Shown piece by piece: positions 1 through 64,000 of a stretch of DNA of 64,000 nucleotides. The stretch lies in the NCBI GenBank assembly GCA_015062655.1, contig SUUG01000011.1, forward strand, positions 1 through 64,000. Reading direction: 5' to 3'. The position numbers were made by a program, and so were the translations under genes. Every line of letters starts with the position of its first letter. Positions within the stretch are counted from its first letter, which is position 1. This stretch comes from Coriobacteriaceae bacterium (GTDB lineage Bacteria; Actinomycetota; Coriobacteriia; Coriobacteriales; Coriobacteriaceae). The notes below the pieces were generated by a model. It worked only from the letters and a program-made list of their open reading frames with translations. It did not search any database and had not been told where the DNA came from.

Positions 1-1307
1 TCGAAGTAGTAGGGGGTGCCGGAGAAGTCGCGCCAGCCCCGGGCGAGCTCGCCGGAGGGCGCGGCCCAGTACCAGGAGCCGCCCTCGGAGAACCAGCCGG
101 CGTCCATGGCGCCCGAGGCGGAGAGGTGGTAGAGCGTGCCGGCCAAATCCAGCCAACCTGAGTAGCGAGACCCATTCGCAGAATAGTAATACCAGGTGTT
201 GCTATACAGATGCCATCCAGGGGATGCTTTCTCTGGAATGCCAATCGCAGTGGAGTACGAGTAGTTCACATCGACACGGCCCTTCACCCCCGCCACCTGG
301 CCGTCTGAGGAATACTGCCACATCGTGTACGAGCCCTTGTACGTATTGGTGTCATTCCACTGGGCAACCCAACGATCCCACTGGTCGAACACGGGGCTCG
401 TGAGGTACGTCTCCCACCAGCTTGTGCTGGAATAGACCCCGGGCGTGTAGCCCGCGGCTTTGACCACCTCACAGTATGCAGACGCCATCGACGCGAACGC
501 AGCCGGACCGCCTGTGATCTCGCGGTATCGGTTGTCGTCGTCAACGCCCGCGGGCTTCCCGCTCACCTTGCTGACGTTCTCGATGTCGTAGAACACCGGC
601 AAGTCGAGATCGGACGGTTTGAGACCGGCCTTCCGCAGCACCTGCAGCGTCCACTGCGCCTCGCGCCGCGCGCTCGCCGCGTCCCATGCGTAGCTGTAGA
701 GGTAGACGCCGATCTTGATGCCGTTCGCTCGGGCGCCCGCGACGTTGTTCAAGAACTGCGCGTCGTCACCGCCCCATCCGTATCCGAGCCGCAAGACCGC
801 GAAGTCCACACCCGATCGCTTGACCTGCTTCCAATCGACCGGACCGTTCGCATAGCTCACATCGATACCCCAGCCCGTTGCCCCTTCCGGAAGCGTCACG
901 CGATTGGACCGGAAGCTGGTGCCGGGGGCTCCGTTGTCTTCAGATTCAATGAGCGCACCGCCCTCATACCGCCAGGAATACGCCATGGACTGATCGCTCG
1001 AGGGCGTGTCGGAAAGCCCCTCCCGGGCTTCGGCGGCACCCTCTTCAACGGGGGCGCCCTGTTCAAGGGCCGCGCGGTCCTCCCCGTCTTCTGGGAGGGG
1101 CGGGGTCTGCAGCGGCCGATCTTCCGCAGGGTCCTCCTCGGCATCGAGGGCGCCTTGCGGCTTCGCCAAGAGGTCCTCAGGGGCCGCAACGGGGGCGCCC
1201 AGCTCCCCTTGCCGCTGCGCCTCAGCGTAAGCGGCCATCGGCTGCATGACCGGGGAGATCGCAAGCAGCGCGGCGAGCAGCGCGGCGGCGGATCGAGAGC
1301 GTGACAT
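1..1307 (-). CDS. GH25-family lysozyme-like secreted protein with C-terminal cell-wall-binding-type repeats (3' end outside window)
   Basis: Minus-strand translation starts MSRSRSAAALLAALLAISPVMQPMAAYAEA (signal peptide), then GWGIDVSYANGPVDWKQVKRSGVDFAVLRLGYGW, YDIEN, VAQWN..YTMWQYSSDG (GH25 motifs), and YYYSANGSRYSGWLDLAGTLYHLSASGAMDAGWF repeats. Missed by the ORF track because there is no stop in the window. Confidence 0.85.
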   Translation of the reverse strand, partial: MSRSRSAAALLAALLAISPVMQPMAAYAEAQRQGELGAPVAAPEDLLAKPQGALDAEEDPAEDRPLQTPPLPEDGEDRAALEQGAPVEEGAAEAREGLSDTPSSDQSMAYSWRYEGGALIESEDNGAPGTSFRSNRVTLPEGATGWGIDVSYANGPVDWKQVKRSGVDFAVLRLGYGWGGDDAQFLNNVAGARANGIKIGVYLYSYAWDAASARREAQWTLQVLRKAGLKPSDLDLPVFYDIENVSKVSGKPAGVDDDNRYREITGGPAAFASMASAYCEVVKAAGYTPGVYSSTSWWETYLTSPVFDQWDRWVAQWNDTNTYKGSYTMWQYSSDGQVAGVKGRVDVNYSYSTAIGIPEKASPGWHLYSNTWYYYSANGSRYSGWLDLAGTLYHLSASGAMDAGWFSEGGSWYWAAPSGELARGWRDFSGTPYYF

Positions 1308-1554
1308 GGCTGGCTTCCTTCCATGAGCTGAAATGCGCTTTGGTGTGTCATTTTACCTAATCAGGTTTCGCAGTGCGGGGCGCAACCTGTGTGAAACGAG
1401 GGGAATACCCCGTTTTGCCCCCTGGCCCACGGCCCCGGTTCACCGCACCGCACCCCTCGCCTCAGCAGCCGCCCCGCCCCTCCACGCCCCCACCCCACCG
1501 CTCTGCTACCATGAACCGCACGAATGCCTGTCCAACGCTACATCCGGAGGGTTC

Positions 1555-2679
1555 ATGTCTCGATACGATTACCTGATCGTCGGCGCCGGCGTCACCGGTG
1601 CGATCTTCGCCCACGAGGCCCGTCGCGCGGGGAAGACCTGCCTGGCCATCGACCGCCGCAACCACACGGCGGGCAACATGTACACCGAGGACGTCCACGG
1701 CATCAACGTGCACGTCTACGGCGCGCACATCTTCCACACGTCCATGCGCGAGGTCTGGGACTACGTGAACCGCTTCGCCGAGTTCAACCACTACGTGAAC
1801 TCCCCGGTCGCCTACTATAAGGGCGAGGTCTACAACCTCCCCTTCAACATGAACACCTTCTCCAAGATGTGGCCCGGGGTCGTGACCCCCGCCGACGCCC
1901 GCGCCAAGATCGACGAGCAGATCGCCGCCGAAAGGATCGATGCGCCGGTGAACCTCGAGGAGCAGGCCCTCTCCCTCGTGGGCCGCGACATCTTCGAGAA
2001 GCTCGTCAAGGGCTACACCGAGAAGCAGTGGGGCCGCGACTGCACCGAGCTGCCCGCGCACATCATCCGCCGCCTCCCCTGCCGCTTCACCTACGACAAC
2101 AACTACTTCAACGACCGCTTCCAGGGCATCCCCATGGGCGGCTACACCAAGCTCATCGACAAGATGCTCGAGGGCACCGAGGTACGCCTCGGCGTAGAGT
2201 ACAAAGAGCTCATCGCCGAGGAGCCCGACATCGCCGACCGCATCATCTACTGCGGCCCCATCGACGGCTTCTACGACTACAAGCTCGGCACGCTCGAGTA
2301 CCGCAGTCTGCGCTTCGAGACCGAGGAGCTCGATGAGGTGAACCACCAGGGCGTGGCCGTGGTGAACTACACCGAGCGCGACGTCCCCTACACCCGCGTC
2401 ATCGAGCACAAGCACTTCGAGTTCGGCGAGCAGGAGACCACCGTCGTCACCCACGAGTACCCGGCCGACTGGGCGCCCGGCGACGAGCCCTACTACCCGC
2501 TCAACAACGAGCGCAACGCCGAGCTCTACAAGAGGTACGCCGAGCTCGCGAAGTCCGAGGGCAAGGTCGTCTTCGCCGGCCGCCTGGGCGAGTACCGCTA
2601 CTACGACATGGACAAGGCCGTGGCCGCGGCCTTCCGCCTCGTCCGCCGCGAGCTGAAGGTCGAGCCCACAGAGCGCTAA
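1555..2679 (+). CDS. glf: UDP-galactopyranose mutase
   Basis: MSRYDYLIVGAGVTGAIFAHEA..., GAHIFHTS, YTEKQWG, GRLGEYRYYDMD are Glf motifs. Confidence 0.93.
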   Translation: MSRYDYLIVGAGVTGAIFAHEARRAGKTCLAIDRRNHTAGNMYTEDVHGINVHVYGAHIFHTSMREVWDYVNRFAEFNHYVNSPVAYYKGEVYNLPFNMNTFSKMWPGVVTPADARAKIDEQIAAERIDAPVNLEEQALSLVGRDIFEKLVKGYTEKQWGRDCTELPAHIIRRLPCRFTYDNNYFNDRFQGIPMGGYTKLIDKMLEGTEVRLGVEYKELIAEEPDIADRIIYCGPIDGFYDYKLGTLEYRSLRFETEELDEVNHQGVAVVNYTERDVPYTRVIEHKHFEFGEQETTVVTHEYPADWAPGDEPYYPLNNERNAELYKRYAELAKSEGKVVFAGRLGEYRYYDMDKAVAAAFRLVRRELKVEPTER

Positions 2680-2690
2680 GCGCCCGCCCG

Positions 2691-2754
2691 ATGCCGAGCG
2701 TTCGTAACTCGGCGTTTTCGGCTGCTTTTTTGCCGTATTACGAACGCTCGGCAT
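2691..2754. repeat. Family-1 palindromic element (ATGCCGAGCGTTCGTAA...TTACGAACGCTCGGCAT)
   Basis: Inverted arms read directly; near-identical element at 62672-62735 and relatives at 8040-8832. Confidence 0.85.
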
Positions 2755-4045
2755 CAGCGGGGGCACGGGGGTCCGGGCGGGTGCCGCGGGCCTCCACGAG
2801 CCCCTCGATCAGCTCGAGCGCCGCGCGGTACGCATGGCGCCGGTCGAACTCGGCCTCGGCCACCGCGCGCGCCCGCCGCCCCATGCGATCGCGGCCTTCC
2901 GCATCATGCAGCAGCCCCTCGAGCGCTGCCGCGAGCGCCTCCGCATCGCCCGGGCGCACGTTCACCCCGAAGCCGTCGCGCTCCACCTTCGCCCGGAACT
3001 CCGGGTTCATCGAGGTGTTGACCATCGGGTGCCCGCTCGCCAGGTAGTCGCCGATCTTGGTGGGAACGCTTTGGGGCGCATCGGCCACGAGCGAGTTCAC
3101 CACCACATCGGAGCCCATCAGATAGGCCGCCATCACCTCGTAGGGAAGGTAGCCCAGCACGTCTGCCGGCGCCCCCGTCCGCGCGACCGCCCGCTCGACA
3201 TCGCCGCGGCCCGGCCCGTCGCCGAGCACCTTCAGGCGGAGCCCCGGCCAAGACGGCGCGAGCGCGGCGACGGCCTCCACGAGCGTCTCGAGGTCGTAGA
3301 GGGCGGAGATGTTCCCCGCGTAGGCGACCCAGGTCTCCCCTGCCGGCTTCGCGGCCACCTCTGCGTGCGCCGCCGCGCCGCCATCGAAGACCGCGAGGTC
3401 GTTGCCCACGTAGAGCACGAGCTTGGGGATGTCCTCCGCCCGGTCTCGAAAGCCCCGCGCCGCGTACTCCTCGCTCGTCCCCACGATGGCGTCGGCAAGC
3501 GCGTAGGCGCGGCGCGCATGGCGCTCGAAGGGCGCGAAGAGCAGGTCGGAGACGACCGGCACGTTCAGCGCCACGCGGAAGGCCTCCGGCCAGAGGTCGT
3601 TCACATCGATCACGAAGGGGATGCCGAACCGATGTGCGGCCCGCCCCGCCGCGAGCGTCACGTCGTTCGGGGGGATCTGGCAGTAGATGAGGTCATAGCC
3701 GTGGTCTCGCTCGAAGTGCGCGGCCACCCGCTTCGCCATCACGTGATGCGCCCAGATGCGCTGGGGGCACATGTTCGTGGGGTAGCCCGGCTCCTCGATG
3801 AAGCGCACGGTGAACGGGTGGGCGTCAGCGTCGAAAGCGGCGAGGTCGCGCTGGCGCTTCTCCCAGTGCTGGAAGCTCGCCGTGATGAAATCGACCTCCC
3901 AACCCTGCTCGGCAAGAAGCGTCGCCAGGTAGGTGTAGCGCGTCGCGCCCTTGACCTCGTCGCCCAGGCGCGCGTCCACGCTCACCACCGCGATGCGGCC
4001 GCGCCGGCCGCGTCCCGCACCCGTCATGCCCCAGCTCGCATCCAT
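2738..4045 (-). CDS. Glycosyltransferase family 4
   Basis: Rossmann GT-B fold pattern; VAYAGNISALYDLETLVEA, LKVLGDGPGR, PTKIGDYLASGHPMV. Confidence 0.85.
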   Translation of the reverse strand: MDASWGMTGAGRGRRGRIAVVSVDARLGDEVKGATRYTYLATLLAEQGWEVDFITASFQHWEKRQRDLAAFDADAHPFTVRFIEEPGYPTNMCPQRIWAHHVMAKRVAAHFERDHGYDLIYCQIPPNDVTLAAGRAAHRFGIPFVIDVNDLWPEAFRVALNVPVVSDLLFAPFERHARRAYALADAIVGTSEEYAARGFRDRAEDIPKLVLYVGNDLAVFDGGAAAHAEVAAKPAGETWVAYAGNISALYDLETLVEAVAALAPSWPGLRLKVLGDGPGRGDVERAVARTGAPADVLGYLPYEVMAAYLMGSDVVVNSLVADAPQSVPTKIGDYLASGHPMVNTSMNPEFRAKVERDGFGVNVRPGDAEALAAALEGLLHDAEGRDRMGRRARAVAEAEFDRRHAYRAALELIEGLVEARGTRPDPRAPADAERS

Positions 4046-4048
4046 CCG

Positions 4049-5152
4049 CTAACGCCGCCTTCCGGCCATGAGGCCCTGTATTCGATCGTAAGAGATCCCC
4101 AGCATGTTGAGGGCGAGCGCGGTCCGGTAGCGCCGCTCGCCCCGGCGCCATTGGTCGGGGTTTCGCATCCGCAGCTCCCGCCGAAACGCCCGGGCGCGCT
4201 CGCGACCCCGCCGCCGGTCCGTATCGAAGAGCAGCGCGATGTTGTAGTGCGTGTCCACGATGAGATGGACCTTCTCGCGCAGGTACGCGATCGCGGCCTC
4301 CGAGAGGCCCCCGGCCACCCCGCCCGCCTCGGCGGCGTCCAGATAGCGCAGCAGCTCGCCCACCACGCGGCCGTGGTCGCCCCAGCGCCGCACGTAGTTG
4401 GCGTGGCTCACGCTCTGATTCGCGTTGCCCACGAGGTACTGGTACACCTCGATATCGAGGTAGGCGATCGTGGCGGCCGGCGCGCTCGCCTTCACGACGT
4501 ACTCATAGTCCTCGTAGAAGGTGTGCTCGAGCAGGCGGATGCCGAGGCCGCGAAGGTAGCCGGTGCGCGCCGTGAGCGTGTGGATCATGATCTGGAAGAC
4601 CGTGTCGCCGTTCGTGAGCACGGACTCGAACGGCAGGACCGTGCCGGTGTCGACGCCGGCGGCGAGCGGGAAGGGGGTCTGCTCGCCCGTCACCATATCG
4701 ACCTCGCGCTTGCGGTCGACCACCAGGTCGGCATCGAGCTCGCGAAGCTCGTCGATCAGGGCAGCGAGGCCGTCCGTGCTGACCCAGTCGTCCCCGTCGA
4801 CCACCCGGAAATAGCGCCCCCGCGCCGCCGCGAGGCCCGCGTTCACCGCCGAGCCGTGGCCGCCGTTCGTCTTCGAGATGATGCGGAAGACGGCGGGGCG
4901 GCGCGCGGCGTAGCGCTGCGCGAGCGCGCACGTGCCGTCGGTGGAGCCGTCGTCGACGACGATCACCTCGAGTCCGCCTTCGAGCCGGTCGTCATCGTAG
5001 GAGGCGAGCCCCCGCTCGAGGTAGGCCTCGACGTTGTAGGAGGGCACGGCGATGGTCAGGACCGGGGCGGGTCGCACCGCGCCGCGGCCGGCCGCATCCG
5101 CCGTCTGGGCCCGAAAGCCGTTGTTCCCCATCTCGACACCCCTTCCGCTCAT
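4049..5152 (-). CDS. Glycosyltransferase family 2
   Basis: VLTIAVPSYNVEAYLERGLASY...EVIVVDDGSTDGT...RVVDGDDWV. Confidence 0.88.
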   Translation of the reverse strand: MSGRGVEMGNNGFRAQTADAAGRGAVRPAPVLTIAVPSYNVEAYLERGLASYDDDRLEGGLEVIVVDDGSTDGTCALAQRYAARRPAVFRIISKTNGGHGSAVNAGLAAARGRYFRVVDGDDWVSTDGLAALIDELRELDADLVVDRKREVDMVTGEQTPFPLAAGVDTGTVLPFESVLTNGDTVFQIMIHTLTARTGYLRGLGIRLLEHTFYEDYEYVVKASAPAATIAYLDIEVYQYLVGNANQSVSHANYVRRWGDHGRVVGELLRYLDAAEAGGVAGGLSEAAIAYLREKVHLIVDTHYNIALLFDTDRRRGRERARAFRRELRMRNPDQWRRGERRYRTALALNMLGISYDRIQGLMAGRRR

Positions 5153-6255
5153 GAGCCCTCAGATCCGCGCTTGGCAAGCTCGTACCCCCTGCTCCCCCAC
5201 CGTCTCAGCAGGTGGAGGATGCGACCCGCCATCAGGTACGCGGCCGTCGAACGGGTCCGCAGCAGCGCGACCCCCGCGCGGCCGAGGGCGCCCGAGCCGT
5301 GCGGGCGCGCCCCGAGCACCAGGGAGCGAAACAGCGGATCGGCCTTCAGCTCCCCGCACCAGCGGCGCCGGTCCGCCCCGGACATCCCGGCGCGGACGTC
5401 GCAGTTGCGTTCGAGCGCCGAGAGAACGTAGCGCGCGAACCGCCCGCCGAGCCGCGCCCGGGCATCAGGGGTGTCCTCCCCCCAGCGCTGGAGGCAGTCG
5501 AGCAGGGCGGCGATGCGGCGGCGGTGCACCGCGAAGTACTTTGGCACGAAGCGTCCCGTGAGGTTCGATCCCGCGCGCTTCTGGTAACGGTAGAGCGGGC
5601 GCGCGATCAGGGCCCCGCCGCGCGCGCGGTCGACCACCTGCAGGTTGAAGAGGACGTCCTCGATGAGCGGGACGTCCTCGAAGGCGAGCCCCTCGAGGAC
5701 GCGGCGCCGGTACACCTTGTTCCACGCGTAGCCCAGAAGGGTCGCCTCCTCGAGGGCGAGCGCCTCACGCCTCAGCTCCTCTGACGTGAGGGATCCCGTG
5801 CGTGCGGGCACGAGTGAGCGCACAGGGCGCACGGTGCCGTCCGATTCGAGCTGCTCCTCGCGGCAGCCGAAGATCGCGAGGTCGCACGAGGGGTCCGTGA
5901 GGGCATCCACGGCGCGCTCGAGCAGGTCGGGTTCGAAGCGGTCGTCGGGGTCGGGCATCCACATGAGCTCGCCCGACGCGGCGGCGAGGCCCGTGTTCCG
6001 CGCTGCGGAGAGGCCCCGGTTGCGCTCATGGCGCACGAGCCTGATGCGGGCGTCGCGGGCGGCGTTGTCACGAACCACCCGGGCGACCTCGTCGGGAGAG
6101 CCGTCATCCACGCAGATGAGCTCCCAGGAGCCGTAGGTCTGCGCGCGCACGTCGTCGATCGCGCGCGGCAGGTCCTCCGCCACGCGGTAGCACGGCATGA
6201 TGATGGAGACGAGCGGTGCGGCGGCAGGGCCCTGTTGTGCGGACACGTCCCCCAT
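5149..6255 (-). CDS. Glycosyltransferase family 2
   Basis: PLVSIIMPCYRVAEDLPRAIDDVRAQTYGSWELICVDDGSPD; start chosen at MGDVSAQQG. Confidence 0.87.
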   Translation of the reverse strand: MGDVSAQQGPAAAPLVSIIMPCYRVAEDLPRAIDDVRAQTYGSWELICVDDGSPDEVARVVRDNAARDARIRLVRHERNRGLSAARNTGLAAASGELMWMPDPDDRFEPDLLERAVDALTDPSCDLAIFGCREEQLESDGTVRPVRSLVPARTGSLTSEELRREALALEEATLLGYAWNKVYRRRVLEGLAFEDVPLIEDVLFNLQVVDRARGGALIARPLYRYQKRAGSNLTGRFVPKYFAVHRRRIAALLDCLQRWGEDTPDARARLGGRFARYVLSALERNCDVRAGMSGADRRRWCGELKADPLFRSLVLGARPHGSGALGRAGVALLRTRSTAAYLMAGRILHLLRRWGSRGYELAKRGSEGS

Positions 6256-6257
6256 GC

Positions 6258-7031
6258 TCAGTTGAACTGCTCGCGGTACGCCCGGCAGACGTCGTCCACC
6301 TTGCCGGTCATGCGCATCCGCCCCTTCTCGATCCACACGGCGCTCGTGCACAGGCGCTCCACCTGCTCGAGCGAGTGGCTCACGAACAGCACGGTCACGC
6401 TGCCAGAGTCGATGAAGCTCTGGATGCGGTCCTCGCACTTCTTCTGGAAGAAGACGTCGCCCACGGAGAGCGTCTCATCGACGATCAGGATGTCGGGCTC
6501 CACGACGGTGGCGATCGCGAAGGCGATGCGGGCCACCATGCCGCTCGAGTAGTTCTTCATCGGCATGTCGAGGAAGTCGCGGAGCTCGGCGAAGTCGACG
6601 ATCTCGTCGAGATGCTCGGACATGAACTGCTTGTCGTGCCCCAGCAGGGCGCCGTTCAGGTAGATGTTCTCGCGAGCCGTGAGCTCAAGGTCGAAGCCGG
6701 CGCCGAGCTCGATGAGCGGCGCGATGCTGCCGCGCACCGTGACCGTGCCCTCGGTGGGCTCGAGCACGCCGGCGATCACCTTGAGCATCGTGGACTTGCC
6801 GGAGCCGTTGGTGCCCACCAGGCCCAGGACCTCGCCTTTGGGAACCTGGAAACTCACGTGGTCGAGCGCGTGGAACTCCCTGAAGAACAGCTCGCGGCGC
6901 ACCAGCTTGATGAAGTACTCCTTCAAGCTGTTGAGCTGCTCGCTTGCCATGTTGAAGACCATCGTCACATCGTCGACGACGACGGCGCAGTCCTGGGCCG
7001 CGGTCGCGCGGGGGGTAAGCTCGTCTGCCAT
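6258..7031 (-). CDS. Polysaccharide/teichoic-acid-type ABC exporter ATP-binding protein (Wzt/TagH family)
   Basis: LGLVGTNGSGKSTMLKVIAG Walker A, YSSGMVARIAFAIA signature, PDILIVDETLSVGD Walker B. Confidence 0.9.
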   Translation of the reverse strand: MADELTPRATAAQDCAVVVDDVTMVFNMASEQLNSLKEYFIKLVRRELFFREFHALDHVSFQVPKGEVLGLVGTNGSGKSTMLKVIAGVLEPTEGTVTVRGSIAPLIELGAGFDLELTARENIYLNGALLGHDKQFMSEHLDEIVDFAELRDFLDMPMKNYSSGMVARIAFAIATVVEPDILIVDETLSVGDVFFQKKCEDRIQSFIDSGSVTVLFVSHSLEQVERLCTSAVWIEKGRMRMTGKVDDVCRAYREQFN

Positions 7032-7040
7032 GGTGCCGCC

Positions 7041-7862
7041 TTAGACGTAGAGGATGAACCGGTGCTCCGTCTTGCGGAACACGAAGATGCCGATAAGCAT
7101 GGCGACGGCGGCCCAGAGCGCGCACATGAGCAGGAGCTCGGGGCTCGGGTCGCGCTGCCACAGGATGATGTCGCGCATGAACTGGAGGTAGTTGTACATC
7201 GGGTTGATCTTCACGAGCATGATGACCCACTCGGGCGCGGCCTTGTCCACCAGCAGGGAGAAGTCCCAGAAGATGGGCGTGAGGTAGGTCCACGCCGTGA
7301 GGACGACACCCCAGAGGTGGATGACGTCGCGGAAGAAGACGGCCAGGGCGCCGATCGCCAGGCCGATGCCAATGCAGAAGAACATGAGGAGCGCGAGCGC
7401 CACCGGCAGCCAGAGCAGGTGCCAGGTGGGCATCACGCGGAAGAAGACCATGACGATGCCGACGGCGATGAGCGAGAAGGCGTAGTTCACCAGGGCGAAG
7501 AGCACCTTTTGGACCGGGAAGATGTAGCGGTGGACGCGGATCTTCTTGAGGAGCGGGGCGGCCTGGATGATCGAGGTGAGAGCGGCGTTCGTGGAGTCGC
7601 TCATGAGCGCGAAGGTGACGTTGCCGACGATGAGGTAGAGGGGGAAGTTCTCGACGTTGCTGCCGAAGAGGTAGGAGAAGACGATGCTCATGATCACCAT
7701 CATGAGCAAGGGGTTCAGCACGCTCCAGGCCACGCCAAGCACGCTGCGGCGGTATTTGAGTTTGAAGTCCTTGGAGACGAGCTGCTCAAGGATGAGCAGG
7801 TCCTTCCTGTAGGAATTCGCGGGGGCGAGCTCAGTCCCCGAGGAACCGGATATGAACGGCAC
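7041..7862 (-). CDS. ABC-2 type polysaccharide exporter permease (Wzm/TagG family)
   Basis: Six-TM ABC-2 permease translation, adjacent to its ATPase. Confidence 0.87.
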   Translation of the reverse strand: MPFISGSSGTELAPANSYRKDLLILEQLVSKDFKLKYRRSVLGVAWSVLNPLLMMVIMSIVFSYLFGSNVENFPLYLIVGNVTFALMSDSTNAALTSIIQAAPLLKKIRVHRYIFPVQKVLFALVNYAFSLIAVGIVMVFFRVMPTWHLLWLPVALALLMFFCIGIGLAIGALAVFFRDVIHLWGVVLTAWTYLTPIFWDFSLLVDKAAPEWVIMLVKINPMYNYLQFMRDIILWQRDPSPELLLMCALWAAVAMLIGIFVFRKTEHRFILYV

Positions 7863-8039
7863 GCGCCGCCTCCTTTGCGGTTGCCCGCGCGGGAGCCTGT
7901 TCCGCGCGTCGGTCTGCTGTTTGTTGGTGTCCTAGTATACCGGCTGGCTCGCAGGCGCGCCCGACCTGCGCCATGAGCACACATCCGAGCGAGCGGGGGC
8001 GCCGAGGGGATGCCCGGGTGCCAGTGGGATGCCGGGGTG

Positions 8040-8352
8040 ATGCTGAGCGTTCGTAATTCGGCATCTTTTCGCCCGGAAACCCCGTATTACGCACGCTCGG
8101 CACGCGGTCGACGTGCGGCACGCGATGCCGAGCGTTCACGATACGAGATCCATACGCACCGCGAGAGCGAGTTGCGAACGCTCGGCATTATGGACGCGCG
8201 GCATCGGCCCGTTGCCGCGAGCATTCGCGATTCGGCCTTTTCGAAGCGTGGAATGGGCAATTGCGAACGCTCAACGACCGGCGTGGCCTCTCGAGCGTTC
8301 GTGATTCGGCATTTTTTGCATGCGAAATGGGCAATTGCGAACGCTCGACATC
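8040..8352. repeat. Array of four family-1 palindromic units (8040-8103, 8125-8188, 8214-8275, 8291-8352)
   Basis: Repeated GAGCGTTCGTRAT...ATTRCGAACGCTC arm pairs. Confidence 0.85.
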
Positions 8353-8439
8353 TGACATGCGCTGGGGATGCGGGCACGATGCTCCACCCCCGTCAGCACG
8401 GCATGCTCGACAAGTGACAGAGACGCACGCGGAGAATAA

Positions 8440-8658
8440 TTGAGGTTGGGAGCGAAAAACGTCATGTTTTTGCAGGTTGGGAGCACGCGGTTCCCAACCT
8501 CAAGAAACATGACGCTATCTACCTCGGATTCCGTGGCAAATCACAGCAAGTGGAGTTCCCAACCTCAAAAGTTCTCCGCAAACACGGCGCTCGCGTGCAA
8601 AATGCGGAGGAGAATTGAGGACGGGAACACACCGAGTCGCTTTTTCGAGGTTGGGGTC
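8440..8658. repeat. Family-2 repeat: TTGAGGTTGGGAGC arms in both orientations
   Basis: Plus arms 8440, 8472; minus arms 8489, 8553; further degenerate plus arms 8615, 8646. Confidence 0.8.
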
Positions 8659-8700
8659 TGAACGAGGTGCTTCGAACATTCACGAACAACATCAGAATAC

Positions 8701-8832
8701 CGGGCGTTCGCAATACGAGTTCGGTCCACATCGTGAGATCGAATCACGAACGCTCGACACCGACTGACTGCAGCGAGCGTTCGTGATTCGGCGTTTTCGG
8801 CGAGAAAAATGGGCAATTTCGAACGCTCGGCA
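8701..8832. repeat. Two more family-1 palindromic units (8701-8760, 8775-8832)
   Basis: GCGTTCGCAATACGAGTT...ATCACGAACGCTCG and GAGCGTTCGTGATTCGGC...GGGCAATTTCGAACGCTCGGCATC. Confidence 0.8.
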
Positions 8833-8925
8833 TCAGCGGCATCGACGGCGACGCCGTCGCGGCGGCAGCGCGGCGGCAACGGCGTCGCAACGCCGCCACC
8901 GGCGTCGGCGCTCGCCGCGGTCCGC

Positions 8926-9363
8926 TTACGCCTCGCGGTCCACCTCGAGCTTGATCTCGGGGACGCGTGAGAGATCTGCGAGCGTCACGCCCTCCACGTA
9001 GTCGTCGATGGCCGCCTCGAGCCCGGTCCAGAACCGCACCGTGGAGCAGAGGTCGGAACGGCCGCAGCCGCCCTCGATCCCCTCGCAGGCCACCGCCGAG
9101 GTGTCCCCTTCCGCGGCGCGCAGGATCTCGCCCGCCGTCATCTCCGACGCCGGGCGCGCCAGCTCGTAGCCGCCGCCCTTCCCGCGCACGCTCGTGAGGA
9201 GGCCCGCCTGCAGAAGGGGCCGCACGAGCTGCTCCAGGTACTTGAGGGAGATCCCCTCGCGCTCCGACACCGTGCGAAGCGCGATCCTCCCCTCGCGCTC
9301 ACCGAACGCGGCGATGTAGATCATGAGCCTGAGCGCGTAGCGCCCCTTGGACGACACCAGCAT
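8926..9363 (-). CDS. Rrf2-family transcriptional regulator (IscR/SufR-like)
   Basis: MLVSSKGRYALRLMIYIA...GISLKYLEQLVRPLLQAGLLTSVRGKGGGYELARP plus Cys cluster CEGIEGGCGRSDLC. Confidence 0.9.
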   Translation of the reverse strand: MLVSSKGRYALRLMIYIAAFGEREGRIALRTVSEREGISLKYLEQLVRPLLQAGLLTSVRGKGGGYELARPASEMTAGEILRAAEGDTSAVACEGIEGGCGRSDLCSTVRFWTGLEAAIDDYVEGVTLADLSRVPEIKLEVDREA

Positions 9364-9405
9364 GCGACCCTCCCCTCTCTCGAATCAAACCGCAGCGCGC
9401 AAAGC

Positions 9406-9837
9406 CTACGCGGCATCCTCGTCGAGGATGCCGTCGAGCGTGCGCCAGGCGAGCTCGGCGCACTTCACGCGCGCCGGCATGTGCGAGATGTCGCGCAGCT
9501 CAGCCGCCTCGTCGAGGTCCTCGAAATCATCCTCGGAGAGCTCCTCGCCGCGGATCATCGCCAAGAACAGCCCCGAGAGGCGACGGGCCTCCTCGACCGT
9601 CTCGTCGGTGACGAGCTCGGCCATGATGTCGGCCGAGGCCTGGCTGATCGCGCAGCCGTGCCCCGTGAAGCTCGCCTCCCGGATCACGCCGTCCTCGATG
9701 CGCAGCTGGAGCGTGAGCTCGTCGCCGCAGCTCGGGTTGATGCCGTCGTGCTCATGGGTGGCGCCGTCCATCTCGTACTTGTAGTCCGGATGGGCGTTGT
9801 GGTCCATGAAGGTGGTTGAGGTGTACAGGCTAGCCAT
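9406..9837 (-). CDS. sufU: Fe-S cluster assembly scaffold SufU
   Basis: INPSCGDELTLQLRIEDGVI..FTGHGCAISQASADIM; CAELAW. Confidence 0.92.
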   Translation of the reverse strand: MASLYTSTTFMDHNAHPDYKYEMDGATHEHDGINPSCGDELTLQLRIEDGVIREASFTGHGCAISQASADIMAELVTDETVEEARRLSGLFLAMIRGEELSEDDFEDLDEAAELRDISHMPARVKCAELAWRTLDGILDEDAA

Positions 9838-11152
9838 TGAAGGTGCTCCAAACGCGCTTGAGACCGGCGATGAACGCATCGATGTCGTGCTTGTCGTTGT
9901 AGAAGGCCACGCTCGCGCGGCAGCAGGCGAGGTTCTCCACACCGAGCCAGGTGAGCAGCGGCTGCGCGCAGTGGTGCCCCGCCCGGATGCAGACGCCGTC
10001 CATGTCCATGATGCTCGCCACGTCGTGCGGGTGGATGCCGCGCACGTTGAAGCTGACCACGCCGTGGTGGCGGTCCCAGTAGATCGACCCGATAACGTCC
10101 ACGAAGGGCAGCTGCGTGATCTCGCCCATGAGGTGGTGGACGAGCGCCTGCTCCCGGGCCTGGATCGCCTCGTAGCCCACCTGGTTCACCAGGTAGTCGA
10201 GGGCGGCGCCCGTGGCGTAGATGCCCGCGGCGTCCTGCGTGCCGGCCTCGAACTTCTCCGGCACGGGCGCCCAGACGGCCCCCTGCTCGCTCACCGAGTC
10301 GATCATCTCGCCGCCCGTGAGCATCGGGGGCATCTGCTCCAAAAGCTCGTGCCGGCCCCACAGCACGCCGATCCCCATGGGTCCTAGCGCCTTGTGCGCC
10401 GAGAACGCGAAGAAGTCGGCTCCGATCGCCTCGACGTCCACCGGCATGTGCGGCACCGACTGCGCGCCGTCGACCACGAGGTAGCCCCCGTGCGCGTGGA
10501 CGGCGCGGCCGAGCTTCGCCACCGGCACCTCGACGCCCAGCACGTTGGAGACCTGCGTGGTCGCGACGATCTTCGTTCGCTCGCCCACCTTCGAGGCGAT
10601 CTCGTCGTCGGTGAGCTCGCCGGTCTTGGTGGGATAAAGGTACACGAGGGTCGCGCCCGCGGAGGCCGCGGCCTGCTGCCAGGGGATGAGGTTGGAGTGG
10701 TGCTCCATGATCGTGATCGCGATCTCGTCGCCGGGCTCGAGCACCGTGGGCGCGAAGGACTTCGCCACGAGGTTCAACGACTCGCTCGTGTTGCGGGTGA
10801 AGACGACGTCGAGCGCCGACGGGGCCCCGATCACCCGGGCGACCTGGGCGCGCACGCGCGCGATCGCCTCGGTGGCCTCGACGGAGAGCGAGTAGAGGCC
10901 GCGGAGCGGGTTGGCGTTCATCGTCTCGTAGAAGCGCGTCTGGGCTTCAAGCACCGCGGCGGGACGCTGCGCGGTGGCGGCGCTGTCGAGGAAGGCGATG
11001 CCGGGATTCCCCGCAAGCAGCGGGAAATCGGCCTTGTAGGGGTTCGCCTCGATGTCCACGCGCGGCCAGGAGCGCGACGCCTCGTCGCTCGCGTCGACGA
11101 CGCCGCCCGGGGCCGCGCAGGTGTCGCAGGTGACGTTCTCCGTATCGATCAT
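9830..11152 (-). CDS. sufS: Cysteine desulfurase SufS
   Basis: FLDSAATAQRPAAVLEA, NLIPWQQAA, DGAQSVPHMPVDV, SAHKALGPMGIGVLWG, RAGHHCAQPL. Confidence 0.93.
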   Translation of the reverse strand: MIDTENVTCDTCAAPGGVVDASDEASRSWPRVDIEANPYKADFPLLAGNPGIAFLDSAATAQRPAAVLEAQTRFYETMNANPLRGLYSLSVEATEAIARVRAQVARVIGAPSALDVVFTRNTSESLNLVAKSFAPTVLEPGDEIAITIMEHHSNLIPWQQAAASAGATLVYLYPTKTGELTDDEIASKVGERTKIVATTQVSNVLGVEVPVAKLGRAVHAHGGYLVVDGAQSVPHMPVDVEAIGADFFAFSAHKALGPMGIGVLWGRHELLEQMPPMLTGGEMIDSVSEQGAVWAPVPEKFEAGTQDAAGIYATGAALDYLVNQVGYEAIQAREQALVHHLMGEITQLPFVDVIGSIYWDRHHGVVSFNVRGIHPHDVASIMDMDGVCIRAGHHCAQPLLTWLGVENLACCRASVAFYNDKHDIDAFIAGLKRVWSTFNG

Positions 11153-12468
11153 GCGATCTCCTCCTTGAAGTGGGGAACCACAGCCTCGCCGAGACGGACG
11201 ACGCTGGCGCGGGTGGCCTCGTCGGGCGCCGAGAGCGCCGCGTCCTCGAGCTTGGCCGCGATGAAGAGGTCCTCGGCGGCCTCCTTCGAGAGCCCGCGGC
11301 AACCCAGGTAGAACAGCTGCTCGGGACGGACGTGCCCGATCGTGGCGCCGTGGTTGCCCGCGACGTCGTCCTCATCGCACAAGATCACCGGCACGGTCTT
11401 GTTCGTCACGCCCTCATCGGCGAGCAGCACGGTCTCCCGCTCGGCGCCCTCGGCCCCGTGGGCCCCGTGCATGAGGTCGATGGTGCCGCGAAGCACCTTC
11501 TTGCTGCTGCCCGCGAGCACGCCGTTCGCATCCATGTTGGAGACGGTCCGCCGGCCGAAGTGGCGGATCTCGTAGTTGAAGTCGCGCTCCTGATCACGGG
11601 CGCCGAGATAGCTCGTGGCGATGTCGATCCGCGCGCCGTCCCCGCGCAGGTCGGCGGCCAGGCCGGTGTAGGCGGCGCCGGCGCCGAGCACCGTGTGCGA
11701 GACCTCCACGCGGGCCCCCTCATCGAGGAAGAGCCCCGTGTCGTCGAGCGCGACGAAGGCGTCGTCGGCGGTCTGCACCGTCGTGACGGCCACGCGGGAC
11801 TCCTGCCCCGCGAAGACGCGCAGCGCCGCGCCGACGAGGCCGGGGGCCGCGCCGCCAGCAGCGCCGTCCGCAGCGCCGTCAGCCTCGCCGTCGAGGGCGA
11901 GCACGAGGCTGAGCGAGGACCCGCGGCGGGCGATCACGTCAACGCTCGCGGCCGCAGCCGCGCCCGGCGCGCCCGAGACGCGGACGGTCACCGTCGCGCG
12001 GGCGCCGCTCGGCACGTCGACGACCGTAGCCTTCCTGCCGAGGCGCCGCAGATAGGCCCAGGCCTCGGCGCCCATGCCGGATGCGAAGGCCTCGGGAACC
12101 GAGAGCTCCTCCTCCACGCGGAGGGCGCCGTGCTGGTAGAGCGAGAGCGCCGGGACGTCCATCTCGTCGAGGAGCCCGGCCGCCACGGCCGCCTGCTGGG
12201 CGGCGTCGCCGGGCGCGCTCGCGCGGGCACGGGAGGCGAAGCGCTTGCCCGCGGCCACGAGCGCGTCGTCGAAGGCGTCGGCGTTCGCCGAGAGCACGTC
12301 GGCGGACCCGTCGGCCACCTCCACGGACACGCGCGCCGGCGCGGGCTCGAGCCCGGCGGGGACCTCGACCTTTGCGCTGTTCATCTTGAGCCAGCTCCAA
12401 GTGGGCGCCGGCATCGCATTCACCCCGGATAGCACCGTCGGGGTGGTCTTCTCAACGGATCGGGCCAT
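11149..12468 (-). CDS. sufD: Fe-S cluster assembly protein SufD
   Basis: GTIDLMHGAHGAEGAERETVLLADEGVTNKTVPVILCDEDDVAGNHGATIGHVRPEQLFYLGCRGLSKEAA. Confidence 0.9.
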   Translation of the reverse strand: MARSVEKTTPTVLSGVNAMPAPTWSWLKMNSAKVEVPAGLEPAPARVSVEVADGSADVLSANADAFDDALVAAGKRFASRARASAPGDAAQQAAVAAGLLDEMDVPALSLYQHGALRVEEELSVPEAFASGMGAEAWAYLRRLGRKATVVDVPSGARATVTVRVSGAPGAAAAASVDVIARRGSSLSLVLALDGEADGAADGAAGGAAPGLVGAALRVFAGQESRVAVTTVQTADDAFVALDDTGLFLDEGARVEVSHTVLGAGAAYTGLAADLRGDGARIDIATSYLGARDQERDFNYEIRHFGRRTVSNMDANGVLAGSSKKVLRGTIDLMHGAHGAEGAERETVLLADEGVTNKTVPVILCDEDDVAGNHGATIGHVRPEQLFYLGCRGLSKEAAEDLFIAAKLEDAALSAPDEATRASVVRLGEAVVPHFKEEIA

Positions 12469-13880
12469 CAGCCAATCGCCCCTTCCATCTCAAGCTTGAT
12501 CAGGTTGTTCATCTCGACGGCGTACTCGAGCGGGAGCTCCTTGGAGACCGGGCTCGCGAACCCGTTCACGATCATGGTGCGCGCCTCCTCCTCGGAGATG
12601 CCGCGGCTCATGAGGTAGAAGATCTTGTCGTCGCCGATGCGGCCGATCGTGGCCTCGTGGCCGATGTCCACGTTCTTGGCGCGGATGTCCATCGCGGGGA
12701 TGGTGTCGGAGCGCGACTGGTCATCGAGCATGAGCGAGGCGCAGGACACGGTCGCCGCCGAACCCGTCGCCTCGGGCGTGGCGACGATCGAGCTGCGGAA
12801 GGTCTGCACGCCGCCGCCCTTCGAGATGCCCTTCGTCTCCACGGTCGCCCGGGTCTCGGGGGCCGCGAGCACCACCTTGCAGCCGGTGTCGAGGTTCTGC
12901 CCGGCGCCGGCGAAGGTGATGCCCGTGAACGAGCTCTTGGCGCGGCGGCCGGCGAGGATGCTCATGGGGTAGAGGTAGCCCACATGACTTCCGAAGGAGC
13001 CGGAGATCCACTCGATCTCGCCGCCCTCCTCGACGCGCGAGCGCTTCGTGTTGAGGTTGTACATGTTCTTCGACCAGTTCTCGATCGTGGAGTAGCGCAG
13101 GTGCGCGCGCTTGCCCACGAAGAGCTCGACGGCGCCGGCGTGCAGGTTCGCCACGTTGTACTTCGGCGCCGAGCAGCCCTCGATGAAGTGGAGGTCCGCG
13201 TCGTCCTCGACGACGATGAGCGTGTGCTCGAACTGGCCCGCGCCCTTGGCGTTCAGGCGGAAGTAGCTCTGCAGCGGGAAATCGAGCTTGGTGCCGGCCG
13301 GCACGTAGACGAACGAGCCGCCACTCCAGACCGCGCCGTGCAGCGCCGCGAACTTGTGGTCGGTGGGCGGGATCAGCGTCATGAACTTCTCGCGGATGAT
13401 CGCCTCCCACTTCGGCTCGTGGAGCGCCTCCTCGATGCCGGAGTAGACGATGCCCATCTTGGCGGCCGTGTCCTGGATGTTGTGGTACACGAGCTCGGAG
13501 TCGTACTGGGCGCCGACGCCGGCGAGGTAGCTGCGCTCCGCCTCGGGGATGCCCAGGCGCTCGAAGGTGTTCTTGATGTCGTCGGGCACGGAGTCCCAGT
13601 CGGAGCGCTGGTCGGTGTTGGGTTTCACGTAGGTGACGATGTTGTCCATGTCGAGGCCCGAGATGTCGGGTCCCCAGGTGGGGCCCGCCTTCTTCTGGTA
13701 GATCTCGAGCGACTTCAGGCGCAGGTCGAGCATCCAGGAGGGCTCGTCCTTGCGCTCGGAGATCTCGCGCACGATCTCAGTGGTGAGGCCCGCGTCGAGG
13801 CGCTCGAAATCGTCCTCGCCATAGGTGAAATCGTAGAGGCTGCGATCGATGTCCGCGACCTCGGTCCGCTTCTTCGCCAT
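12468..13880 (-). CDS. sufB: Fe-S cluster assembly protein SufB
   Basis: GLMSRGISEEEARTMIVNGF, FVYVPAGTKLDFPLQSYFRLN, EGCSAPKYNVANLHAGAVELFV. Confidence 0.95.
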   Translation of the reverse strand: MAKKRTEVADIDRSLYDFTYGEDDFERLDAGLTTEIVREISERKDEPSWMLDLRLKSLEIYQKKAGPTWGPDISGLDMDNIVTYVKPNTDQRSDWDSVPDDIKNTFERLGIPEAERSYLAGVGAQYDSELVYHNIQDTAAKMGIVYSGIEEALHEPKWEAIIREKFMTLIPPTDHKFAALHGAVWSGGSFVYVPAGTKLDFPLQSYFRLNAKGAGQFEHTLIVVEDDADLHFIEGCSAPKYNVANLHAGAVELFVGKRAHLRYSTIENWSKNMYNLNTKRSRVEEGGEIEWISGSFGSHVGYLYPMSILAGRRAKSSFTGITFAGAGQNLDTGCKVVLAAPETRATVETKGISKGGGVQTFRSSIVATPEATGSAATVSCASLMLDDQSRSDTIPAMDIRAKNVDIGHEATIGRIGDDKIFYLMSRGISEEEARTMIVNGFASPVSKELPLEYAVEMNNLIKLEMEGAIG

Positions 13881-13882
13881 CG

Positions 13883-14662
13883 CTACGCCTCCGCCTTGGC
13901 CGAGGACGCCTCGCGCTCGAAGGACTCGAAGCCGTGCTCGTCGATCCAGGGGATGAGGTCGGCGTCGCCCTCGCGGACGATGCGGCCGCCCACCATCACG
14001 TGGACGCGGTCGACGTCGAGGTGCTCGAGGATGCGCGTGTTGTGCGTGATGATCAGCAGCGAGCCGTCGGTGGAGCGGCGGTAGGCGTCCATGCCGCGGG
14101 AGACCACCGAGAGGGCGTCCACGTCGAGGCCGGAGTCGGTCTCATCGAGGATGGCGAGCTTCGGCTGGAGGAGCAGGAGCTGGAGCATCTCCACCTTCTT
14201 CTTCTCGCCGCCCGAGAAGCCCACGCCGAGCTCGCGGTTGAGGTAGGAGACGTCCATGTCGAGCTCGGCGGCGAGCTCCTTCACGCGCCGGCGGAACTCC
14301 TTGCCCTTCATCTCAAGGCCGGGGCGGCCGGCGATGCTCGCGCGCAGGAAGCTCGACAGGGGCACGCCGGGGATCTCGACCGGCGCTTGGAAGGAGAGGA
14401 ACAGCCCGGCGCGGCTGCGCTTGTCGCAGGAGAGCCCGGAGATGTCCTCGCCGTCGAAGGTGATGGTGCCGTCGTTCAGGGTGTAGACCGGGTCGCCCAT
14501 GATGACGTGGCCCATCGTGGACTTGCCGGCGCCGTTGGGACCCATGAGAACATGGGTCTCGCCGGCGGCGACGGTAAGGTCGATCCCGTGGAGGATGGTC
14601 TTCTCATCCACGGATGCTGTCACGCCCGCAAGGCTGAGCAGCGCAGGTGCTTGAGCGGTCAT
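13883..14662 (-). CDS. sufC: Fe-S cluster assembly ATPase SufC
   Basis: HVLMGPNGAGKSTMGHVIMGDP, GFSGGEKKKVEMLQLLLL, LAILDETDSGLDVDAL. Confidence 0.95.
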   Translation of the reverse strand: MTAQAPALLSLAGVTASVDEKTILHGIDLTVAAGETHVLMGPNGAGKSTMGHVIMGDPVYTLNDGTITFDGEDISGLSCDKRSRAGLFLSFQAPVEIPGVPLSSFLRASIAGRPGLEMKGKEFRRRVKELAAELDMDVSYLNRELGVGFSGGEKKKVEMLQLLLLQPKLAILDETDSGLDVDALSVVSRGMDAYRRSTDGSLLIITHNTRILEHLDVDRVHVMVGGRIVREGDADLIPWIDEHGFESFEREASSAKAEA

Positions 14663-14749
14663 TGGGTCCCTCTTTCCCCTCTTCCCGAAGCGCGCCCGCA
14701 AGCGGCGGCCGCGCGGCCGGGTGAAATTCCTAGTGAATTCATCGGAATA

Positions 14750-14816
14750 ACAATACCCGTGCGAGGCCCCCGGTCAACCCGGCAAGGGCTTAAATCCGAG
14801 TAATCTACTCAGGTTT
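14750..14816 (-). promoter_or_regulatory. Putative suf promoter and Rrf2-type operator
   Basis: Minus strand: TTGACC (14777-14772), 16 nt, TATTGT (14755-14750); just upstream the dyad AAATCCGAGTAATCTACTCAGGTTT (14792-14816). Confidence 0.45.
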
Positions 14817-15029
14817 GAGGGATAGGCGGACGATGGGGCGGGCGGCGCGTTGCGACGGGCGGGGCGGGACGGCGTGGGCTGGGATTGCAGCGACGCGGAG
14901 CGGTGCACAACCGGGTGGAGCACGGACGGGATCGCTGTCGTGCGAGGCAGGATCGGAGTCGGCGAGGGACGGCGTGCGGATGGGTGCAAACGGCGCGGGG
15001 CAGGGTCGCAAGCGACGGGAGAGGGAAAC

Positions 15030-15203
15030 AGGGGGTCGGTTTGCCACAAGTCCCCGCTGTGAACGTTCGCAGCGGGGACTTGTGGCAAATCATCAGATCA
15101 CCCGGACGAAAAGACCAGGTCGTGAGCGCTCGCACCTCCTGCCGTCACCCGCATCTCGCTCAAAACCCGTTCACAGCGGGGACTTCTGTCAAACCGACCC
15201 CCT
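15030..15203. repeat. Family-3 repeat: GGGGTCGGTTTGCCACAAGTCCCCGCTGTGAACG arms
   Basis: Plus arm 15031-15063; minus arms 15064-15091 and 15168-15203. Confidence 0.8.
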
Positions 15204-15572
15204 GACGCCCGCTCGCGACACGACCTCTCGCGGCGGGGAGGGGTCGCGCCACGGCCCCACGCGGTCGTCGTAATAGGCGCGGCAGTGCGCGTCAGCCGCG
15301 TACATCCGCGCCATGTCCACGTGGGTCTCCGGCGTGTAGGCACCTTGCCTCCAATACCGGCTCACCCAGGCCCCATGGAGGTCGGAGAGCTCGGCGGCGC
15401 CGCAGCTCCGATAGCCGCTCCGGTCCCGCGGGGCGCTCAGCAGGCCGACCTCGTCCCCGCGATGAAGCGTCCGGATGGTCACGCCCGTGAGGTCCGACAC
15501 CTCCCCCACCGAGCGCCGGCGCGCTCGCGCCTCCCTGTCTCCAGCCCCCAACGGGCCTCCCTTCCGCCGCAC
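15189..15572 (-). pseudogene. MerR/TipAL-type regulator remnant with internal deletion
   Basis: MerR HTH-like SVGEVSDLTGVTIRTLHRGDEVGLLSAPRDRSGYRSCGAAELSDL joined directly to a TipAS-like C-terminus YTPETHVDMARMYAADAHCRAYYDDRVG. Confidence 0.6.
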
Positions 15573-15694
15573 CCACCCCGCAAGACTCAGGCCTCACGCG
15601 GCGTGAGGGTCAAGCCATGAGAGAGCAGGGGCCGATGGAGCCCACGGACTCCACCGGCCCTCCACAACCTGCCTCGGGACGAACAAATCAGGGG

Positions 15695-15946
15695 TCAAAG
15701 TGCGCTGAGTGCCAGCAGCAGCGCCCCGAGCAGCCCCGGTGCGAGCTGCTTCAGCGCGGAGGGGCGCTTGTCCGGCGAGGTCAGGAAGAGGAAGCGGTGC
15801 GCCACAGGGCCCGTCCAGCCGAGCATCTCGACCCCGGCGATGAACACGTGGAGCGCGGCCGCGAGCGCAACGAGCACCATGCCCGCGACCCGGAACACCG
15901 CTCGACCAACAAGGATATCCATCGCAATCCTCACCTTTCCGTCCAC
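15695..15946 (-). pseudogene. Possible DUF1304-type membrane protein remnant
   Basis: DILVGRAVF..LVALAAALHVFIAGVEMLGW resembles a DUF1304 N-terminus; LKQLAPGLLGALLLALSAL resembles its C-terminus; middle absent. Confidence 0.35.
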
Positions 15947-16647
15947 ACGAACGGCAGCACGTCCGCCGGGAGCCCCGCCTCAACACGGGCCGCGATCTCA
16001 ACATGGAGCCTGACGATACCCTCGTCGACCGCGGAATACGGGCCGAGCTTGCGCTTGAAGCGCACCGTCGGCAGCGCGCCCGCAGACACCGGGTCGCGGT
16101 ACTCGAGGTGAAACCGCTGTTGATTCATGGACGTGGGGGCGAGAAGCGCCGCCTCGACGGCACGATCGAACCAGGCAGGCGTGCCGCTCCCCGCGTTGCT
16201 CACCTGCGCCACGGTCTTGGAGCGCCGCTCCGCGCCCGCGGTCTTGCCATGGCCCAGCGCGACGAGCATCACCAGGCGCTCCTGCGCCGGGAGCGTCGAG
16301 CGCACCAGGCGGCGGCGGGCGGTCATGGCGACCCAGCAGCTGTTGAGCCCCAGGCGCTGCGCCTCGAGCACGAGCCGCTCGCCGAAGTAACCGGCGGCGC
16401 GCTCGAGGCCCGGGCGCTTCCTGCCCGAGAGCACCAGGTAGTTCTCAACGCCCGAGAACTTCCCGTAATGGGCCAGCCCTCCCGAGAAGGCCCGCGGCTC
16501 ATCCCACCGGAAGGACAGGCTGACGCCTCCCGCCTGCGAGAGCTCCTGCGCGAGCGCTTCGAGCTGGAGCCGCACCGCCCCTCCCACGGATTGGTCGGTA
16601 TAGGACCGCACCGAATGACGGCGGGCGATCGCCTCGTTCAGCTTCAT
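15931..16647 (-). CDS. Nitroreductase-family protein
   Basis: MKLNEAIARRHSVRSYTDQSV...GYFGERLVLEAQRLGLNSCWVAM. Confidence 0.8.
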   Translation of the reverse strand: MKLNEAIARRHSVRSYTDQSVGGAVRLQLEALAQELSQAGGVSLSFRWDEPRAFSGGLAHYGKFSGVENYLVLSGRKRPGLERAAGYFGERLVLEAQRLGLNSCWVAMTARRRLVRSTLPAQERLVMLVALGHGKTAGAERRSKTVAQVSNAGSGTPAWFDRAVEAALLAPTSMNQQRFHLEYRDPVSAGALPTVRFKRKLGPYSAVDEGIVRLHVEIAARVEAGLPADVLPFVWTER

Positions 16648-16657
16648 GACGCCTCCC

Positions 16658-17065
16658 CTACCGAGCCGTCGCAGCCGCAGGGGTCGACAGGTCGCTGGCG
16701 CGTTGCTGCTTCAGATAGGCGATGTACTTGTTGCCCCAGGTCTCCACCTGATCGAGCACGGGACGAAACTCGCTGCCGATCTGTGTCAGCTCGTACTCCA
16801 CGCGGGGCGGGATCTCCGGGAACACCGTGCGCTTGACCAGGCCGTACTCCTCCAAGCGCTTCAGATGCGTGGTGAGCGTGGCCTGGGTGACGTCGATCTC
16901 GCGCTGGATGCGGTTGAACCGCTTGGGGCCGTCGGCGAGCACGTGCAGGATCAAGATCGCCCATTTCCCGCTGATGAGCTGCTGGGCCGTCACGAAGGGG
17001 CACATCCCGAACTCGCCCGCCGCGTCGCAGGTCTCTTTTTTCATGGTGGACACTCCAATACTCAA
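16658..17065 (-). CDS. HxlR-family transcriptional regulator
   Basis: CPFVTAQQLISGKWAILILHVLADGPKRFNRIQREIDVTQATLTTHLKRLEEYGLVKR. Confidence 0.9.
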   Translation of the reverse strand: MSIGVSTMKKETCDAAGEFGMCPFVTAQQLISGKWAILILHVLADGPKRFNRIQREIDVTQATLTTHLKRLEEYGLVKRTVFPEIPPRVEYELTQIGSEFRPVLDQVETWGNKYIAYLKQQRASDLSTPAAATAR

Positions 17066-17179
17066 GTGAAATAGACTGGCTTAAGAAGAATATCCTACTG
17101 GTGGTTTTATTTGGCAACTCATAATATCGATTCAGTTCAAAATAATAAAGCTCCTCGATTTTTCAAGGATTGTACGAAT

Positions 17180-17977
17180 ATGAAGAATCGCATGCCCGCC
17201 GTGTTCGTGGGACACGGCGGCCCGCTGCTCGCCCTTGAGGACAACGGAATCACCCGGGGCATGGCCGCCGCGGCCGAAGACGTGGTCGCCCGCCACGGGC
17301 GGCCGCGCGCCATCCTCGCGATCTCGGCCCATTGGTACACCCGCGGCAGCTTCGTGCAGGGCGCGCCGAAGCCCCGGCAGGTGTGCGACATGTACGGGTT
17401 CCCCCGCGAGCTCCACAAGCTCAGCTATCCCGTGAGCGGTGACGCCGCGCTCACCGCCGCCGTGCGGGACGCCCTTGGAGATGACGTGCGCGTCAGCGAC
17501 GACTGGGGGATCGACCACGGCGCCTGGTCCGTCCTCGTGCACATGTTCCCCCAAGCGGACATCCCCGTGGTCCAGCTCTCGGTGGACGGCACGGCCGAGC
17601 ACCGGCGGGCCTATGAGATCGGACGGCTCCTCGCTCCCCTGCGCGACGAGGGGTGCCTGATCTTGGCGAGCGGGAACGTCGTGCACAATCTGCAGCGCGT
17701 GGACTGGGAGCATCCGGATGCCGCCTCGACCGCGACGCTCGCCTTCAACGACCGCATCGTGCGCGCCGTTGAGACCCGCGACGATGAGACGGTGATCGGC
17801 TTCGAGCGGCTGCCCGGCGCCGCCTACGCCGCGCCCACGCCCGACCACTTTCTCCCCCTGCTCTACACGCTCGGCGCGGGCGAGGGCGGGCCGGCGCACG
17901 TCTTCAACAACGTCGGCGTCCTAGGGTCCCTGTCCATGACGGGCTTCGTGTTCGAGGGGGACGCGGGCCGGGCGTGA
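17180..17977 (+). CDS. Extradiol dioxygenase of the LigB/DODA (YgiD) family
   Basis: MPAVFVGHGGPLLALEDN, ILAISAHWYTRGSFV, DWGIDHGAWSVLVHMFP, ILASGNVVHNL. Confidence 0.88.
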   Translation: MKNRMPAVFVGHGGPLLALEDNGITRGMAAAAEDVVARHGRPRAILAISAHWYTRGSFVQGAPKPRQVCDMYGFPRELHKLSYPVSGDAALTAAVRDALGDDVRVSDDWGIDHGAWSVLVHMFPQADIPVVQLSVDGTAEHRRAYEIGRLLAPLRDEGCLILASGNVVHNLQRVDWEHPDAASTATLAFNDRIVRAVETRDDETVIGFERLPGAAYAAPTPDHFLPLLYTLGAGEGGPAHVFNNVGVLGSLSMTGFVFEGDAGRA

Positions 17978-18012
17978 GGCTATCACGTCGAACAGCTGTT
18001 CCAGGTAAGAAA

Positions 18013-18036
18013 TAGGGCGCTCAAACGAGCGCCCTA
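18013..18036. terminator. Hairpin TAGGGCGCTCAAACGAGCGCCCTA
   Basis: Perfect 10-bp stem between the dioxygenase and tRNA-Lys. Confidence 0.65.
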
Positions 18037-18051
18037 CCTGCGGTTTTGTGG

Positions 18052-18125
18052 TGGATCGTCAGGGATTCGAACCCTGGACCTTGGGATTAAGAGTCCCCTG
18101 CTCTAGCCAGCTGAGCTAACGATCC
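18052..18125 (-). tRNA. tRNA-Lys (CTT)
   Basis: GGATCGTTAGCTCAGCTGG...ACTCTTAATC...GGTTCGAATCC...CGATCC. Confidence 0.93.
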
Positions 18126-18158
18126 ATGTATGTCTGCTTCGCTTGAAGGAGGAAGTGG

Positions 18159-18233
18159 GGTGGGTAAAGGGGCTCGAACCCTCGACCTACGGAGCCACAG
18201 TCCGTCGCTCTAGCCAACTGAGCTACACCCACC
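18159..18233 (-). tRNA. tRNA-His (GTG)
   Basis: GGTGGGTGTAGCTCAGTTGG...CTGTGGC...GGTTCGAGCCCC...ACCCAC. Confidence 0.93.
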
Positions 18234-18299
18234 GTGTGTCCCTCGCACAAAGCGCTTGAACATTATGCACTCTGGCACCGGACGGCGCAAGCACTTTTT

Positions 18300-18788
18300 T
18301 CAGATTTTCTTCCGCGCCGCCCCGAATCGCGCGCTGATCGCCGTCGCACCGCGGCTGACCAGCGACCCTATGAGTGCACCCGTGCAATCGATCAACACGT
18401 CGAGGAGCCGGCCATCGCGACCGGGGATGCAGACCTGGATGGTCTCGTCGATGGCCGGCGCCAAGGTGAGGGCCAGGGCGGCCAGGGCGATCCACCGGCG
18501 GTCACGCGATATCGCGGGTCCGAAGGCGCGCATCACGAGGAACCCCAGGACGGCGTACTCGGCGAGGTGCGCGGCCTTGCGCACGAGCAGGTTCGTGACC
18601 CATCCGGCGCCAATGCCCAGCGCCTCGAGCGCCGTCTGCAGCGAGGAGGTGGCCGCATGGCTCACCGCGGAGCTGCCGGCGCCCGGCACAAGCGAGTTCG
18701 CCCAGATGAACAGCACCATCAGGATCGACGCCGCAGACCAGGCGGGCGAGAACCAACGGGTTATATAGACGCGTTGCCGCAAGACCAT
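18300..18788 (-). CDS. VanZ-family membrane protein
   Basis: RKAAHLAEYAVLGFLVMRA, AIDETIQVCIPGRDGRLLDVLIDCTGALIG. Confidence 0.85.
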   Translation of the reverse strand: MVLRQRVYITRWFSPAWSAASILMVLFIWANSLVPGAGSSAVSHAATSSLQTALEALGIGAGWVTNLLVRKAAHLAEYAVLGFLVMRAFGPAISRDRRWIALAALALTLAPAIDETIQVCIPGRDGRLLDVLIDCTGALIGSLVSRGATAISARFGAARKKI

Positions 18789-18797
18789 CCCGCGCTC

Positions 18798-19940
18798 CTA
18801 CGCCTCCGCCTTGAGACGGGGCATCGCCATGGTGCCGCCCTGGATCACACGCAGGTACTCATGGCTCGTGCGGCGCATGCTCTGAGAGGGCACCTTCGCG
18901 ACCTCCTCGCTGAGGATCTCGTTCACGCGGCCGTGCATCTCGGTCAGGCGCTCGCCCTCCGCGATGGCCTCGACGCGCTCCTCGTTCACGGGAACCTCCT
19001 CGGCGCGGACGCGCGGCGCGGACGCGAGGACCTCCTCGTCGGCGCCCGCTTCGGCTGCGAACTCCGCAGGCTCCGCAAGGGGCGCGGCGTCCTCCGCGAG
19101 GATCGCCAGGGCGTCGGCCCACATGCCCTCGTGGCCGGAGTAATCGGCCATGGGAACCTCCTCCGGCTCGGCGGGCGCAACCGGAACGGGGGCGTCGCCG
19201 TCCGCGGGCACCGCGCCCGCAGCGGCCACCTGAGCGACCGCGGGGGACGGCTCGGAGGTCGACGGCATGCCGAGCGAGGCCAGGGCCGCCTCCCGGGCGG
19301 CATCGGTGTCGGAGAGCGCGAGGCCGTCCGCGGTCAGCTCGGCCGTCGCCTCCGCAGCGCCGGAAGCGAGCGCGAAGGCGGCGGTCGCGGATGCCGGGGC
19401 AGGGGCCGCCGCGGCAGGGGCCGGGGCCGCCTCGCGGGCGAGCTCGGCGAAGGCGATCTCGTAGATGTCCTTCGAGCGCAGCGGGTCGCAGCTCACCGGT
19501 GAGTCATCCTCGAGCAGTTTGTCGATCTCAGCCCAGGCCTCGGCCTCTGAGAGCGCGTCGACCGCACGGGCGATGACGGGGACGTCCTCCTCGGGGCGCA
19601 CCCGGAAGAAGCCCGTGCGCTCCTTGGCCGGCTGCTCGCGCAGGAGCTCGGGCTCAGGCGCGGCCTCGCCCACAGGCTCGTTCTCAAAGCGGTACTCCCC
19701 CGCCTCGGACCGGTTGCCGAGGCGCGCGTTGGCGCTCGCCGCGAGGGCCGCCATCGCAGCGGCGCACATGCCGGCACCGACGGCCGCTCCGAGAGCGAAC
19801 GGCACCCCGGCGTCGGCGACAAGCTGGTGGGCGCCGTCGAGCGGGGCGGTGGCGAGATAGGCCGCCGCCGGGAGGATCAACCCGATGCCGCCGGCCAAAC
19901 CGGCCGCGATCGCCGGATGCGCATGAGTTTGAACTGCCAT
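18798..19940 (-). CDS. Hypothetical membrane-anchored Ala/Glu-rich protein
   Basis: Long ORF with N-terminal hydrophobic segment and acidic low-complexity middle; no family recognised. Confidence 0.7.
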   Translation of the reverse strand: MAVQTHAHPAIAAGLAGGIGLILPAAAYLATAPLDGAHQLVADAGVPFALGAAVGAGMCAAAMAALAASANARLGNRSEAGEYRFENEPVGEAAPEPELLREQPAKERTGFFRVRPEEDVPVIARAVDALSEAEAWAEIDKLLEDDSPVSCDPLRSKDIYEIAFAELAREAAPAPAAAAPAPASATAAFALASGAAEATAELTADGLALSDTDAAREAALASLGMPSTSEPSPAVAQVAAAGAVPADGDAPVPVAPAEPEEVPMADYSGHEGMWADALAILAEDAAPLAEPAEFAAEAGADEEVLASAPRVRAEEVPVNEERVEAIAEGERLTEMHGRVNEILSEEVAKVPSQSMRRTSHEYLRVIQGGTMAMPRLKAEA

Positions 19941-20200
19941 ACCTGCTCCTCCATCACAACACCGAGTGACGGCGCCATGCGACGCCGGCCAACGTGCCTG
20001 CCCGCGAGAAACCGATGAATGTGGCGGCTCCGGGGCGCTGCGGCCCCCTTGCAACGGATTGTGGTTCGTTTCATCTGCGTTTTCCGTCGCGAACGTTACC
20101 TGCATTATGCGAGAACCATCTGTTGATTGCAAGGAGATGTAAGGTGGAGGGACGATGGAACGGGGAGGTCAACCGCACCCTCCCGCGGAGAGGAGGTCCC

Positions 20201-20977
20201 ATGGGGCGCATCGCGATCGTGACGGGGGCGAGCTCGGGGCTGGGCGAGGAGTTCGTCCGGCTCATCGACGCCGGATACGCGGGGGAGGTGGACGAGATCT
20301 GGGTCGTCGCGCGGCGCGCCGAGCGCCTGGAGGCACTTGCGCGCACCTGCGACGCGCACGTGCGGCCCTTCTGCCTCGACCTGTGCGATCCCTCCTCATT
20401 CACGACGCTCGCCGACGCGCTCGCGAAGGAGCGTGACGCGCGCGTCAGCTGGCTCGTCAACAACGCGGGATTCGGCGTGTTCGGGGACTTCTCAGGACAC
20501 GAGCCGGACCAGCCCGGCCGCATGGCCGCCCTGCTCATGCGGGCGCCCGTGGAGCTCACCTACCTCGCCCTCCCCTACCTTTCCTCAGGGTCGCGGATCA
20601 TCCAGACGTCGAGCGTCGCCGCCTTCCTGCCGCAGCCGCGCCTCGCGCTCTACGCCGCCGCCAAGCGCTTCGTGCTCGATTTCTCGCGCGCGCTCGACGC
20701 GGAGCTCGCCGATGTCGACATCCATGTGACGGCGCTGTGCCCCAAGTTCATGCGCACCGAGTTCCTCGACCGCGCAGGCGATGCCGAGGCCGCCCGCCGC
20801 ATGGCGCGCATCGGGTTCGAGCGCCCGCGCGATGTGGCCGCGGCCGCGATACGCGCCGCGCAGGCGGGCCGGGCGCTGTGCATCCCCTCGCTCGACATGA
20901 GGCTCTACTACGCGCTCAGCCGCGTGGCCCCCTACCGGCTCGCTCTCAAAGCCGAGCGTGCCCTGGGCATCCTCTAA
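20201..20977 (+). CDS. Short-chain dehydrogenase/reductase
   Basis: IAIVTGASSGLGEEFVRLID...LVNNAGFG...YAAAKRFV. Confidence 0.9.
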   Translation: MGRIAIVTGASSGLGEEFVRLIDAGYAGEVDEIWVVARRAERLEALARTCDAHVRPFCLDLCDPSSFTTLADALAKERDARVSWLVNNAGFGVFGDFSGHEPDQPGRMAALLMRAPVELTYLALPYLSSGSRIIQTSSVAAFLPQPRLALYAAAKRFVLDFSRALDAELADVDIHVTALCPKFMRTEFLDRAGDAEAARRMARIGFERPRDVAAAAIRAAQAGRALCIPSLDMRLYYALSRVAPYRLALKAERALGIL

Positions 20978-21005
20978 GCCGCGTCCCCACGGAACCACAT
21001 GAAAA

Positions 21006-21047
21006 GAGGGCCCGCCCATCGCTGTGCGGCGGCGGGGCGGGCCCTCT
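21006..21047. terminator. GC-rich hairpin between convergent SDR and rho
   Basis: GAGGGCCCGCCC...GGGCGGGCCCTC. Confidence 0.6.
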
Positions 21048-21069
21048 CAGCCGATACCCATGAGGCGGC

Positions 21070-23229
21070 CTAGAGCGCCTCGGGGTGGTCTTGGGCCTTC
21101 TTGGCCGTGCGCACCAGGAACTCCTGGTTGCTGTCGGTGGCCTTGAGCCCCTTGATGAAGCTCGCGGCGGCCCGCTCGGTGTTGTTCATGTTCGCGAGCA
21201 CGCGGCGGATACCCCACACGAACGGACGCATCTGGTCGTCGATGAGCAGATCCTCGTTGCGGGTGCCGGAGGCGACGGGGTCGATCGCCGGGAAGACGCG
21301 GCGATCGGCGAGATCGCGGTCGAGCTTGAGCTCCATGTTGCCGGTGCCCTTGAACTCCTCGAAGATGACCTCGTCCATCTTGGAGCCGGTGTCGACGAGC
21401 GCCGAGGCCAGAATCGTCAGCGAGCCGCCGTTCTCGATGTTGCGGGCGGCGCCGAGGAAGCGCTTGGGCGGGTAGAGCGCCGCGGAGTCCACGCCGCCGG
21501 AGAGGATGCGGCCCGAGGCGGGGGCGGCGAGGTTGTAGGCGCGGGCGAGGCGCGTGATGGAGTCGAGGACCACGACGACGTCCTCGCCGAGCTCCACGAG
21601 GCGCTTGGCGCGCTCGATCACGAGCTCGGACACGCGCGTGTGGTTGTCGGCCGGCATGTCGAAAGTCGAGGCCACCACGTCGCCCTTGATGGAGCGCTGC
21701 ATGTCGGTGACCTCCTCGGGGCGCTCGTCCACCAGAAGGCAGATGAGGTGCACCTCGGGGTTGTTGATCGAGATGGCCTGGCAGATGCGCTTCAAGATGG
21801 TGGTCTTGCCGGCCTTCGGGGGCGAGACGATGAGGCCGCGCTGGCCCTTGCCGACCGGGGCCACGATGTCGATCGCACGGCCGGTGATGGAGTCTCGGCC
21901 GTGCTCCATGCGGAGCGGCTCGTTGGGGTAGATGGGCGTGAGGTCGCTGAACTTGGGGCGGCGACGCATCTGCTCGGGGTCGACCCCGTTGATGCTGTGG
22001 ATCTTGGCGAGTCCGGGGTACTTGTCGTTCGGGCGCAGCGGGCGGAGCGTGCCGGAGACGAGGTCGCCGGGGCGAAGGCCCGCGGCGCGGATCATGTTCG
22101 CGGCGACGAAGGCGTCATCGCGGCTCGGCATGTAGCCGTGGGCGCGGATTTTGCCGAAGCCCTGGTGGTCGATATCGAGGATGCCCGTGATCTCGCGGAA
22201 GCCCTCGGCGCGGGCGGATGCGGTGTAGATGTCCTCAACGAGCTCGGCCTTCTTCTTGCCGACGTAATCGATGCCGAACTCCTTGGCCTTCTCGCGGAGC
22301 TCCGCGACCTTCAGGGCCGTGAGGTCCTCGCGGGAGACGCTCGGCTCGGTGGGGGCGTTGTTGTGCCGGCCGTTGTTGCGCTTGTTGCGGCCATTGCCCT
22401 GCTGCCAGTTGTTGCGACCGTTGCGGTCGCTGCGGTCGCGGCCGCGGTCGGAGCCCTCACCGCGCTCGGCGCGCTCCGACCCGTTGCCGGAGCCCTCGGA
22501 GGCGGCGCGATCGTTGTTCGCACGCGAACGGCGGCGGGTGCGGGGTGCCTGCTCGGCGGCCTCGTGCTCTCGGGGCGTATCGGAGGGCGCCTCCTGCGGC
22601 GCGGCAGCCTTCTCAGGCGCCATGCGCTCCGCGCGGCGCGCGCGTCCGGGGCGGGTGTCGGCGGGCTCCTTCTCGGATGCCTCCGCGTCCATCTTGCGAT
22701 CGGTCTCGCGCCGCTCCATGAAGGCGGCCTGCTGCGCGGCGAGGGCGGCTGCGGCGGCTCGCTCGGCCTCGACGTAGGCCTTGGGCTTGCGGCCCCGGCG
22801 ATGCGGGCGGAGCGAGGGATCGATCAGGGGCACGGCGGAACCGAGGGCGATCGCCTCGGCCACGCGGTCCTGCTGGGCGCGCTGCTTGCGGGCCACCTCC
22901 GCCTGCGACACCCGCGAGAGGGCGCGGGCCTGGGCGACCTCGCCGCTGACCTCCTCGGTCGCGGCCGCAGCCTTGCGCGGGCGGCCCCGACGCCGCGGTT
23001 TCGCGTCATCGGTTTCAGGCGCGGGCGCAGCTGCGGCGCCCGCGGCCGGCAGGATGTCGATCGTCGGAACGCCCCCGACGGAAGGGGCGGCCTTGGGCTT
23101 GCGCGCGCGACGGGGGCGCGGCGCCGCCTCCTCGGTGGGATCCTCAGATGCCTCGGTCTTCTTTTTTTCTGCCAACGTGGTGCTCTTTCTTTTCCATCGG
23201 CCGACGGTTCCGGCCGCCTGCAACCGCAA
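21070..23229 (-). CDS. rho: Transcription termination factor Rho with long N-terminal extension
   Basis: [55 protein letters not shown]; exact start uncertain. Confidence 0.95.
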
Positions 23230-23349
23230 CGGGGGAAGCTACCGGCGGAAGTGATTCAGGATGCAAAACGGAATGGCGCGAAGCGCTGTTGACAGTATAG
23301 CACAGGATCGCGGCGGTCGGTAGCTGCGGATCCCGTGGTGGACTGGCCG

Positions 23350-23572
23350 CGTCTTCATCGTCTCGCTCGTCGCCAGCATGGCGGGCCTCTCGTCCGCCGT
23401 CGGCACGCTTCCCACCGGCACCGCCTACGCTATCTGGGTCGGCATCGGGGCGGACGGAACCGTGGGCTACAGCATGGCCAGCGGGGCCGAGGAGGCCTCG
23501 CTCGCCAAGGTCTTGCTCCTCATCTGCCTCATCGGATGCGTGATCGGCCTCAAGCTGGTGCACGAGGGGTAG
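23350..23572 (+). pseudogene. C-terminal fragment of an SMR (EmrE/SugE) efflux protein
   Basis: LPTGTAYAIWVGIGADGTVGYS...LLLICLIGCVIGLKLVHEG with no N-terminal half. Confidence 0.55.
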
Positions 23573-23592
23573 GCCCGCGCGGCCGGAGATGA

Positions 23593-23630
23593 AAAGGCCC
23601 CTCCGCCCGGCTGGGACGGAGGGGCCCTTC
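23593..23630. terminator. Hairpin AAAGGCCCCTCCG...CGGAGGGGCCCTT
   Basis: 10-bp stem downstream of argS. Confidence 0.65.
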
Positions 23631-23663
23631 GCGTTCTCAGGGGCGCGCGCTCAAAGGCGGGCG

Positions 23664-25508
23664 CTACATCTGGGTCGGCGCGGAGACGCCGATGAGCGAC
23701 AACGTGAGCTTCAGCACGGAGCGCACGGCGTCGCAGGCGGCGATGCGGGCGCGGGAGAGCGCCGGGTCGACCGGGCGCCCATCGCTCGGCAGCACCTGAC
23801 AGGCCTGGTAGAAGCTGTGGAAGGCCGCCGCCAGCTCCTCTGCGTAGTGCGTGAGGCGGAACGGGGCGCGGTCGCGGGCGCAGCCGGCGATGAGCTCCTC
23901 GAGCTCCAAGAGCTTGCGTGCGAGGGCGAGCTCGGTGGCGTCGGTCAGCAGCGCGTAGTCGACCTCGTCGGAAAGCGCCTTGACCGCGACGGCCTCCATA
24001 CCCATGAGCTCGGCCTGCTCAGGCGTGACACCGGCGGCGCGGCGCAGGATCGAGCAGATGCGGGCGTGGGCGTACTGCACGTAGTACACCGGGTTGCTCT
24101 GGCTCTTCTCCTTGACGGCCTCGATGTCGAAGTCGATCGTCTGGTTGCTCGAGCGGGAGATGAGCGTGTAGCGCGTGGCATCAGCACCCACCTCGTCGAT
24201 GAGCTCGCGGAAGGTGATCATCGTGCCCTTGCGCTTGGACATGCGGATGGGCTTGCCGTTGCGCAGCAGGTTCACGAACTGGCCCAGGGGCACCTCGAAC
24301 TGGCCGGGGTAGCCGAGCGCGTCGCAGACGGCGGTGACGCGGGCGATGTAGCCGTGGTGGTCGGCGCCCCAGATGTCGATGACGTGGTCCACGCGTTGGA
24401 ACTTGTTCCAGTGGTAGGCGATATCGGAGGAGAAGTAGGTGTAGTCGCCGTTGCTCTTCTGGATGACGCGGTCCTTGTCGTCACCGAACTCGGTGGACTT
24501 GAACCACAGCGCGCCGTCGTCGGTGCGGTAGAGGTAGCCCATCTTGTCGAGCTTGTCGTAGGCGCGCTCAACCGGCGAGGTGCCCGTCCAGTCCTTCTGG
24601 TACATGGTGCGCTCGCTCATCCACACGTCGAAGTCGCAGCGGACGTCGTGGCAGGTCTCGTGCATGTCCTTGAGCATCTTCTGGTAGCCGCGCTCACGGA
24701 AGGAGAGCATGCGCTCCTCGGCGTCGGCGTCGACCCACTTGTCGCCGTCGGTGCGGAAGAACTCGGCCGCCTCGTCAATGATGTAGGTGCCGCCGTAGGA
24801 GTCCTTGCCGAGGTCGCGCGCGAACTCGTCCATATAGGGGTGGGAGTCGGGTTGCTCGTCGAGCTCGTCCTGAACGAAGTTGTCGCGGTCCTTCGCGAGG
24901 AAGTCGCGGGCGGCGTCGATGTCGAGCCCCTGCTTCTCCATGATGTCGGCGAGCTGCATGTAGCGCTTGGAGATGGAGTTGCCGAAGGTGTCCATCTGGT
25001 TGCCGTAGTCGTTGATCCAGAACTCGCGCTCGATCTCGAAGCCGGCGTGCTCCATGACGCGGGCCATGGAGTCGCCGAGCGCGGCCCAGCGGCCGTGGCC
25101 CACGTGCATGGGGCCGACGGGGTTGGCGGAGACGAACTCGATCTGGGTCTTCATGCCACCGCCGACGTTGGAGCGGGCGAAGTCCATGCCCTGCTCGCGG
25201 GCCTCGGCGAAGACGGCGTTCACGGCCGACGCGTTCAGGTAGAAGTTGATGAAGCCCGGGCCGGCGATCTCGACCTTGGCGATGGCGGCGTCAGCGGGCA
25301 TGTGCGCCGCGACGGCCTCAGCGATCTTTTTCGGCGCGCAGTGCGCGAGCTTGGCGGACTTCAGCGCGAGGGTGGAGGTCCACTCGCCGTGAGAAGTGTC
25401 CGCCGGTCGCTCGATACCGCAATCAGCCAGCTCGAACGCGGGCAGGTCGCCCGCCTCCTGTGCGGCCGCGAGGGCAGCGCGAACCAGCTCTTCTATCTTC
25501 TCGGGCAT
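23664..25508 (-). CDS. argS: Arginyl-tRNA synthetase
   Basis: VSANPVGPMHVGHGRWAALGDSMARVM and RMSKRKGTMITFRELIDEVGADATRYTL. Confidence 0.95.
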   Translation of the reverse strand: MPEKIEELVRAALAAAQEAGDLPAFELADCGIERPADTSHGEWTSTLALKSAKLAHCAPKKIAEAVAAHMPADAAIAKVEIAGPGFINFYLNASAVNAVFAEAREQGMDFARSNVGGGMKTQIEFVSANPVGPMHVGHGRWAALGDSMARVMEHAGFEIEREFWINDYGNQMDTFGNSISKRYMQLADIMEKQGLDIDAARDFLAKDRDNFVQDELDEQPDSHPYMDEFARDLGKDSYGGTYIIDEAAEFFRTDGDKWVDADAEERMLSFRERGYQKMLKDMHETCHDVRCDFDVWMSERTMYQKDWTGTSPVERAYDKLDKMGYLYRTDDGALWFKSTEFGDDKDRVIQKSNGDYTYFSSDIAYHWNKFQRVDHVIDIWGADHHGYIARVTAVCDALGYPGQFEVPLGQFVNLLRNGKPIRMSKRKGTMITFRELIDEVGADATRYTLISRSSNQTIDFDIEAVKEKSQSNPVYYVQYAHARICSILRRAAGVTPEQAELMGMEAVAVKALSDEVDYALLTDATELALARKLLELEELIAGCARDRAPFRLTHYAEELAAAFHSFYQACQVLPSDGRPVDPALSRARIAACDAVRSVLKLTLSLIGVSAPTQM

Positions 25509-25784
25509 GGGTCCTCCTTAGATGACAGCATGATGCACCCCGCGACATGCGGGAACGTACCGCCACTTTAGCATATCGCCGCAGGCCGCTGGCCCTTCGT
25601 TTCGCATTCCCACAGCTCCCGGGCGCCGCGTCCGGTGCGCGGCGAGGCGGGCGCGGTGCGGGCTCACGGACTCCCCCATGGCGCCCCGTACTGACCCACC
25701 AAAGATGGTTTTTCTCAGTTTACCTGCGATTTTCTTGATTGGCATGGTATGGTTGATACCAGCACATCAGCCAAAGGAGGAAGC

Positions 25785-26279
25785 ATGTACCGTATCGGAG
25801 AGCATCTTATTCATCCCGGTCAGGGCGTCTGCACCGTCATGGGCTTCGAAGACGCGCCCGCGCCCATGATCGTCCTCGAGGCCAAGGCCGGCCATGCGAG
25901 GACACGCATGCGCTACCCCCTCTCCCAGGCCGATCGCCTGCACGCCTGCATCACGCACGATGAGGCCGAGCAGCTGCTGGAGCATTACGCAGACCTCGAA
26001 TGCGATCCGTTCACCGAGCGCAACAGCTCCCTCGAGGAATCCTATTTCAAGGGCCGCATCAAGCAGGGCGCGCCCGACACCGTCTGCGTCGCGAAGACCA
26101 TGCGCTCCCGCATCGAGGACGCCCTGCGCCGCGACAAGCGGCCCAGCAGCTACTACACGCGCATCTTCAAGGAGGCGCACCGCCGCGCCGTGGAGGAGCT
26201 CGCCGTGGCCCTCGGCGTGAGCGAGGACGCCGTGGCCGAGCGCCTCGACGAAGCGACGGGAGAGGCGAGCGTGAACTGA
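25785..26279 (+). CDS. CarD/CdnL-family RNA polymerase-binding regulator
   Basis: MYRIGEHLIHPGQGVCTVMGFED N-terminal RID domain; AAGGAGGAAGC upstream. Confidence 0.85.
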   Translation: MYRIGEHLIHPGQGVCTVMGFEDAPAPMIVLEAKAGHARTRMRYPLSQADRLHACITHDEAEQLLEHYADLECDPFTERNSSLEESYFKGRIKQGAPDTVCVAKTMRSRIEDALRRDKRPSSYYTRIFKEAHRRAVEELAVALGVSEDAVAERLDEATGEASVN

Positions 26280-26378
26280 CCCCCGCAGCCGTATCGGCCC
26301 GCGCCGTTCGGGTACCATCATCTCATCGTCTTGCAGCGACCCCGGCACCGCCGGGGTCCTTTCCTCGGAAGGAGCACC

Positions 26379-26981
26379 ATGTCTGAGAAGCTGTCGGCCG
26401 GGATCACCCGCGAGCGCGCGTTCGAGCTGTTGAAAGAGCACAACGCCGACCCGTTCCACATCGAGCACGGCGAGACGGTCGAACAGACCATGCGCTACTT
26501 CGCCCGCGAGTACGATCCTGAGAACGAGGAGTTCTGGGGCATCGTGGGGCTCCTCCACGACCTCGACTGGGAGGAGCACGACGACGAGCCGGAGCGGCAC
26601 ACGCTCTTCGCCGCCGAGATCCTCGAGACCGAGGGCGCATCACCCGAGCTCATCCGCGCGATCCAGAGCCATACGAGCGATTTCAACCCAGACCTCCCCC
26701 GCCCCGAGCACTTCATGGAGAAGATACTCTTCGCGACCGAGGAGCTCACGGGACTCATCGGCGCCGCGGTGGTGATGCGGCCGAGCAAGAGCGTCATGGA
26801 CTTCAACGTCAAATCGCTCAAGAAGAAGTTCAAGGACAAGCGCTTCGCCGCCGGCGTGTCGCGCGACGTGATCCGCTCGGGTGCCGAGAAGCTCGGCTGG
26901 GAGCTCGACGAGCTCTTCGCCCGCACGATCGAGGCCATGCAGAGCTTCGCACCCGACCGGGACACCTTCGGGAAGGAATAG
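26379..26981 (+). CDS. HD-domain phosphohydrolase
   Basis: HGETVEQTMRYFAREY...VGLLHDLDWEEH; GGAAGGAG RBS. Confidence 0.85.
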   Translation: MSEKLSAGITRERAFELLKEHNADPFHIEHGETVEQTMRYFAREYDPENEEFWGIVGLLHDLDWEEHDDEPERHTLFAAEILETEGASPELIRAIQSHTSDFNPDLPRPEHFMEKILFATEELTGLIGAAVVMRPSKSVMDFNVKSLKKKFKDKRFAAGVSRDVIRSGAEKLGWELDELFARTIEAMQSFAPDRDTFGKE

Positions 26982-27158
26982 GGCGAACGGCGGCCCTCAT
27001 CGACGAAAACGGCCCCGTGCGCGAATGAACTGCCTCCCATTTCTTGGACACAGGAAATGGGGGGCTTCTTTTATGTCAGGTGATTTGCGTTCCAGGCACG
27101 ACGCACGGATGACCCCGCGCGAAGGCGCCGGCTCTCCCACCCGCGCTGCGTCGCGAAC

Positions 27159-27926
27159 CTACACCAATCCGAGGTGGCGGCAGGCGTTCCAGATGCCGTC
27201 ATCGTCAACGGAGGTGGTCACGTGATCGGCCTCCGCCTTGACGGAATCCCAGGCGTTGCCCATCGCGACCGCGCAGCCGACCGCGCGAAACATCGGCAGG
27301 TCGTTCTCGCCGTCGCCGAAGGCCACGGCCTCCTCGGGCGTCACGCCGAGCCGGTCGAGCACGGCGGCCACGCCCACGCCCTTCCCGCCGGACGCCGGCA
27401 CCACATCGCAAAAGAGCTCCGTCCAGCGCGTGATCGACACATGCCGCGTGGCCGCATGGACCTGCTCCTCCTCATCGCTCGAGATGAACGGGCACAGCTG
27501 GTACACCGGCTCCTCAAGCGCCCGGTCCAGGCTGTCGACCTCGAAGGTGAGCCCCACCTCGCGCTCATTCGCGAGCACCCGCTCGCCGCGGGCGTTCACG
27601 AAGGCCCGGTCGCGCTGCAAGACCACCAGATCGTAGGCGCCCCCGCGAGCCTGCTCCACAATCGCGCGCACGTCGCTCTCATCGATGGGGCTGTCGCGGA
27701 AGACGCCCTGGTCGTCGAAGCAGTACTGCCCGTTCATCGTGATGTAGGCATCGAAGCCGGTGCGTGTCTCGGGCAGCATCTCAAACGTGTTCCGACCCGT
27801 CGAGATCACCGTCGCGATACCGGCGGCGCGCAGGGCCGCGAGGGCGCGCTTCGTGCTCTCGGGGATCGTGTGCGTCTTGAAACTCGTGAGCGTGCCGTCA
27901 ATGTCGAAGAACGCGGCCTTGATCAT
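27159..27926 (-). CDS. Cof-type HAD-IIB hydrolase
   Basis: IKAAFFDIDGTLTSFKT...VISTGR...AVAFGDGENDLPMFRAVG. Confidence 0.92.
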   Translation of the reverse strand: MIKAAFFDIDGTLTSFKTHTIPESTKRALAALRAAGIATVISTGRNTFEMLPETRTGFDAYITMNGQYCFDDQGVFRDSPIDESDVRAIVEQARGGAYDLVVLQRDRAFVNARGERVLANEREVGLTFEVDSLDRALEEPVYQLCPFISSDEEEQVHAATRHVSITRWTELFCDVVPASGGKGVGVAAVLDRLGVTPEEAVAFGDGENDLPMFRAVGCAVAMGNAWDSVKAEADHVTTSVDDDGIWNACRHLGLV

Positions 27927-28069
27927 CTGGGAGACCCCTTCCGTAACCGGACGGGCTCATCCCGACCGCGCGAGCATTCTAACAAGAGGCGCCGCCGCAC
28001 GCCTCCGGCCGCGCGCATATTGCGCTCATCGGACCCGACCACCGAAGCGGGCCCAGCGCGCCGTGCGTC

Positions 28070-28933
28070 TCAGATGCGGCGGAAGAACGCGAGCGCGATC
28101 GCGCCGGGGCCGACATGCGTGCCGATCGTCGCACCGACGGCGCTCACCGGAAGCTCGTCGCGGCTGACGAATCCCTCCCAGAGCGCACGCGAGTCATCGA
28201 TGTACTTCTGCAGCATGCGGTCATCGAGGCCTGTGTAGCCCAGGCGGATCGGCATGCTGAAGTCGACGCCGCCCGCGCGCTCGATCTCGCGGGTGAGGAG
28301 GTTGCGGCCGTTTTTCGAGCCGCGCGCCTTCCCGCGCAGGGCCACCTCGCCGTCGTCCACGCCGATCACCGGCTTGATAAAGAGCAGCTGCCCGATCGCG
28401 GCGGCCGCAGCCGGGATGCGCCCGCCCCGGCGCAGGTACTCGAGGGTGTCGAGCAAGCCGATCACGCAGACCCGGTCGCGGGCACCCTCGAGGGCCGCGG
28501 CGATCTCAGAGCCGCCGCGCCCCTCATCGACCATGAGCAAGGCGAGGTCGACCAAGACGCGCTCCCCCACCGTCGCCGACAGGGAGTCGACCACGAAGAC
28601 GCCCGCGTCCTCGCCTCCGGCCTCCAGGGCGGCGACCCGCGCGCTCTCGTTCGTTCCCGAGAGCTTGGAGGAGAGCGTGACGATCACGATCTCGCGCGCG
28701 CCGGCCGCGCGGGCGCCCTCGATGGCCTCCGTGTAGCTGTAGGGGTTCACCTGACCCGTCGTGGGCAGATGGTCCTCCTCGATCAGCAGCTCGTAGAACC
28801 GCTCGGTCGTGAGGTCCACGCCGTCGCGGTACACGGCGTCGCCGAACGCGATGCTGAGCGGCAGCACGGTGAGTCGCGGGTCCCCTTCCAAGGAGATGTC
28901 GCTTGCCGAGTCGGTGATGATATGGACAGCCAT
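28070..28933 (-). CDS. DegV-family fatty-acid-binding protein
   Basis: HIITDSASDIS...TTGQVNPYSYTEAIE...LSSKLSGTNESA. Confidence 0.92.
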   Translation of the reverse strand: MAVHIITDSASDISLEGDPRLTVLPLSIAFGDAVYRDGVDLTTERFYELLIEEDHLPTTGQVNPYSYTEAIEGARAAGAREIVIVTLSSKLSGTNESARVAALEAGGEDAGVFVVDSLSATVGERVLVDLALLMVDEGRGGSEIAAALEGARDRVCVIGLLDTLEYLRRGGRIPAAAAAIGQLLFIKPVIGVDDGEVALRGKARGSKNGRNLLTREIERAGGVDFSMPIRLGYTGLDDRMLQKYIDDSRALWEGFVSRDELPVSAVGATIGTHVGPGAIALAFFRRI

Positions 28934-29155
28934 GGGTCCCCTCCCTGCTCACTTGCAATAGATGACATAGTAATAGTTATTGACATATATCATTACATCA
29001 TCATAGATTACTACTGTTAACTATATCAGCGCGGGTGAGCGATAGGCAGGGAGGGCACCCATCGAGACCGTGTGCCGTTCCCGCACCGGCCGGCGGCAGC
29101 AGCAGCGCCATCGCTATAATGATGCGAAACCCTCGAAGCATGAAGGTGGTCGCCT

Positions 29156-30604
29156 TTGAATCCCACCCCTATCGATAGGATCCGCGCCCTGCGCGACGCC
29201 CGTGCGCAGGCGCGCGCCCGTGCCGCGGGCACAGGGCGGCGCTGGCGCCGCGCGGGCTCCCCCTCGGCCCTCTCGCGCCTCGTCAACGCCTGGTGGACCC
29301 GCCTGCTCCAGTCCGTGTACCACGGCTCGCTCTCGGCGCAGGAGGCCGAGTACACCGAGCATGAGACGCGCCGCGACTACCTGTGGAACACCGCCGGGAC
29401 CGCCGTCTGGGGGTTCAGCTTCCCGCTGCTGACCATCGTCGCCACCCAGCTCGTGGGCGTCGAGCAGGCCGGCATGTTCTCCATGGCCTTCGTCACGGGC
29501 ACCCTGCTCATGATCGCGGCGGGCTACGGCGTGCGCACCTATCAGGTCTCCGACCTCGACGAGCGCGCCTCCTTCGCCTCCTACCAGGTCAACCGCCTCG
29601 TCACGGGCGTGGCGGCCCTCCTGATCGGCATCCTCTACTGCGCCTGGCGCGGGTACGACGCCGCCATGTGGGCCATCTGCATCGGCGTCTACGCCTACAA
29701 GGTCGTCGACGGCGCGGCCGACGTCTTCGAGGGACGCCTGCAGCAGGCCGACAAGCTCTACCTCGCCGGCGTGAGCCAGACCATCCGCTCGGCGGCCGTC
29801 GTGGCGGCCTTCTCAGTTTTGCTCTTCATAACCAGGAGCCTGCCTGTGGCCTCGATCGGGATGGCCGTCGTCGCCGTCGCCTCGCTCGTGGTGATCACGC
29901 TGCCGCTCGCCCACTTCGAGACCGAGCGCTCCCGCGCGGCGAGCCTCGCGGAGGTGACGGGGCTCCTGCGCCAGTGCGCCCCGCTCGCCGCGGCGCTGCT
30001 GCTCTTCAACCTCATCGAATCGATGCCGAAGTTCGTGATGGAGGGCGCGCTGGCCTACGACAACCAGCTCTACTTCAACGCGCTCTACTTCCCCGCCCAA
30101 GGGATCCTCCTCGCGGGCGGCTTCATCTACAAGCCGCAGCTCCTGCGCTTGGCGAGCATCTGGGGCAACCCGCGCCGGCGCCGTCGCTTCGACCTGATCG
30201 TCGTCGCCATGCTCGGCGTGATCGTGCTTTTCACCGGCGCGGTGGCCCTCATGATGGCGAGCGTCGGCATCCCGGCGATGAGCTTCATGTACGGCCTCGA
30301 TTTCGAGCGGTACCGAGGCCTCGCCCTGCTGATGGTCGCCGCCGGCGGCATCACGGCGGCGATCGACTTCCTCTACGCGATCGTCACGGTGCTGCGGCGG
30401 GCCGGCGACGTGATGAAGCTCTACCTCGTCGCGTTCGCGGCGTCCATCGCCGCGCCGCTTGCGCTCGTGAACCTCATGGGGCTTACCGGCGCGGTGGTCA
30501 GCTACCTGGCGACGATGGCGCTGCTGCTCGTCTTGCTGCTCATCGAGTACGTGCGGATCCGGCAGGCGATCACCCGCGAGCGGAACCCCTTCGGCCCGCG
30601 CTGA
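29156..30604 (+). CDS. Polysaccharide flippase-like multi-TM protein
   Basis: About 12 TM segments; WNTAGTAVWGFSFPLLTIVATQLVGVEQAGMFSMAFVTGTL resembles a Wzx-type N-terminus. Confidence 0.75.
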   Translation: MNPTPIDRIRALRDARAQARARAAGTGRRWRRAGSPSALSRLVNAWWTRLLQSVYHGSLSAQEAEYTEHETRRDYLWNTAGTAVWGFSFPLLTIVATQLVGVEQAGMFSMAFVTGTLLMIAAGYGVRTYQVSDLDERASFASYQVNRLVTGVAALLIGILYCAWRGYDAAMWAICIGVYAYKVVDGAADVFEGRLQQADKLYLAGVSQTIRSAAVVAAFSVLLFITRSLPVASIGMAVVAVASLVVITLPLAHFETERSRAASLAEVTGLLRQCAPLAAALLLFNLIESMPKFVMEGALAYDNQLYFNALYFPAQGILLAGGFIYKPQLLRLASIWGNPRRRRRFDLIVVAMLGVIVLFTGAVALMMASVGIPAMSFMYGLDFERYRGLALLMVAAGGITAAIDFLYAIVTVLRRAGDVMKLYLVAFAASIAAPLALVNLMGLTGAVVSYLATMALLLVLLLIEYVRIRQAITRERNPFGPR

Positions 30605-30733
30605 GGGCGGCCGGGGCCGACGGGGCGGCGGGGCCGGCGCAAGCATGGACCGGAGTCCCGAAGAGCGCGGCGGGGCCGCACGAGCCTCAATCGAAGCAGC
30701 TGGGAACACCGCGGGTCCAAGGCGGCGGGCGCC

Positions 30734-31609
30734 CTACTCGCCCTCGGCGACGGGCGCGTACCAGACCCGGTGGTCCTCGAGCCGCATGACGGCGACCTGC
30801 CCGTGGGGAGAGCCCCCGGCGGCGGAGGCGTCGATGTCGATGCGGTCGGCCACACCGCCTGTGTCCTGGCAGGCGCCGACCTCCACCACGCGGGCCCGGC
30901 CCGACCGGTCGAGCACGGGGCCGCCCATCAGCTGCGCGAAGCCGCCGAGCACCGCGCTCGGCGTGTGGCCCGCCACCACGACCGGCCCGCGGCCGCGCGC
31001 GTCAACGAGGCCGGTCGGCGCACCCCAGAAGCGCTCGCGGATCCACAGCAGGTCCTCGGTGGCCTGCGCCTCCATCATCGGCCGCAGGCGCTCCACGCCC
31101 AAGCGCGCCGCAGCGCCAGGCGCCTCGAGCGCCATGCCAGATCCTGCGAGGTGCGCGCGGGCGGCAGCCGCGTCGATGCCCGCATGGGCGAGCAGGTAGA
31201 CGCGGCGGTCCCCCGCCTTGGCGCGGGAGGCGTAGAACTCGTCTACCACCGAGACGATGTCGAACAAGGGCAGGTTGGACGCCCAGTCCACAAGCTCGGC
31301 CGCCTGCTCGCGGGGTAGGCGATCGAGCTGCGCCAGCGTTGCCCAGCCCCCGTTGATGTCCCAGTTCCCCTGCACGGAGGCATCGCCGGTGAGAAGCGCG
31401 CCGAGCATCATGTGCTCGTGGTTGCCCATGAGCACCCGAACGTTCGGGAGGCCGCGCACGAGGTTCACCACGCCCACCGGGTCGGGGCCGCGGTCGATCA
31501 TGTCCCCCATGACGACGACGGTGTCCGCCGACCCCGGACCCGCCGCCTCGAGTGCGGCGTCGAGGGCCCGCACGTGCCCGTGGGCATCGGACGTGACGTA
31601 GGTTGCCAT
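30734..31609 (-). CDS. Metallophosphoesterase, PPP/bis(5'-nucleosyl)-tetraphosphatase-like
   Basis: MATYVTSDAHGH, VVMGDMIDRGPDPVGVVNLV, LMGNHEHMML, VVAGHTPS. Confidence 0.9.
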   Translation of the reverse strand: MATYVTSDAHGHVRALDAALEAAGPGSADTVVVMGDMIDRGPDPVGVVNLVRGLPNVRVLMGNHEHMMLGALLTGDASVQGNWDINGGWATLAQLDRLPREQAAELVDWASNLPLFDIVSVVDEFYASRAKAGDRRVYLLAHAGIDAAAARAHLAGSGMALEAPGAAARLGVERLRPMMEAQATEDLLWIRERFWGAPTGLVDARGRGPVVVAGHTPSAVLGGFAQLMGGPVLDRSGRARVVEVGACQDTGGVADRIDIDASAAGGSPHGQVAVMRLEDHRVWYAPVAEGE

Positions 31610-31784
31610 GGCACCTCCCTGTGAAACCGCTCGGATGCAAACCTTCAAGTTCAACTTTCAGTTGAGAGTTTACCCCTTCGCCCCCGCGCGTGCCGAACAG
31701 AGCGCATCGGGCACATCACGCACACGGGCTGCCGTCGCGGGGGCGTACAATAGGGCCGGACATGCCACCGTCAGAAAGGCCACC

Positions 31785-32588
31785 ATGCACAAGGAACTCG
31801 CCCTCATCGGCTGCGGCGCCATGGGCACGGCCATCGTGTCGGGTATCCTCGGCGCGGGTCTGCTCCCGCCCGAGGCCGTCACCGTCTCGACCCACTCCCC
31901 CGTCTCGGCCGCGCGCCTCGCCGACGAGCTCGGCTGCCCCGCGACGGCCGACAACACCGAGGCGGCCCGCGGGGCGAAGATCGTCTTCCTCGCCGTGAAG
32001 CCGCCGCTCATCCCCGAGGTCGCCGCAGAGATCGCGCCCGTCCTCGCACCGGACGCGGTGGTCGTCTCCGTGGCCGCCGGCGTCACGCTCGAGCGCCTGG
32101 AGGAGCTCCTCGGCTCCGAGTGCAAGATCGCCCGCGTGATGCCGAACCTGCCGGCGATGGTGGGGGCCGGCATGAGCGCCCTGTCGCCCAACCGGCAGAT
32201 GGACACCGAGGAGGTCGACCGGGTCAAGCGCCTTCTCGAGGGCTTCGGCAAGGCCGAGGTCGTTCCCGAGGGCCAGATGGACGCCGTCGTGGCCGTCTCG
32301 GGATCCGGCCCCGCCTACGTCTGCCTGTTCATCGAAGCCCTCGCCGACGCCGGTGTCGCCGAGGGGATGCCGCGCGGCTCGGCCTACACCTTCGCCGAGC
32401 AGACCGTCCTCGGCACGGCCGCCTACCTGATGGAGACCGGCGTCCATCCCGCCGTGCTCAAGGACCGCGTCTGCTCGCCGTCAGGCACCACGATCGCCGC
32501 CGTCGCCGCCCTTGAGGAGCGGGGCCTGCGCTCGGCCGTGATCGAGGCCGCGCGCGCCTGCGCCCGCAGGAACCGCGAGCTCGGCTGA
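31785..32588 (+). CDS. proC: Pyrroline-5-carboxylate reductase
   Basis: ALIGCGAMGTAIVSGIL, ARVMPNLPAMVGAGMSAL, VSGSGPAYVCLFIEAL, VCSPSGTTIAA. Confidence 0.94.
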   Translation: MHKELALIGCGAMGTAIVSGILGAGLLPPEAVTVSTHSPVSAARLADELGCPATADNTEAARGAKIVFLAVKPPLIPEVAAEIAPVLAPDAVVVSVAAGVTLERLEELLGSECKIARVMPNLPAMVGAGMSALSPNRQMDTEEVDRVKRLLEGFGKAEVVPEGQMDAVVAVSGSGPAYVCLFIEALADAGVAEGMPRGSAYTFAEQTVLGTAAYLMETGVHPAVLKDRVCSPSGTTIAAVAALEERGLRSAVIEAARACARRNRELG

Positions 32589-32709
32589 GGGCGGCCTGCG
32601 CCCGCGGGCCGGGCGCGCCCGGGCACGGATTGCGCTCGGCTCCCGTCGCGCCGCACTCCACGCCCCGCACCGCGCAGCGCCGTCCGCCCCACACCGCCCC
32701 GCCATGAGA

Positions 32710-32745
32710 ACGGGCCGCCGCATCCCACACGATGCGGCGGCCCGT
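32710..32745. terminator. Hairpin ACGGGCCGCCGCAT...ATGCGGCGGCCCGT between proC and serA
   Basis: Perfect 14-bp stem. Confidence 0.7.
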
Positions 32746-32772
32746 CGTCGTTCAACCGAGATGGACGGCGGC

Positions 32773-33936
32773 CTACTTGATCACCCGCACGCGGTAGATC
32801 GCCGGGATCTGCTTCAGGGCCTCGATCGTCGAATCGTCGAGGTGCTCGTCGGTGTCGAACATCGTGTAGGCGTTCTCCCCCGCGCTCTCGTTCATCATGC
32901 GCTGGACGTTCGCGTTGTCCTTGGCGAGGATGGCCGTGATCTGGCCGATCATGTTCGGGACGTTCGCGTGCAGGCAGGCGATGCGGCTCGCCGCGCGGGC
33001 CTTGCCCATCGAGCAGGCCGGGTAGTTCACCGAGTGCGCGATATTGCCGTTCTCAAGGTAGTCCTTGAGCTCGGAGATCGCCATGTCGGCGCAGTTCGCC
33101 TCGGCTTCGGCCGTGCCCGCGCCCGAGTGCGTCGTGATGAAGGTGCGGGGCATCTTGACCGTGGCGGGCGTGGCGAAGTCGCAGGCGAACCAGGACAGCG
33201 CGCCGGATTCGAGCGCGGCGGCGACGGCCTCCTCGTCGATGATCGTCTCGCGCGCGAAGTTGATGAGGACGGCCTCAGGCGCGAGGAGGGCGAGCTGCTC
33301 GGTCGAGATCATACGGCGCGTGTCGGCTTTCGAGGGCACGTGCAGTGTGAGGTAGTCGCAGTCGCGGCAGAGGTCCTCGAGGGTGCCCACGCGCTGGACC
33401 TGCTGCGAGAGGGCCCAGGCGTGCTCGATCGAGATGAACGGGTCGTAGCCGTACACGTCCATCCCCAGATCGACGAGGGCGTTCGCCACCTTGGACCCCA
33501 CGTTGCCGAGGCCCACCACGCCCACGCGCTTGCCGCGGAGCTCGCGGCCGACGAAGGCCTTCTTCGCCTTCTCGGCGGCCGTCAAGATGTCAGGATCGGA
33601 CTCGTTCGCGCGGACCCACTCCATCGACTGCACCACGCCGCGGCTCGAAAGGATCATCATCGCGATGACGAGCTCCTTCACCGCGTTCGAGTTCGCGCCC
33701 GGCGAGTTGAAGACCACGACGCCGCGGCGGGCGTACTCCTCGACGGGGATGTTGTTCACGCCGGCGCCGCAGCGCGCGATGGCGCGGATTGACTCGGGCA
33801 GCTCATAGCCATGCAGGTCCGTCGAGCGCATGAGGATGGCGTCGGCCTCCTCGGCGCGGTCCACGAAATCGTAGCCCTCACCGAACTCGACCTCGCCGTC
33901 CTTGGTGATGTCGTCGATCGTCTTGATATAGCGCAT
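32773..33936 (-). CDS. serA: D-3-phosphoglycerate dehydrogenase family
   Basis: RCGAGVNNIPVEEYARRGVVVFNSPGANSNAVKE, VGVVGLGNVGSKVANAL, C-terminal ACT-like region. Confidence 0.85.
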   Translation of the reverse strand: MRYIKTIDDITKDGEVEFGEGYDFVDRAEEADAILMRSTDLHGYELPESIRAIARCGAGVNNIPVEEYARRGVVVFNSPGANSNAVKELVIAMMILSSRGVVQSMEWVRANESDPDILTAAEKAKKAFVGRELRGKRVGVVGLGNVGSKVANALVDLGMDVYGYDPFISIEHAWALSQQVQRVGTLEDLCRDCDYLTLHVPSKADTRRMISTEQLALLAPEAVLINFARETIIDEEAVAAALESGALSWFACDFATPATVKMPRTFITTHSGAGTAEAEANCADMAISELKDYLENGNIAHSVNYPACSMGKARAASRIACLHANVPNMIGQITAILAKDNANVQRMMNESAGENAYTMFDTDEHLDDSTIEALKQIPAIYRVRVIK

Positions 33937-34063
33937 GGGTGGTCCTTTCTTCTTGCGCGGGCGCGCCATGGGGGCGTCCGCGCAAGCGCAGGCGGCCGCG
34001 GGCCGAGGCCTGGCCCCAGGGCCGCGAAGGGGTTGAGACGTGCGGGGGCCCGCCCGAGGCGGG

Positions 34064-35173
34064 CTAGAGAGATCGCCCGGTGTGCGCGGCCTCGAAGGAT
34101 GCGAGATAGCTCACGAGCGCGTCGACGCTCTCGCGCTCCACGGCGTTGTAGAGGCTCGCGCGCATGCCGCCCACGAGCCGATGGCCCTTGATGCCGGTGA
34201 TGCCGTGCTCGGCGGCACCGGCGATGAGGGCGGCATCGAGCTCGGGGCTCGGCGTGCGGAAGGTGACGTTTGAGATCGAGCGACTCCCCCGCTCGGCGGT
34301 GCCGTGGAAGAGCTCCGAGGCATCGAGGAAGTCATAGAGGCGGTGCGCCTTCTCGCGGTTGCGCTCCTCCATGGCGGTGAGGCCGCCCGTGCGCTCGATC
34401 CACCGAAAGACCTTGCCGGTGAGGTAGATGCCGAAGGTGTTGGGCGTGTTGTACATCGAGCCGGCGTCGGCCTGGGTGCGGTAGCTGAGGTAGGAGGGGC
34501 AGACGTCCGCGCAGGCCGGGCCCTCGGCGATGAGGTCGTCGCGGACGATGACGACGGTCACGCCCGCGGGGCCGGCGTTCTTCTGCGCCCCGGCGTAGAT
34601 GAGGCCGTAGCGCTCGACCTCGAGCGGGAACGAGAGGAAGCAGCTGGAGACGTCGGCGACAAGCGGGGTGTCCCCCGTCTCGGGGAGCTCCCAGCAGGTG
34701 GTGCCGAAGATGGTGTTGTTCTGGCAGATGTGGATGTAGTCGAGGTCGCCCGCCGCAGCCGCGGCGCTGACCGGGGAGAGGTCGGGGATGCGGTCGAAGC
34801 CCGTGGGCGCGCTCGTGGCGAGGACCTCGGCCTCGCCGTATCGCTGCGCCTCCTGCCAGGCCTTCTTGGAGAAATTGCCCGAGACCACGTAGCCCGCTCG
34901 GCCGCGGCGCATGAGGTTCAAGGGCACGGCGGCGAACTGCAGGGTGGCCCCGCCCTGGAGGAACAGGATGCGGTAGGTGTCGGGGATGGAGAGGACGCGG
35001 CGAAGCGTCGCCTCGGCGTCGTCGATGATGGCCTGGTAGGCCCCGCTTCGATGGCTCATCTCGAGCACCGACATGCCCGAACCGGCGTAATCCAGGAACT
35101 CGGCCTGCACCTCGGTGAGGACCTCGAGGGGAAGCGCTGCCGGGCCGGCTGAGAAGTTATGAACGCGGGCCAT
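34064..35173 (-). CDS. serC: Phosphoserine aminotransferase
   Basis: VHNFSAGPAALPLEVL, YIHICQNNTIFGT, YAGAQKNAGPAGVTVVIVRDDL, GGMRASLYNAV. Confidence 0.95.
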   Translation of the reverse strand: MARVHNFSAGPAALPLEVLTEVQAEFLDYAGSGMSVLEMSHRSGAYQAIIDDAEATLRRVLSIPDTYRILFLQGGATLQFAAVPLNLMRRGRAGYVVSGNFSKKAWQEAQRYGEAEVLATSAPTGFDRIPDLSPVSAAAAAGDLDYIHICQNNTIFGTTCWELPETGDTPLVADVSSCFLSFPLEVERYGLIYAGAQKNAGPAGVTVVIVRDDLIAEGPACADVCPSYLSYRTQADAGSMYNTPNTFGIYLTGKVFRWIERTGGLTAMEERNREKAHRLYDFLDASELFHGTAERGSRSISNVTFRTPSPELDAALIAGAAEHGITGIKGHRLVGGMRASLYNAVERESVDALVSYLASFEAAHTGRSL

Positions 35174-35383
35174 GCCATCCTCCGAACTGAACCTTTCAAT
35201 TGAACAGCTCAGAAGCCTAGCACCGTCGCGGGATGCTAGGCTAGGGCGCCGAGGTGGTTTCATCCGGTGGAAACGTGGGGTGTGATCCGAGGTTGGTGTC
35301 CGCAGCGGTGGCCCGCGTCGGCGCCTGCCGGAAGGTGCGGCGGGCGTCGCCCGCCGCACTGCGGCACCGCACCGCGGTGCTCC

Positions 35384-35600
35384 GCATCGGCTTCGGACGA
35401 AACGCGAGGACCATGCAGCAGTCTCGGGACATTCGTGTGGGGCGGCGCGTCGGCTTCAGGCCAAACGCGAAGGCCGCGCAGCCGTTTCGGGCGATCCGGG
35501 GCGGAGCTCCGCAGCAGCTTCAGGCGCTTCGCACGAGGCCCCGCATCGGTTTTGGGCGAATCGCAGGATGCAGCGTCGGCTTCAGGCGATTCGCGGCAAA
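35384..35600. repeat. Degenerate tandem repeat, 7 copies of about 31-32 bp
   Basis: Copies start near 35384, 35415, 35447, 35478, 35511, 35543, 35573; core GC(A/G)TCGGCTTCRGGCGAAACGC. Confidence 0.65.
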
Positions 35601-35826
35601 ACTGACGTCACTTGTACCAGTTTGACGCGGACGCCGACAAACCTCACGCCACTTGTACCAGTTTTGAGCGCAGTCCCGAGTAGACGCCGAACAAGCAACT
35701 CTCTGAGCAGGGAAAACGCTGTGCCCGTAGTCCCGTCTACTCGGCGTATCCGTAAAAACTGGTACAAGTGGCGTGAGGTTTGCGGACGACCCCGGAAAAC
35801 TGGTACAAGTGACGCAAGGTTTGCAG
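35598..35826. repeat. Family-4 four-armed palindromic element, copy 1
   Basis: CACTTGTACCAGTTT at about 35609 and 35650; AAAACTGGTACAAGTG at about 35756 and 35797; core stem CCGAGTAGACG/CGTCTACTCGG. Confidence 0.85.
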
Positions 35827-36030
35827 CTTATCCCGGGAAAGCGCAGCGGAACGGTCGCGGGCCGGCACCGCGGCCGAGAAACCGGCCACATCCAGGAGCA
35901 AAAAGGCCCGATAAGCCCCGCTACGGCCGCCCGCGCCCTGAACCCGAGCCTCATCGCTGGCAAAAGCTCAAGACCGGCACCCAAGAACCCGCGGCGAGCG
36001 CCGGGGCCGACGGTGCCCCGCAATGGGTAC

Positions 36031-36150
36031 TCACTGCGCGACCGCAAACGCCGTGGCGAGGTCGCCCTCGTTGGTCACGGAGACGAGGACCTCGCGCACG
36101 CCCGCGGCGGCGAGCACCTCGGCCAGGCGAGCGCGAGGAAGGCCGAGGTC
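36031..36150 (-). pseudogene. C-terminal remnant, possibly holo-ACP synthase-like
   Basis: Frame ARLAEVLAAAGVREVLVSVTNEGDLATAFAVAQ* resembles the AcpS end; no N-terminal part. Confidence 0.35.
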
Positions 36151-36860
36151 CGCAGGGCCCGCGCGGCGGGAACGCGCCGCAGCGCCGGCACCGCCTGCCC
36201 GCCCGCGGCGGCCTCGTCGGCGCCATAGGGCAGCAGCCCCTTGTCCTCGGGGCGGCCGCGCACCACGAAGACCACGACGGGCAGCGCCACCATGAGGATG
36301 ATCAGGCCGTACACGAGATAGGCCGTGCGCCAACCCTCGGGTCCGCTCGCGATGAGCATAGACCCCACCGGGTTGAAGACGACCCCGCCGATACCTGTGA
36401 ACGCCATGCAGAGCCCCACGAAGAACCCCATGCGCTTCACGCACCAGGCGTTGATGAGCGTCGGCACCGCCAGGTAGAGCAGGGGCGCGATCCCGAGCCC
36501 CATCAGCGTGCCGACGATGTAGAACTGCCACACGGCGTCGAACAGCGAGAACGAGGCGAGACCGAGGCCGCAAAGCGCCGTCCCCGCCCCGAGGATTACG
36601 CGTATGTCCATCTTGGTCATGAGGCGCGCCGCCACGGGCAGCGAGGCCATCATGGCCGCGTTCGCGATGCTGAAGTACAGAGAGAACGCCGCCTTGGACA
36701 CGCCGAGGGCCCCGCTCACCGGGATGAAGAAGGTGTCCGCGCAGGAGTAGACGAGCGCGCACGGAACGCCCGTGGTCACGATGCCGGCGAACACGATCAG
36801 GTAGGCGTAATGAAAGCCGCCGTGCACGGGGAACGGAGTCGCGGTTTGAGTTGAAGCCAT
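36150..36860 (-). pseudogene. MFS transporter N-terminal half (oxalate/formate antiporter-like), truncated
   Basis: HYAYLIVFAGIVTTGVPCALVYSCADTFFIPV...VAARLMTKMDIRVILGAGTAL...; homology-like sequence ends near 36150, where frame and content change. Confidence 0.6.
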
Positions 36861-36887
36861 GCCGCGCCCCTACGCGATCTGGGCGAC

Positions 36888-37300
36888 GGCGCCAGGCATG
36901 TCGAAGCAGTCCCAGGAGGCGGCGCAGGTGTAGGTCATGACCTCCTCGGCCCCCGTGAGTGCGCGGATCGCACCACGGGCGAGGGCGTCCATCTCGAAGT
37001 CGCCGGCGTGGACCTTGACGGGCGCGATCCAACCCACGCGCGCTCACCGACGCCCAGCACGTGCGCTCCGAAGCTCGCGGCGATCCAGGAGCGCAGGGCG
37101 CCACCGGAGCGGGCGTCCCCGAGCGCGAAGCCGCCGCCGTGGAGCTCCACGACGAGCGGGCGCGGCATGGAGCCACGTCCCCGCAGCCCGGCCGGCCGCC
37201 GCGTCCGGCGCGAGCCAGGTCCCCGACAGCTCCCGTCCCTCAAGCGCACGGGCGCGGGCACGGCGGAGCTGCCCGAGGACCCTGAGCATCCGATCACAAC
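36888..37300 (-). pseudogene. Alpha/beta-hydrolase N-terminal remnant joined to an unidentified C-terminal fragment
   Basis: RPLVVELHGGGFALGDARSGGALRSWIAASFGAHVLGV in one frame; GWIAPVKVHAGDFEMDALARGAIRALTGAEEVMTYTCAASWDCFDMPGAVAQIA* in another. Confidence 0.5.
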
Positions 37301-37313
37301 CTGGCATCGGGGC

Positions 37314-37530
37314 CTACCGCGCGGCCAGGACGAGCATCGCGATGTTGCCCACGATCTCCTCGACGGTCGCGCCGCGTGAGGAGTCGGCCACCGGGCGCTT
37401 GAAGCCCGACAGCGTGTGCCCGTAGGCCGTGTCCGCCGCGAAGCGCTGGACGAGCTCGATCGCGATGTTGGCGGCGTTCAGATCGGGGGAGACGAGCACG
37501 TTGGCGTGGCCGATTTCGCCCGCGGCCACC
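37314..37530 (-). pseudogene. Phosphotransacetylase (PTA/PTB) C-terminal fragment
   Basis: GHANVLVSPDLNAANIAIELVQRFAADTAYGHTLSGFKRPVADSSRGATVEEIVGNIAMLVLAAR*. Confidence 0.7.
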
Positions 37531-37539
37531 TCCCCACCG

Positions 37540-38267
37540 AGCGGATCCGGCCGCTCGCCGACCGTCTGCACGCGCATATCCCCAACAGCATCTACGTGGT
37601 CGGCGAGGGCCGCGTCATCTTCCTCACGAGCAGGGACGACGCCTTCGAGGAGAGCGCCTGCGACCAGGAGGGGATCGCGGGCGCGGTCGCCGGGACGCCG
37701 ATCAGGGTCGGCATCTCGGGTGTGTTCACCGGGCTCGACGGCGTGAGGACCGCGATCGGTGAGGCCGTGCGCGCGATCGAGGTGGGCGGGCGCCTCACGG
37801 GCGGGCACGTCTGGGCCTACGCGCGCCCCCGCCTGGCCGACCTCGTCGACCGGGCGCTTTCCGAAAAGACCGCCACGAGCTACCTGTATCCGCCGCTCAT
37901 GCTCGTGATCGAGCACGATGCGGCCACGGGCAGCGCGCTCGCGCGGACGCTTCTCGCCCACCTGCGCGCCGGCGCCGATGCCGATGCGGCGGCGGAGGTG
38001 CCCTTCATCCACAAGAACACGCTCTACTACCGTCTCGAGCGGATCCGAGAGCTCATGGGCGGCGATTTCCGCGACGGCGAGACCGTGGCGCAGATCATGG
38101 TGAGCTTCACCGTGCTGCGCGCGCAGGGCAGACTCGATGCCGTGCTCGGGGATGCGGGCGCGCGGGGCGCGGGACGAGGGCGAGGGTGCTCGCTGGGCGC
38201 GAGGGACGCGGCGGGGGCGCGAGGCCGCGCTCGGGGCTCACCGCGAACAGGCGCCGGCGCCCGCTAG
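37540..38267 (+). pseudogene. PucR/CdaR-type regulator C-terminal fragment
   Basis: VPFIHKNTLYYRLERIRELMGGDFRDGETVAQIMVSFTVLR (PucR C-terminal HTH); N-terminus replaced by antisense pta fragment. Confidence 0.6.
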
Positions 38268-38410
38268 GCGCAGGGCCGTGCTCGGGACTCGCGGGGCACG
38301 TGACGCGGGGCAGCCGCGGAAGCAAGGCTCTTCGCTCGCAGACACGGACGCGAGGCTGATGCGGGGCAGCCGGAACGGCATGCGCCAGGATCGCATCGGC
38401 GCCTCGCGTT

Positions 38411-38575
38411 CACGTAGCGTTTTTCCAGAAGTGCATCGATTCACCGTCGAGTTCTTGCGAAAGTGCTCGATCCATGCACTTCCGCAAGAATAGTACACGT
38501 CCTGAACAGGAGCTTCTCTGTGCTTGTTTCCTTCTGCCGATTTCTGCGATGCACTTCCGCAAAAACGCTACCTGA
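38411..38575. repeat. Family-5 four-armed palindromic element
   Basis: Outer arms GTAGCGTTTTTCCAGAAGTGCATCGA / GCGATGCACTTCCGCAAAAACGCTAC; inner hairpin TTCTTGCGAAAGTGC/GCACTTCCGCAAGAA. Confidence 0.8.
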
Positions 38576-38787
38576 AAGGCGCCAAGCGCTGCAGATGTCC
38601 CGCGGATCACGGTCGCGCCGGCCGATTTCAGACCCCGGCACCCGACACGATGAGACGCGACCCACCGGCCCCCGCGGGAGAAGCGGCGCCGCGAGACGAT
38701 GCCGTTCAGCCCACACCCCATAGGCCCGCGCCGCAGCAACCCGCTCACCGCCGGCTCGTCCGCGCCGGCGCGCCGCCCGGAGCTCCC

Positions 38788-39378
38788 TCACTCCCCCAGG
38801 ATACGGCGCATATCGTCTTGCTCGAGGACCTCCTCGAGCGTGAAGCCCTCGCCATCGAAGGCGTAGCGCGCAAGCGAGCAGTTGCCGGGGACGTCCGTAT
38901 AGCGCGTGTCGGAGGGATCGCGCCAGCGCTGCATGAACGCGAGGCTCGCCGAGCCGTGGCTCACCGCGAGGACGCTCTCGTGGCCCGGCCGGCGCATGAT
39001 CTGGGTGAGCGCGCCGTTGACGCGGCCCGAGAACTCCTGCTCGCCCTCGCCGCCGAACTGCTTGAAGAAGTCACCCCAGGGCCTGTGCGGCATGAGCTCC
39101 ACGCGCTCGCCCTCGAACTCTCCGAACGACCATTCGCGCAGGTCGGGAACGCGCTCGAAGGACATGTCGGTGATACGCTCGAGCGTCTGGTGCGTGCGGG
39201 CGAGCGTCGAGGCGAAGGCGTGGTCGAAGCGGATGCCCGCCTGGCGCACGTAGCGTCCCACGCGGCTCGCCTGCTGCTCGCCCTCGGGCGTCAACGGCGA
39301 GTCGACCCACCCTTGGATGATGCGGCGCTCATTGAAGAGCGTGCGCCCGTGCCGTACGAAATAAAGCGTGCCCGCCAC
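38788..39378 (-). CDS. Histidine phosphatase (phosphoglycerate mutase) family
   Basis: TLYFVRHGRTLFNERRIIQGWVDSPLTPEGEQQA. Confidence 0.92.
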   Translation of the reverse strand: MAGTLYFVRHGRTLFNERRIIQGWVDSPLTPEGEQQASRVGRYVRQAGIRFDHAFASTLARTHQTLERITDMSFERVPDLREWSFGEFEGERVELMPHRPWGDFFKQFGGEGEQEFSGRVNGALTQIMRRPGHESVLAVSHGSASLAFMQRWRDPSDTRYTDVPGNCSLARYAFDGEGFTLEEVLEQDDMRRILGE

Positions 39379-39434
39379 GCTGCCTCCACCCGTCGTGCTT
39401 CCGGCCGCATTCTAGCATCAGCAGCGGGCCGCCA

Positions 39435-40232
39435 TCACGCGTCCCGCGCCCACACCCGGTCGTAATCGCGCATGAGAAGAAGGGCCACCACGATCCCGAA
39501 GGCAAGCCGGGCGATGGGATCCTCATCCAAATCTAAACGAAAGACCGCCCGGGGACCCACCCGGCCTGCGGAAACATGTGCGAGAACGTCTCCCCCTCTT
39601 AGCACGGAAAAATCCGGTCCCAACACGTTGCCCTCGAGCGAAAGACCCCCTCCCACGATTCGATACAGCGTCTGAACGCCATCGCCCACCTTGAGGACGC
39701 GCTCGAGCTTGACATGCGGAAGACCGGCGAACCTCACGAAGAAGACCGGCGCGAACAAGCCATGGCGCCGCATGATTCGCCCGACGCGCGCACCAGCGCG
39801 GTCTATGACGTCGAACCGAGCTCGGCTCATAAAGCGGGACACGAGCTTCACCCGATAGAGCGGCGCGCTGGCCTCTCCCCATGCGATCTCATCTGGAGCG
39901 TTGTACGCAGGCACGCCCTCTGGCAGGGGTTTTGAGATCTCATACCCGCCGCTCTCCCACCCGGCAGGCCGTTCGTCGCGACCGAGGAGGAGCAGATGGC
40001 GGCGGTCGCGTTCCACCGCCCTGGCGATGACCCGCTCATCATCCCGAACCATCTCGTCAATGGAAAGATTGAAAAGCGCGCTCAGGAGTATCAGGCTCGC
40101 AAGATCGGGCTGCGTGACCCCGGTCTCCCAATTCGAGATGGTGTTCCTTGAAACCCAGATCGATTCGGCAAGCTCCTCTTGAGACATGCCCGCCTCCTGG
40201 CGCTCCCGTCGAATCGCCTCGCCGATGCCCAT
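39435..40232 (-). CDS. XRE-family HTH protein fused to a LURP-one-related/YxjI-like domain
   Basis: IRRERQEAGMSQEELAESIWVSRNTISNWETGVTQPD, then VSRFMSRARFDVIDRAGARVGRI...VFRLDLDEDPIARLAFGIVVAL. Confidence 0.75.
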   Translation of the reverse strand: MGIGEAIRRERQEAGMSQEELAESIWVSRNTISNWETGVTQPDLASLILLSALFNLSIDEMVRDDERVIARAVERDRRHLLLLGRDERPAGWESGGYEISKPLPEGVPAYNAPDEIAWGEASAPLYRVKLVSRFMSRARFDVIDRAGARVGRIMRRHGLFAPVFFVRFAGLPHVKLERVLKVGDGVQTLYRIVGGGLSLEGNVLGPDFSVLRGGDVLAHVSAGRVGPRAVFRLDLDEDPIARLAFGIVVALLLMRDYDRVWARDA

Positions 40233-40421
40233 GCCCCCAGCCCCTCCATCTGTTCCGCTCTTTCGGACGCTACGATTCGAGCATAGGCCCCTCTTGGCCG
40301 TTGTGCTGCCAAATGTGTTGTGCACGGTGGGAAAACGCAGGTGGGCGGCGTCGGGGCGGCGTGTCGGGGATCCTTCTCCCCTATACTTGAGGCGCACGCG
40401 TCTCGTCTCGGAAGGAGCGCC

Positions 40422-41144
40422 ATGCAAAGCGTCGTCGATGAACTAGCCTCCCTTGCCGACCCCGCCTACCGGGAATTCCAGGCCAAGCTCGTCCCCACCG
40501 TCGATCCCGCGCGCATCCTGGGCGTCCGCACGCCGGAGCTGAGGGCATTCGCGCGGCGCTTCGCCGCCGACGATCGATGCGACGCCTTCCTCGCCGAGCT
40601 CCCGCACCGCACCTACGAGGAGATGAACCTGCACGCCGAGCTCATCGCCCGCCTGGCCGCGACCCCCGACCAAGCCGTCGCGATGCTCGACGCCTTCCTT
40701 CCCCATGTGGACAACTGGGCGACCTGCGACCTCATCAGAACCCCCGCCTTCAAACGGGACCATCCCGCGGCGCTCGCGCAGGTATGCCGCTGGACCGCCC
40801 CGGGCATGCCGGAGTACGCCGTGCGGTTCGGCGTCAACCTGCTCATCGAGCACTTCCTCAAAGAGGACTTCAGCCCCGACCATCTGGGGCTCGTTGCCCG
40901 GATCGATCGTGTCGAGTACTACATCAACATGGCGCGCGCCTGGTACCTGAGCCTGGCGATCGTGCGCCACCCCGACGAGGCCCTCCCCTTCTTCGAGGAG
41001 CGGCCGCTGCGCCTGGACCCCTGGACGCACAACAAGGCCCTGCAGAAAGCCCGCGAGTCGCGGGTGCCCACCGCGGAGCAGAAGGCCTATCTGCAGGCGC
41101 TCAAGGTGAAGGTCCCCCGCGCGGCGAAAGGCACGGCGCGCTGA
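40422..41144 (+). CDS. DNA alkylation repair enzyme (AlkD family)
   Basis: DPAYREFQAKLVPTVDPARILGVRTPELRAFARRF...NWATCDLI...EYYINMARAWYLS. Confidence 0.9.
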   Translation: MQSVVDELASLADPAYREFQAKLVPTVDPARILGVRTPELRAFARRFAADDRCDAFLAELPHRTYEEMNLHAELIARLAATPDQAVAMLDAFLPHVDNWATCDLIRTPAFKRDHPAALAQVCRWTAPGMPEYAVRFGVNLLIEHFLKEDFSPDHLGLVARIDRVEYYINMARAWYLSLAIVRHPDEALPFFEERPLRLDPWTHNKALQKARESRVPTAEQKAYLQALKVKVPRAAKGTAR

Positions 41145-41459
41145 GGGGCCGCGTCGCCGTGCTTGCGAACGCGTTTCGCCGTGCCCGCGTTCCCGCCGTT
41201 GAGAGCGGCACCCCGCCGCCCGCGTGCACGCCGCCGCCGGACGGCCCGCCTCTCATCCCGCCGGATCGCCCCGCGCCGCAGCTGCCCCCACGCCCTTTGG
41301 GTTGTGAAAGGTTCGTCCCCTTGAGCGGCGGGCGGGCGCGGCTGATTCCGGCTGCGCTATGGTACAGAAGACCGTTTGAGTGTTGTTATCCCAGCGCTGA
41401 GCAGGTGCCACGCTGCCGTGCGGGCAGGGCTGCCCTCGGCGCCGATCGAAAGGAACCCC

Positions 41460-42431
41460 ATGAACGTCAACCAGGCGCTCGAGTACGCGAACGCGTTCTA
41501 CATCCCCGAGTTCATCTTCGCCGGCGGCTACGAGTCCATCGAGGCCGAGCGCGTGAAGGGCGAGGAGGCGCTGAAGGCGCTGCTCGATGAGTGGAAGTCC
41601 GCGGAGAACCCCGGCTTCGGCTTCGATATCGTGCGCGAGCTCGCCGACCGCAACCGCGGCCTTTGCGACGCCATCGGCGAGCCGCGTCTGCGCAACGTCT
41701 TGAGCTCGGCGCTCTCCCGCAGCCTCTCCGACGCCGACCTCTGCGCCGGCATCGCCGCCATGCAGGGCCGCACCGCCGCGAGCGTGGCCCGCGAGGTCCG
41801 CGGCGACCGCGACGCCTACGCGGTAGCCTACGTGCGCAAACCCATCAAGGGCACGGTGCTCGGCATCGACATCGAGACCACCGGCACCGCGCCGGAGCGC
41901 GGCTACATCTTGAACGTCGGCTGGGAGACCATGGAGCTCACGAGCGACGCCGTGCCCGAGGGCGGCGAGGCCGTCTTCTGCGGCCTGCCCGAGGACCCCT
42001 ACAAGGAGGCGGGGGTCCCGCTCGAGCGCATCCACCACATCAACTGGGGCATGGTCGAGGGCAAGACGCCCTTCCGCGAGGACGCCGCCCTGCAGGAGCG
42101 CCTCCTCAAGCTCATGCTCAAGCACCCCATCATGGCGCACAACGCCGCCTTCGAGGACTCCTGGTTCATGTTGCACCTCAAGGGCTACGCCGAGGCGCGC
42201 CGTGAGGGGAAGATCGTCGTGATCGACTCACGCGACATCTGCCGCAAGCTCGACGGCGAGGTCAACGCCCTGCCGCGCGAGTCCGCGCCGGCCGCGCTTG
42301 AGAACTGGGCCCGCCGCCGCGGCACCCTGGTCGAGGGCGAGTCCGAGCGCCACCTGGGCCTCGATGACACCGACCTCATGCTCCGCACGGTCCAGGCTGA
42401 GATGAACCGAAAGACCATGTTCGCTCGATAA
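41460..42431 (+). CDS. DnaQ-like 3'-5' exonuclease (DEDD)
   Basis: LGIDIETTGTAPERGYILNVGWE...MAHNAAFEDSWF...HLGLDDTDLM. Confidence 0.85.
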   Translation: MNVNQALEYANAFYIPEFIFAGGYESIEAERVKGEEALKALLDEWKSAENPGFGFDIVRELADRNRGLCDAIGEPRLRNVLSSALSRSLSDADLCAGIAAMQGRTAASVAREVRGDRDAYAVAYVRKPIKGTVLGIDIETTGTAPERGYILNVGWETMELTSDAVPEGGEAVFCGLPEDPYKEAGVPLERIHHINWGMVEGKTPFREDAALQERLLKLMLKHPIMAHNAAFEDSWFMLHLKGYAEARREGKIVVIDSRDICRKLDGEVNALPRESAPAALENWARRRGTLVEGESERHLGLDDTDLMLRTVQAEMNRKTMFAR

Positions 42432-42531
42432 GCAACAGATATTCACGCCTCGCATCGAAGCGGGCCGACGGGAGGGCGGTGCCGGCGCACCCCGCCCTCC
42501 CCTGTTTTTCTTCCGTGCGCTGGGATGTTTT

Positions 42532-42642
42532 TTGAAAGCCCATCCCCGCCTGTGGTACAGTGCACCGGCGAGCGAATTCGTGGCATCTAGGAGACAAGGG
42601 TGGAACCGGTTGTGGCTCATCACAACCGGTTCCACCCTTTTT
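42532..42642 (+). promoter_or_regulatory. Promoter plus intrinsic terminator/attenuator upstream of the MFS pump
   Basis: TTGAAA (42532-42537), 18 nt, TACAGT (42556-42561); 17-bp perfect stem GGGTGGAACCGGTTGTG/CACAACCGGTTCCACCC (42598-42637) then TTTTT. Confidence 0.7.
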
Positions 42643-42659
42643 GCGTGAAAGGGCACATC

Positions 42660-43934
42660 ATGGAGAGACAGACTGCCAGCGGGCGGACGTACAGCAAGTG
42701 GGCCATCCTCATCACGGTGCTGACCATGACCTTCATGGTCTGCCTCGACTCGAGCATCGTCACCGTCGCGCTGCCGGTCATACAAAAGCAGCTCGGAGCC
42801 GGCGATGAGATCCAGTGGGTATCCTCGGTGTACCTGATCGCGACCTGCCTCGCGCTCATCCCCTTCGGCCGCCTCGGCGACCGCCGCGGCAAGGTGCACG
42901 TGTTCCAGGCCGGCGTCATCGGCTTCACCGCCGGATCGCTCCTGTGCGGCCTGGCGCAGACCCTGCCCGCGCTCATCGCCGCGCGCATCGTGCAGGGCAT
43001 CGGCGGGGCGCTCGCGATGGCGAACAACATGGGCATCATCACCGAGGCCTTCCCCGCCCGGGAGCGCGGGCGGGCCATGGGCCTGCTGTCGACCTTCGTC
43101 GCCCTGGGCATGATGGCCGGCCCCGTGCTCGGCGGCATCGTCGTGTCCGCGTGGCCCTGGGAGTGGATCTTCCTGATCAACGTGCCCGTCGGCGTGCTGA
43201 GCTTTCTCGTGGGACTGCGGACCCTGCCCCACGTGAGGCCCGACCGCAGCGCGCGCGAGGGTGCGCTCGGATTCGCCGAGGCGGCCCGCCTCTGCCTGGG
43301 CAACCCCGCGTTCCGACTCAACTTCCTGACGATGCTCATCGTGTTCATCGGCATCGGCGCGTCCGAGTTCATCCTCCCGTTCTACTTCCAAGACGCGCGG
43401 GGCTTCTCGGCCGACGTCTCCGGTCTGCTGTTCCTCGCGCTCCCCGCGGTGAACGCGGTGGCAGGGCCCATCTCCGGCGCCGTCTCCGACCGCGTCGGGG
43501 GCGAGTTCCCCACGATAGCGGGGCTCGTCATCTACATCCTCGGCCTGCTCACGGTCAGCGGGCTGGGGGCGGCCTCGAGCATCCCCGAGATCGTGACGGC
43601 CGTGGGCTTCATGTCGCTCGGCAGCGCGATCTTCCAGTCGCCGAACAACGCCCTGTTCATGGCCTCCGCCCCCGAGAGGGCGTTGGGGTTCGCCGGCAGC
43701 CTGGGGAGCCTCGCGCGCTATGCGGGCCTCGCCCTGGGAATATCAATCTGCTCCGCGATGCTTTACGGCCGCATGAGCGCCGTGGCCGGGCGGGTCGTGA
43801 CGACGGTGGAGCCGGGCGTGCCCGAGATCTTTATGAACGGGTTTCGGTTCTCGTTCCATATGCTGGCCGGCCTCGCCGGCGTCGCGCTCGTGCTGACCGC
43901 CGTGCGCTGGGCCCGCAAGCGGGCGCGGCGGTAA
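42660..43934 (+). CDS. MFS multidrug efflux transporter (DHA2, EmrB/QacA type)
   Basis: FMVCLDSSIVTVALPVIQKQL, IPFGRLGDRRGKVHVF, GMMAGPVLGGIVV. Confidence 0.9.
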   Translation: MERQTASGRTYSKWAILITVLTMTFMVCLDSSIVTVALPVIQKQLGAGDEIQWVSSVYLIATCLALIPFGRLGDRRGKVHVFQAGVIGFTAGSLLCGLAQTLPALIAARIVQGIGGALAMANNMGIITEAFPARERGRAMGLLSTFVALGMMAGPVLGGIVVSAWPWEWIFLINVPVGVLSFLVGLRTLPHVRPDRSAREGALGFAEAARLCLGNPAFRLNFLTMLIVFIGIGASEFILPFYFQDARGFSADVSGLLFLALPAVNAVAGPISGAVSDRVGGEFPTIAGLVIYILGLLTVSGLGAASSIPEIVTAVGFMSLGSAIFQSPNNALFMASAPERALGFAGSLGSLARYAGLALGISICSAMLYGRMSAVAGRVVTTVEPGVPEIFMNGFRFSFHMLAGLAGVALVLTAVRWARKRARR

Positions 43935-44065
43935 AGGCAGCGGGGCGAGGGTGTCGGAGCCCGCTTGCGGTGGCATCGTGCAAGGGGCTGCGTGCGGTGG
44001 GCGCCGGGGGCGGCGGGCCCCACATTTCGCACGCAGCCGCTGCCGGCCGGGAACTGCCTGCGGGA

Positions 44066-44196
44066 GTTGCATTCTTTACGGCTTTGCACCCCGCAACGAG
44101 GGCACTCTTAGTAGTTGGGGCAAATCTGCAGGTAGAGCCGGTTGCGATTCTTACGCCTGTGTACGTCGGTGTACACAGGCGTCATTTTGTTTGAGA
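44066..44196 (+). repeat. Family-6 left inverted repeat (about 130 bp)
   Basis: GTTGCATTCTTTACGGCT (44066) and GTTGCGATTCTTACGCCTGTGTACGTCGGTGTACACAGGCGTCATTTTGTTTGAG (44141). Confidence 0.85.
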
Positions 44197-44692
44197 AAAA
44201 GGTGCATAGCCGTGCAAACGGCAACCGAGCTTTGGCGCTCGACGGGACAGAGACCTCGCGCTGCAGCCGAAGCCTCGACATATGGCGGCCCGCCCCCATG
44301 CAATGTGCCCGGGCTCTCAACAGGCTGGGGCTGCCTCGCGCAAAGGACCGGCTCAACGCGCTCGTCATATCGCACGCGGCCCCCTCGGCCCCATATGTGT
44401 TCACCTCATGAAGGCTTCGACGCGCCCGCGGCACCCGCCTGCCGGGGCGCGACGCCACCCCGGCAGCATGCGGTGTGAGGCGAGTTGCGGCAACGCTCAA
44501 CGATGAGCTGGTCTTTCATCCTTCATCGAAATAGAATGAGGGTGCTTTTAATACTGGAAGTTTTCAACAAGATCACCTAGAACAAACGCTCGCCTCACCA
44601 TGAGCTCAAATGCTTCTGACGGGAAGCCGACGCAGGTTTCCACACTTCAGGTTCTCAGCCCAATGCATCCTCTTATCTGCGATGATGGAGCT

Positions 44693-45676
44693 ATGAGCAT
44701 CATATTCTCACATAGCACCGCCCGCTCCTACCATCGGTCCCCTTGGCGGTCTGATGCCGGGGAGCTTGCGCTCCGCCAGCGAGCGCAAGCTCCCCAAGGG
44801 GCGTTGTATAGATCAGATCTCATCGAGGCTCGAAACGCCCTCGCAGCATCCGGGGTGCCCGGTGAGAGCCTTGAGATCGTCGATGTGCTCGTGCGCTCCG
44901 CCAACAGGCGCCGGCAGCTCGCGGGCGCCCGCGCGCACGTGCTGGGAGGCGAGCTCGAGGCCGACGCGCTGCTGCAGATCGCGCCCGGCGTCCTCGTCAC
45001 CGATATCCGTCTCACCGCCCTGCTCTCCGCCCAAGACCTCACCTTCCTCGAGCTCGTCGAATACTATTGCGAGATCTGCGGCGCCTACGACCTGCCCAGC
45101 GAACCGGAAACGAGCTATCGGGAGCGCGCGCCCCTGACGACCGTCGCCGAGTTGTCGGCATACTTCGAGCGCATGGCGAACCGGGTGCGCGGCTCTAAAA
45201 CCGCGCGGCGCGCCCTGCTATACGTCCGCGAGGGCCTCCGCTCCCCGCTCGAGACCGCCATGGTTCTGATGCTCGTGCTCCCCCGGGCGATGGGAGGGTT
45301 CGGGATGCGGAGCCTCCTCACCGACCACCGCCTCGAGATCCCGCCCCACGCACGCCACCTCACGCGTCGCTCCTTCCTCGTATGCGACGCCTTCCTCCCG
45401 GCATCCCGGATCGATTTCGAGTACCACGGCTTCGGGCATGACGAGGAGGAGCAGGCGACCATCGACGACGAGCGCGTCAACACGCTGCGCGCCATGGGGA
45501 TCCGGGTCATCGCCATCAGGCGCTGGGCGTTCTTCGACGGCGCCGCCTTTCGCCGCTTCGCCGGCGCCGTCATCCGCGAGGCGAAGATCGCCCGCACGCG
45601 CCTGCCGCATCGGTTCGAACAGCGGCAGGACGAGCTGAGACGCTTCGTGCTGCGCCGATATCTCTCCGATACCTGA
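44693..45676 (+). CDS. PD-(D/E)XK (DUF559/Vsr-like) protein with AbiEi-like N-terminal region; upstream start at 44600 possible
   Basis: ASRIDFEYHGFGHDEEEQATIDDERVNTLRAMGIRVIAIRRW matches the DUF559/Vsr-type pattern (v)E(Y)xGxxH..D..R...L...G..vi. Confidence 0.65.
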   Translation: MSIIFSHSTARSYHRSPWRSDAGELALRQRAQAPQGALYRSDLIEARNALAASGVPGESLEIVDVLVRSANRRRQLAGARAHVLGGELEADALLQIAPGVLVTDIRLTALLSAQDLTFLELVEYYCEICGAYDLPSEPETSYRERAPLTTVAELSAYFERMANRVRGSKTARRALLYVREGLRSPLETAMVLMLVLPRAMGGFGMRSLLTDHRLEIPPHARHLTRRSFLVCDAFLPASRIDFEYHGFGHDEEEQATIDDERVNTLRAMGIRVIAIRRWAFFDGAAFRRFAGAVIREAKIARTRLPHRFEQRQDELRRFVLRRYLSDT

Positions 45677-45749
45677 TTTGCTGATACTTCGTTTGTGCAA
45701 GCAGTCCTTGCGGCGTGAAGGCTATTTGCGTTTCTTTCGGATATGTATC

Positions 45750-45884
45750 TTTTTCCTCAACAAAATGACCCCTGTGTACAGCGAGGCACACAGGGGTCAA
45801 AAACGCAACTTGGCTGAGCAGGCCATTCTTACTCGCTACTCGCAATGCGCTCGTGCGGCTATACAGAGCCGTAAAGATTGCAAC
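45750..45884 (-). repeat. Family-6 right inverted repeat (about 130 bp)
   Basis: CCTCAACAAAATGACCCCTGTGTACAGCGAGGCACACAGGGGTCAAAAACGCAAC (45755) and AGCCGTAAAGATTGCAAC (45867-45884). Confidence 0.85.
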
Positions 45885-46007
45885 CAAGAGGCCGCCGACG
45901 CGCCCGCCGCAGCCGCCGCAGCACCGGCGGTGGCCGTCGCAGCAGCATCTCCGCCCGCAGTCTCGACGCCAGCCCCGACCGCCGCAACCGCAAGCGCCGC
46001 CGCCGCA

Positions 46008-47948
<1,941 letters not shown>

Positions 47949-48049
47949 ATCTCCTCCTAAATATGAATGTATGTGCAATTGCTCATATGTGTGGGCAACC
48001 AAAGGCCGTCCGCAGACGGCCCTCGGATCTCAACGGCTTGCCCGCCGGC

Positions 48050-48736
48050 TCACACCAGCACGGCGCAGTCGGGCTCGATATCCTCCACCGTGTCGACCAC
48101 GCGGTCGAGCACCTCGTCGAAGGAGTCCTCGTCGGCCTCGAGCGTCAGCTTCTGCGTGAGGAAGTTGACCTTCACGGAGCTCACCCCCTCCACGCCGGAG
48201 AGGACGTCCTCGAGCTTCTGCGCGCAGCTCGCGCAATCGATCTCGTCGAGTTTGAAGGACTTCCGCATGGTTGCTTCCTTTCTCTGGATGCGCATGGCGG
48301 GATGATCTTCCTGTTCCTGTGCGGCGGCCCGCTCAACCTCCGCACCGTGGTTCCCGATGAACTCGAGCACATGGCTCATGCCCTGGTTCAAGATGGTGGT
48401 CACATGCCCGTCGGCCAGCGAGTAGAGGATGCTGCGACCCTCGCGCCGAAACTTCACGAGGCGCGCTTGCCGCAGCGTCCGCAGCTGGTGCGAGACGGCG
48501 CTTTGCGACGAGCCGGTCGCCTCGGCGATCTCCCCCACCGGGCGCTCCCGCTCCACCAGGGTGTACAGGATCTTCACCCGGGTGGTGTCCGAGAACATGC
48601 GGAAGAGGTCCGCGAGGTCGTAGAGGATCTCATCGGCCGGGAGGCTGTCGAGCGAGCAGAGGAAGAGGGCGAGGTCGTCGGGGGCGATGGCGCCGCCCGC
48701 GGACTCGCCTCCGAGCTTGGTAGCTTGCTTTCCCAT
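48050..48736 (-). CDS. ArsR-family regulator fused in frame to an HMA metal-binding domain
   Basis: LFRMFSDTTRVKILYTLVERERPVGEIAEATGSSQSAVSHQLRTLRQARLVKFRREGRSILYSL, then MRKSFKLDEIDCASCAQKLEDVLSGVEGVSSVKVNF in the same ORF. Confidence 0.8.
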   Translation of the reverse strand: MGKQATKLGGESAGGAIAPDDLALFLCSLDSLPADEILYDLADLFRMFSDTTRVKILYTLVERERPVGEIAEATGSSQSAVSHQLRTLRQARLVKFRREGRSILYSLADGHVTTILNQGMSHVLEFIGNHGAEVERAAAQEQEDHPAMRIQRKEATMRKSFKLDEIDCASCAQKLEDVLSGVEGVSSVKVNFLTQKLTLEADEDSFDEVLDRVVDTVEDIEPDCAVLV

Positions 48737-48749
48737 GGTGCCTCCCCTC

Positions 48750-48806
48750 ATATGAATGATCGCTCATATTTGCTGACTTCCTCATTATATGAGCAGTCAT
48801 TCATAT
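48750..48806. promoter_or_regulatory. Two ArsR/SmtB-type operator dyads
   Basis: ATATGAATGATCGCTCATAT (48750-48769) and ATATGAGCAGTCATTCATAT (48787-48806), inverted versions of one consensus. Confidence 0.65.
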
Positions 48807-48905
48807 GTCAAGGCGAAGGACGGCAAACGGGTGGACGGGGCTGAAACGGGGTCGGATGGACGCGAACGGGAGACCGGCGGCGGTGCGAGCGGCGGGCGGG
48901 GGGTG

Positions 48906-49060
48906 GGCCCGACGGCTAGGGAGGGCGGGCGATCAGGCCCATCGGCTGCGGGCGGGCGAAGGCGGTCAGGTCCGACGGCTACGGGCGGGCGGACGCGGCG
49001 CCATCCGACCGGCCTGCCCCGCAAAGGCGGACGCGGCGCCATCCGACCGGCCTGCCCCGG
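48906..49060. repeat. Minisatellite, 30-38 bp units
   Basis: GGCGGACGCGGCGCCATCCGACCGGCCTGCCCCG twice at 38-bp period (48987, 49025), preceded by degenerate CCCGACGGCTnnGG units (48908, 48938, 48971). Confidence 0.7.
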
Positions 49061-49322
49061 CGAGGGCGGGCGCGGGCAGCACGGCCAGAACGTCGCCGTC
49101 CGCGAGACCGCGGCGGGCGGTCTCCTCGTCGAGCGCGAGCTCGACCGCGCGGCCGCCGAGGCTTCGCTTGCCATGGCGGCGCCCATGCGCCTCGTCCCAC
49201 TCGAAATCGACCGGATCGACGTTGAACGAGCCGCCGACCCGCCGCTCGAGCGAGATCACCACGGCCGGATCGTTGACGTTGCCGTGCACGCCGGTCGCGC
49301 GGACGGCCCCCTCCCCCATCAT
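48966..49322 (-). CDS. Possible UreE N-terminal-domain-like protein running into the minisatellite
   Basis: VDFEWDEAHGRRHGKRSLGGRAVELALDEETARRGLADGDVLAV resembles UreE_N. Confidence 0.35.
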   Translation of the reverse strand: MMGEGAVRATGVHGNVNDPAVVISLERRVGGSFNVDPVDFEWDEAHGRRHGKRSLGGRAVELALDEETARRGLADGDVLAVLPAPALAGAGRSDGAASAFAGQAGRMAPRPPARSRRT

Positions 49323-49333
49323 GTCAGCGCCGA

Positions 49334-50401
49334 TCAGGCGTGCGCGATCGCGGTGAGGATCAGCTCGGAGAGCACCTCGCCCAGATCGCGGCCGGCCGCA
49401 CGCATCATCTGCGGGAAGCGCGAGTAGGTGGTGAGGCCCGGCGTGGAGTTGACCTCGTTGAAGACGACCTCGCCGTCCTCGGTCACGAAGAGGTCCACGC
49501 GGGCGAAACCGGAGCAGCCAAGCGCCTGGTACACGGCGGCACCGGCGGCCCGCACGCGGTCGAGCGTCACCGCGGGCAGCGTCGAGGGGCAGCGAAGCTC
49601 GGTGTTGGCGCCCGGGTCCTGCTCGAGGTGGATCCGGAAGAACCCGTCGCCGCTGACGACGATCTCGTCGACCTCCCCCATCTCGAGGCCGTCCACGGCG
49701 TTGCCCATCACGGCGCAGCCCACCTCCACGCCCTCGATGGCCTCCTCGACGGCGACCTTGGAATCAAGCGCGAGGGCCTCGTCGATAGCGCGCGAGAGCT
49801 CGGCCTCGTCCGTAGCCTTCGAGACGCCGATGGAGGAGCCGCCGCGCGCCGGCTTGACGAAGACCGGGAAGCCGCCGCACTCGGCGACCGCCGCGAGGGC
49901 GTCCTCGGCCGTGGCCCCGCGGTGCACCACGGTGCAGCGCGGCGAGCGGACGCCCGCGGACGCCGCGAGCCGATGGGCGACGTCCTTGTCCATGCAGGCC
50001 GCCGACGCCAGTACGCTGCATCCCGCATAGGGGATCCCGCAGAGCTCGAGCGCGCCCTGGACGGTGCCGTCCTCCCCGCCCTGGCCGTGCAGGACCGGCA
50101 AGGCGACGTCGATGTCGAGCTCGCAGAACTCACCGTCGACGAGCTCGAGCAGGCCGCCGCGCGCCTGCTCGCCGCGCCCGGGGATGAGCACGACGGGGCT
50201 CACGTCATGCGTCTCCCAAGCGCCGGTGACGATATCGGCGGGGTCCCCGGCGTAGTGGAACCACGCGCCGTCGCGGTCGATGCCGATGAGCACCGGCGTG
50301 AAACGGTCCGTGGGCAGGCAGGCGACGACGTTCGCCGCCGACTTGAGCGAGATGTCGTGCTCGGTGGAGATGCCACCGAAGAGAATCGCGACGTTCAGCA
50401 C
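49334..50401 (-). CDS. D-alanine--D-alanine/D-serine ligase, VanG-like
   Basis: FGGISTEHDISLKSAANVV, PVLHGQGGEDGTVQGALELCGIPYAGCSVLASAACMDKDVAHRL, VDLFVTEDGEVVFNEVNSTPGLTTYSRFPQMM. Confidence 0.88.
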   Translation of the reverse strand: MLNVAILFGGISTEHDISLKSAANVVACLPTDRFTPVLIGIDRDGAWFHYAGDPADIVTGAWETHDVSPVVLIPGRGEQARGGLLELVDGEFCELDIDVALPVLHGQGGEDGTVQGALELCGIPYAGCSVLASAACMDKDVAHRLAASAGVRSPRCTVVHRGATAEDALAAVAECGGFPVFVKPARGGSSIGVSKATDEAELSRAIDEALALDSKVAVEEAIEGVEVGCAVMGNAVDGLEMGEVDEIVVSGDGFFRIHLEQDPGANTELRCPSTLPAVTLDRVRAAGAAVYQALGCSGFARVDLFVTEDGEVVFNEVNSTPGLTTYSRFPQMMRAAGRDLGEVLSELILTAIAHA

Positions 50402-50402
50402 G

Positions 50403-50834
50403 TTAGCCCTCCACGCTCACGAGCTCGATGTCGAAATTGAGGTCGCTGCCGGCGAGCTCATGGTTCGCGTCGAGTGTGACGCCCGTGGCCGGGTCGACCG
50501 AGACCACCGTGACGGGCACGGGCTGGCCGCCGGGGCCGGAGAGGTAGAGCTTGTCGCCGGAGCTGATCTGGTCGATGTTGGGGACCTGCTCGGCCGGGTA
50601 GGTGAGCACGAGGTCCTCGCGGCGCTCGCCGTAGGCCTCGGCGGCCGGGATGTGGACGGTCTTCTTCTCACCCACGGCCATGTCCATGACCGCGGCGTCG
50701 AAGCCGGCGATCATCTGGTGGGCGCCGCAGGTGAACTCGATGGGCTCCCCGCGGTCATAGGAGCTGTCGAACTGGGTTCCGTCATCGAGGGTGCCGCGGT
50801 AGTGGGCCCGGACCGTCTTGCCTTCGTTGGACAT
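50403..50834 (-). CDS. FKBP-type peptidyl-prolyl isomerase (SlyD-like)
   Basis: VRAHYRGTLDDGTQFDSSYDRGEPIEFTCGAHQMIAGFDAAVMDMAVGEKKTV. Confidence 0.9.
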   Translation of the reverse strand: MSNEGKTVRAHYRGTLDDGTQFDSSYDRGEPIEFTCGAHQMIAGFDAAVMDMAVGEKKTVHIPAAEAYGERREDLVLTYPAEQVPNIDQISSGDKLYLSGPGGQPVPVTVVSVDPATGVTLDANHELAGSDLNFDIELVSVEG

Positions 50835-50954
50835 GTGATCTCGCTTTCCTGCGGGTCGGTTTCTTGCAGGCGTCAACTATAGTGGATGGCCGCCGTCCGC
50901 GCCGTCGCTCGGGCGCGAATGCATGAAAGAGACAGCCGGTTGCGGGAGGTGCGC

Positions 50955-51806
50955 ATGGACTACGAGGTCGAGGTCGCGCTCGGCGACGGGCGCCGCGCCC
51001 GCGTCGGGGTCACGCGCAAGCGCGTGAAGAACCTGAACCTCAGGCTCAGATCAGACGGCAGCCTGGCGGCGAGCGTGCCCGTGGGCACGTCGCGCGCACG
51101 CGTCGAGGCCTTCCTCGAGCGGCACGCGGCCTGGATCGAACGGCAGCTCGCACGGCGGGAGCGCCGCCTTGAGGCGGACGGGGCGCCGCGCGGCTCGGTG
51201 CCGCTCTGGGGGCGGCTCGTCTCCGCGCAGGACGCGGGGACCCGAGACGAGGAGGCCCTCCGCGCCCTCTACCGGCGCGAACTCGCGGACGCCCTGCCCG
51301 CGTTGGCCGCCAAGCTCGCGGAGCGCATGGGGGTCGCCGCCCGCTCCTGGAGCATCCGCGACATGCGCACGCGCTGGGGATCTTGCACGCCCTCGACGGG
51401 TCGCATCCGCATCAACCTGCGCCTCGCCGCCTATCCGCCCCGCTGCCTTGAGGCCGTGGTGGCCCATGAGCTCACGCACCTGATGGAGCCGAGCCATAAC
51501 GCGCGGTTCCATGCCCTACTCGACGCCTGGTGCCCAGGCAACCGCGAGGCCACGGCCCTCTTGCGCCGCCCGGCCACGGAGGTCGCGCAGCGCGCGGCGG
51601 GGTGCGGGGCCGTGGCGGGCGGGAAAAGCGGGCCGGATGATCAAGTTGCCGCATCGGACGGGGCAGGCGGGCAAGATGGGCTTGCCACGGTGGGTGGGTC
51701 AAACGGGTCGGCCAATCAGGTTGCCGCGGCGCACGAGGCGGCCGATGGGGTTGCCGCGACAGGAGAAGCAGACGGGGCCGGCGATCGGGCGGCCGCAAAA
51801 GGTTGA
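50955..51806 (+). CDS. YgjP-like metallopeptidase with repetitive C-terminal tail
   Basis: RDMRTRWGSCTPSTGRIRINLRLAAYPPRCLEAVVAHELTHLMEPSHNARFHALL. Confidence 0.85.
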   Translation: MDYEVEVALGDGRRARVGVTRKRVKNLNLRLRSDGSLAASVPVGTSRARVEAFLERHAAWIERQLARRERRLEADGAPRGSVPLWGRLVSAQDAGTRDEEALRALYRRELADALPALAAKLAERMGVAARSWSIRDMRTRWGSCTPSTGRIRINLRLAAYPPRCLEAVVAHELTHLMEPSHNARFHALLDAWCPGNREATALLRRPATEVAQRAAGCGAVAGGKSGPDDQVAASDGAGGQDGLATVGGSNGSANQVAAAHEAADGVAATGEADGAGDRAAAKG

Positions 51807-51928
51807 ACCCCGTCCGCTCGCCTCGGCGTCCACCAAAGCGCGCCTCCAAAGCAGCACCCGAAGCTTTTGTCACCCCATCCGAGCCGGTTTTGGAAGCTTT
51901 TGTCGAGCATTCGCGCCAGCTTCCGAAT

Positions 51929-52080
51929 CTTTTTTTCGATTGTAAGGGGATAATCCCCTCTTCCTTGAGTATGCTTTATCCCAATAAAGCGCCCATCTGG
52001 TCTATCTTTCCCATTGGGTTGTGCAAAATGGGCTGCTACTCGGGCCTCTCAAAGAAAAGCCCCTACAATCGACTTTTTTC
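51929..52080. repeat. Family-7 palindromic element, TTTTTTCGATTGTARGGG inverted ends
   Basis: TTTTTTTCGATTGTAAGGGG at 51930; CCCCTACAATCGACTTTTTT at 52060. Confidence 0.65.
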
Positions 52081-52123
52081 GCCGAAGAACCCCCTTCCTG
52101 GCCGCTCCGGCAGGCGCGCAACC

Positions 52124-52621
52124 CTATCCGCGAGCGCGCTCGATCTCCACGGCGCAGGACGCGAGCGGCAGGCCGACCGGGGCCCAGGGCTTCTCGAGGC
52201 GCACGCGCACGGCGAGGAGCTGCGGATGAGCGCCGAGCAGGAGCGAGGCCACGCCCTCGGCGGCGGCCTCGATCAGCTTGAAGGTGCGCTCACGCAGGAA
52301 GGCGTCCACCTCATGGCAGACCGCTCCGTAATCGATGGACGCCTCGAGGTCATCGGCCTCGCCTGCACGCCGCAGGTCGGCGAAGAGGGTGAGCGAGACC
52401 ACGAACTTCTGCCCGAGCTCGTTCTCGGCCGGATAGACGCCGTGGTTCGCGAAGACCTCGAGCCCGGTGATGAGGATGCGGTCCGCGTGGGCGGGCCGGT
52501 CATCGGCGGCGCTGGCCGTGTCGCCGCGAAGCACGGGCAGCCCGCGCTCGCGCTTGGCGAGCGTCCCCGAAGCCACCGACGTGGATGTGGCTGAAAGCTC
52601 CCGATCAGGCATACCGATCAT
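52124..52621 (-). CDS. folB: Dihydroneopterin aldolase
   Basis: DRILITGLEVFANHGVYPAENELGQKFVVSLTLFAD...IDYGAVC. Confidence 0.88.
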   Translation of the reverse strand: MIGMPDRELSATSTSVASGTLAKRERGLPVLRGDTASAADDRPAHADRILITGLEVFANHGVYPAENELGQKFVVSLTLFADLRRAGEADDLEASIDYGAVCHEVDAFLRERTFKLIEAAAEGVASLLLGAHPQLLAVRVRLEKPWAPVGLPLASCAVEIERARG

Positions 52622-52624
52622 CTC

Positions 52625-53137
52625 CTAGATTCTGACCTCGAGGTTCTTTTTCTCTTCAGTCCATTTGCACGCACCGACGGCCGGGCAGGCGAAGCATGGG
52701 CGCGAGACCTTGTCGGCCCAGGCGATCACCCGTGAAAGGTCCTCGGCCGCGGCCGGATCGCGATGCCCGCGCACCGCCGCCAGGATCGAGGCGCGCTCCC
52801 GCTCGTCGAACCGCTCGCCGGCGGGCAGGTCGGCCAGGATCGAAGTCGCCAGGAGCTCACCTGCGATCTCATGGGCGCCGCCTCCATCATACTGCGCCCC
52901 GCGGCCGATATCGTGCAGGAGGGCGGCTGCGTACACGAGGTCGCGCGGCAGGTCGAGCCCCTCCTCGAGCACCCGGATCCAGCCGACCCGGGCCGCATCG
53001 AGCAGGTGCGCGACATCGTGCCGGCAGAAAAAGCGATCCTCCTCCGCCGCGTTGATGCGCGCGAGCTCGCGCTGGTAGAGCGGATGGCTCCAGATAGCCT
53101 CCACGCGCGGCATGCGCTCCGGTTTGACCCAGATCAT
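52625..53137 (-). CDS. HD-domain phosphohydrolase in the folate cluster
   Basis: RHDVAHLLDAARV...AALLHDIGRGAQ; C-terminal CFACPAVGACKWTEEKKN. Confidence 0.85.
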   Translation of the reverse strand: MIWVKPERMPRVEAIWSHPLYQRELARINAAEEDRFFCRHDVAHLLDAARVGWIRVLEEGLDLPRDLVYAAALLHDIGRGAQYDGGGAHEIAGELLATSILADLPAGERFDERERASILAAVRGHRDPAAAEDLSRVIAWADKVSRPCFACPAVGACKWTEEKKNLEVRI

Positions 53138-53151
53138 GAGCCGCCTGCCCC

Positions 53152-53709
53152 TCAGGCGCGGAGGAGCTCGAAGAAGCGCTGCTCGAGCCCCGGGTTGCTC
53201 TCAAACGCGCCGCGGCGGGCGAGCGTCACCGTGCTCGCGCCGGGCTTCCTCACGCCGCGCATGGTCATGCACATGTGCTCGGCGGAGAGCTGGACGATGA
53301 CCCCCTGGGGCGCCAAGTGCTCCATCAGGGCGTCGGCGATCTGGGAGGTCAGGCGCTCCTGGAGCTGCAGACGGCGGGCGAAGACCTCGACCGTGCGGGC
53401 GAGCTTGGAGAGCCCGGCCACGCGGCCGTCCGGGATGTAGCCGATCGCCGCGGTTCCGTAAAACGGCAGCATGTGGTGCTCGCAAAGCGAGTGGAACGGG
53501 ATGTCGCGCTCGATGACCAGGTCGTTTGAGGAGACGCTGAACGTGCGGGCGAGGTGCTCGGAGGCGTCCTCGTCCATGCCGGCGGCGATCTCGGCGTACA
53601 TGCGCGCGACGCGGGCCGGGGTCTCAAGCAGCCCCTCACGGTCGGGATCCTCCCCGATGCCCTTCAAGAGCAGGCGCGTGGCCTCCTCCACCAGCTCCCG
53701 ATCGACCAT
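53152..53709 (-). CDS. folE: GTP cyclohydrolase I
   Basis: IGEDPDREGLLETPARVARMY, HSLCEHHMLPFYGTAAIGYIPDGRVAGLSKLAR, AEHMCMTMRGV. Confidence 0.95.
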   Translation of the reverse strand: MVDRELVEEATRLLLKGIGEDPDREGLLETPARVARMYAEIAAGMDEDASEHLARTFSVSSNDLVIERDIPFHSLCEHHMLPFYGTAAIGYIPDGRVAGLSKLARTVEVFARRLQLQERLTSQIADALMEHLAPQGVIVQLSAEHMCMTMRGVRKPGASTVTLARRGAFESNPGLEQRFFELLRA

Positions 53710-53804
53710 ACGCAAACCCCTCTCGCCCGTTGTTTGCCGGTCATGGTACCACGGTTGCGAACCGCACGACCTCCCGAATCGCCCAGCCGCCTCGCGCGAC
53801 CTCC

Positions 53805-54389
53805 CTACAGCTCGTGCGAGGCGTAGATGGGGTCGTCCGCCCAAAGCGTCACGGCTTCCGCCGGCGCAACCCCGACCGCGATGCGCTCGCGCGTGCGCAC
53901 CAGATCGATGATGCGCTGGTTCGAGGAGCCGCGAAACCGCAGGCTGATGTCATGCTTCGCCTGGACGAAGGGGCCGTCCACGAGGATGTCGGCCGCAGCG
54001 AGGATGCGGTCGGTGACGGCGCGGCGGTGATGGCGGCCGCCGGGGACGAGCTCGACGTGGAAGGTGTCGCCCGTGTATATCCAGATGGTCTTCCCGCTCT
54101 CGCGGGGGTAGGCCGCCCGCACCCGCTCGAGGAAGTCCACGAGGCCCGCCTGGTTCTCCGGCTCCATCGGCTCGCCGCCGAGCACCGTGAGCCCGTCCAT
54201 GAAGGGGTCGGCCAGGCTCTTGATGACCTCGTCGGCGACCTCGTCCGTGAAGGGTTTACCGGCCCGGAAATTCCAGGCCTCCTCGTTGAAGCACAACGGG
54301 CACCCCCGTCGGCACCCTGAGACGAAAAGCGACGTGCGCACACCCTCGCCGTTGGCGACGTCGAAGCGCTTGATCGTGGCGTAGTTCAC
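53805..54389 (-). CDS. nrdG: Anaerobic ribonucleotide reductase activating protein (GTG start)
   Basis: NYATIKRFDVANGEGVRTSLFVSGCRRGCPLCFNEEAW...VLGGEPME. Confidence 0.93.
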   Translation of the reverse strand: MNYATIKRFDVANGEGVRTSLFVSGCRRGCPLCFNEEAWNFRAGKPFTDEVADEVIKSLADPFMDGLTVLGGEPMEPENQAGLVDFLERVRAAYPRESGKTIWIYTGDTFHVELVPGGRHHRRAVTDRILAAADILVDGPFVQAKHDISLRFRGSSNQRIIDLVRTRERIAVGVAPAEAVTLWADDPIYASHEL

Positions 54390-54483
54390 GAATCTGCTCC
54401 TTATGAAACCGGGGCCGGGGCGGGCACCGGACTCGGCACCCGCCCCGGCCGTCACACGCTCGGGCTCTAGGGCAGCGGGGCGC

Positions 54484-56706
54484 TTACAGGTGGAGCACCC
54501 GGTCGCGGATCTCCTCCGTCCGGCCCTGGTTCCAGAACTGGGTGCCGATGTAGCCGCAGGTGCGGCGCGCCACGTTCAACGTCTCCTGGTCGCGGTTGCC
54601 GCACTTGGGGCACTCCCAGACGAGCTTGCCGTCGTCCTCCACGATCTGGATCTCTCCGTCGTAGCCGCACCGCTGGCAGTAGTCGCTTTTGGTGTTGAGC
54701 TCCGCGTACATGATGTTGTCATAGATGTACTGCATCACGCGGATGACGGCCTTGAGGTTGTCCTGCATGTTGGGGACCTCGACGTAGGAGATGGCGCCGC
54801 CCGGAGAGAGCCGCTGGAACTGGCTCTCGAACTTGAGCTTGTCGAAGGCGTCGATCTCCTCGGACACGTGCACGTGGTAGCTGTTCGTGATGTAGCCCTT
54901 GTCGGTCACGCCGGGGACGATCCCGAAGCGCCGCTGCAGGGCCTTGGCGAACTTGTAGGTGGTGTACTCGAGCGGCGTGCCGTAGATCGAGTAGTCGATG
55001 TCCTCGGCGTCCTTCCACTCGTTGCACTTGTCGTTCATATGCTGCATGACGGCCATCGCGAACGGCGTGCCCGCGGCGTCCGTGTGCGAGGCCCCCGTCA
55101 TGTACTTGACGCACTCGTAGAGGCCGGCGTAGCCCAGGCTGATCGTGGAGTAGCCTCCGTACAGGAGCGGGTCGATGGCCTCGCCCTTCCCGAGGCGCGC
55201 GAGCGCGCCGTACTGCCACAGGATGGGCGCGGCGTCGGAGAGCGTGCCCTTCAGGCGCTCGTGGCGGCAGCGCAGGGCGCGGTGGCAGAGCTCCAGCCGC
55301 TCGTCGAAGATCTCCCAGAAGCGGTCCATGTCCTGCTTGGAGGAGAGCGCCACGTCGGGCAGGTTGATCGTGACGACGCCCTGGTTGAACCGGCCGTAGT
55401 ACTTGGGCTTGCCCGGCTCGTAGTTGCCGGCGCGCGCCACGTTGCCGTAGCCGTTGCCCGTGCGGTCGGGCGTGAGGAAGCTGCGGCAGCCCATGCAGGT
55501 GTAGGTGTCCCCCTCGCCCGGCTCCTCACCGGCCGAGAGCTTGAGCTCGCGCATCTTCTTCTCCGAGATGTAATCGGGGACCATGCGCTTGGCCGTGCAC
55601 TTGGCTGCGAGCTCGGTGAGGTAGAAGTAGGGCGTGCCCTCGGCGACGTTGTCCTCCTCGAGCACGTAGATGAGCTTCGGGAAGGCGGGGGTGACCCAGA
55701 CGCCGGCCTCGTTCTTCACGCCCTCGTAGCGCTGGCGGAGCGTCTCCTCGATGATCATCGCGAGGTCGTGCTTCTCCGCCTCGGAGCCGGCCTCGTTCAG
55801 GTACATGAAGACGGTGACGAACGGCGCCTGGCCGTTGGTGGTCATGAGGGTGACGACCTGGTACTGGATGGTCTGGACCCCGCGGCGGATCTCATCGCGC
55901 AGGCGGGTCTCGACGACCTCGGAGACCTTCTCGGGATCGGCCTCGACCCCGAGCTCGGCGAGCTCGGCCATGACCTGGCGGCGGATCTTCTGGCGGCTCA
56001 CCTCGACGAAGGGTGCGAGGTGCGTGAGGGAGATCGACTGCCCGCCGTACTGGCACGACGCGACCTGGGCGATGATCTGCGTGGCGATGTTGCAGGCGGT
56101 GGAGAAGCTGTGGGGGCGCTCGATGAGCGTGCCCGAAATCACCGTGCCGTTCTGCAGCATGTCCTCGAGGTTAACGAGATCGCAGTTGTGCATGTGCTGC
56201 GCGAAGTAGTCCGAGTCGTGGAAGTGGATGATGCCCTCGTTGTGGGCGTCGACCACCTCGGCCGGCAGCAGGACGCGCTGGGTGAGGTCCTTGGAGACCT
56301 CGCCGGCCATGTAGTCGCGCTGCACCGAGTTGACCGTGGGGTTCTTGTTGGAGTTCTCCTGCTTGACCTCCTCGTTGTTGCACTCGATGAGGGAGAGGAT
56401 CTTGTCATCCGTGGTGTTCTTGGTGCGCTTGAGGCTCTGCACGTAGCGGTAGATGATGTAGCGCCGCGCCACCTCGAAGCGGCCGAGCTTCATGATCTCG
56501 TCCTCGACCAGGTCCTGGATCTCCTCGACGGACACCGTGTGGCCGGCCATCTCACAGGCCTCGGCGACGTTGTGCGCCGCGAACGAGATCTCGCGCTCGG
56601 TGAGGCGCGACCCCTCCTGGACCTCGGAGTTAGCCCCCTTGATGGCGTTGACGATCTTCTCGATATCGAACGCTGCCTCGGCACCACTGCGCTTGATGAT
56701 CTTCAT
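54484..56706 (-). CDS. nrdD: Anaerobic ribonucleoside-triphosphate reductase
   Basis: ATP cone KIIKRSGAEAAFDIEKIVNAI; IIHFHDSDYFAQ; CQRCGY...CPKCGNRD; TCGYIGTQFWNQGRTEEIRDRVLHL. Confidence 0.95.
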   Translation of the reverse strand: MKIIKRSGAEAAFDIEKIVNAIKGANSEVQEGSRLTEREISFAAHNVAEACEMAGHTVSVEEIQDLVEDEIMKLGRFEVARRYIIYRYVQSLKRTKNTTDDKILSLIECNNEEVKQENSNKNPTVNSVQRDYMAGEVSKDLTQRVLLPAEVVDAHNEGIIHFHDSDYFAQHMHNCDLVNLEDMLQNGTVISGTLIERPHSFSTACNIATQIIAQVASCQYGGQSISLTHLAPFVEVSRQKIRRQVMAELAELGVEADPEKVSEVVETRLRDEIRRGVQTIQYQVVTLMTTNGQAPFVTVFMYLNEAGSEAEKHDLAMIIEETLRQRYEGVKNEAGVWVTPAFPKLIYVLEEDNVAEGTPYFYLTELAAKCTAKRMVPDYISEKKMRELKLSAGEEPGEGDTYTCMGCRSFLTPDRTGNGYGNVARAGNYEPGKPKYYGRFNQGVVTINLPDVALSSKQDMDRFWEIFDERLELCHRALRCRHERLKGTLSDAAPILWQYGALARLGKGEAIDPLLYGGYSTISLGYAGLYECVKYMTGASHTDAAGTPFAMAVMQHMNDKCNEWKDAEDIDYSIYGTPLEYTTYKFAKALQRRFGIVPGVTDKGYITNSYHVHVSEEIDAFDKLKFESQFQRLSPGGAISYVEVPNMQDNLKAVIRVMQYIYDNIMYAELNTKSDYCQRCGYDGEIQIVEDDGKLVWECPKCGNRDQETLNVARRTCGYIGTQFWNQGRTEEIRDRVLHL

Positions 56707-56896
56707 CGAGCACCTCTCCCTTCGTGCGATCCGACCCCCGGCGCGGCTGCGGCTGACCTGCCCGATGACCCGTATGGCATCGGGAGCTGCCACTCGCCAC
56801 GATTGCTCTACGTTATATGGTGCGCCCTCGCGCGGACACAAGGCGTCGCACCCGATGCAGCTGAAGCGCTGCCTTTCTATAGTAGGCCATCTTTCG

Positions 56897-56943
56897 CCAC
56901 CATATAAGGGAAAATATAGTCATAGTAGCACTATATATTGTGT
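56897..56943. promoter_or_regulatory. Paired NrdR-like boxes
   Basis: CCACCATATAAGGGAA (56897) and GCACTATATATTGTGT (56928), starts 31 bp apart; a third candidate TACGTTATATGGTGC near 56810. Confidence 0.6.
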
Positions 56944-57210
56944 TTCAGCAGGTACAGGCTCTGATGCATCCCCCGTCGGGCGGGGCCGGAGCGGACAGTG
57001 TTTGCAGCGCACCTCGCCCACCTGCGGACTGTTCGGGAAATGCTACGACGGACCCCCGAATTGAGCGGCCGAAAACTTCACCAATCGTCCGCAAGCGGCC
57101 GCGGGCGGCCGCAGGCGGCTACATCTTGTGGGGCGGTGGAGCTCGGTGGAGCCCAGGTCGCCAAAAGAAAACCGCCCCCGATTGCTCGGAAGCGGTTTGC
57201 GTGCTGCTGG

Positions 57211-57282
57211 TGGGCGTTACAAGATTTGAACTTGTGACCTCTTCCGTGTCAGGGAAGCGCTCTCCCCCTGAGCTAAACGCCC
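57211..57282 (-). tRNA. tRNA-Val (GAC)
   Basis: GGGCGTTTAGCTCAGGGGG...CTGACAC...AGTTCAAATCTTGTAACGCCCA. Confidence 0.93.
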
Positions 57283-57651
57283 AACAGAAGCACGTGCGCA
57301 CAGCGCGGAAGCAACTATACCGCATGCCGATCGAGTCTGTAAAGAGGGAAATCGAAAAACGTTGGTGAAGTCGGCGATGCGATGAGACGGGGGCCGATGC
57401 GGCATGGGCGCGGACGGCGATTCGAGGCACGACGTCCATGCGCGGGACAGTTTGACGACGGCAGCGCATATGGCAGCAGAGACCCGTCGCGAAAGAGGCG
57501 CGGGGCTTGCTTCGGCAGGCTCCGTTCCTCTTCAGTTGAAGCTGAGTTTTGCGCTCGGTTTGGTGCTCCGTTGGTGCCCCATTTGGTGCCCCATCCCGAA
57601 AACAAAACAGCCCAGAGGCTGAAACAGTACCTCTGAGCTGCTGCGTTCCTA

Positions 57652-57725
57652 TGGAGGCGACGCCCGGATTCGAACCGGGGGTAAAGGCTTTGCAGGCCTC
57701 TGCCTTACCGCTTGGCCACGTCGCC
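57652..57725 (-). tRNA. tRNA-Cys (GCA), CCA encoded
   Basis: GGCGACGTGGCCAAGCGG...CTGCAAA...GGTTCGAATCCGGGCGTCGCCTCCA. Confidence 0.93.
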
Positions 57726-57766
57726 GATGAAAAAGGCCGATTTTTCAACCGGCCCCTCACATACGA

Positions 57767-57842
57767 TGGAGCGGACAACGGGGCTCGAACCCGCGACCCC
57801 AACCTTGGCAAGGTTGTGCTCTACCAACTGAGCCATGTCCGC
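57767..57842 (-). tRNA. tRNA-Gly (GCC), CCA encoded
   Basis: GCGGACATGGCTCAGTTGG...TTGCCAA...GGTTCGAGCCCCGTTGTCCGCTCCA. Confidence 0.93.
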
Positions 57843-58044
57843 TTGCGGGAAGTAATATACGCGATTCCCTGATGCGGCGCAAGGGAGAATTTGAAAAAGT
57901 TTGGATTCCTGGAGGAGAGGATCTCATCATCGCAGGTCAGGACTGGAAATGGAATCTGGGTTGGAAGCCGAGTCGCCTCGACACAACGCGGTGGGGCCCC
58001 TTCTGCCAGGTGGACAAGAACCTGAAATCCCGCTGCAGGCCATC

Positions 58045-58282
58045 CTGATACAAAAGTATCGCCTCCTGTACCAGTTTGAGCGCAGACCAAACAAACCTTG
58101 CGCCTCTTGTACCAGTTTTCGTGCCCCGCGGCAGTACACAGAAAATCGTCAACGCCCTCACCAGGCATTATTTTCGCTTGATGAGGCCGTGTACTGAGCC
58201 GGACGCCCAAAACTGGTACAAGAGGCGCAAGGTTTGCGCGGCCGCACCCCAAACTGGTACAAGTGGCGGTAGTTTTGCGCAG
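58045..58282. repeat. Family-4 four-armed palindromic element, copy 2
   Basis: CCTGTACCAGTTT (58065), CTTGTACCAGTTTT (58106); AAAACTGGTACAAG (58209), AAACTGGTACAAG (58250); core stem CAGTACAC/GTGTACTG. Confidence 0.85.
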
Positions 58283-58629
58283 CCGCGCCCAAATCGCCGC
58301 CGATCCGTCTTGATGGGCGCAGCGGGCAGCGGGGGGCGCTACCCACCCGGGCCCCACCTGGGGCGGCGGTGGTGATGCTCCCCGCCCTGGGGCGGCGGTC
58401 AGCCGCCCCAGGGCAACCGGACGCCACGGCCTCACACGGCCGGCTGCCCTCCCGCCGCCGCGGGTGCGCGGCCGGCCCGCCGGACCCGCGCTGCGCACAC
58501 CGTGCCCGTCACGAGCTCGATCGAGATCATGCAAAGGATCGCCGCGACCAAGGTGACCAGGGGCGCCGGCTCACCTGCCAGCAGTGAGACGACGCCCAGC
58601 CCCACCCCCGCCCCCGGGTCGATCGCCGT

Positions 58630-59179
58630 CGCCATGTCGCGCTCTCCCCGTCTATGAAGAACGGCGCGTAGAAGAGCCGGTTCAGCACGGCCGCGACGAA
58701 GCGGGGCTCCAGGTCGGGGCGCTCCTCGAGCCAGTACTGGATGAGGCTGTCATGCCCGGCGATCACGAAGGAGAGGTAGAGGTCGAACTCGTCCTCGCCA
58801 GCGAGACGTCATGCAGGCGCTCGCGAAAATGGTTGTGCATGAACACGACCGTTTTGTGGATGAACTGCGGGTCCCCATGCGGGCCATTCAGCGCGACGAT
58901 CTTGGCGCGGTGCGCCGCGAGGAACTCCATGCGCTCGATCATCGCGGCGGACGGGTCGAGCTCGGACTTCCCGAAGCGAAAGCGCAGGGCGCCGTTGTCG
59001 ATGACCTTGATGGATGCGAGGATGCGGTCCTCGAAGCCCTTGACGACGTCGTCCACCGAGCGGAAATGCCGGTAGAAGGTGGCGCGGGAGACCCCGGCGA
59101 GACGGCAGACGGACACGGCCGTGATCTCGGGAACGCATCGCTCGCGCATGAGCTCGAAGACGGCGTCCTCGATGCGCAC
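58630..59179 (-). pseudogene. TetR-family regulator split by a frameshift near 58795
   Basis: TAVSVCRLAGVSRATFYRHFRSVDDV...HDVSLA in one frame continues as DEFDLYLSFVIAGHDSLIQYWLEERPDLEPRFVAAVLNRLFYAPFF in another. Confidence 0.7.
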
Positions 59180-59222
59180 GTCGACCGGGGGCCTCGCGGA
59201 GGCCGCAGCCTCATGGCGGCTC

Positions 59223-59963
59223 CTAGACGGCCGCGGGGTCGAGCAGCTTGATCAGGCGCACGCTCGTCCCGCAGACCCCGTCGTCGCGTCGGTGGACTTC
59301 GACGCTGTCCATCAGCATGCGCATGAGCTTGATGCCGCGGCCGCGCTCCTCGCTCGCCTCGACGTCCTCGTCGGGATCGATCTCGAAACCGCAGCCCCGG
59401 TCGCGCACCTCCACCACGACGCGGTCAATGTAGGCGCGCACGGAGAGCATGCTGCCGGCGCCGTCCGCGTGGTCGTAGGCGTTCGAGAGGGCCTCGCCGG
59501 CCGCGAGCGCCGCGTCGAAGCGCGCGTCGTCGCCCATCGCCACCTGGTCGAGTAGCTCGTAGACGCGGCGGCGGCACTCGCAGAGGTGCTCGACGCCCTC
59601 CGGCACCTGCATGGTGCGGCTCCACCGCGGCATCTCGTCGGGGGCGAGCACCGGCAACGGCGGGCGGTCGGCGGCGGTGACGTGGAGCACGTCCACGAGC
59701 TGGGCGATCTGGAAGATGCGCAGGACCTGCGGGGAGGCGTTGGCGAGCGACAGGACCGCTCCGCGGTCGAGCATCCGGCGGGTGCGGGAGAGCAGCAGCG
59801 CCAGCCCGCTCGAGTCGATGAAGTCGACGTTTTGGCAGCTGATGATTACGCGGCGCGTCTCGGCGTCCAAAAGGGCGTCGAGCTGCTCACGCAGGATCGG
59901 CACCGTGGTGATGTCGATGTCGCCCGCCGGGGCGATGACCGCTATGTCAGTCCGTTCATTCAT
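59223..59963 (-). CDS. STAS (anti-anti-sigma) domain fused to an RsbW/SpoIIAB-like HATPase
   Basis: GDIDITTVPILREQLDALLDAETRRVIISCQNVDFIDSSGLALLL, then AALAAGEALSNAYDHADG...VEVRDRGCGFEID...RGRGIKLMRMLMDSV. Confidence 0.87.
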   Translation of the reverse strand: MNERTDIAVIAPAGDIDITTVPILREQLDALLDAETRRVIISCQNVDFIDSSGLALLLSRTRRMLDRGAVLSLANASPQVLRIFQIAQLVDVLHVTAADRPPLPVLAPDEMPRWSRTMQVPEGVEHLCECRRRVYELLDQVAMGDDARFDAALAAGEALSNAYDHADGAGSMLSVRAYIDRVVVEVRDRGCGFEIDPDEDVEASEERGRGIKLMRMLMDSVEVHRRDDGVCGTSVRLIKLLDPAAV

Positions 59964-60077
59964 GCCGCTATGCTTCCCCTTCGACCGCGTCTTAAACCGA
60001 TGCGGCGAGCGCGGGCGACCGACGGTCACAGGAACGCCGCCAACGGCGGCATGCGCGCACCGGCGCGCCCGCACGCC

Positions 60078-62405
60078 TCATCGCGCGTCCGGGTGCGGGG
60101 GCGCGCCGAGCTCGAGGGCGACCATCGCCACGTCGTCGTCGAGCTCGGAGGCCGAGAACTCGTCGAGGCGCTCGAGGACCTGCTGGCAGAGGCCCTGCAC
60201 GCCCGCGGCGCTCGCCTCGAGCACGATGTCGCGCAGGCGCTGCTCGCCGAAGAACCCGCCCTCGGCGTCGCGCGCCTCGATCGCGCCGTCCGTGTACATG
60301 AAGAGCACGTCGCCGGGAGCGAAGCCGAACGAACCCGAGGCGTAGCGCATGGAGTCGAAGGCGCCCACCACGCCGGACTGCACCGTCAAGAGCTCGAGCT
60401 CGCGCCCGGGGCGCACGAGCAGCGTGGGCGGGTTGCCCGCGGAGCAGTAGGTGGCGATGCCGGCGCGCAGGTCGATCTTCGCCACGAAGACCGTGACGAA
60501 GGTCTCGACGCGGGAGAAGGCCGTGAGCATGCGGTTGAGGGCGCGCACCATCGCGACGGGCGCCATGCCCTCCCAGGCGTAGGCCGTGAGCGCGGTCTTG
60601 GCCATGGCCGACATCGAGGCGGCCTCGACGCCCTTGCCCGACACGTCGCCGAGCACCATGACGGCGCGGTCGTCGGGCAGGCGGATGAGGGTGTAGAAGT
60701 CGCCGCCGACGAGCGCCTGCTTGGTGGCCGAGGAGTAGAGGGCGTCGCAGGTGATGCCCGGCACCTCGCCGAGCTGGTTGCGCATGCCGATCTGGAGCGC
60801 CTGCGCGATCTGCCGGTCCGACTCCCTCCCCCGCTCGCCGGCGTCGATGAGCTCGTAATCGCGCATCAGCCGCTCGAGGTAGTCGTACTCGACGTCGTCG
60901 ATGGGCTCCTGGCTCGCATCGCGCAGCAGGAGGAACATCCGGTGCGCGGCGCCCTCGTCGGTCCGGGCGAGCGCGGTGCCGGGGGCCTCGGTGGCCTCTT
61001 CCGCCGCGGGCGCGGGCACGGTGCCGGGGCCGAGGTCCACGAACGCGCCCTGGCACGGCAAGCCGCGGTCCTTGAGCCAGCGGCCGGCCGGGGTGGCCGC
61101 GTCCACGCGGACGAGACGGCGGGATCCCTCGTCCGAGCCCTCGCCGCTCGCGCCGCCGAACGAGCTCGCGCGGCTCACGGCGCCCGCCCGCGCCGTGGGC
61201 GCCGTGGTCGAGAAGAAGAGCGACTCGATGTCACCGGGCAGCTCCACGAGGTTGCCGCCCTCGAAATCCACGAGGTAGCGGTCCTTGAGGCGGTCGTGGA
61301 GCACCGGCACCGCATGGCACAGGAGCGAGGAGCGCACCTCGCCGACGAGCGTGCGCCAGGCGAGCGCGCGGTCGGTCCCCGCCGTGAAGAGGGCGTCGCG
61401 GACGCGGTTCAAGGAGCGCGTGAGCTCGGAGGTGCGCTGGGCGCGCAGGGAGCTCACCATGCCCACGAGCTCGATCGAGAGGTAGTCGCAGATCACCTCG
61501 AGGACCCGGACGTCGCTCTCCCGCGGGGTCGTCGGCTTCATCCAGCCGAGCTCGATGACGCCGAGCACCTGCGTGCCGAAGTAGACCGGGACGGCGATGA
61601 GGGCCTTGAAGGGCGGGGCGTACTCCATGCGCAGGGGCGTCGACCGGCGCGTGTCGAGGTCGTAGAGGGTCGCCGCCCTCGACCCCTCCCCTCCCGGCAC
61701 GATCGAGAACCGGCACGACTGCCCCGCGTGGAGCACGTGCGTGCCCACCCCGGCGCCGAAGGGGACGAAGTCGGGCAGGTAGCGCTTGCGATCGATCAGC
61801 GAGTCGGAGGCGCCGCGCAGCTTGAAGCCGCCGTTCTCGGTGAAGTAGATGGTGGAGCCGTCGGCGTCCAGGGTGTCCACGAGGCGGTTCAGGACCGTGT
61901 CGAGGAGCTGGGGCATGTCGCGCGAGCCGACGGTGGACATGATGATCGACAGCGTGCCCGAGAGCCGCTTGTTGGCGGCCTGCAGCTGGGCGAGGAGCCG
62001 ACGGGTGCGGCGGTCGCTGGCGTACTGCTCCTCAAGGCTCTTGACCACCACGAGGAGGCGGTCGCGATGGCGGCGGCCGATCGGGAGGCGCGGCGGGAGC
62101 ATCGGCAGCGCGCGCACCCGCGCGGGGATGAAGGAGCCGTCGGCGAGCTTGAGCATCAGCGTGTTGTCGGCGCCGTCGACCGTGAACGGGAGGCGGTGCC
62201 CCTGAGAGCGCTCGAAGTCGGCGCTGAACAGCAGGTCCTTGATGTCGACGCCGACCACCTGGCTGCGGGTCTCCTGCATGAGGGCGAGCAGCTGGCGGTT
62301 GACGTGGAGCACGGTGCCGTCGGGCTCGACGAGGGCCACGGCGTCGCTGGTGATCTCGACCAGGCGAGCGATCTCCGTGAGCTCCTTCTTGGACATTGCC
62401 TCCAT
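60078..62405 (-). CDS. PAS-GAF-SpoIIE/PP2C-type serine phosphatase
   Basis: PAS-like N-terminus SDAVALVEPDGTVLHVNRQLL; SpoIIE core GDFYTLIRLPDDRAVMVLGDVSGKGVEAASMSAMAKTAL...DVLFMYTDGAIEARDAEGGFFGEQRL. Confidence 0.9.
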   Translation of the reverse strand: MEAMSKKELTEIARLVEITSDAVALVEPDGTVLHVNRQLLALMQETRSQVVGVDIKDLLFSADFERSQGHRLPFTVDGADNTLMLKLADGSFIPARVRALPMLPPRLPIGRRHRDRLLVVVKSLEEQYASDRRTRRLLAQLQAANKRLSGTLSIIMSTVGSRDMPQLLDTVLNRLVDTLDADGSTIYFTENGGFKLRGASDSLIDRKRYLPDFVPFGAGVGTHVLHAGQSCRFSIVPGGEGSRAATLYDLDTRRSTPLRMEYAPPFKALIAVPVYFGTQVLGVIELGWMKPTTPRESDVRVLEVICDYLSIELVGMVSSLRAQRTSELTRSLNRVRDALFTAGTDRALAWRTLVGEVRSSLLCHAVPVLHDRLKDRYLVDFEGGNLVELPGDIESLFFSTTAPTARAGAVSRASSFGGASGEGSDEGSRRLVRVDAATPAGRWLKDRGLPCQGAFVDLGPGTVPAPAAEEATEAPGTALARTDEGAAHRMFLLLRDASQEPIDDVEYDYLERLMRDYELIDAGERGRESDRQIAQALQIGMRNQLGEVPGITCDALYSSATKQALVGGDFYTLIRLPDDRAVMVLGDVSGKGVEAASMSAMAKTALTAYAWEGMAPVAMVRALNRMLTAFSRVETFVTVFVAKIDLRAGIATYCSAGNPPTLLVRPGRELELLTVQSGVVGAFDSMRYASGSFGFAPGDVLFMYTDGAIEARDAEGGFFGEQRLRDIVLEASAAGVQGLCQQVLERLDEFSASELDDDVAMVALELGAPPHPDAR

Positions 62406-62492
62406 ACGAGCCTCCCTGCCATCTCGTCGGCCGGGCATCTGCCAGCGTCGAACGGTAAAATAAAAGCCTCCGAGGAGGCTCATAAGATGCGA

Positions 62493-62582
62493 TGGTGTCG
62501 GAGGCGGGACTTGAACCCGCATGACCGCAATGTGGTCACTAGCACCTCAAGCTAGCGCGTCTGCCAATTCCGCCACTCCGAC
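62493..62582 (-). tRNA. tRNA-Leu (GAG), CCA encoded
   Basis: GTCGGAGTGGCGGAATTGGCAGACGCGCTAGCTTGAGGTGCTAGTG...GGTTCAAGTCCCGCCTCCGACACCA. Confidence 0.93.
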
Positions 62583-62671
62583 GTGGTTTCAGCAAAGAGA
62601 ATACTACCCCAAATCGATCAGCGGACGCAAGGATTTTTTTGCAGAAAGTTTCTCCCCGCCGCCACCGACCG

Positions 62672-62735
62672 ATGCCGAGCGTTCGTAATACGGCATTTTT
62701 CTCGAGTGAGAGGCCGGATTACGAACGCTCAGCAT
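62672..62735. repeat. Family-1 palindromic element
   Basis: ATGCCGAGCGTTCGTAATACGGCATTTTT...CCGGATTACGAACGCTCAGCAT. Confidence 0.85.
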
Positions 62736-62815
62736 ATATGAAGCGACACGGTGTCGCATACGGCGCAAGTGGGTACAGTTCCACCATATGCATCTGATTT
62801 TTGGAGGAGATCTTC

Positions 62816-64000
62816 TTGAGTTCCACCGCGACCGCTCAACCCCGTGAGCGCAAGGCGTCCGTCACGCGTCGGACGCTTCACTATTTCTGGGACGTGACCA
62901 GAAGGCAGATGCCCATGTTCATCGGCAACGTTCTCGCCGATCTGGGCTTCGTGTTCTTCCTCTCGTTCGCGAGCCCCTATATCATCGGGGTCATCGTCGA
63001 TGCCGTGGGCCGCGGCGGAATCCGCGCCGACGAGGTCATCCCCACCTTCGGTCCGCTGATCTTGGCGCTCGTAGCCGTCAACGTGCTCGGCCAGGTCTGC
63101 AGCAAGCTCCAGGACTACACCTGCGCCCGCCTGGAGATCGCCGGCGGCTTCGAGCTCGGCCGCGAGGCCTTCGACGCGCTCTCCAACCAGTCGATGACCT
63201 TCCACACCAACCGCTTCGGCGGATCGCTCGTGAGTTCGACGCAGAAGTTCCTGGGCTCTTACACCCAGCTTGTGCACAACTTCGCCTACTCCGCCCTTCC
63301 GACGGTCGCATCGGCCGTCTTCACGATCGCGATGCTCGCCCCGCTCGTGCCCGCCTACGTGGCCGTGCTCGTCGTGATCATCGCGATCTACGTCTTCGTG
63401 GTCTACCGCCTCTACAAGAAGATCCTCCCCTACAACGCAGCGGCGAGCGCCGCGCAAAACCGCCTGTCCGGCGAGCTTTCGGATTCGATCACCAATATCC
63501 TCGCTGTGAAGACCTCCGGTCGCGAGGCGTACGAGCAGCAGATCTTCGAGGAGGCGAACGAAGAGTCCCGACGCGCCGACTCGGCACGGATGCTGCGCAC
63601 GGTCAAGACCGGCGCGGTGACGAGCTCCATGATCGTGCTCATGATGACCGTCGTGGCGGTGTTCATCGCCGGCGGCACCGCGTGGTTCGGCATCTCCGCG
63701 GGCACGGTCGTGATGATGTTCACGTACACGAACTCCCTCACGATGCGCATGAACATGCTGGCCCAGACCTTCCAGACCATCAACCGCGCCCTCGGTGAGG
63801 CCTACGACCTCACGGTCGCCCTCGACGAGCCGCGCCTCGTGGCCGACAAGCCCGACGCGCCCGCGCTCGCCGTCCCCGACGGTTCGATCGACTTCGACCA
63901 CGTGACGTTCCGCTACGCCGACGCCAGCGCCGAGGACACGGTCTTCGACGACTTCTCCCTCTCCATCCCCGCCGGTCAGCGCGTGGGTCTCGTGGGCCGC
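62816..64000 (+). CDS. ABC exporter (fused TM and ATPase), 3' truncated by window; TTG start
   Basis: GGAGGAGA RBS 5 nt before TTG; six-TM exporter domain, then IDFDHVTFRYAD...GQRVGLVGR (Walker A beginning). Confidence 0.88.
   Translation, partial: MSSTATAQPRERKASVTRRTLHYFWDVTRRQMPMFIGNVLADLGFVFFLSFASPYIIGVIVDAVGRGGIRADEVIPTFGPLILALVAVNVLGQVCSKLQDYTCARLEIAGGFELGREAFDALSNQSMTFHTNRFGGSLVSSTQKFLGSYTQLVHNFAYSALPTVASAVFTIAMLAPLVPAYVAVLVVIIAIYVFVVYRLYKKILPYNAAASAAQNRLSGELSDSITNILAVKTSGREAYEQQIFEEANEESRRADSARMLRTVKTGAVTSSMIVLMMTVVAVFIAGGTAWFGISAGTVVMMFTYTNSLTMRMNMLAQTFQTINRALGEAYDLTVALDEPRLVADKPDAPALAVPDGSIDFDHVTFRYADASAEDTVFDDFSLSIPAGQRVGLVGR

Follow-up and report, generated by a model that had tools for sequence, protein, structure and literature searches.

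MITEs, Correia/NEMIS, RUP and ERIC are short intergenic repeats that have terminal inverted repeats and no coding capacity. In REP-RAYT systems, dispersed repeats accompany a RAYT gene that is single-copy and housekeeping-like (PMC8266576). P. fluorescens SBW25 has three RAYTs, and each of them lies next to a REPIN group of its own (PMC3116915). TIRtrons consist of RAYT-like genes with long TIRs at their flanks, and these TIRs form families (PMC3733652).

Here we describe, in a gut Collinsella, a locus from a 64,000-nucleotide stretch of DNA (the window) that resembles REP-RAYT systems in several respects. A single-copy enzyme gene is flanked by its own dispersed palindromic family (as seen for three of the three nearest paralogues and at 15/36 nuclease loci), several such enzymes occur per genome, each with its own family, and the repeats are dispersed, extragenic and arranged in inverted pairs (39, 16 and ~15 loci). 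The enzyme is also inherited like a housekeeping gene, and the repeats differ between species. The enzyme itself, however, is a DUF559/Vsr-like PD-(D/E)XK nuclease with an invariant E..D..E, whereas RAYT is a Y1 HUH tyrosine transposase. The units measure approximately 150-165 bp and combine terminal repeats, a core and a hairpin, whereas a REP is a 20-40 nt hairpin tagged GTAG (or CGTC), and the host belongs to the Actinomycetota, whereas the GTAG survey names other phyla. Because its enzyme is not a Y1 HUH protein, the Collinsella system is not a member of REP-RAYT, and the likeness is one of anatomy and distribution. TIRtrons similarly place a gene between long inverted repeats, and these repeats make up a dispersed family of moderate abundance as well, but their enzyme is a tyrosine transposase and no DUF559-type nuclease has been described there. 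The Collinsella units are short, intergenic, terminally inverted and noncoding, as are MITEs and other small bacterial repeats; unlike these, every family goes with a particular nuclease gene and combines a fixed length with a conserved core, and no insertion-sequence parent was found. In the open-access literature, we found no paper linking DUF559 to palindromic repeats or reporting such repeats in Collinsella.

A nuclease gene lies between two inward-facing repeat units

Features of the nuclease locus and related units in the window are as follows.

44064..44227, + strand: family A unit, left copy, 164 bp (covariance model 156 bits, E 6e-36; alignment; ssDNA fold z = -4.8), with terminal inverted repeats GTTGC..TTACGGCTTTGCAC / GTGCATAGCCG..GGCAAC, core CTGCAGGTA and a central hairpin
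44128..44135, + strand: core of the left unit, TGCAGGTA, conserved; all families share the consensus GCAGGTCA
44153..44182, + strand: central hairpin of the left unit, then CATTTTGTTT; terminator-like, reads inward; compensatory changes across copies
44693..45676, + strand: DUF559/Vsr-like nuclease gene (longest ORF from 44600), from ORF, homologue alignment, profiles and structure model
45723..45886, - strand: right-hand family A unit, 164 bp, in opposite orientation to the left copy (covariance model 131 bits, E 1e-29; ssDNA fold z = -3.3)
45766..45799, - strand: hairpin at the centre of the right unit, with TTTTGTTGAG as its tail; resembles a terminator that reads inward
38409..38576, - strand: dispersed family B unit, motif GCGGAAGTGCATCG (the family flanking the C15 paralogue); 30-nt arms, 90%; direct motif copies 75 apart
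8430..8579, - strand: dispersed family C unit, motif TTGAGGTTGGGAGC (the family flanking the C11 paralogue), from motif and architecture scans

The first-pass annotation had read positions 44066-45884 as a compact 1.8 kb mobile unit. The 17/18 inverted match that it reported between 44066-44083 and 45867-45884 is correct, and the ORFs of the interval include no transposase gene. The inward similarity of the two ends is also real but does not fade after approximately 130 bp; on each side it stops at the edge of a complete 164-bp unit, 44064-44227 (+) and 45723-45886 (-). The outer arms (44066-44114 / 45836-45884) match at 71% over 49 nt, and the inner arms (44141-44212 / 45738-45809) at 81% over 72 nt. 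The best inverted repeat between the 600-bp flanks of the nuclease gene scores 37, against a median of 11 and a 99th percentile of 17.5 among 302 control genes, and both units fold better than every shuffle. The larger claim of a 1.8 kb mobile unit is not supported, since each end is an independent 164-bp element with 39 copies and the gene keeps the same neighbours across most Collinsella. The repeats recur elsewhere both with and without a DUF559/Vsr-type gene. The dispersed entity is the 164-bp unit, not a unit-gene-unit block.

Family A units are dispersed, locked in length and share a covarying hairpin

A search of the window's own assembly (a 2.07 Mb draft in 26 contigs) gave 34 matches to the 150-bp left end. 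The 27 copies that were extracted and aligned are nearly always exactly 164 nt long and only ~70% alike. Genome-wide, a covariance model identifies 39 full-length family A units, all 163-164 nt, of which the window holds 2; the exact pattern GAGTA-N14-GCAGGTCA is too insensitive as a unit search. None of the family A units in this genome overlaps a called gene, and many sit between convergent genes. Where units lie within 2 kb of each other, neighbours are oppositely oriented in 15/15 cases. At E<=0.001 the same covariance model gave no family A unit in 43 of the 44 further Collinsella genomes; matches came only from G060, Collinsella vaginalis Marseille-P2666.

Each family A unit comprises, in order, a left terminal repeat, a spacer with GAGTA, the core GCAGGTCA, a central hairpin, a T-rich tail and a right terminal repeat. 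The terminal inverted repeats span ~24 nt (GTTGC.TTTCTTACGGCT.TGCAC, with the ends also written GTTGC..ACGGCTTTGCAC). The central hairpin is a second motif copy paired with its own inverted copy, and since the terminal repeats and both hairpin arms carry the motif, a unit holds up to four copies of it. Across family A copies, 82% of cells in the terminal stem and central hairpin are paired, and the 24-nt terminal stem is paired in 80%. Changes on both sides with pairing kept occur in 76 cells; shuffles give 43 +/- 6, with 0/500 reaching the observed value, and slid pairings give 12-27. In 7-8 copies, GG/CC at hairpin positions 92-93 has become CC/GG on both arms and the terminal repeats retain ACGGCT, which argues that the hairpin itself is maintained. 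The unit alignment has no GTAG tag at the hairpin foot of the 164-nt units, and a search of Rfam with the units gave no match. Integron attC-like sites were rejected by inspection because the family A end motif does not fit GTTRRRY.

A whole-genome scan found 68 near-matches to the terminal repeat, all within units except a few stray or tandem fragments. An autonomous transposon or parent with family A ends was rejected on this basis, as the scan gave nothing but units and stray fragments, with no bigger element of this kind in the assembly. The hypothesis that unit pairs carry cargo was set aside, since the sequence between them is mostly short intergenic DNA, a decayed beta-glucoside operon or a tRNA-like gene. 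The decayed operon lies between two family A units at C5:65045-66917, where fragments can be read as parts of an RpiR-type regulator, of a beta-glucosidase and of a PTS transporter; the putative tRNA gene is inside an inverted unit pair at C14:51814-52461. Adjoining another family A unit (C8:32087-32312), terminal-repeat-like fragments form a tandem array (GTTGCGTTTCTTCCGGCTTTGTACGTCGCG).

The window contains other repeats as well. One palindromic repeat of very high abundance, GAGCGTTCGTRATTCGGC followed ~36 bp on by its inverse, occurs at 2695-2750, 8044-8880 and 62676-62730 and is present in most genome stretches examined. At 35606-35812 and 58060-58266, and also at C10:243.7 kb and C11:23.7 kb, four copies of GCCACTTGTACCAGTTTT (+,+,-,-) occupy ~206 bp, a layout like that of the nuclease-linked units with a different spacing. 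The palindromic repeat AAGTCCCCGCTGTGAACG at 15041-15185 has a second copy near C10:231 kb.

The enclosed gene encodes a DUF559/Vsr-like nuclease

The ORF at 44600-45676 encodes 358 aa. Homologues begin 'MSIV.SH.TA', which makes the ATG at 44693 the likely start; the product is then 327 aa plus a stop, in agreement with the 328-aa protein proposed earlier. A DUF559/Vsr-type nuclease gene truly lies between the inverted repeats, as the first-pass annotation held: the family matches the DUF559 profile, and its E..D..E..D..R residues are conserved. In 358-aa numbering, E218, D263, E274, D289 and R292 are invariant among 21 homologues. PF04480 (Pfam DUF559) matches 14/21 family members (best 6.6e-5), and MTES_1575 is also matched by the family; a profile scan with the window protein alone gave no match. 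Activity had been doubted because a His replaces the canonical Asp, but this position (His276) is variable in the family (H/N/Q/D/S), and the His is thus no sign of inactivity.

Among solved structures, a profile search picked up I-Bth0305I, a Vsr-like homing endonuclease (3r3p, E 0.055), and 3hrl, which is DUF559-like (E 0.12). An AlphaFold model of the nuclease has a pLDDT of 85 and a pTM of 0.84; Foldseek searches with this model gave no match at E<0.001, and the same two structures came out as weak matches (E>0.1), 3r3p with a TM by target of 0.59 and 3hrl with 0.56. The C-terminal nuclease fold may resemble those of I-Bth0305I and 3hrl; I-Bth0305I is also a mobility-linked endonuclease. 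Unlike these proteins, the nuclease described here has no associated intron, carries a large N-terminal region without known match, and is accompanied by dispersed palindromic units. The nuclease locus had no match in a phage collection, and defence-system models gave no meaningful match.

Each of three nuclease paralogues has its own repeat family

Three paralogues are paired with three families in one genome, namely the C10 gene with family A, the C15 gene with family B and the C11 gene with family C, and the paralogues are only 44-45% identical. Units with other motifs were found by scanning for the four-motif architecture. The C15 paralogue (C15:2749-3750) is enclosed by inward-facing family B units at C15:2494(+) and 3807(-) with motif GGAAGTGCATCG, and the C11 paralogue (C11:30244-31227) by inward-facing family C units at C11:29797-29968(+) and 31345-31519(-) with motif GAGGTTGGGAG. 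These are the two nearest paralogues, and one copy of each of their families lies in the window. Dispersed loci number 39 for family A, 16 for B and ~15 for C genome-wide, and families B and C share with family A a near-fixed length and the core GCAGGTCA. A more distant paralogue, at C26:128616, has no such flanking units.

Comparable arrangements are seen in other species. The AK_207A nuclease has motif GAGTTGTGAACG on both sides. G014 carries its own motif, GGAACTTATGAACGA, around its own nuclease gene, with 11 matches, and the motif hardly occurs in the other genomes. In C. intestinalis one flank was found at the nuclease gene and the motif has 17 matches genome-wide; in the C. aerofaciens group the motif was found only as the flanking pair. 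In the C. tanakaei group (L040, L041, L281), an element with near-perfect ~35-47 bp terminal inverted repeats (CAACTTGCTAGATTTGCACTTTTCGGGGGTTTCG...) lies upstream of a nuclease homologue, on one side only.

The nuclease-side pair persists and dispersed copies turn over

Homologues of the nuclease are present in 34/41 related genomes. The order exonuclease - nuclease - P-type ATPase is conserved across most Collinsella, including species that lack family A repeats. The gene keeps its place and is accordingly not cargo. The C. vaginalis ortholog is 57% identical and lies between the same two neighbours, flanked by units at C19:43790-43954 (+) and 45685-45849 (-) whose positions and relative orientation are as in the window. 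These units have the motif GAGCTATGCATAG and ends TTTGCATTT, share the architecture and core of family A, and are length-locked at 164-166 nt, with a less perfect hairpin and a weaker T-run. The examined part of the C. vaginalis genome contains at least 26 units, all with motif GAGCTATGCATAG; compared with the window units, the motif has thus changed in step across all copies within a genome.

At most of the family A sites that can be compared, C. vaginalis has collinear flanks and no unit, as at C7:12947/13149, C26:12339/12572, C10:241280/241813 and C10:226103/226361. C18:65949 is a second site with a unit in both genomes. The shared flanking pair and the unit-free dispersed sites together indicate that the nuclease-side pair persists as dispersed copies turn over. 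Target duplications and exact insertion junctions are unreadable at the unit-free sites because the intergenic DNA is too diverged. The C. vaginalis ortholog (L167 9294-10145) has an in-frame stop near the C-terminus, though its units persist, and the AK_207A/G021 ortholog (L032) has one in-frame TGA. These single stops suggest that the enzyme may be decaying there while units persist.

Flanking inverted repeats are enriched at nuclease loci

We compared 36 nuclease loci, one per orthologous group as far as judged and ranging from Collinsella to Nocardioides, with 302 non-family control genes from unit-bearing or orthologous regions. At an inverted-repeat score cut-off of >= 16.5, flanking inverted repeats are present at 15/36 nuclease loci and 5/302 control genes (odds ratio 42, Fisher p = 1.3e-12), so the link between repeat and gene goes beyond chance. 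Positive loci come from many lineages and include Enorma massiliensis, a Gordonibacter and Nocardioides oceani, where inspection reveals palindromic elements; that of Gordonibacter has CCTGGTCGC at the expected core position. Approximately 58% of the tested nuclease loci have no long flanking inverted repeat.

Discussion

The locus is probably the home of a one-nuclease/one-repeat-family system of REP-RAYT (REPtron)-like design, in which a PD-(D/E)XK nuclease replaces the Y1 HUH transposase. A single-copy nuclease gene would sit between two inward-facing copies of its own 164-bp family, the other copies being intergenic and without a gene. The nuclease would recognise the family motif, which each terminal repeat and each arm of the central hairpin can carry, and would cut at or beside it; repair or re-insertion may then place copies of the unit elsewhere in intergenic DNA. 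The gene for the enzyme would stay put and be vertically inherited, with motif and enzyme changing together. We infer motif recognition, cleavage and nuclease-dependent spreading from the association of repeats with nuclease genes. Several points count against this explanation: the many nuclease loci that lack long flanking inverted repeats, the C. aerofaciens group with its motif confined to the flanking pair, the in-frame stop in a C. vaginalis ortholog whose units persist, the unreadable junctions and the weak Foldseek matches. The hairpin could also be retained for transcription termination.

Host service is the starting point of one alternative: the units would act as transcription terminators or as nucleoid/repair sites, the DUF559 protein would be a domesticated sequence-specific factor that binds them, and their spread would be historical or recombination-driven. 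The hairpin and T-run do read as a terminator, inward from both units, and the units are intergenic and often lie between convergent genes, with a length lock and covariation that suggest selection on each copy. Against this, C. vaginalis lacks a unit at the orthologous position for most sites, which means that individual sites are not conserved, and the C. vaginalis hairpin is less perfect with a weaker T-run; we regard this account as unlikely. Less plausible still is that the units are MITEs which an ordinary transposase moves in trans, and that insertion preference or regulatory co-option has brought them near nuclease genes. Although terminal inverted repeats, small size, intergenic location and presence/absence between species would all suit MITEs, near-matches to the terminal repeat are confined to units bar a few fragments, and the assembly holds no larger element with such ends. 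Three different families would each have had to choose a different nuclease paralogue, and the strict length, conserved core and covarying hairpin are unexpected for decayed MITEs.

The original proposal of a compact ~1.8 kb mobile element, with long terminal inverted repeats and its own nuclease as mobility enzyme, now appears very improbable. In its favour, inward-facing inverted units border the gene in the window, in C. vaginalis and in AK_207A, and such units also border two paralogues. Those ends are nonetheless complete elements, present in 39 copies and nearly always without the gene, and the nuclease gene keeps the same neighbours in most Collinsella. No second unit-gene-unit block of the same family was found, and the paralogues, at 44-45% identity, have other families.

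Taking the nuclease-repeat pairing as the preferred explanation, we incline to the broader view that Actinomycetota carry domesticated mobile systems unrelated by descent to REP-RAYT, in which DUF559/Vsr-like nucleases may each maintain private, species-specific structured palindromes, with several orthogonal pairs per genome and co-evolving motifs. DUF559 proteins are widespread and unexplained, and the flanking repeat family provides a concrete candidate substrate. The three orthogonal enzyme-repeat pairs in one genome constitute a natural specificity panel, and the long-standing question of how palindromic repeats spread without a known transposase becomes directly testable. If the explanation is true, the arrangement of an immobile enzyme with dispersed palindromic repeats would have evolved a second time, with an unrelated nuclease.
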